Under the pieces are notes generated by a model, which saw only the letters and a list, made by a program, of their open reading frames with translations, made no database searches and was not told the origin of the DNA. 64,000 nucleotides of DNA from an uncultured SAR86 cluster bacterium. Lineage in GTDB: Bacteria; Pseudomonadota; Gammaproteobacteria; Magnimaribacterales; D2472. The position numbers and the translations under genes were made by a program. Shown here piece after piece: positions 1 to 64,000 of the stretch (position 1 is the first letter of the stretch; every line of letters starts with the position of its first letter). The stretch lies in contig CACJCN010000003.1 in NCBI GenBank assembly GCA_902591925.1, forward strand, positions 62,001 through 126,000. Reading direction: 5' to 3'.

Positions 1-429
1 AGAATAGCTATTCCTGCAAGATATAGAATTGACTTTAAAACTCAGAATCATAATGAAATTGTAATAACAAAAGATCCTCAATATCCATCTATAAAACTTT
101 ATCATCATTCAGAATGGCAAAGGATTTCAACAAAACTTCAATCACTTCAGGGCTTAGACCCTATCGTTAGAAACTTGCAATGGACGATACTGGGCAATGC
201 CTATCAAACAGATATTGATATTGAGGGTAGGATGTTAGTTAGAATTCCCTCAGATTTGCAAAACTATGCCCAAATAAATGAACAGAAACAAGTTGCTTTA
301 GTTGGAATGGGAAATAAATTTGAAATTTGGAACATTAAAAATTGGGAAATGCGACAAACAGGAGGATCTCTTTCGACAGAGATTTTGGATGTTGTACTGC
401 CTGAAAGTATTAAAGAGATGTCATTTTAA
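1..429 (+). CDS. mraZ: MraZ, transcriptional regulator (5' end truncated by window edge)
   Basis: Frame 1 is open from base 1 (RIAIPARYRIDF...); second half GRMLVRIPSDLQNYA is MraZ-like; lies at the head of the dcw cluster. Confidence 0.85.
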   Translation, partial: RIAIPARYRIDFKTQNHNEIVITKDPQYPSIKLYHHSEWQRISTKLQSLQGLDPIVRNLQWTILGNAYQTDIDIEGRMLVRIPSDLQNYAQINEQKQVALVGMGNKFEIWNIKNWEMRQTGGSLSTEILDVVLPESIKEMSF

Positions 430-437
430 AGGGGAGT

Positions 438-1550
438 ATGATGAATTTTGAAGTAGTTGAAACAAAACAAGAAAACGCAAAAATAAAAGTTGTTGGAGTT
501 GGTGGCGGTGGCGGAAATGCAATACTTCATATGATCAATCATGATATCAAGGGCGTAGATTTTATTTGTGCAAATACTGATACTCAAGCTCTAAAATCTG
601 TAAAAACTGCAACTACACTGAAACTTGGCAATGGTTTAACAAAAGGATTAGGTGCTGGAGCAGATCCTGACATTGGAAGAAGAGCTGCTGAAAGTGACAG
701 AATGGCAATTGAAGAATTATTATCTGGTGCAGATATGGTTTTTATTACTGCTGGAATGGGAGGAGGCACAGGAACTGGAGCTGCACCTGTAATTGCATCA
801 ATTGCAAAAGAATTAGGAGCGTTGACTGTTGCTGTAGTCACAAAACCTTTTAAATTTGAGGGAAAAAAGAGAATGGGAGCTGCAGAGAAAGGACTTGCAT
901 CATTAGTTGAAGAGGTAGACAGCCTTGTAACCATTCCAAATGAAAAACTTTTTGAAATATTAGGATTAGATACATCTATGCAGGATGCTTTTGCAAAATC
1001 TGACGACGTTTTAAAGGGAGCTGTTCAAGGAATTTCAGACATAATTATGCAAAGAGGTCATGTAAATGTTGACTTTGCTGATGTAAAAGCTGTTATGTCA
1101 GAAAAAGGAATTGCCATGATGGGTACTGGTATAGCAAGTGGCAAGAATAGAGCAGAAGCTGCAGCAACAATGGCTGTAAAAAGTGAATTGTTGGATGATA
1201 TTAATCTTAAAAATGCTAGAGGTGTTTTGGTGAATATTACAGGTAAAGAACCTACTCTTAGAGATCAAGCTGAGGTTGCAGACATCATTGATGATATTGT
1301 TAGTGAAGATGCAAATATTATTTATGGTCTTGTTTTTGATAAAAATTATAAAGATGAAATTAAAGTAACAATTGTTGCAACAGGTGTGGATCAAAGAGCA
1401 CCTTCTTTAGTAATAGATAACGAACCATCAATAAAATTAAATCCTGTTGGTTTGGATAAAGATAAAACCAGTCAAAAAGTTGGCACGTCGTCTGCAGAGG
1501 AAATTGATTTCCTTGATGTGCCGACTTTTATGAGAAAACAAGTAGATTAA
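438..1550 (+). CDS. ftsZ: Cell division protein FtsZ
   Basis: GVGGGGGNA, tubulin signature GGGTGTGAAPV, C-terminal peptide LDVPTFMRKQ. Confidence 0.98.
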   Translation: MMNFEVVETKQENAKIKVVGVGGGGGNAILHMINHDIKGVDFICANTDTQALKSVKTATTLKLGNGLTKGLGAGADPDIGRRAAESDRMAIEELLSGADMVFITAGMGGGTGTGAAPVIASIAKELGALTVAVVTKPFKFEGKKRMGAAEKGLASLVEEVDSLVTIPNEKLFEILGLDTSMQDAFAKSDDVLKGAVQGISDIIMQRGHVNVDFADVKAVMSEKGIAMMGTGIASGKNRAEAAATMAVKSELLDDINLKNARGVLVNITGKEPTLRDQAEVADIIDDIVSEDANIIYGLVFDKNYKDEIKVTIVATGVDQRAPSLVIDNEPSIKLNPVGLDKDKTSQKVGTSSAEEIDFLDVPTFMRKQVD

Positions 1551-1551
1551 A

Positions 1552-2445
1552 ATGCTTCATTTTCCAGTTTTACTGGAAGAATCCATTGATTTTTTAGTAA
1601 ATGACATAAACGGTCATTACATTGACTGTACTTTTGGCAGAGGTGGACACTCAAAGTTAATTTTAGATAAATTATCCAAAGATGGACTTTTAACAGGAAT
1701 CGATAAAGATCCTGATGCATTTGAATATGCTTTGAAATTTCAAAATGATAATTTCAAGATTATTAATGATTCGTTTAATAACATTGAGAAATACTTTAAA
1801 GAAGAAAGCATTGACGGAATTATCTATGATCTTGGTACATGCTCGACTCATCTTGATCAACCTGAAAGGGGGTTTAGCTTTAATAAAGATGGCCCACTCG
1901 ATATGCGCTTTAATAATAAAAAAGGTACACCACTTTCTGTATGGTTAGAAAATGCCTCAGAAGAACAAATAAGAGATATTCTTTATAAATTTGGTGATGA
2001 AAAACATGCAAAATTAATTAGTAATGCAATTGTTAAAAGCAAAATTAAGAATAAGATTTCAACAACGACTCAGCTTTCAAATATTATTAAAGACATACAT
2101 CCTGAAAAAAATAAAAAAATTCATCCAGCAACGAAATCTTTTCAAGCTTTTCGTATTTTTATAAACAACGAACTTGAAGAATTTGCAGAATCTCTTAAAG
2201 CAGCAGAAAAACTTTTAAAGTTAGGTGGTTATATAGTAACAATAGCTTTTCATTCATTAGAAGATAATATTATCAAAAATTTTTTTAAACCATCCTTGGT
2301 ATCTTTCCCCAAAGATATTCCTATAAATAACAAAGAAGAAAAGAGATTTAAATGTATTGCAAAAAAAGTCAGGGCCTCTAAAGATGAAACAAATATTAAT
2401 CCAAGATCAAGAAGTGCAATAATGAGGGTCTTTCAAAAAATATGA
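1552..2445 (+). CDS. rsmH: 16S rRNA m4C1402 methyltransferase RsmH (MraW)
   Basis: DCTFGRGGHS, LGTCSTHLDQPERGFSF, IAFHSLEDNIIKNFF. Confidence 0.96.
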   Translation: MLHFPVLLEESIDFLVNDINGHYIDCTFGRGGHSKLILDKLSKDGLLTGIDKDPDAFEYALKFQNDNFKIINDSFNNIEKYFKEESIDGIIYDLGTCSTHLDQPERGFSFNKDGPLDMRFNNKKGTPLSVWLENASEEQIRDILYKFGDEKHAKLISNAIVKSKIKNKISTTTQLSNIIKDIHPEKNKKIHPATKSFQAFRIFINNELEEFAESLKAAEKLLKLGGYIVTIAFHSLEDNIIKNFFKPSLVSFPKDIPINNKEEKRFKCIAKKVRASKDETNINPRSRSAIMRVFQKI

Positions 2446-2711
2446 TTAAAAAGAAAATAATATTTCAATATTTATTTTTATTAGTTTTAATCTTTATTCT
2501 AAGTATAGAAAAGATTAAATTATCATGGGAAATAAGTACTCTTTATAACAATAGTGAAAATATAAAAGTTGAGCTTGAAAAACTCAAAGATCTCAATCTT
2601 AAATTAACAACACAGTACCATTTAGAAAATTCTCCAGCAATTATTGAAAAAATTGCTAAAGAAGATTTAGGAATGACAAAAAAGAGGCCTAAAAAAATTA
2701 GTTATGAATAA
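2442..2711 (+). CDS. ftsL: Cell division protein FtsL
   Basis: Short single-TM protein with coiled coil between rsmH and ftsI; overlaps both. Confidence 0.8.
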   Translation: MIKKKIIFQYLFLLVLIFILSIEKIKLSWEISTLYNNSENIKVELEKLKDLNLKLTTQYHLENSPAIIEKIAKEDLGMTKKRPKKISYE

Positions 2712-4323
2712 TAAACTCAATTACTTAAATTGGAGATTTATACTAATAGCTGTTGCTATTTTTGTTTGCTTGATTGCAATAATCTTTAAGATTTTCTCAT
2801 TGCAATTTTTTGAGAGTAATTTCCTTCAGAATGAAGGTAACAAGAGGTATGTTAAATACAAAGACATTGTGCCAGTAAGGGGAACTATATACGATAGAAA
2901 CAATTTTCCATTAGCGGTATCGGTCATTAATTATGATCTTTATGCTTTAAGGGGATTTACAAAATCTCAGCTGCTTAATATATCAGAAAGAGTTGATTTG
3001 GATATTGATCCTGGAATTGAAGTTTTCAACAAGAAAACGCTTTTAAAGAAAAACATTTCAAATGAGGCACTAATAGAAATCAGAAATTCAAGATTTAAAA
3101 ATATAGAGGTGGAGGTTCGTCACAGTAGACATTATCCGCTGGGCGATCAAATTGCACCTTTAATCGGATTCTATGGTAAAGATGGGGCACAAGAGGGACT
3201 TGAAAAAAGTTATGACAGGGTTTTATCAGGTAAAAAGGGGAGGCAAAAATACTTTAAGAATGCTAAACAAGAAATCATTTCAAAACCTATCGAAGTTTCT
3301 AGAACGCTACAAGGAAGTGACATACATCTAACTATTGATAGCACTTTACAATTTTATGCATACAAATTCTTAGTTGAGGCCATTAAAAGCAACAAAGCAA
3401 AATCTGGAACAGCTATAATTTTAAATAATATAGATGGCGAAATACTGGCAATGGCAAGCTTTCCATCATATAACCCAAATCATCCTCAAAGAAAGATACA
3501 AAAAAACAGGGCTTTGGTGGATGCATACGAGTTGGGATCAGTCTTGAAACCCATAGTTTTGTCAAAAGCTCTTGAACAAAAAATTGTGAATATCGATGAG
3601 TATATAGACATACCAAGAAGACTGTATCTTAATGACAAGATTATTGTCGATTCAAAGCAATATGAGAAACTAACGCCAGCAGAAATAATTACATATTCTA
3701 GTCAAATCGGAGCATCTAAAATTGCTTTAGAGCTGGGATATGATGATCTAAAATCAAATTATTATGATTTTGGTTTTACAAAACCAATTTCAATTAACTT
3801 TCCATCATCCGCATTTGGCTATATGGCCATTAAGGATAAAATTCTTGACAAAGAACTTGCAAGTTTAGGGTATGGTTATGGCTTAACAATTAGTCCTTTT
3901 CAGATAGCATCAGCTTATTCAGTATTTGCTAACAATGGGATTTTTAAAGATTTTAAGCTTCTCAAAGACGAAGATGTTTCATCGAGAAGAGTTATTTCTG
4001 AATCAACTGCATCAAATATTTTGAAAGCTTTAGAAATGGCTACAAAAGACGGAACAGGAAAAGCTGCAAATGTTACTGGGTTTTCTCAAGGAGGTAAGAC
4101 TGGAACTGTTCATCAAATAAGATCTGGATCAGGTTATGCAGAAGATATGTATAGAGCTTCATTCATTGGAATAACGCCTTTAAACAAAAACTCTCTGACA
4201 ATATTTGTTTCTATAGATGAACCAAGTTTAGATTCATACTCTGGTGGCAGTGTGGCAGCACCCGCTTTTGCAAAGATAGCAGAAAATTCTCTAAATCACT
4301 TAGGATATTTTGAAGATGAGTGA
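2704..4323 (+). CDS. ftsI: Peptidoglycan transpeptidase FtsI (PBP3)
   Basis: GTIYDRN, SxxK (GSVLKP), KTGT box, dcw position. Confidence 0.95.
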   Translation: MNNKLNYLNWRFILIAVAIFVCLIAIIFKIFSLQFFESNFLQNEGNKRYVKYKDIVPVRGTIYDRNNFPLAVSVINYDLYALRGFTKSQLLNISERVDLDIDPGIEVFNKKTLLKKNISNEALIEIRNSRFKNIEVEVRHSRHYPLGDQIAPLIGFYGKDGAQEGLEKSYDRVLSGKKGRQKYFKNAKQEIISKPIEVSRTLQGSDIHLTIDSTLQFYAYKFLVEAIKSNKAKSGTAIILNNIDGEILAMASFPSYNPNHPQRKIQKNRALVDAYELGSVLKPIVLSKALEQKIVNIDEYIDIPRRLYLNDKIIVDSKQYEKLTPAEIITYSSQIGASKIALELGYDDLKSNYYDFGFTKPISINFPSSAFGYMAIKDKILDKELASLGYGYGLTISPFQIASAYSVFANNGIFKDFKLLKDEDVSSRRVISESTASNILKALEMATKDGTGKAANVTGFSQGGKTGTVHQIRSGSGYAEDMYRASFIGITPLNKNSLTIFVSIDEPSLDSYSGGSVAAPAFAKIAENSLNHLGYFEDE

Positions 4324-5779
4324 ATATGAAGAAATATTAGGTATAAAAATTCCTAAAAATACCAAAATTAAAGCTGTGACCAATTCATCAAAGAAGGTAA
4401 CAAAGGATTCAATTTTTTTTGGATTCAAAGGAACTAAAGTTCATGGAAGCAAGTATGCTAAAGATGCCATTAAGAATGGAGCATCGTTGGTTATTCACGA
4501 CGATCCTTTGTTTGTAAAAAATAATGAAAAGATAATTTACTCAAAAGATCTAAAAAAAAATATTATTAAATTTTTAGATTCCTTTTATTCAATTGACATT
4601 AATAGTAATAATTTTTTCGCATTTACAGGCACAAATGGCAAGTCGTCAACTGCTTACATTTGTCATCAATTACTTCGAAATATGGATTATGAATCTTTAT
4701 ACATAGGTACCTTGGGTATCAAACATAATGATGAAAAAATTCAAACAAAATTTTCAAATAAAACAACTCCAGATATATTTGAATTATATGAAATACTTGA
4801 TTCACTTAATTACGGTTTAGACTCTATAAGTATATGTCTGGAAGTATCATCTCATTCGCTTGATCAAAATAGGCTTGATGGCATCCAATGGCTAAATTCC
4901 GCATCAATATTAAATATTGGTGAAGACCATTTGGATTACCATAAGGATATTTCTTCTTATAGAGACTCAAAATTTAGTATCTTTAAAATGAATTCGCCAA
5001 TAAAACTTGTTACTGATGAATCTAATAACTTTGTAAAGAACTATGATTATTTAAAAGAAACAAAGTTGACATCTATAAGTAATAAAAATAATTTTTCTGA
5101 TGTTTATTATAAAATTACAAAAGCTAATTTTAAAAATTGCGAATTTAAAATATTTCTTAATAACCCACCAAGCGGGCAAGAAATATATAAAAATAAGAAA
5201 TATAAATTTAAATGTACTCTTTTTCCAGAGTTTAATATTACTAATCTTGTATTTGCAATTTCTTCAATAGGATTTGATGAATTCTCTGATAAGCATGTTA
5301 ATGATCTATCTTTCATCAAGTTACCAAAAGGTAGGACTGAGGTTATAAATAATATTTCTAAAAATATAATCATAGACTATGCCCATAATTCTCACTCTTT
5401 TGAAGTGCTATTGTGTTCAATCAAAAAATATTTCGATAATTTAATTTTAGTTTTTGGGTTTGGAGGCGATAGAGATAAATCTAAACGATCAAAGATGTTA
5501 AAAATTGCTTTAGACAATTCATCTAAAATTTTTTTAACATCAGACAATTCCAGGAGTGAGAAATTTGAAAATATTATAAAAGATGCCATGAAAGGGAATA
5601 ATCAGAGAGACATAACAATCATAGAAGATAGAAAAGAGGCAATAATCAATGCAAATAAATTTTTGGATAAAAATAGTTGTTTGTTAATTCTTGGTAAAGG
5701 ACATGAACAAACTCAAGAAATTGATGGAAAAATTTATCATTTTAGTGACCATGAGGTAATTGATGAAATTTATAACTAA
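4316..5779 (+). CDS. murE: UDP-MurNAc-tripeptide synthetase MurE
   Basis: FTGTNGKSST P-loop, LEVSSHSLDQNR, DYAHN; the ORF-track start at 4310 is TTG, ATG is at 4316. Confidence 0.94.
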   Translation: MSEYEEILGIKIPKNTKIKAVTNSSKKVTKDSIFFGFKGTKVHGSKYAKDAIKNGASLVIHDDPLFVKNNEKIIYSKDLKKNIIKFLDSFYSIDINSNNFFAFTGTNGKSSTAYICHQLLRNMDYESLYIGTLGIKHNDEKIQTKFSNKTTPDIFELYEILDSLNYGLDSISICLEVSSHSLDQNRLDGIQWLNSASILNIGEDHLDYHKDISSYRDSKFSIFKMNSPIKLVTDESNNFVKNYDYLKETKLTSISNKNNFSDVYYKITKANFKNCEFKIFLNNPPSGQEIYKNKKYKFKCTLFPEFNITNLVFAISSIGFDEFSDKHVNDLSFIKLPKGRTEVINNISKNIIIDYAHNSHSFEVLLCSIKKYFDNLILVFGFGGDRDKSKRSKMLKIALDNSSKIFLTSDNSRSEKFENIIKDAMKGNNQRDITIIEDRKEAIINANKFLDKNSCLLILGKGHEQTQEIDGKIYHFSDHEVIDEIYN

Positions 5780-7103
5780 TACTTCAGATTTAGCAAAATT
5801 TCTTAATAAGAAAATAAAATTTAATGCATTAATAAAATCAATTTCAACTGATACAAGATCATTAAAAAAGAATTCATTATTTATAGCTATAAAAGGTGAA
5901 AATTTTGATGGAAATGATTTTGTTGATGAGGCACTCTCAAAAGGTTCAAATATTATTATTGCTGATAATAAACGTTTTAAAAACAATAAAGATAAAAGAA
6001 TTATATGGGTGAATGATTCGATAAAAGCACTTAAAACAATATCAAATAACATCATCAAAGATTATGGTGGTAACGTAATTGCGATTACTGGCAGCAATGG
6101 AAAAACAACAACAACAAATATTATTGGTAAAACCCTTAAAAATAACTCAAAAACTTTAAAAAATTTTAATAACGAAATCGGTATGCCTCTGAGCTTGATG
6201 AATGCTTCTTTTAAATCAAAGAATTTAATTTTTGAAATCGGTGCCTCCAAATTAAATGACATTGATTATCTTAGTAAAATCTTACAACCTAATGTTGGAT
6301 TAATAACAAATATTGGAAATTCACATTTAGAGTCCCTGAAGAATATTGATGGTGTTTTTAAAGTAAAGTCTGAAATAGTTAAAAATATTAAGAAAAATGG
6401 CTTTTTAGTTGTACCTAATGATAATAAGAAGCATCTTAATAAATGGAAAAAAATGAGATCAGACATAACAACAATTTCTTTTGGTATGAAGGATGATTCT
6501 GATTTTTATCCTATTGACATAAAGATTAAACAAAATGGACTAAGCTTTTTAGTCACCTCGAGACTGCTTGAAAAACCAATAAAAATATCATCTTCACTGG
6601 AAGGAGTTCATAATGTTAAAAATATTCTTTCAGCATGTGCAGTGCATTATTGTCTGGGTCAAAACCTACAGGATTTTTCAAAATCAATTAGCTTATCTAA
6701 ACTAGACAATTTAAGGCAAGTAAAATACAAATGGCTAAAAGGATCTACCTTAATTGATGATAGTTATAATGCAAATCCAGATTCTACAAAAAAATCTATT
6801 GATTTATTAAGTAATTACAACAAAAAAACTGTCTTATTATTAGGAGACATGTTGGAGTTGGGCAGGTATAAAAATAAACTTCATAAAGAAGTTGGGGAAT
6901 ATGCAAAATCTAAGGGAATCAGGAAATTGATTGCATTTGGCAATCTTACAAGACATTCAATTGATGGCTTTGGAAAAAATGGGATTTTTTTTAATGATGA
7001 GACTAAGTTAAAAAACTATTTAAGGAAAAATATAACGTCAAAAAATGTTATCTTAATAAAAGGTTCAAGAGGTATGAAAATGGAGCGATTTATAGATGTT
7101 TGA
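5763..7103 (+). CDS. murF: UDP-MurNAc-tripeptide:D-Ala-D-Ala ligase MurF
   Basis: [30 protein letters not shown]. Confidence 0.96.
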
Positions 7104-8181
7104 GTATTTGGGTACAGTTTTAGTATCTGTTGATCCTGGTTTTGACGTTCTAAGATACTTAACTGTGAGAACAATTGGTGGAACGGTAACAGCGCTTTTG
7201 CTTTCAATCTTGATGGGCCCATTAATCATTAATTCTCTCAAATCAATGCAATTTGAGCAGTTTGTCAGAAAAGATGGACCACAATCCCACTACAAAAAAA
7301 CGGGTACGCCCACAATGGGAGGACTACTTATATTGTCTTCTTTAATAATTTCAACTCTTTTATGGGCTGATCTTGGAAATAGATATATTTGGGTTGTATT
7401 AGGAGTAACCATAGGTTTTTCAATAATTGGTTTTTTTGATGATTATTTAAAAATTAAAAATAAAAGCTCCGATGGACTATCTTCAAAACAAAAGATTTTT
7501 TTTCAATCCTTGATTGCGGTTATATCAATAACATATCTATATTACTCAGCTGAGATTATTCCTGAACAGTCTTTTATTGTTCCTTTTTTTAAAGATTTAA
7601 TAATCCCCATGTCTCCCTTTGTTTTTATTTTTATTGGAGTGTTTGTATTAGTTGGCTCTTCGAATGCGGTCAATTTGACAGATGGGCTGGACGGTCTTGC
7701 AATTCTTCCCTCAGTCTTGATTGGAGGAGCACTTGGCTTAATTGCTTATGCTATGGGGAACCAAAATATAGCAGATTATTTATATCTGCCACATCTTCCA
7801 TTATCTGGAGAGTTAATAGTGTTCTGTGGGGCACTAATTGGATCAGGCATTGGTTTTCTATGGTATAACACATATCCAGCTCAAGTATTCATGGGAGATA
7901 TTGGGTCACTAAGTCTCGGAGCTATATTAGGAATAATCGCAATTATTTTAAGACACGAATTAGTTTTTGCAATTATGGCTGGAGTATTTGTAATGGAGAC
8001 TCTAAGTGTAGCAATTCAAGTAATTTCGTTTAAAACAAGAGGTAAGAGAGTTTTTTTAATGGCACCAATTCATCATCATTTTGAACTTAAGGGCTGGGCT
8101 GAGCCTAAGATTATTGTTAGATTTTGGATAATCACACTTGTTTTAATTCTGATTGCATTATCAACATTAAAGTTAAGGTAA
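7096..8181 (+). CDS. mraY: Phospho-MurNAc-pentapeptide transferase MraY
   Basis: [43 protein letters not shown]. Confidence 0.98.
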
Positions 8182-8187
8182 GGTTAA

Positions 8188-9216
8188 GTGAGATCTCTAA
8201 TATATGGTTATGGGGATACAGGTAAATCTTTTGAAAGATACTTAAAAGATAAAAAAATTGATTTTGATATTTTTGATTCAAATATTGCTGAATATAATCA
8301 AAATTATAACTTTGAAGACTTTGATCAAATTTTGTGCAGTCCTGGAATACCAAAAGACATTTTTGAGAATATTAAGAGCCAAAATATCAATACATTTACA
8401 GATGTAGACATTTTTTTTAATGAAGACAAATCTGTAAAAATTGGTATTACCGGAACTAACAGGAAAAGCACTACAGCATTTCATTTACATCAATTATTAA
8501 ATAAATATAAATCTTCAAATTTAGTAGGCAATATTGGAAATACAATGTTGGACTTTATCAATAATGGAAAAGAGTTCTCAATAATTGAATTATCAAGTTT
8601 TCAATTAGATAAGATGAATCAAAATCGGCTTGATTTTGGCATTTTGCTTAATATTGAAGAAGATCATCTTGATTATCATGGCGACTTTAAATCTTATAAA
8701 CTAGCAAAAGAAAAAATTCTCTCAGCTAATGAAAGCATTTCTTTTGAGATAGATCCGTATAATCTATTTAAATGGATTACTGGCAAAGAAGCTAAAAAAA
8801 TACAATTAAAAAATCTTCCATATAGATTTGAACATATATCTGAAAAAATTATTAATGATTCAAAGTCAACAAATTATCATTCTTTGAAGTACGCAATGAA
8901 AAAAGCAAAAAAATGCTTTAATAGTGAATATATTTTGATTGTGTGTGGAAATCCTAAAAAAGAAAAATATAAAGAAATTCATCTTAAAGATCCAAGCGAA
9001 GTTTATATTTTTGGAAAGCATTCCTATCAAATAAATAAATGTATTGAGCATCCTAAAAAGAAATTATTTAAGAATATTAAAGAATTATTTGAATTTGTTC
9101 ATACTAAAAAAAGTACATGTAATATACTTTTTTCTCCTGGTTATCCAAGCGGTGATGACTTCAAAGATTTTAACGAAAGAGGTGAGATCTTCAACATTCA
9201 CGCATTTAATAAATAA
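8188..9216 (+). CDS. murD: Divergent, shortened UDP-MurNAc-L-Ala:D-Glu ligase (MurD-like)
   Basis: Position between mraY and ftsW; LPYRFE...INDSKSTN, NIEEDHLDYHG, FKDFNERGEIF; several catalytic motifs altered (see findings). Confidence 0.85.
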   Translation: MRSLIYGYGDTGKSFERYLKDKKIDFDIFDSNIAEYNQNYNFEDFDQILCSPGIPKDIFENIKSQNINTFTDVDIFFNEDKSVKIGITGTNRKSTTAFHLHQLLNKYKSSNLVGNIGNTMLDFINNGKEFSIIELSSFQLDKMNQNRLDFGILLNIEEDHLDYHGDFKSYKLAKEKILSANESISFEIDPYNLFKWITGKEAKKIQLKNLPYRFEHISEKIINDSKSTNYHSLKYAMKKAKKCFNSEYILIVCGNPKKEKYKEIHLKDPSEVYIFGKHSYQINKCIEHPKKKLFKNIKELFEFVHTKKSTCNILFSPGYPSGDDFKDFNERGEIFNIHAFNK

Positions 9217-10326
9217 ATGAATATTAGTAGGAGTGATATTTTGGTAATTTTGCCATTGGGTTTATTGCTTATTATAGGTTTGGTAATGGTAACTTCATCA
9301 AGCATATATATTGCTGATGATATGACCTCTAATCCATTCCATTTTGCTAAAAGACAAGCATTATTTATATCAGTGGGACTATTTTCAATGACATTTTTCT
9401 TAATATTGCCATCAGATTTTCTTTTAAAGTCCGATTGGATATTTATGTTATTGAGCATAATTCTTTTAATTATTCTTTTTATTCCTGAAGTTGGTACAAG
9501 CGTGAATGGGAGTATTAGATGGATAAGAATGGGACCAATTAATATACAACCCTCGGAGATTTGTAAATTTAGTTTAATTCTATATATTTCTGGATACTCT
9601 GTTAGAAGAATGTTAGAAATGAATTCGCTTAGAAGTTTCTTAAAACCATTATTTCTATTATTCATAATATCTTTACTAGTAATGGGACAACCTGATCTTG
9701 GTTCTACAGCCATCATTTGCTTTCTAGTTGTTGGTATTCTTTTTTATGCAGGCATATCTTTCTATCAAATTTGTTTGCTAGTTTTATTAATTATTTTGTT
9801 AGGTTACTTAGCCATAACGTCTTCACCAATGAGATTAGCTAGGGTTTTAGCATTCACAGATCCTTTTGCATTAGATGTTGTGCAAAACGCAGGATGGCAA
9901 TTGTCCAATTCTTTAATAAGCATTGGTCAAGGTGGATGGTTTGGTCTTGGCCTAGGAAATAGTTTTCAAAAAAGCTTTTTTTTACCTGAAGCTCATACAG
10001 ATTTTATATTTGCAATTTTAGTTGAGGAACTTGGAATAATAGGAGGCATGTTCTTAATTTTTTTATATGTGACTATGTTGATTGGATTGATTTTTATATC
10101 TTTTGATTCTTTCAAAAAAGATAGATTATTTCAGGGATATGTAGTGTTTGGTGTATTTCTTTTAATATCAATCCAAGCCTTGTTTAATATAGCAGTAAAC
10201 ATTGGTCTTTTGCCTACTAAGGGCCTTACATTACCTTTTATCAGCTATGGAGGAACAAGTATCATTATAATGTTATCTTTAATGGGGATTGTCCTTAGAA
10301 TAAATAATGAAAATAAAGTTCTTTAA
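9217..10326 (+). CDS. ftsW: SEDS glycosyltransferase FtsW
   Basis: PEAHTDFIFAILVEELG, LPFISYGGTS. Confidence 0.97.
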   Translation: MNISRSDILVILPLGLLLIIGLVMVTSSSIYIADDMTSNPFHFAKRQALFISVGLFSMTFFLILPSDFLLKSDWIFMLLSIILLIILFIPEVGTSVNGSIRWIRMGPINIQPSEICKFSLILYISGYSVRRMLEMNSLRSFLKPLFLLFIISLLVMGQPDLGSTAIICFLVVGILFYAGISFYQICLLVLLIILLGYLAITSSPMRLARVLAFTDPFALDVVQNAGWQLSNSLISIGQGGWFGLGLGNSFQKSFFLPEAHTDFIFAILVEELGIIGGMFLIFLYVTMLIGLIFISFDSFKKDRLFQGYVVFGVFLLISIQALFNIAVNIGLLPTKGLTLPFISYGGTSIIIMLSLMGIVLRINNENKVL

Positions 10327-11373
10327 ATGAAATTCTTAATCGTTGCTGCTAAGACTGGAGGTCATGTATTTCCTGCTGCAACAGTAAGTAAAAAACTTAT
10401 TAATAAGGATCATCAAATTATTTTGATTGGAACTGGAAACAATATTGAAATAAATGCATATGAGGACCTAAATTCAAAGCAATATAAACTTAATATAGAT
10501 GGCTTTAGAGGAAAGAATGTTTTCATAAAAATTAAAGTGTTATTTCAAATCATTACCAATATATTCTATCTACTAAAGGTAATTAAAGAAGAAAGAATAG
10601 ATGCTATGATTGGCTTTGGCGGTTTTATTAGCGTACCAGCTGGCATAGCATGCTTTATAAAAGGTATTCCAGTTTTTACTCATGAGCAAAACTCTGTAAT
10701 GGGTTCAGCTAATAAGTTACTCTCAAAATTTGCTGTGATAAATTTTCTAGGATTTGAGATTTCAAATATAAATAATTCTATATTTTCAGGAAATCCAATT
10801 AGAGACACTTTTAGAGATTATAGTAAAGATATAACCGAAGAATTAGAAGACAAGATTAAAGTTTATATTACTGGTGGAAGTCAAGGATCTAAATATATCA
10901 ATTTAAATATGCCTCATGCATTGGAGCCATTATCGGAATATTTATTAATAAAACATCAATGTGGTTTAGATAATCTTGAACAAGTAAAAAGTGAATATGA
11001 ATCGAGAAATATTGAAGCAGAGGTTTTGGAATTTTTCAATAATCCTGAAGAACAGATAAAATGGTCAGATTTTGTTGTCTCAAGAGCAGGAGCACTTAGT
11101 TTATCTGAAATCACTTCAATGAAGAAAGGTGCCTTAATGATTCCTCTGCCAAATTCTATTGATAATCATCAATACGAAAATGCAAAAAAAATTGAGGATA
11201 CGGGTATGGGTATTTTGCATGAAGAAGATGAAGATATAAGTTATCTCACTGATAAAATAAATGAAATTATTAAAGATAAAAAATATATCAATTGGAAAAA
11301 AAATGAACTTACAAATCATGTAAACGCAGCAAATGAAATAGTGAAACACATTGAAGAATATCTCAATAAATGA
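10327..11373 (+). CDS. murG: Lipid II synthase MurG
   Basis: TGGHVFPA, HEQNSVMG, GGSQGSKYIN, SRAGALSLSE. Confidence 0.97.
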   Translation: MKFLIVAAKTGGHVFPAATVSKKLINKDHQIILIGTGNNIEINAYEDLNSKQYKLNIDGFRGKNVFIKIKVLFQIITNIFYLLKVIKEERIDAMIGFGGFISVPAGIACFIKGIPVFTHEQNSVMGSANKLLSKFAVINFLGFEISNINNSIFSGNPIRDTFRDYSKDITEELEDKIKVYITGGSQGSKYINLNMPHALEPLSEYLLIKHQCGLDNLEQVKSEYESRNIEAEVLEFFNNPEEQIKWSDFVVSRAGALSLSEITSMKKGALMIPLPNSIDNHQYENAKKIEDTGMGILHEEDEDISYLTDKINEIIKDKKYINWKKNELTNHVNAANEIVKHIEEYLNK

Positions 11374-12764
11374 ATTTTTTTAAAAAAGTAAAACATATCC
11401 ATTTTGTAGGAATTGGTGGAGCAGGAATGATAGGCATTGCTAAAGTATTGCTTAAAAAGGGATACAAAATATCAGGTTCTGACATATCAGACTCTCGTGA
11501 ATTAAGAAAATTAGAAAAACATGGTGCAAAGGTATTTATTGGTCATTCATCTAAAAATATTAATGGTGCAGATTTGCTAGTTATATCATCTGCAATTAGT
11601 TCCAGAAATCCTGAATTAGTTCAGGCAAAAAAAGATTCTATTACATCAATACCAAGGGCCGAAATGCTTGGAAGTATTATGATTGGATATGAAAGTATTG
11701 CTGTTGCTGGGAGTCATGGTAAAACCACAACAACAAGCATGATTGCAAAAATACTAAGTGTTGCAAATTTAAGCCCAACATATGTTGTTGGAGGAAAAGT
11801 TTTAAGTACAGATGAGAATTCTGACTTAGGTAAAGGAAGATATATTGTCGCAGAAGCAGATGAGAGTGATGGATCATTTGTTCACCTTCAACCTGATGTC
11901 GCTGTTTTAACAAATATAGATGATGATCATCTGGCTCATTTTAATAACATCTTTGAAAATCTTTTAGATTCATTTGTTTTGTTTTCAGAAAACGTACCTT
12001 TTTATGGATATCTGATAATCAATGGCGATGATAAGAACATAAAAAAAATCTCAAAAAGAATATCTAGATCACAAGTTACGTTTGGAGAATCGAAAGAATG
12101 TGATTATAAAATTATCAAAATCATTTCAAAAAATGGTAAGCAAGATTTTCAAATTTTTGATAAAAAAACAAGAAAGGTTCATAAATTTAAAATTAATCTT
12201 CCTGGTAAGCATAATGTTTTTAATGCAACAGCTGCAATCGCTGTTGCGTTGGAAGAAGGCATTTCAATTAGCTCAATAAGGAATGGCATTAAAGAATTTA
12301 CAGGGGTTGGAAGAAGATATGAAAAGCATGATATTAAAATTGATGAAAAATCATTAGCCTTAATTGATGATTATGGTCATCATCCGTTAGAAATTGAATC
12401 AAATATAAAGGCGTATAAAGAGGAATATAAAAATAAAAAAGTATGTATGATTTTTCAACCACATAGGTTTTCAAGGACAGCACAGCTCTTTGATGATTTT
12501 ATAAAGGTATTAAAACAAACCGATTCATTAATAATGTTAGATATTTATTCTGCAAGCGAGAAGCCAATTAAAGGCATAAACTCAATGAGAATTGTAGAAA
12601 CTCTAAAACAAAATGGTCATAAAGATGTTACTTATTTAAAAAAACATGATGATGTAATAGATTTGATTAAAAAGAAAAAGGATGATTTTGATATTTTAGT
12701 CACACAAGGTGCTGGTAGTGTTTCAAATATTTGTCAAATAATTAAAAATCAATGGGAAACATAA
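11370..12764 (+). CDS. murC: UDP-MurNAc:L-Ala ligase MurC
   Basis: HFVGIGGAGM, GSHGKTTTTSM, DDYGHHP, FQPHRFSRT. Confidence 0.98.
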   Translation: MNFFKKVKHIHFVGIGGAGMIGIAKVLLKKGYKISGSDISDSRELRKLEKHGAKVFIGHSSKNINGADLLVISSAISSRNPELVQAKKDSITSIPRAEMLGSIMIGYESIAVAGSHGKTTTTSMIAKILSVANLSPTYVVGGKVLSTDENSDLGKGRYIVAEADESDGSFVHLQPDVAVLTNIDDDHLAHFNNIFENLLDSFVLFSENVPFYGYLIINGDDKNIKKISKRISRSQVTFGESKECDYKIIKIISKNGKQDFQIFDKKTRKVHKFKINLPGKHNVFNATAAIAVALEEGISISSIRNGIKEFTGVGRRYEKHDIKIDEKSLALIDDYGHHPLEIESNIKAYKEEYKNKKVCMIFQPHRFSRTAQLFDDFIKVLKQTDSLIMLDIYSASEKPIKGINSMRIVETLKQNGHKDVTYLKKHDDVIDLIKKKKDDFDILVTQGAGSVSNICQIIKNQWET

Positions 12765-13678
12765 ATAAAATTGCAGTTCTATATGGAGGCTCTTCCTCTG
12801 AAAGAGAAGTTTCTATACAAAGTGGAAAGGGTGTTCATAATGCAATCTGTGATTTAGGCTATGAATCAGATCTAATTGATTTTAAAGATCTTAACAATTT
12901 GAATGAATTAAAGATGTATGACTTTATATTCATTGCTCTTCATGGTTTTGAAGGCGAAGCCGGTAAACTTCAAAGAGATTTAGATGATTTAAATATTTTA
13001 TATTCTGGATCAGGTCATGAAGCTTGCATGAAAACATGGAACAAAAAAGTCACAAAAGAAACTTTAAAAGAAAATAATATAAATACTCCTGTTTCCCTGA
13101 GTATTTCTGAGTTTTCTCTAGAAGATGCAAATCAAAGTTTAAATACATCATTATTTGATCGATTCAGACCATTTAATTATTTATTTTTAAAACCTGAGGA
13201 AGATGGCTCTAGTATTGATATTTTTAAAATAAGTGATGAAGAAAGCCTTAAAAATGCATATGAAAAATGTACTAATCGTGAAAGAGGTTTTTTATTTGAA
13301 GAATATATTGATGGAAGAGAGCTAACTGTGACCATAATTGATAAAGAATGTTATCCGCCTATTGAAATAATTACAAAAAATGAATTTTATGATTATGATG
13401 CAAAGTATATTTCAGACGATACATTGCATATTGAAGCAGAATTAACGCAAAGTGAATTAGTTGATATTAAATCAGTATCTCTACAAGCATTTAAAGCACT
13501 CAATTGCAAAGCATGGGCAAGAGTTGATTTGATTCAAGATAAAAAAGGAAATTTTTATGTAATAGAGATTAACACAGTTCCTGGAATGACAAGCCACAGC
13601 AATGTTCCAAAGTCTGGAAGTCTATTAGGCTTAACTTATAATGAGGTTGTCCAAAAAATCATCAATGCATCTTTATAA
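12752..13678 (+). CDS. ddlB: D-alanine--D-alanine ligase
   Basis: LYGGSSSEREVS, ATP-grasp fold, EINTVPGMTSHS. Confidence 0.97.
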   Translation: MGNINKIAVLYGGSSSEREVSIQSGKGVHNAICDLGYESDLIDFKDLNNLNELKMYDFIFIALHGFEGEAGKLQRDLDDLNILYSGSGHEACMKTWNKKVTKETLKENNINTPVSLSISEFSLEDANQSLNTSLFDRFRPFNYLFLKPEEDGSSIDIFKISDEESLKNAYEKCTNRERGFLFEEYIDGRELTVTIIDKECYPPIEIITKNEFYDYDAKYISDDTLHIEAELTQSELVDIKSVSLQAFKALNCKAWARVDLIQDKKGNFYVIEINTVPGMTSHSNVPKSGSLLGLTYNEVVQKIINASL

Positions 13679-14291
13679 AAAACTATTGCTAATAACTGTA
13701 ATCTTAACTCCTACAAATTTATTTGCAGAATATGAAATTAATATTAATTTTGAATCAGGATTTGAATTTGAATCACAAAAAATATTAATAAGTGATCTAA
13801 AAAATTCTAAATCAAAAAAACAGATTGAGAAAATTCTTAAAAGACAAGATTGGATAAAAGATTTTTCAATAGTCTACAAACCTTTTAAAAAGGAAGTTTA
13901 TGTAAATATTACTAATAGAGAGCCGATTTTTGTTCTTAACAATCAATTTTTTTATGATATTAATTTACATAAATTTAAGTTTGATAATTCAAGAAGAGAC
14001 TTGGTAGTCGTGCAGGGACCAGTAAAAAATGAAGAAGATATTTTAGAAATAATTACCAGAATTGATTCAATTTCAAGCATTAATTTTAATCTTAGTGAAA
14101 TCAATTACAGTTACGTTAATGGGTGGGATGTTATTACAGATAAAACTTTAATCAGGTTTGGCAACGATTTAACAGAAACAAAATTCAAAAATTTTGAATA
14201 TACAGCAAATTATTTGTTCGAGAATGGAAAAAATCCTAGTATCATAGATATTAGATATAGAGATGGAGTTGCATTAAATTATGGCAAATAA
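13665..14291 (+). CDS. ftsQ: Cell division protein FtsQ
   Basis: N-terminal TM, short POTRA-like region, between ddlB and ftsA; likely ATG at 13665 (ORF track extends to 13641). Confidence 0.8.
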   Translation: MHLYKKLLLITVILTPTNLFAEYEININFESGFEFESQKILISDLKNSKSKKQIEKILKRQDWIKDFSIVYKPFKKEVYVNITNREPIFVLNNQFFYDINLHKFKFDNSRRDLVVVQGPVKNEEDILEIITRIDSISSINFNLSEINYSYVNGWDVITDKTLIRFGNDLTETKFKNFEYTANYLFENGKNPSIIDIRYRDGVALNYGK

Positions 14292-15507
14292 CAATAAAAA
14301 TTCTAATTTAATAGTTGGTTTGGACATAGGTACGTCAAAAGTTGTTTGTATTGTAGGAAGATATAATAGCGAAGCTAAACTTGAAATTGTTGCATTGGGT
14401 GCATATCCATCGAGCGGATTAAAAAAAGGTGTAGTTGTAAATATTGATGCTACCACCGATGCAATTAGCAAAGCAGTAGAACAAGCTCAATCAATGATTG
14501 AGGAAAAAATTAAGTCGGTCTATGTTGGAATTGCTGGAAATCACATCAAAAGTCTTAATTCACAAGGCGCTGTTGGCATCAAGGATAATGAGGTGTCGGC
14601 ATTTGATATTGACAGAGTCATTGAGTCAGCTCAAGCAGTCTCAATACCATCAGATCAGAGAGTTCTTCATGTTTTACCTCAGTCCTTTGTAATTGATGAT
14701 CAAGAAGTAAGCCTTGACCCTCTAGGAATGTCTGGAGTAAGGCTTGAGGCTAAAGTTCACCTTGTAACATGTGCAAGCAGCGCAATTAAAAACATCGAAA
14801 AATGCATAAAAAATTGCGGACTAAGTGTAGACGGGTTTGTTTTAGAGCAGTTAGCAAGCTCACATTCTATTCTTTCTGAAGATGAAAAGGATCTTGGAGT
14901 ATGTTTGGTTGATATTGGAGGAGGGACGACGGATATTGCAATTTTTAATACAGGCTCAATTGTATTCACTGGGGTGATTCCAATTGCAGGCGATCAAGTA
15001 ACAAGTGATATTGCTCAAGCTTTAAGAACGCCTACACCTCAAGCAGAAGACATAAAACAAAAACATGGATGCGCAGTAACCGAATTTACAAAAGATGATG
15101 AAACTGTTGAAGTCCTTGGTGTTGGCGGAAGGCCTCCTAGGGAACTATCTAGAAGCTCATTAGCCGACATAATTCAGCCTCGATATTCTGAATTATTTGA
15201 TTTAATAAAAGCTGAAATTTCAAGAAATGGGTTTGAAGACAAAATTTCTGCTGGAATTGTATTTACTGGTGGTACTTCCAAGATGGAGGGAGTTGTTGAA
15301 TTAGCTGAATCAATTTTTCAAACATCAGTAAGAATGGGAATTCCGTCTAAGTTCAAAGGGATGGAGACCATACTTCAAAATCCAATATACTCAACCTCAA
15401 TAGGTCTTATAGAACATGGTTATAAGCAGATTAATCATGAAATGCTTGCCGAGCAAAATCAAGGGTTTTTCTCAAAGCTTCTTAGAATAGTTAAAAGTGA
15501 GTATTGA
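14281..15507 (+). CDS. ftsA: Cell division protein FtsA
   Basis: VGLDIGTSKV, VDIGGGTTDIAIF, IVFTGGTSKMEG. Confidence 0.97.
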   Translation: MANNNKNSNLIVGLDIGTSKVVCIVGRYNSEAKLEIVALGAYPSSGLKKGVVVNIDATTDAISKAVEQAQSMIEEKIKSVYVGIAGNHIKSLNSQGAVGIKDNEVSAFDIDRVIESAQAVSIPSDQRVLHVLPQSFVIDDQEVSLDPLGMSGVRLEAKVHLVTCASSAIKNIEKCIKNCGLSVDGFVLEQLASSHSILSEDEKDLGVCLVDIGGGTTDIAIFNTGSIVFTGVIPIAGDQVTSDIAQALRTPTPQAEDIKQKHGCAVTEFTKDDETVEVLGVGGRPPRELSRSSLADIIQPRYSELFDLIKAEISRNGFEDKISAGIVFTGGTSKMEGVVELAESIFQTSVRMGIPSKFKGMETILQNPIYSTSIGLIEHGYKQINHEMLAEQNQGFFSKLLRIVKSEY

Positions 15508-15584
15508 TAATAAAAATTAATTCATTTAGAATTCGCATTCCTTGGTTTTTGCAATAAGTAAAAATCTATAACCATAAGGAAAAT

Positions 15585-16073
15585 ATGAAAAAGTACGAAG
15601 CAGTAATTATTTTAAATCCAAACCTTTCATCTAAGGTTGACTCATTTATTAAAGATTTCGAAAAACTTTTAAAAGTTAATACTTTTAACATTAAAAAAAT
15701 GGAAGATATTGGTAGAAGACAACTCTCATATTCTATTAATAATCATAATAAAGGACATTATTTAATTTTTAATATTGAAGGGACCGCAGAAAACTTAATT
15801 GATATTGAAAATAAAATTAAATATGACGAATCTATTATTAGGCATCTCTTCATTTCAGTTAATGAACATGATGGAGAAGATTCTCAATTGTTAGTTGATT
15901 CGAGAAATAAGAAATCTGAATCTGAAGATGAAGAGAGCAATGTTAAAAATGAAACTAAAGAAAAACCTGCAGATAATGATGAAAATAATAATGAGGAAGA
16001 AATAGTTTCAGAAGAAGAATCTATTGAGGATGTTTCATCTGATTCAATTGAAGAGGACAGCAAAGATGAGTAA
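15585..16073 (+). CDS. rpsF: 30S ribosomal protein bS6 with long acidic C-terminal tail
   Basis: [30 protein letters not shown]; tail of about 55 mostly Glu/Asp/Ser/Asn residues. Confidence 0.93.
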
Positions 16074-16260
16074 ATATGAATTACCAAAAAAGTTTGATTA
16101 TAAAAATGTAAGTCTTCTGAAACAATTCATAACAGAGACTGGTAAGATTATTCCAGCAAGAGTTACAGGCGTATCTGCATCTAATCAAAGAAAACTTACT
16201 AGATATATTAAAATTGCTAGGTTTTTAGCTTTGATTCCATATACTGACATGCACAAATAA
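16066..16260 (+). CDS. rpsR: 30S ribosomal protein bS18
   Basis: [25 protein letters not shown]...[13 protein letters not shown] 16066 overlaps the rpsF stop. Confidence 0.93.
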
Positions 16261-16262
16261 TT

Positions 16263-16709
16263 ATGAAAATTATATTACTAGACAAAATACAGCGATTAGG
16301 AGAAATCGGTGATGTGGTTGAGGTTAACAGTGGGTATGCAAGAAACTTTTTAATTCCTCAAAAAAAAGCAGCTTTTGCAAGTGAAAAAAATATTGCTGAA
16401 GTTGAAGCAAAGAAAGATGAGTTAGCTGCAATGTCAGCAGATATTCTTACAAAAGCTCAATCAAGAGCAAAAGATGTTGAAGGTTCTGAGTGTGAAATAT
16501 TAGTACCCGTAACTGAAGATGGAGCTTTGTATGGGTCTGTTGGCACCCGAGAAATATCTGAGGCATTTGCATCAAAAGAAATTGAAATTGATAAAAGCGA
16601 AGTCCAGCTTCCTGATGGACCTATAAAAGAAATAGGTGAACACAATATAATGATTAGTGTTCATCCAGAGGTCTCAATACAAGTTTTAGTAAAAGTATCT
16701 CCAGAGTAG
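16263..16709 (+). CDS. rplI: 50S ribosomal protein bL9
   Basis: MKIILLDKIQRLGEIGDVVEVNSGYARNFLIP. Confidence 0.98.
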   Translation: MKIILLDKIQRLGEIGDVVEVNSGYARNFLIPQKKAAFASEKNIAEVEAKKDELAAMSADILTKAQSRAKDVEGSECEILVPVTEDGALYGSVGTREISEAFASKEIEIDKSEVQLPDGPIKEIGEHNIMISVHPEVSIQVLVKVSPE

Positions 16710-16747
16710 TTGTATATTTTGAAATATGATGTAAAAATCATATTCCA

Positions 16748-18118
16748 ATGTCAGATATAAACATCAACCAAAATGAACAAGCAAGAGAGGCTGAAAGAGC
16801 TGTTTTAGGAGGCTTGATGCTGGAAACTCATAGATTTGATACTGTAATACAAGTAATAAAAGAAAATGACTTTGATGGCAAAGATCACCAAATTATATTT
16901 CAGTCAATGTCAGAACTTGTTGAAGAGAATAAACCGCTCGACCCATTAACAGTATCTGAAAAATTAGATAATAAAAACTCACTCAATAAAGTTGGTGGAA
17001 AAGATTATTTAATTGAATTAGCTACATCAACTCCATCTGCTGCAAATTTAGAGGCATATGCAGAAATAATTAGGCAAAGATCAATTACAAGAAAACTAAT
17101 GAAAGCAAATTCTGATATTAGCGAACTTATATCTAATCCTCAAGGTCAGGATGGAGCATCATTATTAGATAAAGCGGAAAGTATGATTTTTGCTTTGAAT
17201 GACGAAACAAATCTTAATGATCAAAATCTTCAGTCAATGAGAGAATTAATTCCATCTACAATGGACAGACTTCATGAATTATCTAACAAATCTGATGGCT
17301 TAATAGGATCATCAACTGGCTTTAAAGACTTAGATAATAAACTTCAGGGATTACAGAAGGGCGATCTTGTTGTTGTTGCTGGCAGACCTAGTATGGGTAA
17401 AACATCATTTGCAATGAACATTGCAGAAAATGTCTTACTAGATGACGATTCAAATGGAGCTGTTCTTATTTTTAGTTTAGAGATGCCAGGTGAGTCTCTA
17501 ACAACACGATTGCTATCTGGAATGACTAAATTAAATCAGCAAAATGTAAGATCTGGGATGCTGAAAGATGACGAATTAAGAATCCTTTTACAACAAAGTG
17601 AAAAGTTAAAAAATATGCCACTGTGGATAGATGACAGCTCAATATTATCTCCAATGGAACTAAGGGCAAAGGCTAGAAGGCTTGCAAGAACAGAGAAAGA
17701 TGGCCTGTCTTTGATAGTTGTAGATTATCTTCAGTTAATGCAACTTCCCCTATCAATTGAAAATAGAGTTAATCAAATATCTGAAATTTCTAGATCATTA
17801 AAATCTCTTGCAAAAGAGCTAAATGTCCCAGTTATTGCATTATCTCAATTAAACAGGGCTGTAGAACAAAGACCTAACAAAAGGCCCATAATGGCCGATC
17901 TTAGAGATTCAGGCGCTATTGAACAAGATGCGGATGTAATCTTATTTATATACAGAGACGAAGTTTACAATGAGGATTCTGAACAGGGTAATAAAGCGGA
18001 AATAATTATTGGCAAACAAAGAAATGGACCAATAGGTACTGTTAATTTAACTTTCTTAAAAGAATTCACAAGATTTGAAAACTTTTCTAGCGACAGTTTT
18101 TACGAATCGTTTGAATGA
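16748..18118 (+). CDS. dnaB: Replicative DNA helicase DnaB
   Basis: AERAVLGGLML, GRPSMGKTSFAMNIA, VVDYLQLM, QRNGPIGT. Confidence 0.98.
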   Translation: MSDININQNEQAREAERAVLGGLMLETHRFDTVIQVIKENDFDGKDHQIIFQSMSELVEENKPLDPLTVSEKLDNKNSLNKVGGKDYLIELATSTPSAANLEAYAEIIRQRSITRKLMKANSDISELISNPQGQDGASLLDKAESMIFALNDETNLNDQNLQSMRELIPSTMDRLHELSNKSDGLIGSSTGFKDLDNKLQGLQKGDLVVVAGRPSMGKTSFAMNIAENVLLDDDSNGAVLIFSLEMPGESLTTRLLSGMTKLNQQNVRSGMLKDDELRILLQQSEKLKNMPLWIDDSSILSPMELRAKARRLARTEKDGLSLIVVDYLQLMQLPLSIENRVNQISEISRSLKSLAKELNVPVIALSQLNRAVEQRPNKRPIMADLRDSGAIEQDADVILFIYRDEVYNEDSEQGNKAEIIIGKQRNGPIGTVNLTFLKEFTRFENFSSDSFYESFE

Positions 18119-19176
18119 CCTCAATAAATTCTGAATTAGTAATCGATCCTAAAATATTTAGAGATAATATTTCTTTTTTAAAAAATAAACTCAATAATTC
18201 CTCTAAGTTTATGGCTGTTATTAAATCTGATGCTTATGGTCATCATCTTGAACATATAGTCAAAGATATTGAGGATCTTTCAGATGGGTTTGGAGTTGTA
18301 AGAATTGATGAAGCTTTGAAAATAAGGGAGCTTTCAAATAAAAAAATACTTCTTATGCAGGGAGTTTATTCAAAAGAGGATCTTGATATTTCGATACAAA
18401 ATAAATTCGATCTAGTTGTTCATAATCTAGATCAATTTCAAATTATTAAAGAAGGTAATCATTACGAAGGATTATGGTTAAAGATAAATACAGGTATGAA
18501 TAGACTTGGCTTCGGTATAGACGAATTTTTGAAAATATATGAAGAATATTTATTTGATAAAAAGTTCACTTTAATGTCCCATTTAGCATCGTCTAATGAC
18601 ACATCAAACCCCTCTAATGAGAATCAATTTAAAATTTTTGAGGATATTTCATCCAGATTGCACAATTCAATTGAAAGGAGTATTGCTAACACTGGATGTA
18701 TTATGAACTATTCAAACAAAACATTTGATTGGGCCAGGTGTGGTATTGGAATTTATGGAGGATACATTGGAAACCATGACCTTAAAACTGCCATGACATT
18801 AAGATCCCCAATTGTGAATATAAGAAATATCAACAAAGGAGATCAAGTTGGCTATGACGGAAGGGCTGTTGCAAAGAAAGATATGAAAATAGCATCAGTC
18901 TACCTTGGATATGCAGATGGTTTACCAGTAAATGTAAAAGATGGCACTTCTGTAATGATTAACAATGAAATAGCATCTGTTTTTGGGAAAGTTAGTATGG
19001 ATTTAACAACAATTGATGTCAGCAACATTGCAAAATGTTCTGTTGGTGATTGGTGCGAATTTTTTTCACCTGAGTTACCAATTACAAATATAGCTAGTTC
19101 AAATGATCTAATTTCTTATTATCTGATGACAAGTGTGAAATCTCGAGTAAAAAAAATATATAAAACATTAGATTAA
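18115..19176 (+). CDS. alr: Alanine racemase
   Basis: AVIKSDAYGHH PLP-Lys motif; dnaB-alr linkage. Confidence 0.94.
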   Translation: MTSINSELVIDPKIFRDNISFLKNKLNNSSKFMAVIKSDAYGHHLEHIVKDIEDLSDGFGVVRIDEALKIRELSNKKILLMQGVYSKEDLDISIQNKFDLVVHNLDQFQIIKEGNHYEGLWLKINTGMNRLGFGIDEFLKIYEEYLFDKKFTLMSHLASSNDTSNPSNENQFKIFEDISSRLHNSIERSIANTGCIMNYSNKTFDWARCGIGIYGGYIGNHDLKTAMTLRSPIVNIRNINKGDQVGYDGRAVAKKDMKIASVYLGYADGLPVNVKDGTSVMINNEIASVFGKVSMDLTTIDVSNIAKCSVGDWCEFFSPELPITNIASSNDLISYYLMTSVKSRVKKIYKTLD

Positions 19177-19202
19177 TCTGTTATTCTAATATCCCATCAT
19201 GA

Positions 19203-20840
<1,638 letters not shown>

Positions 20841-20842
20841 AA

Positions 20843-21673
20843 ATGAAATTAAGAGACTTTAAAATTGATAATGACGAAAAAATGACCCTTATGGGCGGTA
20901 TGAATGTTCTTGAATCAAGAGATTTGGCAATGGAAGTAGCTGAAAAATTTAAGAATGTAACTGATAAAAATGGTATTAATTATATTTTTAAAGGCTCTTT
21001 TGACAAAGCTAACAGGAGCTCTATTAATTCATTTAGGGGGCCAGGTTTGGATGAAGGCCTAAAAATATTAGAGGAAATTTCAAAAACCTATGATATTCCT
21101 GTAATCACCGACATTCATGAGCCTAATCAAGCAAAATCAGTAAGTGAAATTTGTGAGGTTATTCAAATACCTGCTTTCCTTGCAAGACAAACTGATCTAG
21201 TTAGCGCAGCTGCAAAAACTTCTTCTATAATTCAATTTAAGAAACCTCAATTTTTATCAGCTCAAGAGATGTCAAACGTCGTTGAAAAATGTGAGGCAGC
21301 TGGAAATAAAAATATTACTTTGTGTGAAAGAGGTAACTCATATGGATATAACAACTTGGTTGTTGATACCTTAAACTTTCAAATTTTAAAAAGATTATCA
21401 AAACCTGTGATTTTTGATGTAACGCATTCACTTCAACTACCAGGAGGCTTAGGAAGTTCAACTGGTGGTAGAAGAGAATATGTTTTAAGTCTTGCAAAAG
21501 CTGGTATGTCGCAATCAATAGCTGGACTTTTTCTGGAAGCACATCCAAATCCTGATGAGGCTAAATGCGATGGACCTTGTGCATTACCTCTCTCATATCT
21601 AGATGAATTTTTAGATCAAATAAAAGATTTGGATGATTTTGTTAAAGGTCAAACTAATTTAGAGATCAAATAA
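20843..21673 (+). CDS. kdsA: 3-deoxy-8-phosphooctulonate synthase KdsA
   Basis: KGSFDKANRSSINSFRGPG, DVTHSLQLPGG, EAHPNPDEAKCDGP. Confidence 0.98.
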   Translation: MKLRDFKIDNDEKMTLMGGMNVLESRDLAMEVAEKFKNVTDKNGINYIFKGSFDKANRSSINSFRGPGLDEGLKILEEISKTYDIPVITDIHEPNQAKSVSEICEVIQIPAFLARQTDLVSAAAKTSSIIQFKKPQFLSAQEMSNVVEKCEAAGNKNITLCERGNSYGYNNLVVDTLNFQILKRLSKPVIFDVTHSLQLPGGLGSSTGGRREYVLSLAKAGMSQSIAGLFLEAHPNPDEAKCDGPCALPLSYLDEFLDQIKDLDDFVKGQTNLEIK

Positions 21674-21675
21674 CA

Positions 21676-22953
21676 ATGTCAAAAATATCGAGTGTAAATG
21701 CTATACAAGTTTTTGATTCTAGAGGCATTCCTACAATTGCTTGCGAAATAAAGCTTGATAATGGGATATCTGCATCGGCAATGGTTCCAAGTGGAGCATC
21801 GACTGGTTCGAAGGAGGCATTAGAGCTCAGAGACAGTGACTCAAATTATCATGGAAAAGGAGTTCTTAATGCTATTTCAAATATTAATAATAAATTAGGT
21901 CCTTTACTAATTGGAAAAGAATCAGAAAATCAAATTGAGATTGATAAAATATTAATTGATTATGACGGCACAGACGATAAATCATCTATGGGGGCAAATG
22001 CTATATTAGCTATATCCCTAGCAAGCTCTCATGTTGCAGCTAAAAATAAAAAAGTTAACCTATATGAGCATTTTTCGAGCATCTACAAAGATATAACAGG
22101 CAAAGCAAATAAATACTCAATACCTATGCCAATGTTTAATATTTTGAACGGAGGAGAGCATGCTGATAATAATGTTGATATTCAGGAATTCATGATCGTG
22201 CCGAGTGGCGCTAAGGATTTTACTAAAATAATGAAATGGTCGGTGGAAATTTATCATAATTTAAAAGAAATTTTATTATCTAAAAATTATTCCACAGCAG
22301 TAGGTGATGAGGGTGGATTTGCACCAAATCTAAATTCAAATGAAGAAGCAATAGAATTAATAATTGAATCAATTAAAGCATCAAAACTTAATCCAGGAGA
22401 AGATGTGAGTATTGCTCTTGATTGTGCTGCAAGTGAGTTTTTTGACGGTAATTATTATTATTTAAAAGGTGAAAATAAAAAATATACATCTGCAGAATTT
22501 ACAAATTATCTTGATAGCCTAATTATACAATATCCAATTTCATCCATTGAGGACGCAATGGATGAAAATGATATTGAAGGTTGGAAACTAGTTACTGATA
22601 AATTGGGGGAAAAATGTCAGCTTGTCGGCGATGACTTATTTGTAACTAATAAAAAAATTTTTTTAGATGGTATCAATCACAAACTTGCTAATTCAATTTT
22701 GATTAAATTTAACCAGGTTGGGACTATAACGGAAACAATTGAGACAATTGATTGTGCAAGAGAAAACGGCTATAAATTTATTATATCCCACAGATCTGGA
22801 GAAACTGAGGATACAAGTATTTCAGATTTAGCAGTTGGATTAGGAGCATCACAAATTAAGACTGGAGCTCCTTGTAGGTCTGACAGAATTGCAAAATATA
22901 ATAGATTGCTTTGGATTGAAAATAAAAGCAATGATATTTTGTTAAATGAATAA
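21676..22953 (+). CDS. eno: Enolase
   Basis: SGASTGSKEALELRD, SHRSGETEDTSISDLAVG. Confidence 0.99.
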   Translation: MSKISSVNAIQVFDSRGIPTIACEIKLDNGISASAMVPSGASTGSKEALELRDSDSNYHGKGVLNAISNINNKLGPLLIGKESENQIEIDKILIDYDGTDDKSSMGANAILAISLASSHVAAKNKKVNLYEHFSSIYKDITGKANKYSIPMPMFNILNGGEHADNNVDIQEFMIVPSGAKDFTKIMKWSVEIYHNLKEILLSKNYSTAVGDEGGFAPNLNSNEEAIELIIESIKASKLNPGEDVSIALDCAASEFFDGNYYYLKGENKKYTSAEFTNYLDSLIIQYPISSIEDAMDENDIEGWKLVTDKLGEKCQLVGDDLFVTNKKIFLDGINHKLANSILIKFNQVGTITETIETIDCARENGYKFIISHRSGETEDTSISDLAVGLGASQIKTGAPCRSDRIAKYNRLLWIENKSNDILLNE

Positions 22954-23251
22954 ACTAAATTATTTTTTCTATCTGTTGTTGGCTTTAATAATTATTTTGC
23001 TGTTAAATAGCATTTTTTTTGGTGAGAATAACTACTCCAATAGAGATGCTCTTGTAATAGAAAATACTACACAAAAATTAAAAAATGAAGCCATTAGAAA
23101 AGAAAATGAAATTCTTGAATTTGAGATTAAGAATGCCCAAAATTCAAATGATCATGTGGAGAATTTTGCTAGAGAGAAGCTGAACTTAACATATCCTGAA
23201 GAAGAATTTATATCTTTTGAAGAAGAAAAAAAAGACGATGAAAGAAAATAG
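22946..23251 (+). CDS. ftsB: Cell division protein FtsB
   Basis: Small TM + coiled-coil protein between eno and ispD. Confidence 0.85.
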   Translation: MNKLNYFFYLLLALIIILLLNSIFFGENNYSNRDALVIENTTQKLKNEAIRKENEILEFEIKNAQNSNDHVENFAREKLNLTYPEEEFISFEEEKKDDERK

Positions 23252-24374
23252 TTTATTGGCAATAATTGCGGCTGCAGGAATTGGAAAAAGATTTGATGGT
23301 GATTTGCCTAAGCAGTATGTCAAAATTAACGGAAGATCTATAATTGAAAATGCTGTAAAGCCTTTTATAGATTCAAAATATATTTCTAAGATAGTAATCG
23401 CAATTTCTGATGGAGATGAGCTTATAAAAAATCAGAACTTTTATAATTGCGAAAAAATTGAATACATTATCGGAGGATTAACTCGTCTAGAATCAATTTT
23501 TAATGCTATTTACTCGATTGAAGGTAATTATGAATTTGTTATTACGCATGATGCAGCTCGACCAAATGTTTCCGAAAATGATATTACAAGACTTTTTGAA
23601 GATATTGTTCATTCAAAGTCGAGTTGTTCATATCTATATACTCCTGTTTATGATTCAATTAGGGAGGACGATAGAACATTAGATAAGTCTAAATTTAATT
23701 TAGTTCAAACTCCTCAAATATGTAATTTTAAAGACTTAAAAAAATCTATACAAAGCTGTATCGATAATAATGTAGATTGTCCTGATGAATCATTTGCCAT
23801 TGAATATTCAAATCTTAAATTATCTAAGATTCTGGGAGATAGATCGAATATAAAAGTAACAGAGAAAGCTGATATAGAAATTCTCAATAATTTTCTTACA
23901 AGAAGTGGTATTGGTTATGACCTTCATAAATATGAACCAGGAGATGGGATTATTTTGGGCGGACATAAAATTACATGTAGTTACAAGATTGTAGCTCATT
24001 CTGATGGAGACGTATTACTCCATTCAATTGCAGATTCAATATTGGGTGCGGCTGGATTGGGTGACATTGGGATGTTTTTTTCAGATCAAGACAATAAAAA
24101 TAAGAATTTAGATAGCACGATTATAATTGAACACTGCCTAAATGAATTAAATAAAATGGATTTGGAAATTTATAATATTGATACAACAATTATTTGTGAA
24201 AATCCTAAAATTAATCCGCATAGAGAAAAAATTCTTAAAAATTTGTCTGCAATATTAAAAGTTCCTATGAAAAAAATTGGCTTAAAAGCTACCACATCAG
24301 AAAAGATTGGAATTATTGGAAATAATGAAGCTATATCAGTTCAAAGCATAGTAAATTTAAAGGACATATCATGA
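23238..24374 (+). CDS. ispDF: Bifunctional IspD-IspF
   Basis: IspD N-half (AAAGIGKRF, HDAARPNVSE) followed in frame by IspF (SGIGYDLHKYEPG, HSDGDVLLHSIADSILGA); ATG at 23238. Confidence 0.95.
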   Translation: MKENSLLAIIAAAGIGKRFDGDLPKQYVKINGRSIIENAVKPFIDSKYISKIVIAISDGDELIKNQNFYNCEKIEYIIGGLTRLESIFNAIYSIEGNYEFVITHDAARPNVSENDITRLFEDIVHSKSSCSYLYTPVYDSIREDDRTLDKSKFNLVQTPQICNFKDLKKSIQSCIDNNVDCPDESFAIEYSNLKLSKILGDRSNIKVTEKADIEILNNFLTRSGIGYDLHKYEPGDGIILGGHKITCSYKIVAHSDGDVLLHSIADSILGAAGLGDIGMFFSDQDNKNKNLDSTIIIEHCLNELNKMDLEIYNIDTTIICENPKINPHREKILKNLSAILKVPMKKIGLKATTSEKIGIIGNNEAISVQSIVNLKDIS

Positions 24375-25126
24375 AAATATTGCTTACAAATGATGATGGA
24401 TATAAAGCCCATAATATTCAGAAAATGTATGAAGAGCTATCAAAAGATCATGATGTGTGGATAGTCGCTCCAAAAAATAATTGCAGTGGTATGAGTGCTG
24501 CTATTTCTTACTTGAGTGAGATTGAGGTTACGAAAGTTGATGATAAAATCTTTGCAGTAGATGGAACCCCGGCTGATTGCACATATTTAGGCTTATTAAG
24601 TATTGTTGATTTTGAATTTGATATTGTTATATCAGGCATTAATCATGGAGCCAATATTGGTAATGACGTTTTATATTCTGGAACAGTTGGAGCTGCTGTT
24701 GGAGGAAGGAATTTAAAGTATCCACCAATTGCTATATCTGTTGCTTCTTATGATGCTAAAGATATAAGCTTTATAACAAAAAAATCGCTCGAGTTAATTA
24801 ATAAAATTATTAAATCTAGTGAAACTTATATTGGAAAAGTAATCAACATAAACTTTCCAGATATTTCTGAAGAGGAATATAAAGGTGTTAAGGCAACAGG
24901 ATTATCTAAAAGAGACGTTCCAGCCAAACCTATTAAGATAGAAGATCAATCCCTATCAAAAGAAACTTACAGGTATCGATATAACCTATCAGGCGAGCCT
25001 ATTAAAGGTGATTATGTTACTGATGCAGAAGCTGTTGAAGATGGGTATGTTTCTATATCTGTACTTGACTATAGTCTAGGCTCATCTGTATTTATTGATA
25101 ATCTTTCTGAGATAATAAATGAGTAA
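24371..25126 (+). CDS. surE: 5'-nucleotidase SurE
   Basis: MKILLTNDDGY, VSGINHGANIGNDVLYSGTVGAA. Confidence 0.98.
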   Translation: MKILLTNDDGYKAHNIQKMYEELSKDHDVWIVAPKNNCSGMSAAISYLSEIEVTKVDDKIFAVDGTPADCTYLGLLSIVDFEFDIVISGINHGANIGNDVLYSGTVGAAVGGRNLKYPPIAISVASYDAKDISFITKKSLELINKIIKSSETYIGKVININFPDISEEEYKGVKATGLSKRDVPAKPIKIEDQSLSKETYRYRYNLSGEPIKGDYVTDAEAVEDGYVSISVLDYSLGSSVFIDNLSEIINE

Positions 25127-25799
25127 CTCTGGATTTACTTTTAGAAGGGTTAGAGAGGAAATGATTGAAACACTTCTGGATTTAGGGATAAAAGATTTCA
25201 GAGTTCTCGATGCGATTTCACAAGTACCAAGACATATTTTTCTTGACGAAGCTCTTTGGTCAAGAGCCTATGAAAACAGATCATTGACTATTGGCTATAA
25301 GCAAACAATTTCTCAGCCATATATAGTTGCAAGAATGACTGAATTATTAATTTCTCATACAAATTCAAGAGGTAAAATATTTGAAAATCTACTTGAACTT
25401 GGATCAGGTTGCGGATATCAATCAGCAGTATTATCTTTTTTTAGTGAAAATGTTGATGCAATAGAGCGAATAAGACCACTGGTTCAAAAATCAAAAGAGA
25501 ATTTATCTCAATTAAAAATTAATAATGTGTTATTTAGGCATGGTGATGGATATCAAGATTGGGAAAAAGAAAAAAAATATGATGGTATTTTATGTGCTGC
25601 TGCTCCAAGAGAGTATCCTAACGATTTAGTTTCTGTTTTAAATAATGATGCAAAGCTAGTAATTCCGGTTGGTGGGGCATCTCAGAAATTAAATGTTATA
25701 ACTAAAGTAAATAATGATGAAATAAAAGAAGAAGAATTTGATGATGTATCATTTGTTCCAATGCTTGCAGGAAAATCAGAAGATGGTAATGATGTATGA
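25119..25799 (+). CDS. pcm: Protein-L-isoaspartate O-methyltransferase
   Basis: VPRHIFLDEALW, QTISQPYIVARMTEL, ELGSGCGYQSAVL. Confidence 0.96.
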   Translation: MSNSGFTFRRVREEMIETLLDLGIKDFRVLDAISQVPRHIFLDEALWSRAYENRSLTIGYKQTISQPYIVARMTELLISHTNSRGKIFENLLELGSGCGYQSAVLSFFSENVDAIERIRPLVQKSKENLSQLKINNVLFRHGDGYQDWEKEKKYDGILCAAAPREYPNDLVSVLNNDAKLVIPVGGASQKLNVITKVNNDEIKEEEFDDVSFVPMLAGKSEDGNDV

Positions 25800-26527
25800 A
25801 AGATCAATTTAAATACTTTACAGCAGGTGTTTTCATAGGCATATCTGAATTGTTACCAGGTATATCTGGTGCAACTGTAGCATTAATGTTTGGAGTCTAT
25901 GAAAAGATTCTAAATTTTTTAACTAAATTTAGAGATCTAAATTTAATAATTCCGTTATTAGTTGGGATGGTATTAAGTGTATTTTTATTTTCTTCACTTG
26001 TTAACTTTTTATACACGAACTTTACTCAAGCATTTAACATTTTTATAGCTTTTTTAATGATTGGATACGGCATTTTTTTGTTAATAAATACTTACTTAAA
26101 AGAAAATATTAACAAAGGCAAAATTTTTTATTTAAATGTTTTTCTTGCAATTTTTATTGGTTTTTTGCTAAGTGGCTTTTACATAACTGGATCGTATCCA
26201 CCTGATGGTCCATTTATACCCTCTGCAGGTGCGCTGATTATATTTGGTTTTTTTGCGTGCACATTTTTACTTTTTCCAGGAATATCTGGCAGCGCATTTT
26301 TGTTAGCCGTTGGTATTTATCCATATATTATTGGCAGCATATCGAATCTAAATATTGATGTATTACTTCCTTTTGCCATTGGAATGTTAATAGCTTTAAT
26401 AGTTATGCCCAGGATTATTAATAAAGCATATGAGAAATATGGAAAATCAATACTAATATTTTTTGGTGGATTAATTTTTTCGGCTGGGTTATTGGATCTT
26501 GCAGAAATAGTTAATTTTCTTTTATAA
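25796..26527 (+). CDS. DUF368 membrane protein (PopT-like polyprenyl-phosphate transporter family)
   Basis: Polytopic; repeated [21 protein letters not shown] / [16 protein letters not shown] motifs typical of DUF368. Confidence 0.88.
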
Positions 26528-26839
26528 AAATTCCTTTTTACTTTTAATATCTTTATATTTCTCAGCCTCAGGTAATGGTTCTTTCGCTTCTGTTATGTTT
26601 TCATAAACTTCAGAAAGCCTGAGATTAATCTCTATGAATTCTATTTGATCCGACGGTAATTCATCATCTGCATAAATAGCTTCAATAGGGCATTCAGGCT
26701 CACATAAACCACAGTCAATACATTCATCTGGATGTATGACAAGGAATTCTGGACCTTCGTAAAAACAATCAACAGGACATACTTCAACACAATCAGTGTA
26801 TTTACATTTAATGCATGATTCTGTTACTACGTATGTCAT
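26522..26839 (-). CDS. fdxA: 7Fe ferredoxin
   Basis: [45 protein letters not shown]. Confidence 0.96.
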
Positions 26840-26920
26840 AATTAGTTGAGAAGAATGAATTTTAGCTTACTAATTTTTAAATTTACACAAAACTGTTTAA
26901 AAAAATAGAAAAATACTCTA

Positions 26921-26940
26921 TACTGTATAAATATACAGTA
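26921..26940. promoter_or_regulatory. LexA/SOS box upstream of recA
   Basis: TACTGTATAAATATACAGTA: CTG-N10-CAG palindrome of the E. coli type; recA ATG at 26957 preceded by AAGGAG. Confidence 0.92.
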
Positions 26941-26956
26941 AATTAAGGAGTTTATT

Positions 26957-27964
26957 ATGCCCAAATCAAAAGATACTAGTTCTAAATCACTCAAAGATAC
27001 TCTCGCCGATATAGATAACCATTTTGGCAAAGGTACTGTAATGAGGATGGGTGATAGAGAAAACCTTGATATTCCATCAATTTCAACTGGATCCCTAGGT
27101 TTGGACATAGCTTTAGGAATTGGTGGTATTCCAAAAGGTAGAGTTACTGAAATATATGGACCTGAATCCTCTGGTAAAACAACATTAACTCTTCAAATAA
27201 TTGCTCAATGTCAAAAAGAAGGTGGAACATGTGCCTTTATTGATGCTGAGCATGCGTTAGATCCTCAATATGCTGAAAAGCTAGGTGTCAATGTTGATGA
27301 ATTGCTTTTATCACAACCAGATACAGGTGAGCAGGCTCTTGAGGTAGCAGATATGTTAGTTAAATCAAAGAGTGTTGATCTTGTGATTATTGATTCAGTT
27401 GCTGCTTTGGTCCCTAGAGCTGAAATTGAAGGTGAAATGGGAGATCATCATGTTGGGCTTCAAGCTAGACTCATGTCACAAGCTCTAAGAAAAATAACAG
27501 GTAACATACAAAGGTCAGGTGCAACAGTTGTATTCATAAATCAAATAAGGATGAAAATTGGTGTTATGTTTGGCAGTCCTGAAACTACCACTGGTGGAAA
27601 TGCCTTAAAGTTTTATTCATCTGTGAGACTTGATATAAGAAGAATAGGATCAGTGAAAGAAGGTGATGAAGTAATGGGCAACGAAACTAGAGTTAAGGTA
27701 GTTAAAAATAAAGTTTCACCACCATTCAAACAAGCAGAATTTCAAATTATGTATGGACAAGGAATTAACCAGGAAGGTGAAATATTAGACTTTGGCCATA
27801 AACTTGGTTTGGTTGATAAATCAGGTGCTTTTTATAAATTAGATGGTGAGAGCATTGGACAAGGTAAGGTAAAAGCTAGTACTTTCCTTAAAGAAAATGC
27901 AAAAGTTAGAGACAAGCTTGTAAAAGAAATAAGATCTTCTTACATTTCAAGTAAATCAAAATAA
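26957..27964 (+). CDS. recA: Recombinase RecA
   Basis: [47 protein letters not shown]. Confidence 0.99.
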
Positions 27965-27980
27965 TTTTTTTTGCTACAAT

Positions 27981-28014
27981 AATCCCTATTAATTAATATT
28001 ATTAGGGATTTTTT
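27981..28014 (+). terminator. Rho-independent terminator-like hairpin after recA, abutting the next start codon
   Basis: AATCCCTA ... TAGGGATT stem followed by a T run; ATG of the thiolase at 28015. Confidence 0.7.
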
Positions 28015-29196
28015 ATGGCAGAGAAAGCATATATTGTTGAAGCAGTTAGAACAGCTGGTGGTAAAAGAGAGGGAAGATTGAGTTTATGGCACCCGGCTGA
28101 CCTTGGAGCAAAAGTTCTAGATGAATTAGTAACGAGATTAGATATTGATCCTGTAATTATAGATGATGTTATTTTTGGCTGTGTTGATCAGGTCGGGGCA
28201 CAATCAGGAAACGTAGCTAGAAATGCAGTCTTGTCTTCATCTTTTCCTGAATCTGTTCCAGGAACTTCGGTAGATAGACAATGCGGTTCATCTCAACAAG
28301 CAATTCATTTCGCAATTCAGGCTGTAATGTCTGGTACCCAAGATATTGTCATAGGTGGAGGTGTTGAAGTTATGTCCATGGTTCCTATCGGTGCAGCTGT
28401 TACAGATGGATATAATGCAGGACACGGACTGCCATTTGATTCTGAGGGAATGAAAAAGAGATATCCAGATATATTTTTCTCTCAATTTACAGGCGCAGAA
28501 CTAGTAGCTGATAAATGGAACCTTTCTCGTGAGGATTTAGATCAATTTGCTTTGGAAAGTCATCAAAAAGCAGCTCATGCAACAGAATCACAATACTTTG
28601 ATAGGGAAATTCTACCTGTCGAAGGTAAAAATGCTGAAGGCATTAATGACTTAGTAATGGCAGATGAGGGTATTAGATTTGATGCTAGTCTTGATAAATT
28701 AGCAGGATTGAACCCAGTAACTGAGGGTGGCAAAATTACCGCTGGTAATGCCAGTCAAATCACAGATGGAGCTGCAGCTGTTCTTATTTGCAACGATGCT
28801 GGATTAAAAAAGATCAAATCCAACCCAAGGGCAGAAATAGTATCTATTTCTGTTGTTGGAGATGATCCTGTATTTATGTTGACTGGGCCAATACCTGCAT
28901 CTCATAAGGCTTTAGATATTGCAAAATTGAGCATTGAAGATATGGATATATATGAAGTCAATGAAGCGTTTGCTCCAGTTCCTCTAGCATGGGCTGAAGA
29001 ACTAAAGGCAGATAGAAGTAAATTAAATGTCAATGGTGGTGCAATGGCGCTCGGACATCCTCTTGGTGCAACAGGCGCAAAGTTAATGACTACCATGTTA
29101 CATGAACTTGAAAGAAGAGAGGGAAATTATGCTCTTCAAGCTATTTGCGAAGGTGGTGGTACAGCAAACGCAACAATAATAAAACGTATTGCTTAA
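28015..29196 (+). CDS. Acetyl-CoA acyltransferase (thiolase)
   Basis: VDRQCGSSQQAIHFA, NVNGGAMALGHPLGATGAK, thiolase fold length. Confidence 0.95.
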   Translation: MAEKAYIVEAVRTAGGKREGRLSLWHPADLGAKVLDELVTRLDIDPVIIDDVIFGCVDQVGAQSGNVARNAVLSSSFPESVPGTSVDRQCGSSQQAIHFAIQAVMSGTQDIVIGGGVEVMSMVPIGAAVTDGYNAGHGLPFDSEGMKKRYPDIFFSQFTGAELVADKWNLSREDLDQFALESHQKAAHATESQYFDREILPVEGKNAEGINDLVMADEGIRFDASLDKLAGLNPVTEGGKITAGNASQITDGAAAVLICNDAGLKKIKSNPRAEIVSISVVGDDPVFMLTGPIPASHKALDIAKLSIEDMDIYEVNEAFAPVPLAWAEELKADRSKLNVNGGAMALGHPLGATGAKLMTTMLHELERREGNYALQAICEGGGTANATIIKRIA

Positions 29197-30125
29197 TTAT
29201 CTATAAAGTTTAAAAGTATATTTTTAAACCTTTGACCAAAAAATTTTGGTTCGTGGTCGTGATTCGGGTGCACCTCGTATATGAAATTTATTTTAGAGCC
29301 TAATAAAATTTTATTTATTTCATTTTGAGGATTCTCATAAAGTGAGTCTAAGCCAACTGTTCCATGATCAAAATATAGTTTTTGCGAAGATAATTTACTT
29401 ACATTTTTTTTAATATATTTCTGAATAGCTTTGGTGGTAGATTCATCACCGCTGATTTTCATTCTAAATGGAAGAATTAAATATTCACTTATTTTTATTC
29501 CAACCCAATGTGTAGAAATACAGCCAACAAATCCAAATATTTCAGGATTTTCAATTGACATATTTAAAGCAGAGAGCCCGCCCATACTTGCACCAATAAT
29601 ACCGAGGTTATCTCTATTAAGCTTTGTATCAAATTTTTTCTCAATGGATGGAATAACTTTATTAATAACAAAGTCTTGATAATTAAATTTTTGAGAATCT
29701 ATAAAATTATGATAAATCGATCTTTTCAAATTTTCATCAATATATTTAATGGATTCTTTTGGAAAGTATTCAGCATATCTCCTCGTTTCATCCAAAATAT
29801 TGCCATTAATTCTTTTAGCACTATCAATTGCAATAATTACAAGGTTAAGATTTTCTTTTTGCGTTTTTAAATCTTTGAATGTTTCATCAATATTCCATGC
29901 CTTTCCATTCCAAGAATCACTCTCTGAAAATAACTCCTCACCATCATTCATAATAATGAACTTTGTCTGATCATTGACATTTTTTGAATAAGGGTAGTAA
30001 ATTTGAATCCTTCGCTCATTAGTCCCGCTTTTTAAATAAATTTCTTCAATAAAACCTATTGATAACTCATTACTTAATGATTGAAAACTAAAAATTGACA
30101 TGATAAAGAAATTTATAAATTTCAT
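29193..30125 (-). CDS. Putative esterase, alpha/beta hydrolase (EsD-like), secreted
   Basis: Signal-like N-terminus; GASMGGLSALN nucleophile elbow; HPNHDHEPKFF near the C-terminus. Confidence 0.75.
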   Translation of the reverse strand: MKFINFFIMSIFSFQSLSNELSIGFIEEIYLKSGTNERRIQIYYPYSKNVNDQTKFIIMNDGEELFSESDSWNGKAWNIDETFKDLKTQKENLNLVIIAIDSAKRINGNILDETRRYAEYFPKESIKYIDENLKRSIYHNFIDSQKFNYQDFVINKVIPSIEKKFDTKLNRDNLGIIGASMGGLSALNMSIENPEIFGFVGCISTHWVGIKISEYLILPFRMKISGDESTTKAIQKYIKKNVSKLSSQKLYFDHGTVGLDSLYENPQNEINKILLGSKINFIYEVHPNHDHEPKFFGQRFKNILLNFIDN

Positions 30126-30131
30126 TAAGAT

Positions 30132-30854
30132 TTACTTTTCCCAATCAAATTTGGGTAACTCCTTAAATAGATTTCTTAAACCATCTGACCATTTGCTTGA
30201 AAGATCAGAAAAAAATGGTGTTTTAAACTGAAGATGTTCTTCAAGGGAAATTTGTATAGAATCCTTTTTATATACCACAAGATCAATTGGTGGACCAACA
30301 GTTAGATCGCTTTTCATAGTTGAATCAAAGGAAACTAGAGCACATCTTGCTGCATCACCCAAGGAAGTTTCATTTCTAATAAGTCTGTCAAGTATTGGTT
30401 TCCCATATTTAGTTTCACCAAGTTGGAAGAAAGGTTTAATTTCAGAGGCACGTATATAATTTCCAACTGGATAAACCATCATTAAAGCAGGATCTTGACC
30501 ACTAATCTGTCCACCAATTATAAAATTTGAACCAAGATGCGTATTGATAGATATCCCATCTGTTTTTGAGTGATTGAGTGATATTTGACCAACATAATCT
30601 GCAATTTCGTCAAAGTTTTTACAAAGGTTTAAACTGTTTTCAGGATTTGATGAATTAATATCATTTTCTAAAGTTTTATAAACATGCTGAGATGTTGATA
30701 AATTTCCAGAAGTTACAATAATTATAGACCTGTCACCAACTGAGTATGTAAACATTTTTTTATAAGTAGAGACATTATCTAATCCTGCATTTGTTCTTGA
30801 GTCTGATGCCATAACAATGCCATCATTCATTTTCATTCCTACACAATATGTCAT
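30132..30854 (-). CDS. Anbu, proteasome-type protease (HslV/beta-subunit-related)
   Basis: MTYCVGMKMNDGIVMASDSRTNAGLDNVSTYKKM: N-terminal Thr after Met, Asp at mature position 17, downstream KK; SFDSTMKSDLTVGPPIDLVVY. Confidence 0.92.
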   Translation of the reverse strand: MTYCVGMKMNDGIVMASDSRTNAGLDNVSTYKKMFTYSVGDRSIIIVTSGNLSTSQHVYKTLENDINSSNPENSLNLCKNFDEIADYVGQISLNHSKTDGISINTHLGSNFIIGGQISGQDPALMMVYPVGNYIRASEIKPFFQLGETKYGKPILDRLIRNETSLGDAARCALVSFDSTMKSDLTVGPPIDLVVYKKDSIQISLEEHLQFKTPFFSDLSSKWSDGLRNLFKELPKFDWEK

Positions 30855-30945
30855 ATAAAAAAATTAATTTAAGAATGGAATATTCTATATTTATATAATA
30901 AAAAAATACATAATATTAATTATCTTTCTTCTTCCCGTTTGGTAG

Positions 30946-31010
30946 AGTAAATCTGAACGTTCATCTTTAATAAAAGACGGAAGTAGGTAGCAGTCGAAGT
31001 ATCGATTTTT
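30946..31010 (+). ncRNA. Candidate glnA-type glutamine riboswitch aptamer in the leader of the ATP-grasp operon
   Basis: ACGTTCATCTTTAATAAAAGACGGAAGTAGGTAGCAGTCGAAG resembles the glnA RNA core (GUUCAUC...GACGGAAGUAGG...CGAAG); the 3' GGAACGC usually seen is not conserved here. Confidence 0.65.
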
Positions 31011-31050
31011 CTGAGCTTGTCTAGTTTTTTATTAAGTTTTGGCAAGATAA

Positions 31051-32484
31051 ATGGAAACAAACAAAAATATACCTAATAATTTTTATGATGAGTATCTTAA
31101 TGATAAAAAAATGCCTCGTAAAAAATTTCAAAACTCTTATAATTTTTTCAATAATTTAACTGCGAATAAAAGAAAACAATTAGGTAAAGTTCGTGACTCT
31201 ATTATTCGTTCAATGGGAATCACTTTTCGTGTTTATGATAATGACAAACTAATTGATAGAGAGTGGCCTTTAGACTTAATACCTAGAATTATAAAAGACA
31301 AAGAATGGAGTGAAGTAAAAGAGGGCCTTATTCAAAGAATAAGGGCAATTAACTTATTTATTCATGATGTTTATCATAAACAAGAATTTTTAAATAAAAA
31401 TCCTGTATTAAAATCATTAATTTTAGATTCACCTAACTTTTTGAAAGAATGTAAAGGAGTGTTTCCTAAAAATAAGATTTGGGCAAATATTTCTGGAACA
31501 GATCTGATAAAGGATCACCGAGGAAAATTTTATGTTTTAGAGGATAATTTAAGAGTTCCCTCCGGTGTCGCATATATGCTCGAAAATAGAAATGTTATGA
31601 AAAAAGTAGTAACAGAACTATTTAATGAATATCAAGTGTCGCCTGTCGATGATTATACAACTCAGTTATATAAATGTTTGTCCGATGCAAGTTACTCTAC
31701 TGAAAAAGATAAAACAATTGTAATTCTAAGCCCGGGAGTATTTAATTCTGCATATTTTGAGCATGCCTATTTAGCTCAACAAATGGGTATACATCTAGTA
31801 GAGTCGTCAGATCTTATTTTGTCAAAGGATAACTATGTTTACATGAAAACTATATCAGGAAGAAAAAAAGTAGATGTTATCTACAGAAGAATTAATGATA
31901 ACTATCTTGATCCAGACGTATGGGTTAAAGATTCAGTACTTGGGTTACCAGGCCTTATAAATTCTTGGAAAGAAAAAAAAATAGCTATTGTAAATGCACC
32001 TGGTTCTGGAGTTGCTGATGATAAGGCAGTATATGCTTTTGTACCTAAGATGATAGAGTTTTTCTTAAATGAAAAACCAAAGCTTTCTCAGGTTAAAACA
32101 TATTTATGCGCATTTAAAAAAGATAAAAAGTATGTTTTGGATAACATCGAAAGACTTGTTCTTAAACCCGTTAATGAATCTGGAGGCTATGGAATTCTCA
32201 TAGGACCAACTGCCTCTAAAAAAGAACTGAATGAATATAAATTAAAGATTATTAATAATCCCAGAAACTTTGTAGCCCAGCCACTAATTAGACTCTCAAC
32301 AAGTCCAACAATAATTAAAAGCTCAATTCAACCAAGGCATATTGATTTACGACCTTTTATTCTATCGAGTAAAAAAACTTTTATTACTAATGGAGGATTG
32401 ACTAGGGTTGCACTAAAAAAGGGCTCTACTATTGTTAACTCATCCCAGGGTGGTGGAAGTAAAGACACTTGGGTGGTTAATTAA
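31051..32484 (+). CDS. Circularly permuted ATP-grasp protein (COG2308 type)
   Basis: LEDNLRVPSGVAYMLENR, NAPGSGVADDKAVYAFVP, LKPVNESGGYGILIGP, RHIDLRPFIL. Confidence 0.95.
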   Translation: METNKNIPNNFYDEYLNDKKMPRKKFQNSYNFFNNLTANKRKQLGKVRDSIIRSMGITFRVYDNDKLIDREWPLDLIPRIIKDKEWSEVKEGLIQRIRAINLFIHDVYHKQEFLNKNPVLKSLILDSPNFLKECKGVFPKNKIWANISGTDLIKDHRGKFYVLEDNLRVPSGVAYMLENRNVMKKVVTELFNEYQVSPVDDYTTQLYKCLSDASYSTEKDKTIVILSPGVFNSAYFEHAYLAQQMGIHLVESSDLILSKDNYVYMKTISGRKKVDVIYRRINDNYLDPDVWVKDSVLGLPGLINSWKEKKIAIVNAPGSGVADDKAVYAFVPKMIEFFLNEKPKLSQVKTYLCAFKKDKKYVLDNIERLVLKPVNESGGYGILIGPTASKKELNEYKLKIINNPRNFVAQPLIRLSTSPTIIKSSIQPRHIDLRPFILSSKKTFITNGGLTRVALKKGSTIVNSSQGGGSKDTWVVN

Positions 32485-32485
32485 A

Positions 32486-33370
32486 ATGTTATCAAGTATT
32501 GCAGAGAAAACATACTGGCTTTCTAGGTATATTGAAAGAATTGAAAACACTTCAAGACTTATAAATGTAAACACAGATTTGCTTTTAGATATTCCTCATG
32601 ATGATGCAGTTAATTTAAAACATTTAATTCAAATAACAGGCCATATTCATGATTTTAAAAAAAAGAATACAAAAGAAAATGTTTATTATTTTTTGATACA
32701 AGATGAAAATAATCCATCATCAATAAAATACTCTTTAGAAATGGCAAAGATGAACTCTAGATATTTATTAACTATGCTTCCAAAGTCTGCATGGGAACAA
32801 TTTAATAATCTCTATATTGATTTTAATAGTAAAAAGAAACCATACAGTGAAGATCTATATGGGATCATTAGAAACTCTCAAAGTTTTTTCGCAATTATTT
32901 CTGACGGCATGCAAAGAAATGATGTATTTAATTTTATTAAATTAGGCAGATTTATTGAAAGAGCTGATATGTTATCAAGAATCATTGAAGATCAAATCTT
33001 AAGAAAAGAAAATAACGTAAATAAATATTATCAAAATTTACAATGGAGCAGTGTTTTGAGGTCTATTAATGGTTTTGAGTCTTTCAAATTGATCAATAAA
33101 AATAATCTAAATCAAGAGGTTGTAATAAAATTTATGATTATGGAAAAATTATTTCCTAGATCTTTAAAATATTGTGTAAATAAATTATTGGAAGTTCATA
33201 AGTTTCTACCAAAATCTCCCTCTATAAAAAATAACATTAGCAAGTTGCTTAAAAATTTCTCTAGTGAAAGTTTTTATATTAAAGATAGAAAAATGTTAAA
33301 ACTTTTAGATGGTTTTCAATTTGGATTAATAAATTTAGATAAAGATATAAAAGATAAGTTTTTCAATTAA
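32486..33370 (+). CDS. Alpha-E domain protein (COG2307 type)
   Basis: [48 protein letters not shown] at 32486 right after the ATP-grasp stop. Confidence 0.93.
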
Positions 33371-34644
33371 TTTTTAAAGAAGTCAAGTATCGTTTTAATA
33401 TCCTCAATTGGATTTGACGAATTTTCTCCATTTCTTCCTATTAATTCAATTTCATTATTTTGAAGATATTTTTTTCCAATTATTATATTTAATGGTATGC
33501 CAATTAGTTCTGAATCATTTATTTTAGTTCCATATCCGTCTTTTCTATCATCTAAAAGAACTGAATAGCCCATATCGGAGAGCTCTTCATAAAGCTTCAA
33601 AGCTGTTGATGTAATTTCTTTATTTTTGTGATGACCAATTGAGATTATATTTATATCAAATGGGGCAATATTGTGTGGCCAAATAATACCTTTTTCATCA
33701 TGATTTTGTTCAATGGCTGCAGCAACAAGCCTTGATACTCCTATTCCGTAGCAGCCCATGTAAAGAGTTGAAGCTTCTCCATTTGAATCTAGAACATTTG
33801 CTTTCATAGATTTGGCATATAGTTTCCCCAGTTTAAAAATATGTCCTACTTCAATACCTTTCTTAATTTCTATTGTTCCTTTGCCATCTGGAGAGGGTTT
33901 ACCTTCAAGTGTGCTTATATCTTGTCCTTCTTCTAAAAGAAGCTCAGTATTAATTGCAAATTCAGATGAGTCACTTACAGCAATTGTATCTTCGCCGTTT
34001 TCAGCAATTACGTGAAATTCTTCAGAACTATCTCCTCCAATTGCTCCAGAGTCTGCAGCAGAAATTTTGAATTCAAGACCAATTCTTTCAAGTACTTTTT
34101 TATATGTTTCTCTCATAATTAAGTATGTTTCTTGAAGGGATTCTTCGTCAATGTTGAAGCTATATGAATCTTTCATTAAGAATTCTCTACCTCTCATGAT
34201 CCCATATCTAGGTCTAACCTCGTCTCTAAATTTAGTTTGAATCTGATAAATATTTAATGGAAGTTCTTTGTAGCTTTTTACATTATTTCTAATAATGTCA
34301 GTAATAACTTCTTCGTGTGTGGGACCTAAACAAAAATCTCTATCATGCCTATCTTTGATTCTAAGTAATTCAGGACCCATTTTTTCCCATCTTTTTGTTT
34401 CTTCCCATAATTCCCTTGGCTGAACCATTGGCATAAACACCTCTTGAGCACCAGAATTATCCATTTCTTCTCTAACAATATTTTCAACTTTTTTTAGAAC
34501 TTTTAAGCCTAGTGGTAGCCAAGTATAGATACCTGAAGCCACTTTACGTATCATGCCCGAACGTAGCATTAATTTATGACTTACAACTTCTGCTTCTTGA
34601 GGAGCATCCTTAAGAGTAGGTAATAGTAGCTTTGAAAATAACAT
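33367..34644 (-). CDS. proS: Prolyl-tRNA synthetase, short form lacking the INS editing domain
   Basis: [91 protein letters not shown]. Confidence 0.96.
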
Positions 34645-34675
34645 AGTTTATAATTTTATCTTTTTTTGAGGACTT

Positions 34676-34966
34676 ATGCCGATTTATGACTACAAATGTT
34701 CTAAATGTGAACATGAAATTGAGGTAATTCAAAAAATTAATGATAAACCAAAAGAGGTTTGTCCCAAATGCAATAAGAAAGGCCTTAAGAAGCAAGTCTC
34801 AGCACCTTCTTTTAGGTTAAAAGGCGGTGGGTGGTATGAAACAGACTTTAAAACAGGCAAAAAGAAAAATATAGCTTCAAATGATGGTGCAAAAAATGAC
34901 AAAACAAAAGAAACTTCCAAAACAGACTCCAAGAAAGGGTCCAAACAAGATAAAATTAAAAAGTGA
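34676..34966 (+). CDS. FmdB-family zinc-ribbon protein
   Basis: MPIYDYKCSKCEHEIEVIQ...VCPKC, FRLKGGGWYETDF; upstream of aspS. Confidence 0.9.
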   Translation: MPIYDYKCSKCEHEIEVIQKINDKPKEVCPKCNKKGLKKQVSAPSFRLKGGGWYETDFKTGKKKNIASNDGAKNDKTKETSKTDSKKGSKQDKIKK

Positions 34967-34979
34967 ATAGGGAAATATC

Positions 34980-36746
34980 ATGAAATCTCATTATTGTGGT
35001 GAAATTACATCATCTAATCTCAAAGAGAAAGTTACTATTTGTGGATGGATACATAGAAGAAGAGATCATGGAGGAGTAATTTTTTTAGATGTAAGGGATA
35101 TAAAAGGTATATGCCAAGCTGTCGTAAATCCTGATAATAAAGAATCATTCCAATTAGCAGAATCAATAAGAAACGAATTTGTTGTTCAGATAGAAGGCGT
35201 TGTAAGAAATAGACTTGAAGGAACAATAAATAAAAATATGCAAACTGGTGAAATTGAGATTGAGGTCGCTAATATTAATATTCTTAGCAAAGCAAACACT
35301 CCAGTTTTTCCAATAGACGAATATCAGGAAGTTAATGAAGATGTAAGATTAAAGAATAGGGTACTTGATCTTAGACGCCCAGAAATGAATGATCGAATTA
35401 TTAAAAGATCAAAAATTACTTCTTTAATTAGAAACTACCTTGATAAAAATGAATTTCATGAGATTGAAACACCAATTTTAACTAAAGCTACTCCTGAAGG
35501 CGCCAGAGATTATATTTTACCAAGCAGAGTTCAGCCAGGTAGCTTCTTCGCATTACCTCAATCACCTCAATTATTTAAACAACTGTTGATGATTGGAGGC
35601 TTAGATAAATATTATCAAATTGCACGATGTTTTAGAGATGAGGATTTGAGGGCAGACAGACAACCAGAATTCACTCAAATTGATATTGAGGCATCTTTCG
35701 TTAGTCAGGAAGAAATCATGAAGCTTAGCGAAAAGATGATTCAAGATGTAATTAAAGAATTTTCTGGAGAAAAACTTGATAAATTTGAGGTGATTGATTG
35801 GCATGATGCTATGGAGGAATATGGTTGTGACAAACCAGATTTAAGAATTCCCTTAAAGCTTAAAGAAATATCAGATCTTGTTATTGACGAGGAATTCAAA
35901 GTATTCTCTGATCCAGCTAAAAAGGAAGGTTCAAGAGTGGTTGCTTTAAAAGTGCCAAACGGAAATACAATGTCAAGAGGTCAAATTGATGACTACACAA
36001 GATTTGTATCTAAGTTGGGTGCAAAAGGGCTTGCTTATATAAAGATTAATGATGTTAAAGATCTTGAAAATGGCATTCAGTCTCCCATATTGAAGTTTTT
36101 AACTAAAAAAACAATTCAAAATATTTTTAAAACTCTTAAAGTGAAAACAGACGATTTAATCTTTTTTGGAGCTGGAAGCGAATCTGTTGTTAACTTATCA
36201 ATGAGTAGTCTCATAAAAAAATTAGGACATGATTTAGATTTATATGTTTCAAAGTGGGCTCCTTGCTGGATAGTGAATTTTCCAATGTTTGAATTAAATG
36301 CCGAAGGATGTCTAACACCGCTTCATCATCCTTTTACCTTACCAAAAGCCTCAAAAAAAGAACTTTTGGAAGATCCAGCTAGTATGCTTGCATATGCTTA
36401 CGATCTTGTTTTAAATGGGTATGAGATTGGTGGCGGTTCTTTGAGAATTTATGATAAAAATATGCAGGAAACAATTTTTAGCATTCTCAACATCTCAAAA
36501 GAAGAGGCTGAAAATAAGTTTGGCTTCTTATTAGAAGCTCTCTCTTCAGGATGTCCTCCTCATGGCGGTATTGCTTTTGGACTAGATAGAATTGTTATGT
36601 TAGTTACCGATACTACTAACATAAGAGATGTAATTGCATTTCCAAAAACGCAAAGCGCAGCTTGTCTTTTAACTGATGCTCCAAGTAAGGTTGATAAAGA
36701 ACAGCTTGAAGAACTTAAGATAATCAGCACACATAAGGAAGAATAG
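34980..36746 (+). CDS. aspS: Aspartyl-tRNA synthetase
   Basis: GWIHRRRDHGGVIFLDVRD, CFRDEDLRADRQPEFTQID, GIAFGLDRIVML. Confidence 0.98.
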   Translation: MKSHYCGEITSSNLKEKVTICGWIHRRRDHGGVIFLDVRDIKGICQAVVNPDNKESFQLAESIRNEFVVQIEGVVRNRLEGTINKNMQTGEIEIEVANINILSKANTPVFPIDEYQEVNEDVRLKNRVLDLRRPEMNDRIIKRSKITSLIRNYLDKNEFHEIETPILTKATPEGARDYILPSRVQPGSFFALPQSPQLFKQLLMIGGLDKYYQIARCFRDEDLRADRQPEFTQIDIEASFVSQEEIMKLSEKMIQDVIKEFSGEKLDKFEVIDWHDAMEEYGCDKPDLRIPLKLKEISDLVIDEEFKVFSDPAKKEGSRVVALKVPNGNTMSRGQIDDYTRFVSKLGAKGLAYIKINDVKDLENGIQSPILKFLTKKTIQNIFKTLKVKTDDLIFFGAGSESVVNLSMSSLIKKLGHDLDLYVSKWAPCWIVNFPMFELNAEGCLTPLHHPFTLPKASKKELLEDPASMLAYAYDLVLNGYEIGGGSLRIYDKNMQETIFSILNISKEEAENKFGFLLEALSSGCPPHGGIAFGLDRIVMLVTDTTNIRDVIAFPKTQSAACLLTDAPSKVDKEQLEELKIISTHKEE

Positions 36747-36749
36747 TTT

Positions 36750-37487
36750 ATGGCTGGTCATTCAAAGTGGGCAAACATAAAACATAGAAAGGCCAGACAA
36801 GACGCTTCTCGAGGAAAAGTTTGGACTAAAGTAATAAGAGAAATAACAGTTGCAGCAAAAGATGGCCCAGACCCTAATGATAATCCAAGACTTAGGTTGG
36901 CACTTGAAAAGGCAAATTCAGCAAATATGCCAAAAGATACAATCAAAAGAGCAATTGAGAAAGGCTCTGGGACTGGAGAAACTGGAGAGCTCCAAGAAAT
37001 TATATTTGAGGGTTATGGACCTGGTGGCGTAGCTATTTTAGTTGAAACAATGACAGATAATAGGAATAGAACTGTTTCTGATGTAAGGCATGCTTTTTCA
37101 AAATTTGGAGGCAATCTTGGCACAGATGGCTCAGTCTCTTACTTATTTAAAAAAATTGGAATAATTCATATGAAAAAAAATTATTCTGAAGAAAAACTTA
37201 TGGAGCATGTCATTGAATCGGGTGCGCAAGACTTTACAGAAGAAGATGATTTTTTTGAAGTAACAACTGAAGTAAATAATTTTAATAATGTAATCGATTT
37301 TTTTAAAGATCATGAAATCGATTATATGAATGCACAACTTACACTTCGAGCAGAAACACTTGTAAATCTTGATCAAGATATGTCTGAAAAAGTTTTGAAT
37401 ATTATGGAATTTATGGATGATCTTGATGATGTTCAAGAGGTTCATACCAATGCAGAATTTCCAGAAAATTTTGAGATAAAGGGATAG
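36750..37487 (+). CDS. yebC: YebC/PmpR family regulator
   Basis: MAGHSKWANIKHRKARQDASRGK. Confidence 0.97.
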   Translation: MAGHSKWANIKHRKARQDASRGKVWTKVIREITVAAKDGPDPNDNPRLRLALEKANSANMPKDTIKRAIEKGSGTGETGELQEIIFEGYGPGGVAILVETMTDNRNRTVSDVRHAFSKFGGNLGTDGSVSYLFKKIGIIHMKKNYSEEKLMEHVIESGAQDFTEEDDFFEVTTEVNNFNNVIDFFKDHEIDYMNAQLTLRAETLVNLDQDMSEKVLNIMEFMDDLDDVQEVHTNAEFPENFEIKG

Positions 37488-37490
37488 ATT

Positions 37491-37916
37491 TTGTCAATTA
37501 ATTCACGAAATAAGGGAGCTGCATTTGAGAGACAAATTGCAAATGCGCTTATAAATGATCTTAAACTTAAGAATCCAGTAAAAAGAATTTTAGAACAAAC
37601 TAGAACAAAAGAGCTACCTGATCTCATGTTAGGTAGATGGTGCATAGAATGCAAAGCCTATGGCACTGGTGCAGAACCTAGACCGGATTGGTGGGAGCAA
37701 GTACTAGTATCATCTAATCAGGAAGGTATGAGGCCAGCACTTGTTTATAAATTTAATAATAGACCCATAAAAGTTCGTATACTAGCAAACTCAATAAATA
37801 ATAATATTCAGAATAATCTAGTAACTGTTGATCTTTTATGGCCAGATTTTATTCAAATATTGCTTGAATTGTTTCAAGAAGATATAGAGCTGCATGAAAA
37901 AAATTATCAAGTGTAA
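37491..37916 (+). CDS. PD-(D/E)XK nuclease resembling phage-type Holliday junction resolvases
   Basis: NSRNKGAAFERQIANAL, PDLMLGRWCIECKAYG (PD-x8-ExK), DWWEQV, ALVYKFNNRPIKV; TTG start. Confidence 0.75.
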   Translation: MSINSRNKGAAFERQIANALINDLKLKNPVKRILEQTRTKELPDLMLGRWCIECKAYGTGAEPRPDWWEQVLVSSNQEGMRPALVYKFNNRPIKVRILANSINNNIQNNLVTVDLLWPDFIQILLELFQEDIELHEKNYQV

Positions 37917-38301
37917 AGATACAGAATTTACAATATATGTTGAGGATACTGATTTTCAAGGTGTTGTTTATCATGCAAATTACTTGAAATATTTTGAAAG
38001 ATCAAGATCTGAATTTTTATTTGATTCAGGTATTTCCCAAAGAGACCTAAGAGATAAAAACTCAGCATTTGTAATTAAAAGTATCAAAATTAACTTTATT
38101 TCAGCTGCTCAACTTGGAGATCAGATTACTGTTCAATCAAATGTTGAAAAAAAATCAAATGCAAGGATGATTTTTTACCAAAAAATTGTAGATAAAATTT
38201 CAGGAAATGAGTTTGTTAATGGTCAAGTAGAGGTTTGTTATATAAATCTTTTAACAAAAAAACCAAAAAAGTTCCCTGATGATTTATTATTAATTTTTTA
38301 A
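37894..38301 (+). CDS. ybgC: Acyl-CoA thioesterase YbgC
   Basis: VEDTDFQGVVYHANYLKYFERSRSEFL. Confidence 0.95.
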   Translation: MKKIIKCKDTEFTIYVEDTDFQGVVYHANYLKYFERSRSEFLFDSGISQRDLRDKNSAFVIKSIKINFISAAQLGDQITVQSNVEKKSNARMIFYQKIVDKISGNEFVNGQVEVCYINLLTKKPKKFPDDLLLIF

Positions 38302-38313
38302 GAGAGTTATGTT

Positions 38314-38994
38314 ATGAATGAGATTTCGGTTTTAAATCTAATATTAGAAGCTGGTATTGTTGTAAAAATAGTAATGCTAATTTTGTTTATAGCGTCAATA
38401 CTTTCATGGATTGTTATTGTCGAGAGATCTAATTTTTTTAGAAAAGTAAAAAGTGCTAATGATAACTTTCTCAGGAAATTTTGGAGTGGTAAAGATCTAG
38501 ACATGTTATACAAGGAGGTTTTAAAAGATGAATCTTTGTATGGAGCAAGAAACTTATTTAAAAACTCCTTTGAGGAATTCAACTCATTTAAAGATGTTAA
38601 TAACATATCTGATTTAGATTTAGAGACCATTAATCGCTCTATGAGAGTTTCAATTGCATCCGATGAAGAAGAAATGAATAAATATATGTCTTTTCTAGCT
38701 AATGTTGGTTCTGTAAGTCCATACATTGGTTTATTAGGAACCGTATGGGGGATAATGACGTCATTTATGGGTCTTTCGGATGCCACTCAAGCAACAATAA
38801 ATGCAGTTGCTCCAGGAATATCCGAAGCATTAATTGCAACAGGAATGGGATTATTTGCTGCAATTCCAGCTGTTATTGCTTTCAATAAATTTACATCCGA
38901 GTCAGAAACTATAAGTCAAGGAACATTAATTTTTGCAGAAGAATTAGCAAGTATTTTTTATAAACAATCAGTTAACAAAAGTAATGATATATAG
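38314..38994 (+). CDS. tolQ: Tol-Pal system protein TolQ
   Basis: LLGTVWGIMTSFMGL, APGISEALIATGMGLFAAIPAVIAFN. Confidence 0.97.
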   Translation: MNEISVLNLILEAGIVVKIVMLILFIASILSWIVIVERSNFFRKVKSANDNFLRKFWSGKDLDMLYKEVLKDESLYGARNLFKNSFEEFNSFKDVNNISDLDLETINRSMRVSIASDEEEMNKYMSFLANVGSVSPYIGLLGTVWGIMTSFMGLSDATQATINAVAPGISEALIATGMGLFAAIPAVIAFNKFTSESETISQGTLIFAEELASIFYKQSVNKSNDI

Positions 38995-39406
38995 ATTAGC
39001 TAGAAAGAAAAATCTCAAAGCTGAAATAAATGTAGTTCCTTATATTGATGTAATGTTAGTGTTGTTGATCATATTTATGGTCTTGTCACCTTTATTAATC
39101 CAAGGTGTAGAAGTTAACTTGCCTCAGACAGATACTACAAAAATGAGCATCCAAAATGAACCTCTGGTAATTTCAATTGATAAAAATGGCAACTATTTTA
39201 TAAATGTTGGTGAAGAATCTTTAATAATAGATTTGGATGAACTAAAAAGAAAATCACAAATCATTTTTGAGGCAAATCCTGAAATTGAGGTTGTTTTTCA
39301 AAGTGATAGAGAAGTGGCATTTGATTTTGTTGCAAAAGCAATGGCATCTGTTCAGAGTGTTGGAATTACAAAAGTGGGAATTGTAACTAGCGGCTATGAG
39401 AATTAA
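38984..39406 (+). CDS. tolR: Tol-Pal system protein TolR
   Basis: AEINVVPYIDVMLVLLIIFMV. Confidence 0.97.
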   Translation: MIYRLARKKNLKAEINVVPYIDVMLVLLIIFMVLSPLLIQGVEVNLPQTDTTKMSIQNEPLVISIDKNGNYFINVGEESLIIDLDELKRKSQIIFEANPEIEVVFQSDREVAFDFVAKAMASVQSVGITKVGIVTSGYEN

Positions 39407-40016
39407 TAAAGCATTTTTGGAAGCTTCATTTATTTCTTTTTTAATTCACGCTTCAATTATCTTATACTTATTAGGATTTTTTTACTTTGAATCTCCTAAA
39501 AAAGCTTTTTTAAGTAAGCCTATAGAAGTAAATCTATTGTTTGAAGATACCTCAAACAAAAAGCAAGAAGTTATTAAAGAAATTTCTAAATCAAATGATT
39601 TCAAAGAAGATATAAGTTATAACGAAGCTATTCCTGAAAAATCAATATCCTTCGATTCGTTAATTAAAAATATTAAAATTGATGAATTGCTTGTTGAGGA
39701 AGAACTCATTTCAAATAGTTCTCAAGACAATCAGATAGAGTTATACAGCTCATTAATTATTCAAACCATACAATCTGCATGGAGAAAGCCTATAAATTTA
39801 CCAAATGATCTCGTATGTGATTTAAGACTATCAATAAATAAAAATGGGAGAATCATAAATGTTAATCTCATAAAAAGTAGTGGTAATTTAAGGTTTGATA
39901 ATTCAGCAATCAAAGCAGTTCAAAGGGTCGAAACTTTTAGTTTTCTTAAAAATATCTCCTTCAGTCTTTATAACAATAACTTTAGAAATATAGTTATCAC
40001 ATTTAATCCGTCATGA
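39396..40016 (+). CDS. tolA: Tol-Pal system protein TolA (minimal)
   Basis: N-terminal TM, C-terminal TolA/TonB-like domain (IQSAWRKPINLPNDLVCDLRLSINKNGRI), between tolR and tolB. Confidence 0.88.
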   Translation: MRINKAFLEASFISFLIHASIILYLLGFFYFESPKKAFLSKPIEVNLLFEDTSNKKQEVIKEISKSNDFKEDISYNEAIPEKSISFDSLIKNIKIDELLVEEELISNSSQDNQIELYSSLIIQTIQSAWRKPINLPNDLVCDLRLSINKNGRIINVNLIKSSGNLRFDNSAIKAVQRVETFSFLKNISFSLYNNNFRNIVITFNPS

Positions 40017-41269
40017 AAAAGATTTATCTTACATTGTTTTTTACTATTACATTATCGTCTGAGTTAATTCTTGAAATAACACAAGGTACAGAAAATCCTT
40101 TTAGAGTCGCTTTATTAGAATTTGATGGAGATAAAAATATTTCCAATCAAATTGATAACATTATTAAAAATAACTTAAAAAGATCAGGAGAATTTCAGAT
40201 ATTTGAGGGTTCTGATTTACTCTCAATCCCATCCAATGAAAGTGAAGTTATTTTTAATGATTTTAAAATTTTAAACATTGATTATTTGGTCATGGGTAAA
40301 ATAAAAAAAGATGGATCGAGTCTATCTGTAATTTATGAAGTTTATGAAATCAAAAGAGGAAAAAAAATTAGGACGTCTACTGTATTTGGGATTCCAAACA
40401 AAAATAGACAACTTGGCCATTATATAAGTGACGGAATCTACGAAGAGATTACTGGTATTAAAGGCATAGCTTCCACAAAAATTCTTTACATAACTGAAAA
40501 TGAAAGTTTCAATTTAGTTATTGCAGACGCAGATGGAAGTAATGAACAAATTCTTTTAAAAAGCAATGAGCCTATAATTTCACCTTCATGGTCTCCAGAT
40601 TCAAAAAAAGTTGCATACGTTTCTTTTGAGTCTGGTATGGCAAAAGTTTATATTCAGGATATAGCATCTGGTGAAAGAGAACTAGCAATTAAAAATCCAT
40701 ATCAGATTAGCTCACCATCTTGGTCTCCAGATGGAAAATTCTTATCACTTACTATGTATCAAGATGGAAATGCCGAAATTTATATTCTTAATTTAAAGAA
40801 TAAAAATCTAACAAGGCTAACCAAACACTATTCGATTGATACAGAGTCATCATGGTCTCCAAAAGGATCTAAAATAATTTTTACATCCGGAAGATCAGGA
40901 TCGCCACAGTTATACGAGTTAGACTTAAGGCGATCTAACGCAAAACCTAAGAGACTTACGTTTGATGGAAACTATAATGCTAAAGGTACATATTTGCCAA
41001 ATAATGAGGGGATTGTATTTGTGCATAGAGAGAACAAAAATTTTCAGATAGCAATTAAATATTTTAGTGAAAATTTTATAAGACCACTAACTAACGCACA
41101 ATTAGACGAATCGCCTAGCATTTCACCTAATGGAAATGTTATAGTTTACGCTATAAAAGATAAGGGTATGGGATTGTTAGCTGGGGTAACTTTAAGTGGC
41201 GCAAAGTTTAGATTGCCTGCTAGAAAAGGTTCAGTTAGAGAGCCATCATGGTCAGGATTTTTAAGATAA
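40013..41269 (+). CDS. tolB: Tol-Pal system beta-propeller TolB
   Basis: Repeated SPSWSPDSKKVAYVS / SPSWSPDGKFLSLTM blades. Confidence 0.98.
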   Translation: MKKIYLTLFFTITLSSELILEITQGTENPFRVALLEFDGDKNISNQIDNIIKNNLKRSGEFQIFEGSDLLSIPSNESEVIFNDFKILNIDYLVMGKIKKDGSSLSVIYEVYEIKRGKKIRTSTVFGIPNKNRQLGHYISDGIYEEITGIKGIASTKILYITENESFNLVIADADGSNEQILLKSNEPIISPSWSPDSKKVAYVSFESGMAKVYIQDIASGERELAIKNPYQISSPSWSPDGKFLSLTMYQDGNAEIYILNLKNKNLTRLTKHYSIDTESSWSPKGSKIIFTSGRSGSPQLYELDLRRSNAKPKRLTFDGNYNAKGTYLPNNEGIVFVHRENKNFQIAIKYFSENFIRPLTNAQLDESPSISPNGNVIVYAIKDKGMGLLAGVTLSGAKFRLPARKGSVREPSWSGFLR

Positions 41270-41285
41270 TTTATTAGGAGAAGAT

Positions 41286-41774
41286 ATGTATTTATTTAAA
41301 AATATTTTTAATTTTTTTATTGGTTTATTATTTTTAGCTTCATGTTCAAGCATGAATGTTACTGAGGAGAAAGTTTACTCCAGTGATGTAAAAACTATAG
41401 AAGCATCATCTTTTAATAACGAAAATATCACTTACGATAGCAAAGCAGTTTTTGCAAGTGCAACAGTATATTTTGAATTTGATAAATCAAACTTGACAAG
41501 TAAATCTATACAAACACTTAAAGGTGCTGTGAGTGCATTAAATGAAAATGAATCAATTAAAATCTCTCTTGCAGGCCATGCTGATGAGAGAGGAACAAGA
41601 GAATATAACTTGGCTCTTGGACAAAGAAGAGCTGAAACTGTAAGTAGTTATTTGATTTTAAATGGTATTGAAAAAAATAGAATTACAGTAAAGAGCTTTG
41701 GTGAAGAAAGGCCTGCAGTTTTTGGAAATGACGAATCGAGTTATGCTAAGAATAGGAGAGTTGAAATAAATTAA
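41286..41774 (+). CDS. pal: Peptidoglycan-associated lipoprotein Pal
   Basis: Lipobox LASC, VYFEFDKSNL, LAGHADERGTREYNLALGQRRAE. Confidence 0.97.
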   Translation: MYLFKNIFNFFIGLLFLASCSSMNVTEEKVYSSDVKTIEASSFNNENITYDSKAVFASATVYFEFDKSNLTSKSIQTLKGAVSALNENESIKISLAGHADERGTREYNLALGQRRAETVSSYLILNGIEKNRITVKSFGEERPAVFGNDESSYAKNRRVEIN

Positions 41775-42433
41775 TGTATTTAAAATCAAATTTAATTTAC
41801 TACTTTTTTATTATTTTATCCTTGCCTTTCTTAGTTCATAGTAACGAAAATGAGGATATTAAATCTGATATTTTATTCTTAAAAATTCAAGAGCTCGAAT
41901 CAGAGATTGCGGAATTAAGAAATAAAATGGAGACTCAAAATTTTCTTATTGAAAAGCTGTTAAGAGAATCCTTGGCCGAAAGTAATGATTATGATTCAGA
42001 TAATCTAGAGACTTTAACATCAAATGCAGATATAAGATTTGAAGGAATTGATGATCCCAAAAGCAAAGATCAAATATATTCTGCTGCAATACTAGCTCTA
42101 GAGGAACAAAATTTTGATAAAGCATTTAATTTGTTCACTTACTTTGTAGAGAGCTTTGTTGATGATGAAAAAATACCACTTTCATATTTTTGGCTCGGAG
42201 AAATAAGTTTCATTAAAAATGATCTTGAAAATTCTAAAATTTTTTTTCTTGAGTTAATTAGTTTAAATCCAAGTCACTACAGAGTACCTCTAGCACATAA
42301 AAAACTTGGAGACATTTATCTTAAAACTAATGATGTTGAAAGTGCAAAAGAAAAATATAATTATGTTGTTAGAGAATATCCAAATAATACAGCATCATCC
42401 TTAGCCTTGCAGATATTGAAAAATATGGAATAA
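41774..42433 (+). CDS. cpoB: CpoB/YbgF tetratricopeptide protein
   Basis: N-terminal coiled coil, C-terminal TPRs, downstream of pal. Confidence 0.9.
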   Translation: MYLKSNLIYYFFIILSLPFLVHSNENEDIKSDILFLKIQELESEIAELRNKMETQNFLIEKLLRESLAESNDYDSDNLETLTSNADIRFEGIDDPKSKDQIYSAAILALEEQNFDKAFNLFTYFVESFVDDEKIPLSYFWLGEISFIKNDLENSKIFFLELISLNPSHYRVPLAHKKLGDIYLKTNDVESAKEKYNYVVREYPNNTASSLALQILKNME

Positions 42434-42466
42434 TCACCATCTTCTAGTATGTATTACTATCAAAGT

Positions 42467-42542
42467 GGGTCGCTAGCTCAGCTGGTAGAGCAGTTGGCTT
42501 TTAACCAATTGGTCACAGGTTCGAATCCTGTGCGACCCACCA
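42467..42542 (+). tRNA. tRNA-Lys (UUU)
   Basis: GGGTCGCTAGCTCAGCTGGTAGAGCAGTTGGCTTTTAACCAATTGGTCACAGGTTCGAATCCTGTGCGACCCACCA; anticodon TTT, CCA encoded. Confidence 0.98.
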
Positions 42543-42558
42543 TTCTTAGGAGTATTCT

Positions 42559-43797
42559 TTGGTAACTTTTTTGAAGAATCAAATTTCAAAAGATTCTATT
42601 TTAGGCTCCTTTTTATTTTTCTTGGTCCTCTCATCTTGGTACATTCTCAGACCAGTTAGAAATGAGATGGCTGTTTCAAACGTAGATGAGTTGCCATATC
42701 TTCTAGCTGCAGGAGCTTTGTTGATGCTGCTAATAAATCCTTTATATTCTTGGATAGCTTCAAGATCGAATTTAATAAAAATTATAACGGTTTGTTATTC
42801 ATTTTTAATATTGAACTTATTGCTTTTTTTGTTTAGCTGGACAGTTTTAGATTTTAGTGATTCTGCTTGGCTTGGAAGAATATTTTATGTTTGGTGCAAC
42901 ATATACTCATTCTTTATAGTTTCATTATTTTGGGTAGTGATAATTAATACATATAGAAATTCAAGAAAAAGATCATTTTATGGAGTGATTATGGCAGGAG
43001 GTTCTCTTGGGGCAGTTTTTGGCTCAGAGATCTCTAAAAGATTTTCAAGTTCTTTTGATGAACTTGGTATAGGGTTATTTAGTTTATCTGCAGCTCTTTT
43101 TCTTTTTTTTGCAATGTTATTGGCGATATATATATTGTCAATTTCAAAAAGTGATAAAACTTCAGATATTAATAACGCTGGTGGTGGAAGTCTTGATGCA
43201 ATTGGCAACTCTTTAAAGACCAAAGAGATTAGAAATATTGCTGGATACGTATGGATTTGGACAGCATTAATGACTATACAGTGGATAACAGCAATCAATA
43301 TAGTTGAGAATTGGTCTCAAGACTCTGAGCAAAGATTAAGATTTTTCGCAACAATTGAGCAGGTAGTATCACCATTAACATTGATAGTCCAATTATTCCT
43401 AACAAATTTAATTATCAAAAAAGTTGGAATAAAGAAAATTTTAATAATTTATGGCTTTTTATTTTGCATCGCATTTTTGATATATGGACTTATGCCATCA
43501 ATAATTGCTGTTGCATTTGTAACAATCTTTTTGAGAATTTTTGAGTATGGAATTAATAAACCAACAAGAGAAATTATTTTTAGTACTTTTGAAAAGAATG
43601 ATAGGTATAAGTCGACTGTATTTATTGATACCTTTATTTCAAGATTTGGAGATTTATCAGGAAGCGCATTTATTACATTAGGAAAATTTACAAATATTGC
43701 GGCAAATAGTTTCCCACTGATAGCAATACCCATTGCTGGTCTTCTTTCAATTCTGGGGATTCAGATATCAAAAAAAATAAAATTTAAAGACCTCTAG
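42559..43797 (+). CDS. MFS / NTT-like (nucleotide transporter-related) membrane protein
   Basis: About 12 TM; SSWYILRPVRNEMAVS...LPYLLAAGALLMLLINPLYSWIASR; non-ATG start. Confidence 0.7.
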   Translation: MVTFLKNQISKDSILGSFLFFLVLSSWYILRPVRNEMAVSNVDELPYLLAAGALLMLLINPLYSWIASRSNLIKIITVCYSFLILNLLLFLFSWTVLDFSDSAWLGRIFYVWCNIYSFFIVSLFWVVIINTYRNSRKRSFYGVIMAGGSLGAVFGSEISKRFSSSFDELGIGLFSLSAALFLFFAMLLAIYILSISKSDKTSDINNAGGGSLDAIGNSLKTKEIRNIAGYVWIWTALMTIQWITAINIVENWSQDSEQRLRFFATIEQVVSPLTLIVQLFLTNLIIKKVGIKKILIIYGFLFCIAFLIYGLMPSIIAVAFVTIFLRIFEYGINKPTREIIFSTFEKNDRYKSTVFIDTFISRFGDLSGSAFITLGKFTNIAANSFPLIAIPIAGLLSILGIQISKKIKFKDL

Positions 43798-45223
43798 ATT
43801 CATTAATCTTATCTTTAATATCAATTATTTTAGTCATTATCCTGTCTGCAACCTGAAAGTTATTTTGAACGAGTTTTAAAGCAAATTCTAACTGATTCAC
43901 AGCTCTTTCATTTTGTCCTAAAAGTAAAAAATATTCAGCTCTACTTTGATGATAGCCAATAATATTTTTACTACTTCTCTGAATTTCAGATAAAAGCAAC
44001 CAAAGTTCAGGATTTGAATTTTTTCTAAGTAATTGATCTCTAATAATCTCCTCAGATTCAAAATATTTTTTCATTGCAAGCAAAATTTTTGATTTAGAAA
44101 TCGAAAGGGGATAATTACGTGGAGATATTTCTAAAAACTCATTTGCAAGATTCAATGCATTTTCATATTCTCCGTAATCCAAAAGAATATCAATTTTTGT
44201 ATTATTTAATACAAGGTTTTTAGGATACAAAGAAATTAAATTTTCAATTAAAGCTATGCTCTCTTTATATTGATTATTCTTTTGATAAGCTAGCGCAAGA
44301 CCGTATTTATTTGAATCTGATGGGTTTTCATTAAATCTTTCTTTAAAGTTTCTTAATGAGTTTGAGGGGATGTTTTCATAATATATTTCTAATCTTGCTT
44401 TCATCAATGAAAATTCAAGAGAATCTCTCTTGGTTCCTTCGCTTGATAAGTTTTCTGCTGCATTAAATGCATCACTAATTCTAGAGGATGATAAAGGATG
44501 AGTAAGCAAAAATTCTGGTGGTAAATCACCTGATAACCTTCTGATTTCATTCATGTTTTCAAACATTTCACCCATTGAATCAGGGTGATATCCAGCCTTC
44601 ACAAGATTATCAAATCCAACTCTGTCTGCTTCTCTTTCAAAAAGACGACTATATCGTAAACTTTGGGATTGAAGTATTGCAGGACCAACAGCAATAGCAT
44701 TTGGGTTATTGCTAATCAGTGCTATTGCAATAGACGAGACCATTACCAATGCTGAAGCAAGATTGCTGTCTTGGGACTTGAGAACATTTCTTGCAAAATG
44801 TCTTTGACTAAGATGAGCTAGTTCATGAGCAAGAACAGATGAAAACTGACCTTCATTGTCAGAGTAAAGAAATAGCCCGCCGTTTACTCCAATAATACCT
44901 CCAGGAGCTGCAAATGCGTTCAATGAAGGGTCATCAATGAGCAAAAGTGTGAAAGATCTATCTTTTACCTGACTATACTCAGAGAGTCTGTAAATTAAAT
45001 ATTCTGTGTAATCAAAAATAAGTGGATCAGATATTATAGGAGCTTGAGAATATACTTGTTGTAAAAATCTCTCACCAATCGCTTTTTCTTGTGCTGAAGA
45101 CACAGCTCCTGAAACTCTGTCACCAAGTTCTGGTAGTTTAATTTTATTAATATTTTCATCAAATGATGCCACATTAAATGAAGAGACAAGTAATAAAAAA
45201 TAAAGAAATGTAACTTTCATCAA
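43784..45223 (-). CDS. bepA: M48 family metalloprotease, BepA-like, with TPRs
   Basis: LAHELAHLSQRHFARN (HExxH), FEREADRVGFDNLVKAGY. Confidence 0.9.
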   Translation of the reverse strand: MMKVTFLYFLLLVSSFNVASFDENINKIKLPELGDRVSGAVSSAQEKAIGERFLQQVYSQAPIISDPLIFDYTEYLIYRLSEYSQVKDRSFTLLLIDDPSLNAFAAPGGIIGVNGGLFLYSDNEGQFSSVLAHELAHLSQRHFARNVLKSQDSNLASALVMVSSIAIALISNNPNAIAVGPAILQSQSLRYSRLFEREADRVGFDNLVKAGYHPDSMGEMFENMNEIRRLSGDLPPEFLLTHPLSSSRISDAFNAAENLSSEGTKRDSLEFSLMKARLEIYYENIPSNSLRNFKERFNENPSDSNKYGLALAYQKNNQYKESIALIENLISLYPKNLVLNNTKIDILLDYGEYENALNLANEFLEISPRNYPLSISKSKILLAMKKYFESEEIIRDQLLRKNSNPELWLLLSEIQRSSKNIIGYHQSRAEYFLLLGQNERAVNQLEFALKLVQNNFQVADRIMTKIIDIKDKINESRGL

Positions 45224-45320
45224 TAAAATAATATATAAAATTAATTATTAGAACACCTTATCAAAGCAAAAGTTTAATATTTTTTATTTAAATCTTATAT
45301 ATAATGGACTAAATATTATT

Positions 45321-46385
45321 ATGATTGAACATATTTCAAATATATTTAAAAGAGTTTTTAATAGTGAAGAAACTATTATATTTTCTTTAATAATTGTTTT
45401 TTCTCTTTTAGTTTTAGGTCTTTTTATTCAAGTTTTAACTCCTTTTATAATAAGCATTATTGTTGCATATTTGCTTGTTGGTCTTCAGAAAAAGATTGAG
45501 ACCTATAACATTAGTCAACCTATCTCAACAGTTATTGCATTTTCAATATTTATAATTATTGGTGCAGCAATGTTTACATGGTTAATACCTTTGCTATATG
45601 TTCAAATGCAATCATTTGTTCTAGATATCCCAAGGTTATTTAATGATTTTTTAAATTTTGTTTCTTCAATTCCTACCGCTTTTCCAGAATTAGTAAATTC
45701 AGATCAGATTAGTGTATTTTTTCAGGCAGTTTCTTCAGAATTAAGTTCAATTACTCAAAATGTAGTAAAGTCCTCAATATCAGGTATTCAAAGTACTATT
45801 ACGACTCTTTTATACATAATATTATTTCCTATACTGGTATATTTTTTCCTTTTTGATAGAAAAAACATAATTGAAGGGTGCCTTAAAATTATTCCTGGAG
45901 ACAGAGCAATGTTGTCTCAAGTTTGGTCTGAAATGGATGTTCAGCTTAGTAATTATGTTAGAGGTAAAGTACTTGAAATATTTATAGTAGGAGTTGCAGC
46001 AGCTATTTTGTTTGCTTCTTTTGGATTAAATTATGGAGCATTGCTTGCTGTTTTAGTTGGATTGTCAGTATTAATTCCTTTTGTAGGAGCCTTTTCAGTT
46101 ACTATTCCAATAGTAATAATTGGCTTGTTACAATTTGGTCTTGGCACACAGTTTTATTTATTAATAGGCCTATATCTTTTACTACAGTTTATAGATGGAA
46201 ATTTATTAGTTCCAATTATTTTCTCTGAGGCTGTAAAACTTCATCCTATAATAATAATTCTTGCTGTATTTATATTTGGAAGTATGTTTGGCTTCTGGGG
46301 CGTGTTCTTCTCAATACCTCTTGCTACATTTATAAAAGCTGTTTGGAATGCCTGGCCAAAAATGGCATCTTCAAATGAAGAATAA
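45321..46385 (+). CDS. AI-2E family transporter (PerM-like)
   Basis: LLVPIIFSEAVKLHPIIIILAVFIFGSMFGFWGVFFSIPLA. Confidence 0.92.
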   Translation: MIEHISNIFKRVFNSEETIIFSLIIVFSLLVLGLFIQVLTPFIISIIVAYLLVGLQKKIETYNISQPISTVIAFSIFIIIGAAMFTWLIPLLYVQMQSFVLDIPRLFNDFLNFVSSIPTAFPELVNSDQISVFFQAVSSELSSITQNVVKSSISGIQSTITTLLYIILFPILVYFFLFDRKNIIEGCLKIIPGDRAMLSQVWSEMDVQLSNYVRGKVLEIFIVGVAAAILFASFGLNYGALLAVLVGLSVLIPFVGAFSVTIPIVIIGLLQFGLGTQFYLLIGLYLLLQFIDGNLLVPIIFSEAVKLHPIIIILAVFIFGSMFGFWGVFFSIPLATFIKAVWNAWPKMASSNEE

Positions 46386-47334
46386 GTTACATTTTGTTTT
46401 AATATTAATATTTATGCCAATGATAAGTGGTGAGAATTTTGGAATTGTAGTTCATGGTGGAGCTGGTGTTATGTCCACTCTTACTCAAGATCAACAAGAT
46501 GCCATCAAACTAAAGGTATCTGAGACCCTAATGTCATCTTACAAGATACTTAAGAATGGTGGTTCCAGCTTGGATGCAGTTGAGTTTGCGGTATCTGAAT
46601 TTGAAGATTCACCTTTATTTAATGCTGGGAAGGGTTCAGTTTATACTTCAAACGAAACTCAAGAAATGGATGCTTCAATTATGTTCGGATTAGACAGATC
46701 TTCTGGAGCAGTCGCATCAGTAAAAATTATTAAAAATCCCATAAGACTTGCTAGGAAAGTTTTGGAAGAAACAAATCATATTTTTTTAGTTGGAGATGGG
46801 GCTGAATCTTTTGCAAAAAATATTGGAGTAGATGTTGTGGAACCAAATTACTTTTACTCTGAAAAAAATCTTAAAAGGTTAAGAAAAGTCAAAAATAAAC
46901 TAACAAATAATTATGCCATTCAAGACAAAATTGGAACAGTTGGCGCTGTCGCTATTGACAAAGATGGCAACATCTCTGCTGCAACTTCAACAGGAGGAAT
47001 GACAAATAAAATGCCTGGAAGAGTAGGAGATTCTCCAATAATTGGTTCAGGCACATGGGCTCAGAATGGTGTTTGTGGAGTATCATCAACAGGACACGGA
47101 GAATTCTTTATTAAATATCAAGTAGCTCGAGAAGTTTGCTCAAGAATGGAATATCTAAATCAAACATTAGAACATTCATCAAAAAATGTAATTGAGGAAT
47201 TAAAAAAAATTGGTGCTACTGGTGGCTTAATTGCTATTGATAAGGATGCTAATATATCAACTCCATTTAATACTGCAGGTATGGTCAGAGGAAGCATTAC
47301 CAACAAAATTGATCTAAGTGTAGAAATTTACTAA
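46375..47334 (+). CDS. Isoaspartyl peptidase / L-asparaginase (Ntn hydrolase), signal peptide
   Basis: VVHGGAGVMS, GTVGAVAIDKDGNISAATSTGGMTNK; ATG at 46375. Confidence 0.93.
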   Translation: MKNKLHFVLILIFMPMISGENFGIVVHGGAGVMSTLTQDQQDAIKLKVSETLMSSYKILKNGGSSLDAVEFAVSEFEDSPLFNAGKGSVYTSNETQEMDASIMFGLDRSSGAVASVKIIKNPIRLARKVLEETNHIFLVGDGAESFAKNIGVDVVEPNYFYSEKNLKRLRKVKNKLTNNYAIQDKIGTVGAVAIDKDGNISAATSTGGMTNKMPGRVGDSPIIGSGTWAQNGVCGVSSTGHGEFFIKYQVAREVCSRMEYLNQTLEHSSKNVIEELKKIGATGGLIAIDKDANISTPFNTAGMVRGSITNKIDLSVEIY

Positions 47335-47798
47335 AGAAGCTTCACAGCTTCGAGTACTTCTGCAACGTGACCCTTTACTTTAACAGAACGCCATTCCTTA
47401 GCAACTTTACCGTCAGATGCAATTAAAAAAGTTGATCTATCGACCCCAACATACTCTTTACCATACATAGATTTAAGCTTCATTACATCAAATGATTTGC
47501 ACATTTTTTCATCAGGGTCTGATAGTAACTCAAACGGAAATGATTGTTTTTGTTTAAAATTTTCATGTGATTTAACACTATCTCTTGAAACACCTAGAAT
47601 TTCAGTATTATATTTCTGAAATTCTTTATAATTATCTCTGAAGTCTTGCCCCTCAGTAGTGCAGCCTGGTGTGCTATCTTTTGGATAAAAATATATAACT
47701 AAATTTTTACCTTTGAAATCATCAAAAGATAGATTTTTATTACTTGTACAATCTCCTGAAAAGTCAGGACATTTTTTTCCTTCTAGTTGTTTATCCAT
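47331..47798 (-). CDS. bcp: Thiol peroxidase Bcp (PrxQ)
   Basis: YFYPKDSTPGCTTEGQDFRD. Confidence 0.97.
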   Translation of the reverse strand: MDKQLEGKKCPDFSGDCTSNKNLSFDDFKGKNLVIYFYPKDSTPGCTTEGQDFRDNYKEFQKYNTEILGVSRDSVKSHENFKQKQSFPFELLSDPDEKMCKSFDVMKLKSMYGKEYVGVDRSTFLIASDGKVAKEWRSVKVKGHVAEVLEAVKLL

Positions 47799-47852
47799 AT
47801 TTTTGGTCCATAAAAAAAATAGTGTATAGTCTTATTTTTACTTATTTTTAAA

Positions 47853-48743
47853 ATGATGCAAGTCTTAAATGGAAGTATAGTTGCTTTAGTAACACCAATG
47901 ATTGAAAGTGGTGATGTAGATTATGATGCTCTCGAGAAATTAATTGATTGGCACATTGCAAATGGTACAAATGGAATTGTATCAGTTGGAACAACTGGTG
48001 AGTCAGCAACTTTAAATTTAGAGGATCACCTTAAAGTTATAAGACATACTGTAGATTATGCAAAATTAAGAATACCTATAATTGCTGGAACTGGTGCAAA
48101 TAGTACTGCAGAGGCTTTAGAACTCACACAAGAATCAAAAAATCTTGGAGCTGACTTCGCACTTATAGTAACTCCATACTACAATAAACCAAGTCAAAAG
48201 GGACTCATTAGTCACTATACAAAAATTGCTGACAATGTTGATATACCTCAGATTTTATATAACGTTCCATCAAGAACAGCTTGTGATTTACTTCCATCCT
48301 CAGTTGAGATTCTATCAAGTCATGAAAATATAATTGGCATCAAAGAGGCAGTTGATAGTGAAAGTAGAATTACCGAACTTGTAGATATTAAATATAAAGA
48401 TAATAATTTTCTTCTTCTTTCAGGTGACGATCCGTCATTTCTTAAAATGATGAAAAAAGGAGGTGATGGGGTGATTTCTGTAGCTGCAAATATAGTTCCA
48501 AATCTTATATCTCAAATTTGTTCTTTGGCATTAGATGATAAATTTCAGGAAGCATCTACTATAAATAAGAAATTACAAAATCTTTATGAACTTTTATTTG
48601 TAGAATCTAATCCTGTTCCTGCCAAGTGGATGCTCTATAAAATGAACTTAATTAAGTCCTTTATTAGATTACCTCTTGTTGAACTAGATGTTAAATATCA
48701 TGAAAATGTTTTAAATGAAATGCTAAAATTAGAAATTATATGA
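47853..48743 (+). CDS. dapA: 4-hydroxy-tetrahydrodipicolinate synthase
   Basis: GTTGESATLN, TPYYNKPSQKGL, YNVPSRTACDL, IKEAVDSESR. Confidence 0.98.
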   Translation: MMQVLNGSIVALVTPMIESGDVDYDALEKLIDWHIANGTNGIVSVGTTGESATLNLEDHLKVIRHTVDYAKLRIPIIAGTGANSTAEALELTQESKNLGADFALIVTPYYNKPSQKGLISHYTKIADNVDIPQILYNVPSRTACDLLPSSVEILSSHENIIGIKEAVDSESRITELVDIKYKDNNFLLLSGDDPSFLKMMKKGGDGVISVAANIVPNLISQICSLALDDKFQEASTINKKLQNLYELLFVESNPVPAKWMLYKMNLIKSFIRLPLVELDVKYHENVLNEMLKLEII

Positions 48744-49726
48744 AAAAACTTATTTTTTTTGTTCTTTTGTCATCTATTTGTACATCATGTTCGATGATTG
48801 GAGGACCTGATGGATATTTTCCAGATAAGAAATATGATTTTTTAGAGGAAGAAATTCAAGAGGACATTGAGATTCCTGATGAAATGTATTTACCTAACAT
48901 TGAAAACCATTATCCTGTAAATAATCCTTCAAAAATTGAAGAAACTCTTGAGATTCCAAAACCAAGACAGATTTTTGCGTCATCAGGTGACAGCTCTGTT
49001 CAGTTAAGAAGATTAGGGGAATTAATGTGGATTTATATAGAAACTTTACCATCAACATCTTGGCCAATATCAAAAAATTATTGGGATACTTCAGCATATG
49101 AAGTTACAAGAGCTGATCCGTTGATAGGAGAAATCGATATTGATTTTAATCAAACCTCAAGATTACTAATGAAGGTTGAGCATGGAATAAAAGAGGCTTC
49201 AACAGAAGTGTTTTTGTTAAAAGTTAATAAAGCAACTGGTCAGATTGAAAGCGATCCAGAATTTATTCAATCACAGATGGAAATAATGCTAGATTATTAT
49301 GCAGATTCTTTATCAAATTTTTCTGGTACTTCTTTGGCGGCTCAAAACCTTAATGAAATGAGAAAAGCACAAATATTTACAGAAGACGGTATGACTGTAA
49401 TTGCTTTAGATCTTAACTTCGATAGAGCTTGGTCTTCTGTAAGTAAGGCACTTGATAATGCAGAAATTGTTACAAATGACAGAGATAGAAGCAGAGGATT
49501 ATTTTTTGTGAGCTATGCTGAGGAGGTTGACCGAAGATTTTTTGGTCTATTTGGTGGTAGAAATTCTGATCAATCTCGTAATGATTTAAAACTTAGCGAA
49601 GAAGCTCAATTTGAAATCTCAATCACTCAAGAAAATGACAAATCCATTGTAAGAGCTGTGTCAAAAAGTGGTAATATTGAAGAGTCTGAAAAATTATTAT
49701 CTAAAATTAATGAATCTTTAAGCTAA
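48740..49726 (+). CDS. bamC: Outer membrane assembly lipoprotein BamC
   Basis: Lipobox TSC; dapA-bamC-purC order; BamC-like helix-grip content (FDRAWSSVSKALDNAEIVTNDRDRSRGLFFVSY). Confidence 0.88.
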   Translation: MKKLIFFVLLSSICTSCSMIGGPDGYFPDKKYDFLEEEIQEDIEIPDEMYLPNIENHYPVNNPSKIEETLEIPKPRQIFASSGDSSVQLRRLGELMWIYIETLPSTSWPISKNYWDTSAYEVTRADPLIGEIDIDFNQTSRLLMKVEHGIKEASTEVFLLKVNKATGQIESDPEFIQSQMEIMLDYYADSLSNFSGTSLAAQNLNEMRKAQIFTEDGMTVIALDLNFDRAWSSVSKALDNAEIVTNDRDRSRGLFFVSYAEEVDRRFFGLFGGRNSDQSRNDLKLSEEAQFEISITQENDKSIVRAVSKSGNIEESEKLLSKINESLS

Positions 49727-50442
49727 TGAAAAAAATTAAAGAAATAACTAAAGGAAAAGCTAAGTCAATGTTCACTACTGAAAATGATGATTATTTGGTT
49801 ATGCATTTCAGTGATGATACTTCAGCCTTTGATGGGAAGAAAAAAGAAGCGCTTCTAGGAAAAGGAGCTGTAAATAATCAGTTCAATGCATTTATCATGG
49901 ATCATCTAGAACAAAATGGCGTTGAAACTCATTTAATCGAAGTAATAGATGCTACTGATTCTTTAGTATACAAATTAGAAATGTTTCCTATTGAGTGTGT
50001 TATTAGAAATAGAGCATCAGGATCAATTTGCAAAAGACTTGGTACAGAAGATGGATTAATTTTAGAAAATCCGTTATTTGAGTTCTTTCTTAAAGATGAT
50101 GATCTTGGAGATCCGCTTATTAATGATGAGCACATAATTTCATTTGAATGGGCTGATTCAAATCAAATCCAAGAAATGAAGAAGCAAACATATTTAGTGA
50201 ATGAAATACTGTCAAAATTATTTCTTGATTCTGGGCTCATATTGGTCGACTTTAAAGTCGAATTTGGAGTCTATAAAGATAAAATCTTACTTGCAGATGA
50301 ATTTACTCCTGATGGTTGTAGATTATGGGATGTAAATACCTTGAAGAAGATGGATAAGGATCGTTTTAGACAGGGTTTAGGTGACGTTGTCGAGTCATAT
50401 CATCAAGTTGCCGAACGATTAGGTATGAATATCGAAACTTGA
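49726..50442 (+). CDS. purC: SAICAR synthetase
   Basis: GKAKSMFTTENDDYLVMHFSDDTSAFDGKKKE, ADEFTPDGCRLWD. Confidence 0.98.
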   Translation: MKKIKEITKGKAKSMFTTENDDYLVMHFSDDTSAFDGKKKEALLGKGAVNNQFNAFIMDHLEQNGVETHLIEVIDATDSLVYKLEMFPIECVIRNRASGSICKRLGTEDGLILENPLFEFFLKDDDLGDPLINDEHIISFEWADSNQIQEMKKQTYLVNEILSKLFLDSGLILVDFKVEFGVYKDKILLADEFTPDGCRLWDVNTLKKMDKDRFRQGLGDVVESYHQVAERLGMNIET

Positions 50443-50466
50443 CTAAATTAGTCAGGTATTTATAAT
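50435..50466 (+). promoter_or_regulatory. iscR promoter with overlapping type-1 IscR binding site
   Basis: AAACTTGACTAAATTAGTCAGGTAT (50435-50459) fits ATASYYGACTRWWWYAGTCRRSTAT with one mismatch; TTGACT-N16-TATAAT. Confidence 0.88.
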
Positions 50467-50472
50467 GCATTC

Positions 50473-50907
50473 GTGAGACTTACTACAAAAAGCAGATATG
50501 CTGTTAGCGCACTTACAGAATTAAGTTTTCTACAGTCCTCTGGACCAGTTTCTCTAAGTGATATATCAGTAAATCAAAATATAGAATTAACTTATCTAGA
50601 ACAAATTTTTAGAAAGTTAAGAATTGCAGGAATTGTAAAAAGTATTCGTGGAAGAAATGGTGGATATCTTTACGCAAAGAATCCCTCTGAAATATCTATA
50701 ATGCAAGTGATGAATGCGGTTGATGAAGTTATTGATGCAACAAAATGTAATGGGACATCTTCATGTCAAAATGGAAAAAAATGTGTTACACATGATCTTT
50801 GGCATGATTTAAATATTATTGTAGAAGACTATTTAGACAAAATAACCATTGAAAGTCTTGTAGAAACAAATACTAGTCCATATATTAAGGTTAAAGAGAT
50901 AAATTAA
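50473..50907 (+). CDS. iscR: Fe-S cluster regulator IscR
   Basis: [17 protein letters not shown] (GTG start), three-Cys cluster region [13 protein letters not shown]. Confidence 0.97.
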
Positions 50908-52128
50908 ATGAGTACACAATCAACAATTTATTTAGACTATGCATCAACTACACCTGTTGATCCAAGAGTTGCCACTAAGATGATGGAATTTCTTACTCCT
51001 GAGGGTGAATTTGGTAATCCTGCGTCAAGGTCTCATCGTTTTGGTTGGAAAGCTGATGAGGCAGTAGAAGAAGCAAGATCACATGTTGCTAATCTAGTTA
51101 ATTGCGATCCTAGAGAGATTGTATGGACTTCTGGAGCTACTGAAGCTGACAATCTTGCAATAAAGGGAGTTGCAAGATTTTACAAATCAAAAGGTAATCA
51201 CATAATTACATCAAAAATTGAACACAAGGCTGTTTTAGATCCGTGCAGACAACTTGAGAGAGAAGGTTTTGAAGTTACTTATTTAGATCCAGATGAATCA
51301 GGAGTAATTACTCCAGATTCAGTTAAATCAGCTATTCAAGATAATACTGTCCTCGTTTCAATAATGCATATCAACAATGAACTTGGTACAGTGAATGACA
51401 TTGAAAAAATTGGAGAGGTGACTAGGAAACATGGGGCATTTTTTCATGTTGATGCAGCACAAAGCACTGGAAAAGTAGATATCGATTTACAAAAAATATG
51501 TGTAGATTTAATGTCATTCTCAGCTCATAAAACATACGGACCAAAAGGCATTGGAGCTTTGTATGTTCGAAGAAAGCCTAGAGTAAGGCTTGAGGCACTT
51601 ATTCATGGTGGAGGTCATGAGAGAGGCATGAGATCAGGTACTCTGGCAACTCATCAGATTGTTGGAATGGGCGAGGCCTTTAGACTAGCCAGTAAAGAAA
51701 TGAAAGAAGATCATAATAAGATTGTTAAATTCCATGAAAAGTTTTTAGATAAAGTAAAGGAAATAGATCATGTTTACATAAATGGAGATCTTGATAATAA
51801 AGTTCCAAACATTTTAAATGTGAGTTTTAATTTTGTTGAAGGTGAATCATTGATAATGGGTTTAAAAGATATAGCTGTATCATCAGGATCTGCATGCACT
51901 TCAGCAAGCTTAGAGCCCTCATATGTTCTCAGAGCTTTGGGAAGAAAAGATGAATTAGCACATAGCTCTATAAGATTTTCTTTTGGAAGATTCACAAGTG
52001 ACGATGACGTCAACAATACACTAGATATTTTGGGAAATGTTGTTCATAGATTAAGAGAGCTCTCACCACTTTGGGAAATGCACCTTGATGGTATTGATCT
52101 GGACACAGTCGAATGGAATGCACACTAG
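50908..52128 (+). CDS. iscS: Cysteine desulfurase IscS
   Basis: [56 protein letters not shown]. Confidence 0.99.
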
Positions 52129-52137
52129 GAGATATTT

Positions 52138-52542
52138 ATGGCATATAGTAAAAAAGTTGTTGAAAAGTTTGAAAACACACTAAATAACCCTGAAGCTTTC
52201 AAGGTTGGGCGATTTGACCCTAAAGATTCAAATGTAGGGACCGGAATGGTCGGCGCACCTGCTTGTGGTGATGTTATGAAACTTCAAATAAAGTGTGAAC
52301 CAAAAGGAAATACACATGTAATTAAAGATGTAAAGTTCAAAACTTATGGCTGTGGCTCTGCAATCGCATCATCTAGCGAATTAGTAGAAATGTTAATTGG
52401 TAAAACATTAGAGGAGGCAAAAGCAATTAAAAATGTTGAAATAGTCGAAGCGCTAGAACTCCCACCAATAAAAATTCATTGTTCAGTCTTAGCTGAAGAT
52501 TCTATAAGACAAGCAATCGAAGATTACGAAGCTAAACAATAA
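52138..52542 (+). CDS. iscU: Fe-S scaffold IscU
   Basis: GAPACGDVMKLQIKC, FKTYGCGSAIASSS, LPPIKIHCSVLAEDSI. Confidence 0.98.
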   Translation: MAYSKKVVEKFENTLNNPEAFKVGRFDPKDSNVGTGMVGAPACGDVMKLQIKCEPKGNTHVIKDVKFKTYGCGSAIASSSELVEMLIGKTLEEAKAIKNVEIVEALELPPIKIHCSVLAEDSIRQAIEDYEAKQ

Positions 52543-52547
52543 AAATA

Positions 52548-52889
52548 ATGGATAAATTCAAATCCTCAGACATTAACTTCTCTGACAGCGCAATAAATCA
52601 TTTTAGTAAAGTTTTAAAAAAAAGAGGTTATGGAGAAGGAATTAGGCTTGGGGTAAAAGAAGCTGGATGTTCAGGTTATGAATATACCTTTGATTTTGTT
52701 GATAATTTTGATGAAGAACATGTTTTGATTGAAACAAGTGCCTGTAATGTTTTTATTGACTCTAAAAGCTACTCTTATTTAAAAGGTAGTTTAATTGATT
52801 ATGTTGATGAAGGTCTCAATCAAGGTATTAAATTTATTAATCCAAATGCAAAAGCAGTTTGTGGTTGTGGTGAGAGCTTTACTATTTAA
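52548..52889 (+). CDS. iscA: A-type Fe-S carrier IscA
   Basis: VKEAGCSGYEYTFDF, CGCGESF. Confidence 0.94.
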   Translation: MDKFKSSDINFSDSAINHFSKVLKKRGYGEGIRLGVKEAGCSGYEYTFDFVDNFDEEHVLIETSACNVFIDSKSYSYLKGSLIDYVDEGLNQGIKFINPNAKAVCGCGESFTI

Positions 52890-52891
52890 TT

Positions 52892-53233
52892 ATGGCTAAA
52901 ATAAAGATTTGGCCTCATATGGAAATCTGTCCTAATGGAGCTGAAATTGAATCTTTGCCAGATGAAACAATTTGCGAAGCAGCTTTAAGAAATAACATTA
53001 AAATTGAACACGCTTGTGAGATGTCTGCTGCATGTACAACTTGTCACTGCATTGTAAGAAAAGGGTTTGAATCCCTAGATGAAGCAAGCGATATCGAGGA
53101 GGATCTGTTAGATAAAGCATGGGGTCTTGAGCAGACCTCAAGATTAAGTTGCCAAGCTGTTCCACCTCAAGATGAGGAAATAGAAATTGAACTTCCAAGA
53201 TATAATATAAACATGGTTTCAGAAGATCACTAA
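52892..53233 (+). CDS. fdx: ISC-type 2Fe-2S ferredoxin
   Basis: HACEMSAACTTCHCIVRKG, RLSCQAVP. Confidence 0.97.
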   Translation: MAKIKIWPHMEICPNGAEIESLPDETICEAALRNNIKIEHACEMSAACTTCHCIVRKGFESLDEASDIEEDLLDKAWGLEQTSRLSCQAVPPQDEEIEIELPRYNINMVSEDH

Positions 53234-53437
53234 ATGGTTCAACTTGATTGGTTAGAGGTTATTGATATAGCCATAGAATTAAATGAAAAGTATCCTGAGT
53301 TAGATCCTCAATGGATTAGCTTTCCAGATTTACATAAAAAAATTTGTGGACTTGAAAATTTTATTGGGGATCCTAATAAATCAAATGAAAAGATACTTGA
53401 AGCTATTCAAATGCATTGGATAGAAGAATATCAATAA
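53234..53437 (+). CDS. iscX: IscX
   Basis: LDWLEVIDIAIELNEKYPELDPQWISFPDLHK. Confidence 0.95.
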   Translation: MVQLDWLEVIDIAIELNEKYPELDPQWISFPDLHKKICGLENFIGDPNKSNEKILEAIQMHWIEEYQ

Positions 53438-53476
53438 CTCTAATATAATAGCGTCTTATTTTATTGGGATGAAAAT

Positions 53477-53902
53477 ATGTCAACAGAAAAAACATTATCT
53501 ATAATTAAACCTGATGCTGTTAAAAAAAATGTCATCGGTAAAATAATATCCAGATTTGAAGAAAACGGACTATATCTTGTTGCAGCAAAATTAATTCATC
53601 TTTCAGATGAAAAAGCATCTGGTTTCTATGCAGAACATATTGGAAAATCCTTTTTTGAGGATTTAAAGAAGTTTATGACTTCTGGTCCGGTATTTGTTCA
53701 AGTTCTTGAAGGTAAGAATGCAGTTCAAAAAAATAGAGATCTGATGGGAAGTACTGACCCAATGGAAGCAAATCCTGGAACTATTAGATCGGATTTTGCT
53801 AACAGCATTGATGCAAATGCTGTTCATGGTTCTGACTCTTTAGAAAGTGCGAAAAGGGAGATTGAGTATTTCTTTGATGAGAAAGAAATATTGAATAAAT
53901 AA
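53477..53902 (+). CDS. ndk: Nucleoside diphosphate kinase
   Basis: [33 protein letters not shown]. Confidence 0.99.
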
Positions 53903-53903
53903 A

Positions 53904-54992
53904 TTGCATAAAAAGTCTAATTTGATGGGTTACTCACTTGAGTCACTCGAGAATTTTTTTTGTGGTATAGGAGAACAAAAATTTAGAGCTAAGCAATTGT
54001 TAAGTTGGATTCACAAAAAAGGAATTACCAATTTTAATTTAATGACTGATTTCAATAAAGAACTACGAATCAAATTACAATCTCTTGCAATTATTAAACC
54101 TCCAAAAATCTTTAAAGAATTTATATCTGAAGAGGGCACAAAAAAGTTTTTGATTGAATTAGAATCTGGCTCTATGGTTGAAATGGTCATTATTCCAGAA
54201 AAGAATAGAAAAACATTATGTATATCATCTCAAGCTGGCTGTGCTCTTCAATGCACATTTTGTGCAACTGGAGCCCAAGGATTTAAACAGGATCTAAAAA
54301 GTGACGAAATTATTGGTCAATTATGGCTTGCTAATTTTCATAATAAAGAAATAAATCAAATTACAAATGTAGTTTTTATGGGAATGGGAGAGCCGCTTTT
54401 GAATTATGATGCTGTTCTTGAGTCTGCAAAAATCATGAAAGACCCTCATTCCTACGGATTATCAAGAAAAAGAATTACAATTAGTACATCAGGAATAGTT
54501 CCTAATATACTTAAACTATCTCAGGATATTGACGTTTCACTTGCAATATCTCTTCATGCATCAGATGACATTTTAAGAGATGAAATTGTTCCCATAAATA
54601 AAAAATATCCAATAAAAGCTTTATTGGATGCTTGCAAAGAATATTTAAGTAGTTTCAAAAATAAAAAAACCATCACTATGGAATATATTTTAATTGATGG
54701 TATTAATGACTCTATTGAACATGCAAAACAATTAGCTATTCTGCTTTCAGACATTTCTTGTAAGATCAATTTAATACCATTTAATAACTTTAAGGGCACA
54801 ACATATAAAAGACCTAGTAACAACAAGATGAGTATATTTAAAAAATATTTGATGGATAAAGGTTTCATAGCAACTTTAAGAATTACAAGAGGGGATTCAG
54901 TAGCTGCTGCATGTGGTCAGTTGGTTGGAGATTTATCAAACACAGTCAAAGGTAAAAACTTAATTAAACATAGGTTGATAAATGAGAGGTGA
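53904..54992 (+). CDS. rlmN: 23S rRNA/tRNA m2A methyltransferase RlmN
   Basis: SSQAGCALQCTFCATGAQGF radical SAM CxxxCxxC. Confidence 0.97.
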   Translation: MHKKSNLMGYSLESLENFFCGIGEQKFRAKQLLSWIHKKGITNFNLMTDFNKELRIKLQSLAIIKPPKIFKEFISEEGTKKFLIELESGSMVEMVIIPEKNRKTLCISSQAGCALQCTFCATGAQGFKQDLKSDEIIGQLWLANFHNKEINQITNVVFMGMGEPLLNYDAVLESAKIMKDPHSYGLSRKRITISTSGIVPNILKLSQDIDVSLAISLHASDDILRDEIVPINKKYPIKALLDACKEYLSSFKNKKTITMEYILIDGINDSIEHAKQLAILLSDISCKINLIPFNNFKGTTYKRPSNNKMSIFKKYLMDKGFIATLRITRGDSVAAACGQLVGDLSNTVKGKNLIKHRLINER

Positions 54993-55755
54993 GTTGAAAT
55001 CTGCTGCTTCTGCAAAGATAGGCAAAAAGTTTGCTGAAAAAAGAAAATATCTTGGTTATTCATTAGATCAAGTTTCAGAGATTTTAGTTATTAATAAAGA
55101 TTATCTTAAAGCTATTGAAGGAGGTAATTATTCTATTTTTCCAAGTGAATCATTTGCGAAAGCATATTTTTTAAAATATCGGGATTTTTTAAAAATTTCA
55201 AACGAATTTCCAAATATTTTTGATTTTAAAACTTCTAAAAATAAGATGAAAATTCAGCAAGAGATCAATTTCAATGAAAAAATAGATTTATTTTCAATTT
55301 TAATTTATGTATGTTTGATTATTTCATTAGTTACTGGGGTTTATTTATTTATTCAATTTCCAGATTTTATTGGTCAAAAAAAAATAAATGACGAAATAGA
55401 AATTAATAATATTCAAAACGTTATCAATGAACTTGATAATCAAAATAATACTGAAATTTTATACCCTGTCGATCAAGAAAAAATACCCTCGAATAAATTA
55501 ACAATAGATGATAACTTGCTAAAACTCGAGTTTTCTGGAGAATGTTGGATTGAAATTTATGTTGATGAAAAAATTGTAGAGGCTCAGTTATTTAAAGCTG
55601 AGGATATATATAAGACTGAAATTGTGATGCCCTTCAAAGTTATTGTAGGTAATGCTGATTATGTAAATGGAACATATAATGGTGATGTCATTGATTTTAT
55701 TACTGATGCTAATAGACTAACAAGAGTGAATACTATTAATTTTACTGATGAGTAG
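54982..55755 (+). CDS. rodZ: Cytoskeletal protein RodZ
   Basis: N-terminal HTH (LGYSLDQVSEILVINKDYLKAIEGGNY), central TM, C-terminal domain CWIEIYVDEKIVEAQLFKAED. Confidence 0.9.
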   Translation: MRGELKSAASAKIGKKFAEKRKYLGYSLDQVSEILVINKDYLKAIEGGNYSIFPSESFAKAYFLKYRDFLKISNEFPNIFDFKTSKNKMKIQQEINFNEKIDLFSILIYVCLIISLVTGVYLFIQFPDFIGQKKINDEIEINNIQNVINELDNQNNTEILYPVDQEKIPSNKLTIDDNLLKLEFSGECWIEIYVDEKIVEAQLFKAEDIYKTEIVMPFKVIVGNADYVNGTYNGDVIDFITDANRLTRVNTINFTDE

Positions 55756-56851
55756 CTGGATAAAAAGAAAAGATACCAAAGTTGTGCGTGTGGGTGACGT
55801 TGCGGTTGGTGGCTATAATCCAATTTCTATTCAATCAATGACTAATACTAACACGAAAGATATTGTGTCAACTGTAAAACAAATTAATGATCTTGATGCA
55901 GCTGGTGCTGATATTGTAAGAGTATCTGTTCCAGGCTATGAGGAAGCAAATGCATTTAAAGAAATAAAAAAAGCTGTCAAGATTCCTCTTGTTGCAGACA
56001 TACATTTTGATTACAAGATTGCTATAGAGGTTGCAGATACTGCAGACTGTTTGAGAATAAATCCAGGGAATATTGGAAAACAAGATAAAGTCAAAGAAGT
56101 TATAAATTCTGCGATTGACAATGATATTCCAATTAGAGTTGGGGTAAATGCTGGATCATTGGAGAAAGATCTTCAAAAAAAATATGGTGAGCCAAATGCC
56201 GACGCTCTTGTTGAATCTGCTCTTAGGCATGTAGAAATTTTAGATAAGTTTAATTTTCAAAATTATAAAATGAGCCTAAAAGCGTCCAATATTGAAATGA
56301 CAGTTGATGCTTACAGGAAAATTTCAGAAATTATTAATCAACCTCTACATTTAGGAATTACAGAGGCTGGAAGCTACAGAGCTGGAACCGTAAAATCGTC
56401 TATTGGAGTTGGAATGCTTTTATCAGAGGGTATAGGTGATACTATAAGAATTTCTCTTGCCTCAAACCCTGTTGATGAAGTTAAGGTTGGTTGGGATATC
56501 CTAAAAAGTTTGAATATTAGAAGTAGAGGAGTAAAAATTATTGCGTGCCCAAGTTGCTCCAGACAAAATTTTAATGTTATTGAAGTTGTAAACGAGCTTG
56601 AAGAGAGGCTTGAGGATATATCTGATGACATAGAGGTTGCAATAATTGGATGTTATGTTAATGGTCCAGGTGAGAGTAAAGTTGCAAATATAGGACTCAC
56701 TGGCGCCAGTCCAAAAAATTTATTATATGTTGATGGTTTACCAAATAAAAAAATATCAAATGAAAATCTGATTGATGAGCTTGAGGAACAAATAAGGTCA
56801 AAAGTTTCTGATAAACAAATTGAATCTGAAAAAATTATTTTAAGGAGCTGA
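55748..56851 (+). CDS. ispG: HMBPP synthase IspG (GcpE)
   Basis: ISIQSMTNTNTKD, ACPSCSRQNFNVIEVVNELE, GCYVNGPGES. Confidence 0.98.
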   Translation: MSSWIKRKDTKVVRVGDVAVGGYNPISIQSMTNTNTKDIVSTVKQINDLDAAGADIVRVSVPGYEEANAFKEIKKAVKIPLVADIHFDYKIAIEVADTADCLRINPGNIGKQDKVKEVINSAIDNDIPIRVGVNAGSLEKDLQKKYGEPNADALVESALRHVEILDKFNFQNYKMSLKASNIEMTVDAYRKISEIINQPLHLGITEAGSYRAGTVKSSIGVGMLLSEGIGDTIRISLASNPVDEVKVGWDILKSLNIRSRGVKIIACPSCSRQNFNVIEVVNELEERLEDISDDIEVAIIGCYVNGPGESKVANIGLTGASPKNLLYVDGLPNKKISNENLIDELEEQIRSKVSDKQIESEKIILRS

Positions 56852-56852
56852 T

Positions 56853-58118
56853 GTGGATAAAATTTCCTCTCTAACAGGAATGCTTGACTTGATTTCTAGT
56901 AAGTCAGATCTAAATGAATATTCGAATAGAATTATTGCAACTGAAGATAACTTAAAAGATATTTTTAGAAATTTTTCTTATTCTGAAATAAGAACTCCTG
57001 CTTTAGAAAACAGCAATTTATTTAAAAGGTCTGTTGGAGACACATCAGACATTGTAAACAAGGAACTTTATACATTTACAGACAAAAATGATAAAAGTAT
57101 TAGTCTTAGACCAGAGGGAACAGCTAGCGTTATAAGATCAATTATAGAAAAAAAGCTAGATAGCGAAACTCACAAGTTATGGTATTTGGGACCTATGTGG
57201 AGGTATGAGAGACCCCAAAAGGGAAGATTTAGACAGTTTAATCAAGCAGGAATAGAGATTTTAGGTTTCAAAGAGGGACCTCCAGAGTTTGAATTAATTT
57301 CATTAATTTGTGAAATTAATAGAAAACTTTGTATAGATAATCCCATTATCAAGATAAATCATCTTGGTGATGCAGAAACTAAAAAGAAATTTTGTGACGA
57401 GTTAGTTAATTTCCTTACTCCAATAAAATCTGAGTTAGGAAATAAAGATTTACTTAGGCTGGAAACTAACCCTCTTAGAATTCTAGACTCAAAAAATGCA
57501 AAAACACAGGAAGCTCTTGCCAAAGCACCTTCAATAAAAGATTTTTTACCAAAAAATTCTATAGAGCTACTCTCAAAAATTAAACAAACTTTTTCAACTG
57601 AATGTGAGATTGTTATAGATTATGGATTAGTAAGAGGTTTAGATTATTATACAGGTTTTGTTTTTGAAGCTGTTTCATCTGAATTAGGTGCTCAGGACTC
57701 ATATCTTGGAGGAGGAAGATATGATAATTTGTCTAAGCAGTTAGGTGGCAAAGAACTTCCAGCAATTGGAATGGCTGTTGGTATTGAGAGACTTTCTCTA
57801 ATAACTGATCCAAAGATAAATAATAATGTATTAATCTCGTTTATAATTGTGTCTAGTAATTTTGATCCAAAAGCATATAAAATAGCGCACAATATTAGAT
57901 CAATTAACGATTGCGTTGATATAGATATTCAATTGTCAGATGCAAGCTTAAAATCAAAATTAAGAAGAGCTAACAAAGACAATGCATCATATGCAATTAT
58001 AGTTGGCGATGACGAACTTGAGTCGGATTCTGTTATATTTAAACCCTTAAATGAAAAAGATTCTGAGCAAGTTAGAATAAGTATTTCAGAATTAGAAAGT
58101 TATATAAAAAATTTATAA
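56853..58118 (+). CDS. hisS: Histidyl-tRNA synthetase
   Basis: LRPEGTASVIRSI, GPMWRYERPQKGRFRQFNQAGIEILG, GLVRGLDYYTGFVFE. Confidence 0.98.
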   Translation: MDKISSLTGMLDLISSKSDLNEYSNRIIATEDNLKDIFRNFSYSEIRTPALENSNLFKRSVGDTSDIVNKELYTFTDKNDKSISLRPEGTASVIRSIIEKKLDSETHKLWYLGPMWRYERPQKGRFRQFNQAGIEILGFKEGPPEFELISLICEINRKLCIDNPIIKINHLGDAETKKKFCDELVNFLTPIKSELGNKDLLRLETNPLRILDSKNAKTQEALAKAPSIKDFLPKNSIELLSKIKQTFSTECEIVIDYGLVRGLDYYTGFVFEAVSSELGAQDSYLGGGRYDNLSKQLGGKELPAIGMAVGIERLSLITDPKINNNVLISFIIVSSNFDPKAYKIAHNIRSINDCVDIDIQLSDASLKSKLRRANKDNASYAIIVGDDELESDSVIFKPLNEKDSEQVRISISELESYIKNL

Positions 58119-58133
58119 CGATAGGGGCTCATT

Positions 58134-58778
58134 ATGAACAATGTATATGAAAACAATATGCGGTTTTTGCCTATTTTGAAATTTTGGGATAAATATAAAA
58201 AAATAATATCTTTACTTGTACTTACTTTAATTGGATTAATTACATTTTTCATAATAAACAAGCAAATTAATAAATATCAATCTGAGCAAGCAGCATTAAT
58301 TTACAATGATTGGCAAACAGAACTCCTATCTGAGGAGCCGAATATTGAAAATTTAAATAGTTTGCTTGATGAGTTTTTAAATAGCTACAAAAAAACCGGG
58401 TATACCCAATTAGCTCTTCTTGAAAAAGCCAACCTAGATGCCAAGCTCAAAAACTATGATGAAGCTTTATATAATTTCAATGAATTAATAATGTTAACCG
58501 ATGGCGCTAGAGACAATAAAATTTTTAATAAAATTTCTAGAGTAAGTGCATCAAGAATACTTTTGTCACTAGAAAGATATGATGAAGCACTATCAATGAT
58601 TGAAAAATATTCTTTAGGTGACACAAATGCACCGATTCATGAATTAGCTGGCGATATTTTATTCAAACAAGGTAAAGTTAATCTCGCAATTAATCAATAT
58701 GAAGCTGCTGAAGAAAAATATACTGATCAAACATCAAAATCTATTATTTCAATGAAAATAGCAAGCATTTCAAATTAA
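58134..58778 (+). CDS. yfgM: YfgM-like TPR membrane protein
   Basis: N-terminal TM, TPR repeats, between hisS and bamB. Confidence 0.85.
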   Translation: MNNVYENNMRFLPILKFWDKYKKIISLLVLTLIGLITFFIINKQINKYQSEQAALIYNDWQTELLSEEPNIENLNSLLDEFLNSYKKTGYTQLALLEKANLDAKLKNYDEALYNFNELIMLTDGARDNKIFNKISRVSASRILLSLERYDEALSMIEKYSLGDTNAPIHELAGDILFKQGKVNLAINQYEAAEEKYTDQTSKSIISMKIASISN

Positions 58779-58779
58779 A

Positions 58780-59934
58780 ATGAAATTTTTAAAACAAAAA
58801 TTATTTCTATTATCAATTCTCTTAATAAGTGGATGCTCTACTCTTGATAGTCTTAGGTTTTGGCAAAATGATGAAGTTGATCCTGACGAGCCAAAAGAGC
58901 TCAGTTCTTTTGCAAGTCAAGAAAATATTAAAGTTCTTTGGAGAAATTCATATAATGGTGAAAATGAAATTGGTAATTTCTTACCAAGTTTTAATGCTCA
59001 AAATATCTTTTTTAGCGATGCATCAGGTAATGTTTTATCTATGGATGCAAAAACTGGAAATGATAATTGGTCAGTTAAATTAAACTTTTTAGCTTCAGGC
59101 ACCTCAGCTGGGTTCGGAATTGTTGTCGTGGCTGATGTTGATGGAAATGTAATTGCTCTTGATCAAATTGATGGCAGTGTATTATGGTCGTCTAATGTAA
59201 AAGGAGAGGTACTAAGCAGCGTAGCAATAGATGCAAAAATAGTAGTTGTCAAAACTGGATCTGGAGAACTTTTAGGTTTAAATAAAGACAGTGGTGAAGT
59301 GATTTGGTCATACAGGTCGACATTACCAGTTTTAACTATAAGAGGTAATAGTAGCCCTGTAATTGTTGATAATTTAGTTTATGCATCTTTTGACAACGGT
59401 AGGCTTGGTGTCTTTGAATTAAATTCTGGCTTTCAAATATGGGATGGAGCAATATCGTATGTCAGTGGAGCCTCTGAATTAGAAAATTTAATAGATTCAG
59501 ATTCGAATCCAGTTATTGAAGGAGGACTAATTTATACCACAAACTATCAAGGTAATTTAAATATTTTTGATCCCTCTCAAAAAAGATCCGTTTGGAGTAA
59601 CAATGCTTCATCATTTTTTTCACCAATTATTAGCAGAGGGATGTTAATGGTTGTTGAAGAAAACTCTTCAATAAAGTCTTTTGCACTTAAAACACTTGAG
59701 GAGTCATGGATTAATAGCGATTATCTAAATAGAGATCTATCTAATGGTGTTTCATACAAAGATAATATAGTCGTTGGAGACTTTGAAGGTTATGTGCATG
59801 TTATTAATATTCTAAATGGTCGAACAGTTGGTAGAGAAAAGTTATCTAGACATCCTATTAAAACCATCTTAAGCAGAAGTGACAGCTTATATGTAATTGA
59901 TGAAGCTTTTAATTTAATATCAATTGACTTATAA
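58780..59934 (+). CDS. bamB: Outer membrane assembly lipoprotein BamB
   Basis: Lipobox ISGC, repeated PQQ-type propeller blades, upstream of der. Confidence 0.95.
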   Translation: MKFLKQKLFLLSILLISGCSTLDSLRFWQNDEVDPDEPKELSSFASQENIKVLWRNSYNGENEIGNFLPSFNAQNIFFSDASGNVLSMDAKTGNDNWSVKLNFLASGTSAGFGIVVVADVDGNVIALDQIDGSVLWSSNVKGEVLSSVAIDAKIVVVKTGSGELLGLNKDSGEVIWSYRSTLPVLTIRGNSSPVIVDNLVYASFDNGRLGVFELNSGFQIWDGAISYVSGASELENLIDSDSNPVIEGGLIYTTNYQGNLNIFDPSQKRSVWSNNASSFFSPIISRGMLMVVEENSSIKSFALKTLEESWINSDYLNRDLSNGVSYKDNIVVGDFEGYVHVINILNGRTVGREKLSRHPIKTILSRSDSLYVIDEAFNLISIDL

Positions 59935-59949
59935 AAATGGATTTTAGAT

Positions 59950-61335
59950 ATGTTTACTTCAATTGCAATTATAGGACGTCCAAACGTAGGTAAATCTACC
60001 TTATTTAATAAACTTACAAACTCTAGAGACGCAATAGTTTCAGATTTCCCTGGCCTTACCAAAGATAGAAATTATGGTTTTTTGAAATTTAAAGATAAAA
60101 AAGCTTTATTGGTTGATACTGGAGGAATTGCAAAAGATAACGATGAAATTAAAGTGGCGATTTCTAATCAAGCATGGATAGCAGTTGAAGAATCAGAAGT
60201 TGCTTTATTTTTATTAGATGGTTCAGAGAGTTTGACCAGTCTTGACCTTGAAATTATTTCGAAGTTAAGAAAATTAAATAAACAATTCATCACAATCCTT
60301 AATAAAATTGACAAAAAATCTGATGGTCTTATAAAAGAAGATCTTAAGAAGAAGGGAGTTGAGGGCTATTTAGAAATTAGTGCTGAACACTCAAAAAATT
60401 TAAATAAAATCAAATTAGAGCTCGAAAAAAGATTAACAAAAGCTGACATTGAATTTCCTGAGGGTAAAAAAGTCGCTATTCTCGGAAGGCCGAATGCTGG
60501 CAAATCAACTTTTATAAATAAATTAATAAATGAGGAAAGATTGATAGTTAGCGAGATTGCAGGAACTACCATTGATGCAATAAGTGTCCCATTTATATTC
60601 AATAATGAAGAATTTATTTTGATTGATACTGCCGGTATTAGAAAAGGTTACAAACATAATCATAAAATTGAATATTTTTCATTTGTTAGAGCAATGCATG
60701 CTATTGATAAAAGCGACATTGTAATTTTCATTTGTGATATTGATGACGGGGTCGTTGATCAAGATATGAAGATTCTCAACATGATTATAGACAACGGAAA
60801 GCCAGTACTTTTTGCATTAAATAAGGTTGATTTAATGAGTAAAAAAGAATTGAAAACAAAATATCTTACAAAAAAAATGCAATCTGAATTTCTAAAAAAT
60901 ATCGAACAAGTTGAAATATCTGCATTAAATAAGAAGGGTTTTAATAAAGTTTTTAAATTAGCTAGAAAGATTATAAAAAAATCTCAAAGAAATTTTACGA
61001 CATCAATGCTTAATAAATTATTAGAAAGATTTTTATCTATAAATCCTCCTCCATCTATATCTGGCAGACAAATTAAGTTTAAGCACGTCCATTTTGGAGG
61101 GATTCATCCAACAACTTTTATTATTCATTCCAACCAAGATAAAAAAATTCCAAAAAATTATCGTAAATATTTAGAAAACTCCTTTAGGTCTGAACTAAAT
61201 TTAAAAAGTATACAGCTTAAAATTATTTTCAGAAAATCTGATAATCCTTACGAGGGCAAAAAAAATAAACTTTCAGAAAGACAGGTAAAAAAAAGAAAAC
61301 GATTGATAAAGCATAACAAAAAATCAAAAAAGTAA
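59950..61335 (+). CDS. der: Ribosome biogenesis GTPase Der (EngA)
   Basis: Two G domains: GRPNVGKSTLFNKL and GRPNAGKSTFINKL; basic C-terminus. Confidence 0.98.
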   Translation: MFTSIAIIGRPNVGKSTLFNKLTNSRDAIVSDFPGLTKDRNYGFLKFKDKKALLVDTGGIAKDNDEIKVAISNQAWIAVEESEVALFLLDGSESLTSLDLEIISKLRKLNKQFITILNKIDKKSDGLIKEDLKKKGVEGYLEISAEHSKNLNKIKLELEKRLTKADIEFPEGKKVAILGRPNAGKSTFINKLINEERLIVSEIAGTTIDAISVPFIFNNEEFILIDTAGIRKGYKHNHKIEYFSFVRAMHAIDKSDIVIFICDIDDGVVDQDMKILNMIIDNGKPVLFALNKVDLMSKKELKTKYLTKKMQSEFLKNIEQVEISALNKKGFNKVFKLARKIIKKSQRNFTTSMLNKLLERFLSINPPPSISGRQIKFKHVHFGGIHPTTFIIHSNQDKKIPKNYRKYLENSFRSELNLKSIQLKIIFRKSDNPYEGKKNKLSERQVKKRKRLIKHNKKSKK

Positions 61336-61418
61336 TCCCTAATTACCAATTTGAACTAAAAATCTGCGTTATAATTCAACCTAATAATAAATTATTTATA
61401 TTTATAATTTAGCACACA

Positions 61419-61802
61419 ATGCAAGAACGACCAGTATATCTAGATTTAACAAAAATCAGACTACCTATGTCTGCCTTTTCATCAATTTCACATAGATTGT
61501 CAGGCATGTATGTTTTTTTTATAACAATTCCATTGATGTTATATATGATTGATCAATCAGTATCCTCAAAGGCTTCTTTTGAAGGGCTAATAATTGAAAT
61601 TACATCAATTTCTGCGTTTTCTATTTTTGTATTTTTGAGTATTGCTATATTTTGGTATCACATACTTACCGGTATTAGGCATTTAATTATGGATTTTTTT
61701 CACATAGGTGAGTCCTTAAATGGCTCACATTACTCATCTATTTTTACTTTAGTTTTATGGATAGGAACTTCACTAGTTTTTTTTGGATATTTGTTCATAT
61801 GA
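61419..61802 (+). CDS. sdhC: Succinate dehydrogenase cytochrome b556 subunit
   Basis: RPVYLDLTKIRLPMSAFSSISHRLSGMYVF, YHILTGIRHLIMDF. Confidence 0.94.
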   Translation: MQERPVYLDLTKIRLPMSAFSSISHRLSGMYVFFITIPLMLYMIDQSVSSKASFEGLIIEITSISAFSIFVFLSIAIFWYHILTGIRHLIMDFFHIGESLNGSHYSSIFTLVLWIGTSLVFFGYLFI

Positions 61803-62158
61803 AAGGTTCATTTATTTGGTATACACAGAGATACACTTCCATAATAATACTCTGCTATCTAATTTATATATTAAGTTTTATATTCACCAATCAAGACATT
61901 AATTTTTTTTCTTGGTCTGATTTTTTTCTCTCATTTCAAGTTAGATTTCTCTCATCAATCGTATTTCTTGTAATTGTTTTACATGCCTTCATTGGACTTT
62001 GGACAGTTGGAACAGATTATTTAACAAAACGAACTCTTGGCTATTTAAATATAAGCCTTTCGAGAGGGGCAGATATCTTAAGATATATTTATTACTTTAT
62101 TTTTGGATTATTAGGCATTGTGTATTTAACTGCCATTTTTTATATAATATGGTTATAA
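61799..62158 (+). CDS. sdhD: Succinate dehydrogenase membrane anchor
   Basis: Between sdhC and sdhA; TM protein with LHAFIGLWTVGTDYL; ATGA overlap start at 61799. Confidence 0.88.
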   Translation: MKGSFIWYTQRYTSIIILCYLIYILSFIFTNQDINFFSWSDFFLSFQVRFLSSIVFLVIVLHAFIGLWTVGTDYLTKRTLGYLNISLSRGADILRYIYYFIFGLLGIVYLTAIFYIIWL

Positions 62159-62186
62159 TGTATGCTGATATTTAATTATAAATAAT

Positions 62187-63971
62187 ATGAATAATATCTT
62201 TACTAATAGTATTAAAAAAATTGAATTTGATGCTTTAATTGTTGGCGGAGGAGGCTCTGGGATGAGAGCATCTCTAGAGCTAGCTAAATCTGGCTTAAAA
62301 ACCGCAGTAGTATCAAAAGTTTTCCCAACTAGATCTCACACTGTGTCAGCACAAGGCGGAATAACATGTGCAATTGCTAGTGCTGATCCAAATGATGATT
62401 GGAGATGGCATATGTATGATACAGTCAAAGGTGCTGATTTTATTGGTGATCAAGATGCTATTGAATATTTGTGTTCTGAAGGGCCAAAAGCTGTATTTGA
62501 GTTAGAGCATATGGGACTTCCTTTCTCAAGGTTTGAAAATGGCAGAATATATCAGAGACCCTTTGGAGGGCAATCAAAAGATTTTGGTAAAGGCGGTCAG
62601 GCTGCAAGAACTTGTGCTGCAGCTGATAGGACTGGGCATGCTTTACTCCATACTTTGTATCAAAATAATGTTAAAGAAGGTGCCAATTTTCTTAACGAAT
62701 GGTTTGCAGTAGATTTAGTAAAAAATTCAAAAGATGAAGTTACTGGAGTAATTGCTTTTTCAATTGAAAATGGCGAGGTTGCATACTTAAAAGCACAAGC
62801 AACTGTTCTTGCAACAGGTGGAGCCGGAAGAATATATGCATCCACCACCAATGCTTTAATTAATACTGGTGATGGTTTAGCAATGGCTTTAAGAGCAGGA
62901 TTCCCCGCACAAGATATGGAAATGTGGCAGTTTCATCCAACGGGCATTTACGGAGCAGGTTCTCTTGTTACAGAAGGATGTAGAGGCGAAGGAGGCTTTT
63001 TAATCAATAAAGATGGCGAAAGATTCATGGAAAGGTATGCTCCAAATGTAAAAGACCTAGCAGGACGAGATGTTGTCGCCCGATCAATGGTATTAGAAAT
63101 TCTAGAAGGTCGAGGTTGTGGCGAAAAAAATGATCATATTTATCTTAAGCTTGATCATTTAGGTGCTGAAGTTTTAAATTCTAAGCTACCAGGTATATGT
63201 GAATTGTCTAGGACTTTTGCTCATGTTGATCCAATATATGAGCCAATTCCAGTTGTGCCTACTTGCCACTATATGATGGGCGGTACACCTACAAACATTT
63301 CTGGACAAGCATTCACAAGAATTAATGATGAGGATCATTTAATACCTGGATTATTTTCTGCTGGCGAGGCTGCATGTGTTTCTGTTCACGGAGCTAATAG
63401 ATTGGGCGGAAACTCGCTTCTTGATTTGGTTGTTTTTGGAAGGGCAACAGGAAAACATATTCAGAGTGAACTAAAATCAGGTGGTGGTGTAGATTCTGCT
63501 ACTAAAAGTGATATTGAAAAGTCACTTGAAAGATTAAATATACTAAATGACTCTTCTAACGGACATGATCCAGCAGATGTAAAAAAAGAACTCCAAGAAT
63601 GTATGCAAAATTACTTTGGAGTATTCAGAAGAGGTGAATTTATGAAGAAAGGTTTGGACCAATTAAATGAGCTAAAAGAAAAAGTTGATAATCTTCATTT
63701 AAAAGATAAAAGTGATGCATTTAATACAAGCAGAGTTGAGGCAATTGAACTACAAAATCTATTTGAGGTTGCAGAATCAACGGCAATTTCTGCATACCAG
63801 AGAACTGAAAGTAGAGGCGCACATGCTAGAGATGATTATCCTGACAGAGATGATGAAAATTGGTTATGTCACACTATATATGATCCTGTTTCAAAAAAAG
63901 TTTCTAAAAGAGGAGTTAATTTTGAACCCAATAAGGTAGAAGCTTTTCCGCCTAAAGTAAGGACATATTAA
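62187..63971 (+). CDS. sdhA: Succinate dehydrogenase flavoprotein subunit
   Basis: [59 protein letters not shown]. Confidence 0.99.
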
Positions 63972-64000
63972 TGTTTGGTAATAAGTTAAAGGTAAGTTTG
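63971..64000 (+). CDS. Start of a CDS running off the window, probably sdhB
   Basis: ATG at 63971 overlapping the sdhA stop ([10 protein letters not shown]...); sdhCDAB order expectation only. Confidence 0.4.
   Translation, partial: MFGNKLKVSL

Follow-up and report, generated by a model that had tools for sequence, protein, structure and literature searches.

A class-I glutamine riboswitch homologue ahead of the SAR86 ATP-grasp/Alpha-E operon, eroded in one lineage

The leader of an operon for a circularly permuted ATP-grasp protein and an Alpha-E protein in an uncultured SAR86 bacterium contains a homologue of the class-I glutamine riboswitch. In our preferred reading, which we hold at a probability of about 0.68, this is a riboswitch ancestral to one SAR86 subclade, working through a mechanism that we infer to involve an alternative hairpin, and weakened in the copy described here. 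That copy lies in a 64,000-nucleotide stretch of DNA, the whole of which was analyzed and which is referred to below as the window. The Anbu-linked ATP-grasp/Alpha-E system is widespread and has no known substrate or signal. If the reading is true, a metabolite-specific RNA switch in the leader would name glutamine as the signal of this system and would tie an uncharacterized peptide-ligase system directly to glutamine. The aptamer family was already known; the new element is the link to the ATP-grasp/Alpha-E operon, for which our search found no published report (weak evidence of absence). The features of the region are as follows, in window coordinates.

30132..30854, minus strand: proteasome-fold protein, divergent and outside riboswitch control (PF00227, E 2e-11)
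30920..30948, plus strand: promoter-like TTATCT-N17-TAGAGT with an extended -10 (TGn), inferred by eye
30956..31008, plus strand: class-I glutamine riboswitch aptamer (RF01739; cmscan, 37.3 bits)
30958..30962, plus strand: P1 5' strand, CGTTC (Rfam alignment)
30964..30977, plus strand: P2 hairpin, TCTTT-AATA-AAAGA (Rfam alignment; covaries in 50 SAR86 aptamers)
30966..30993, plus strand: proposed alternative (anti-aptamer) hairpin, 5' strand (duplex prediction; conserved in 13 of 13 leaders)
30978..30985, plus strand: conserved core CGGAAGTA, same as the consensus
30986..30995, plus strand: P3 hairpin, GGT-AGCA-GTC, with two G-U wobbles
30996..30999, plus strand: conserved core GAAG, same as the consensus
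31000..31004, plus strand: P1 3' strand, TATCG, eroded (GAACG expected; 3 of 5 pairs remain)
31011..31036, plus strand: proposed alternative hairpin, 3' strand, ending 14 nt before the ATG
31051..32484, plus strand: circularly permuted ATP-grasp protein (COG2308-like), 477 aa (PF14403, E 5e-148; PF04174, E 8e-125)
32486..33370, plus strand: Alpha-E protein (COG2307-like; PF04168, E 3e-61)

The original prediction had recognized a glnA motif, or glutamine riboswitch, in the sequence CGTTCATCTTTAATAAAAGACGGAAGTAGGTAGCAGTCGAAG, which does occur at 30958-30999, and had proposed scanning with the glnA and Downstream-peptide models and looking for covariation. The scan with cmscan and Rfam 15 bore the proposal out: RF01739 matched the plus strand at 30956-31008 over model positions 1-53, its full length, scoring 37.3 bits where the gathering threshold is 35. 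The E values were 1.8e-4 for the 64 kb against all 4227 families and 7.9e-7 for a single-family search of the whole genome. At the curators' thresholds this match and a tRNA were the only two in the window, and no second RF01739 copy was found in the 1.2-Mb, 93%-complete SAR86 genome. The core bases GTTCA (30959-30963), GACGGAAGTA (30976-30985) and GAAG (30996-30999) are all present in the window copy, and both P2 and P3 form, with P2 pairing TCTTT with AAAGA in the Rfam alignment, as had been predicted. The window copy clears the cut-off by a margin of 2.3 bits, a marginal score that might by itself suggest chance similarity without RNA function; given the genome-wide E value, the correct position and strand, and the strong matches in the orthologous leaders of 10 other assemblies, which already refute that reading, we consider it negligible. 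The class-II glutamine riboswitch (Downstream-peptide, RF01704) shares the GTTCA...GACGG start with the window RNA; its model, for which the cut-off is 33, matched the 5' half only and scored 15.9 bits, and class II was rejected on this score. Judged by its sequence, the window RNA is thus a homologue of the class-I glutamine riboswitch, with which it shares the P1/P2/P3 layout, the conserved core and the position in a leader. It differs from the described class in its eroded P1 3' strand, in the ATP-grasp/Alpha-E operon that it precedes, in a host that belongs to the Gammaproteobacteria and is no cyanobacterium, and in the SAR86 leader's own proposed alternative-hairpin platform.

The placement in the leader of the ATP-grasp/Alpha-E operon, also part of the original prediction, is conserved across a SAR86 subclade in which other copies score better. 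Among 203 SAR86 genomes searched, 12 had a close ATP-grasp orthologue (at least 80% identity), and RF01739 lay directly upstream of it in 11 of these, in 10 of them above the cut-off. Within the genus (34 genomes) the ATP-grasp gene was present in 10, with RF01739 directly upstream in nine; the tenth, G033, has a decayed yet recognizable upstream copy that falls below detection. None of the 24 congeneric genomes lacking the ATP-grasp gene carried RF01739. The orthologous leaders mostly scored 61-67 bits (62.6 in G014, 61.0 in SP147 and up to 66.6 in others). For SAR86 ATP-grasp orthologues at 55-69% identity, no adjacent RF01739 was found among the matches listed, and the upstream sequences of distant orthologues that were inspected in forward orientation held no aptamer. 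From this distribution, the riboswitch most probably arose in the common ancestor of a single SAR86 subclade.

Elsewhere in SAR86 the aptamer is common: RF01739 was present in 95 of the 203 genomes, and outside the order it was found in only one genome of a sample of 369 from the class. The proposed covariation analysis, carried out on 50 distinct SAR86 aptamers, revealed compensatory variation in both P2 and P3. Pair 3 of P2 was U-A in 27, C-G in 22 and U-G in one, and pair 1 of P3 was G-C in 24, A-U in 14 and G-U in 11. Other SAR86 copies precede genes for glutamine synthetase (glnA), glutamate synthase (gltB) and small proteins, as well as a TorF porin gene that is followed by an ammonium transporter gene. 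This list of downstream genes agrees with that given for the motif (PMC2864571), where it is likewise described before nitrogen-assimilation genes. Because the same aptamer stands before glnA, gltB and an ammonium-transporter operon in SAR86, glutamine sensing would be the natural reading of its function. A review assigns glutamine riboswitches to cyanobacteria and marine metagenomes; to these SAR86 can now be added as a named, abundant carrier.

The original prediction had also noted a departure from the motif on the 3' side (TATCGAT). The departure is real and located in P1, where CGTTC faces TATCG, so that U-U and C-U replace two of the five pairs and three are kept. Intact GAACG with all five P1 pairs was found in 10 of 13 orthologous leaders. 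In a tree of the ATP-grasp DNA sequences the window groups with G004 and G033 (support 95/97), and in these two the core itself has changed, from CGGAAGTA to CAGAAGTT and from GAAG to GATG; the G004 aptamer scores 26.4 bits and that of G033 was not detected. Given these core changes and the two P1 pairs lost in the window, comparison of the leaders indicates that this one lineage is losing the aptamer. Because P1 is incomplete, we treat the window copy as a worn homologue of the class-I family and not as a proven working member.

With P1 worn in the window and core bases lost in the sister lineage, the function of the window copy is uncertain, and we regard its continued operation as a switch as doubtful, if quite conceivable. 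The copy could be a decayed, non-functional relic that has lost glutamine binding and of which only the hairpin described below, or nothing, is still used, and we give this a little under an even chance. The two broken P1 pairs and the state of G004 and G033 argue for a relic, as does the new window sequence TCGAAGTATCGA, which in the predicted fold pairs with itself and competes with the aptamer. Against it stand the 12 bases of the core (CGGAAGTA and GAAG), unchanged despite the long branch of the window ATP-grasp gene (0.21 changes per base), and the changes in P3, which retain pairing through G-U. The energy gap between the aptamer and the best fold was rejected as a measure of damage, because it was about as large in the intact SP147 leader (17.8 kcal/mol) as in the window (18.5 kcal/mol).

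As an expression platform, the original prediction had put forward a pairing of CTTGTC (31016-31021) with GGCAAG (31041-31046). Both segments exist and pair when the fold of the window is constrained to keep the aptamer, but the pairing is peculiar to the window and not common to its relatives, and the proposal was not upheld. The predicted leader folds instead repeatedly paired the P2 loop, P2, the core and P3 with a U-rich stretch 3' of P1. In all 13 leaders this duplex was stronger than those predicted after shuffling of the downstream sequence (z -1.3 to -4.9), with p values for single leaders from 0.002 to 0.12, several of them only 0.03-0.12. The outer end of the hairpin lies 11-16 nt 5' of the start codon in 12 of the 13 leaders; in the thirteenth, G006, it ends 1 nt from a more upstream in-frame ATG. 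RNAalifold on a MAFFT alignment of the leaders recovered the aptamer parts only and not this hairpin, because the sequence alignment puts its strands out of register. Duplex energies, shuffles, swaps and a pair table made by hand served to test it instead. Native pairings were compared with swapped ones by permutation and were the better in 98-99% of cases with seven representatives and in 95% with five (fractions of swap permutations as good as native, 0.013, 0.021 and 0.05). In the pair table, covering nine leaders, A-U had changed to G-C on both sides at two hairpin positions, one in two leaders of a single clade and the other in one leader, and G-U variants were seen elsewhere. These figures are to be read with the A/U-richness, low sequence complexity and shared ancestry of the leaders in mind. 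A scan of the leader found no intrinsic terminator, and the leader has no obvious Shine-Dalgarno sequence for the hairpin to hide. Taken together, the odds that the alternative hairpin is real seem to us slightly better than even; if real, it would be mutually exclusive with the aptamer and would resemble an expression platform.

In the mechanism that we propose, the nascent leader would first fold the P1-P2-P3 aptamer, which would hold when glutamine is bound. When glutamine is absent, the U-rich segment 31011-31036 would invade P2, the core and P3 to form a long A/U-rich hairpin just 5' of the start codon. This hairpin might reduce expression, either through pausing of a terminator-like kind or because it covers a U-rich landing site for the ribosome, so that glutamine would raise expression. 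The broken P1 of the window would tip the balance toward the hairpin, so that its leader would be a weakened or nearly dead switch. Provided that the hairpin is real, we think an ON switch reasonably probable, with low expression in the hairpin state and higher expression with glutamine; the system would then be used when nitrogen is plentiful.

The opposite sign is also possible, at odds that we judge clearly short of even: as an OFF switch, glutamine would lower ATP-grasp/Alpha-E expression and the operon would be on under nitrogen limitation, as it is with NtrC in other proteobacteria. Nitrogen limitation induces the ATP-grasp/Alpha-E operon in other proteobacteria (PMC5491218; PMC6376114), which predicts a sign opposite to ON. 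In Burkholderia cenocepacia the cluster of DUF404/DUF407, DUF403 and transglutaminase genes depends on NtrC and sigma54 (PMC5491218), and in Pseudomonas putida Anbu rises when nitrogen is limiting, in work cited by PMC5666114 and PMC6376114. The SAR86 aptamer also stands before glnA and the ammonium-transporter operon, where repression by glutamine makes sense. Weighing against an OFF switch, the conserved alternative hairpin that excludes the aptamer resembles a blocking state, and characterized glutamine riboswitches activate on glutamine (PMC6316151), in agreement with the ON reading. Knowing whether glutamine raises or lowers expression would distinguish a role in starvation from one in nitrogen storage or nitrogen excess.

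Regarding the genes around the leader, the ATG of the Alpha-E gene, read from the sequence, lies one base past the ATP-grasp stop codon. The divergent proteasome-fold protein is probably Anbu, as suggested by its gene neighbors. The Anbu operon consists of ATP-grasp, Alpha-E, transglutaminase and Anbu genes (PMC6376114, PMC5666114). The window resembles it in its adjacent ATP-grasp and Alpha-E genes with a proteasome-fold gene next to them, and differs in that the proteasome-fold gene is divergent and not part of the operon; a search of the 93%-complete genome for the transglutaminase-like gene gave no Bact_transglu_N (PF08379) match. A bolder reading, which we hold to be a little less likely than not, is that a glutamine riboswitch took over control of the Anbu-linked ATP-grasp/Alpha-E genes in the SAR86 subclade, possibly as an ON switch with a platform formed by a conserved anti-aptamer hairpin, and that the window's lineage is now losing the switch but keeping the hairpin. 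The promoter-like element at 30920-30948 lies directly 5' of the aptamer, with a similar layout in most of the relatives' leaders that were inspected, and was absent from the consensus-scan output. In the interval separating the ATP-grasp gene from the divergent proteasome-fold gene, a further block, TATATTTATATAAYAAAAAAATACATAATA, at 30886-30915, looks near-invariant in the subclade, including G034, and is a possible shared promoter or regulator site. The ATP-grasp genes and leaders of loci L111 (G154) and L059 (G016) are near-identical although the two genomes are assigned to different genera, which points to recent horizontal transfer of the cassette or to a binning error.

Several observations concern the other SAR86 copies. 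In genome G139 (SAR86 D2474-A1-1), a tandem glutamine riboswitch (L116:2528-2692, plus strand) precedes a 54-aa open reading frame in which YRGT motifs recur. This frame weakly matches DUF4278 (PF14105; E 0.0011; 19.7 bits, where the cut-off is 25.3); DUF4278 is the domain of IF17, a factor that inactivates glutamine synthetase in cyanobacteria and is controlled there by glutamine riboswitches (PMC6316151). Open reading frames of about 43-54 aa also lie 3' of mostly tandem glutamine riboswitches in other SAR86 genera (L112, L117, L118, L119, L120, L126 and L107), an arrangement like that of the cyanobacterial Downstream-peptide. Several of them end in KKD(V/L)FFPYYL, a type for which no Pfam match was found, and their Shine-Dalgarno sequence AGGAGATG is able to pair with CATCT right after P1. 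In the SAR86 groups f4 and f1/g12 (e.g. G038, G041, G095, G096 and G100), genomes with neither P-II nor a sigma54 DNA-binding domain carry several glutamine riboswitches each (2-6 in most), preceding glutamine synthetase, the TorF/ammonium-transporter operon and a TonB receptor; here the riboswitches may substitute for the lost protein circuit. Such a replacement was rejected for the window's genome, where both P-II and sigma54 are present. Finally, in other SAR86 families, L023, L024 and L025 gave weak RF01739 matches of 26-34 bits and share a longer form ending in ...GGAAGTAGGAAGATAGGAAAACCTCTTTCTT, which is perhaps a variant glutamine aptamer.
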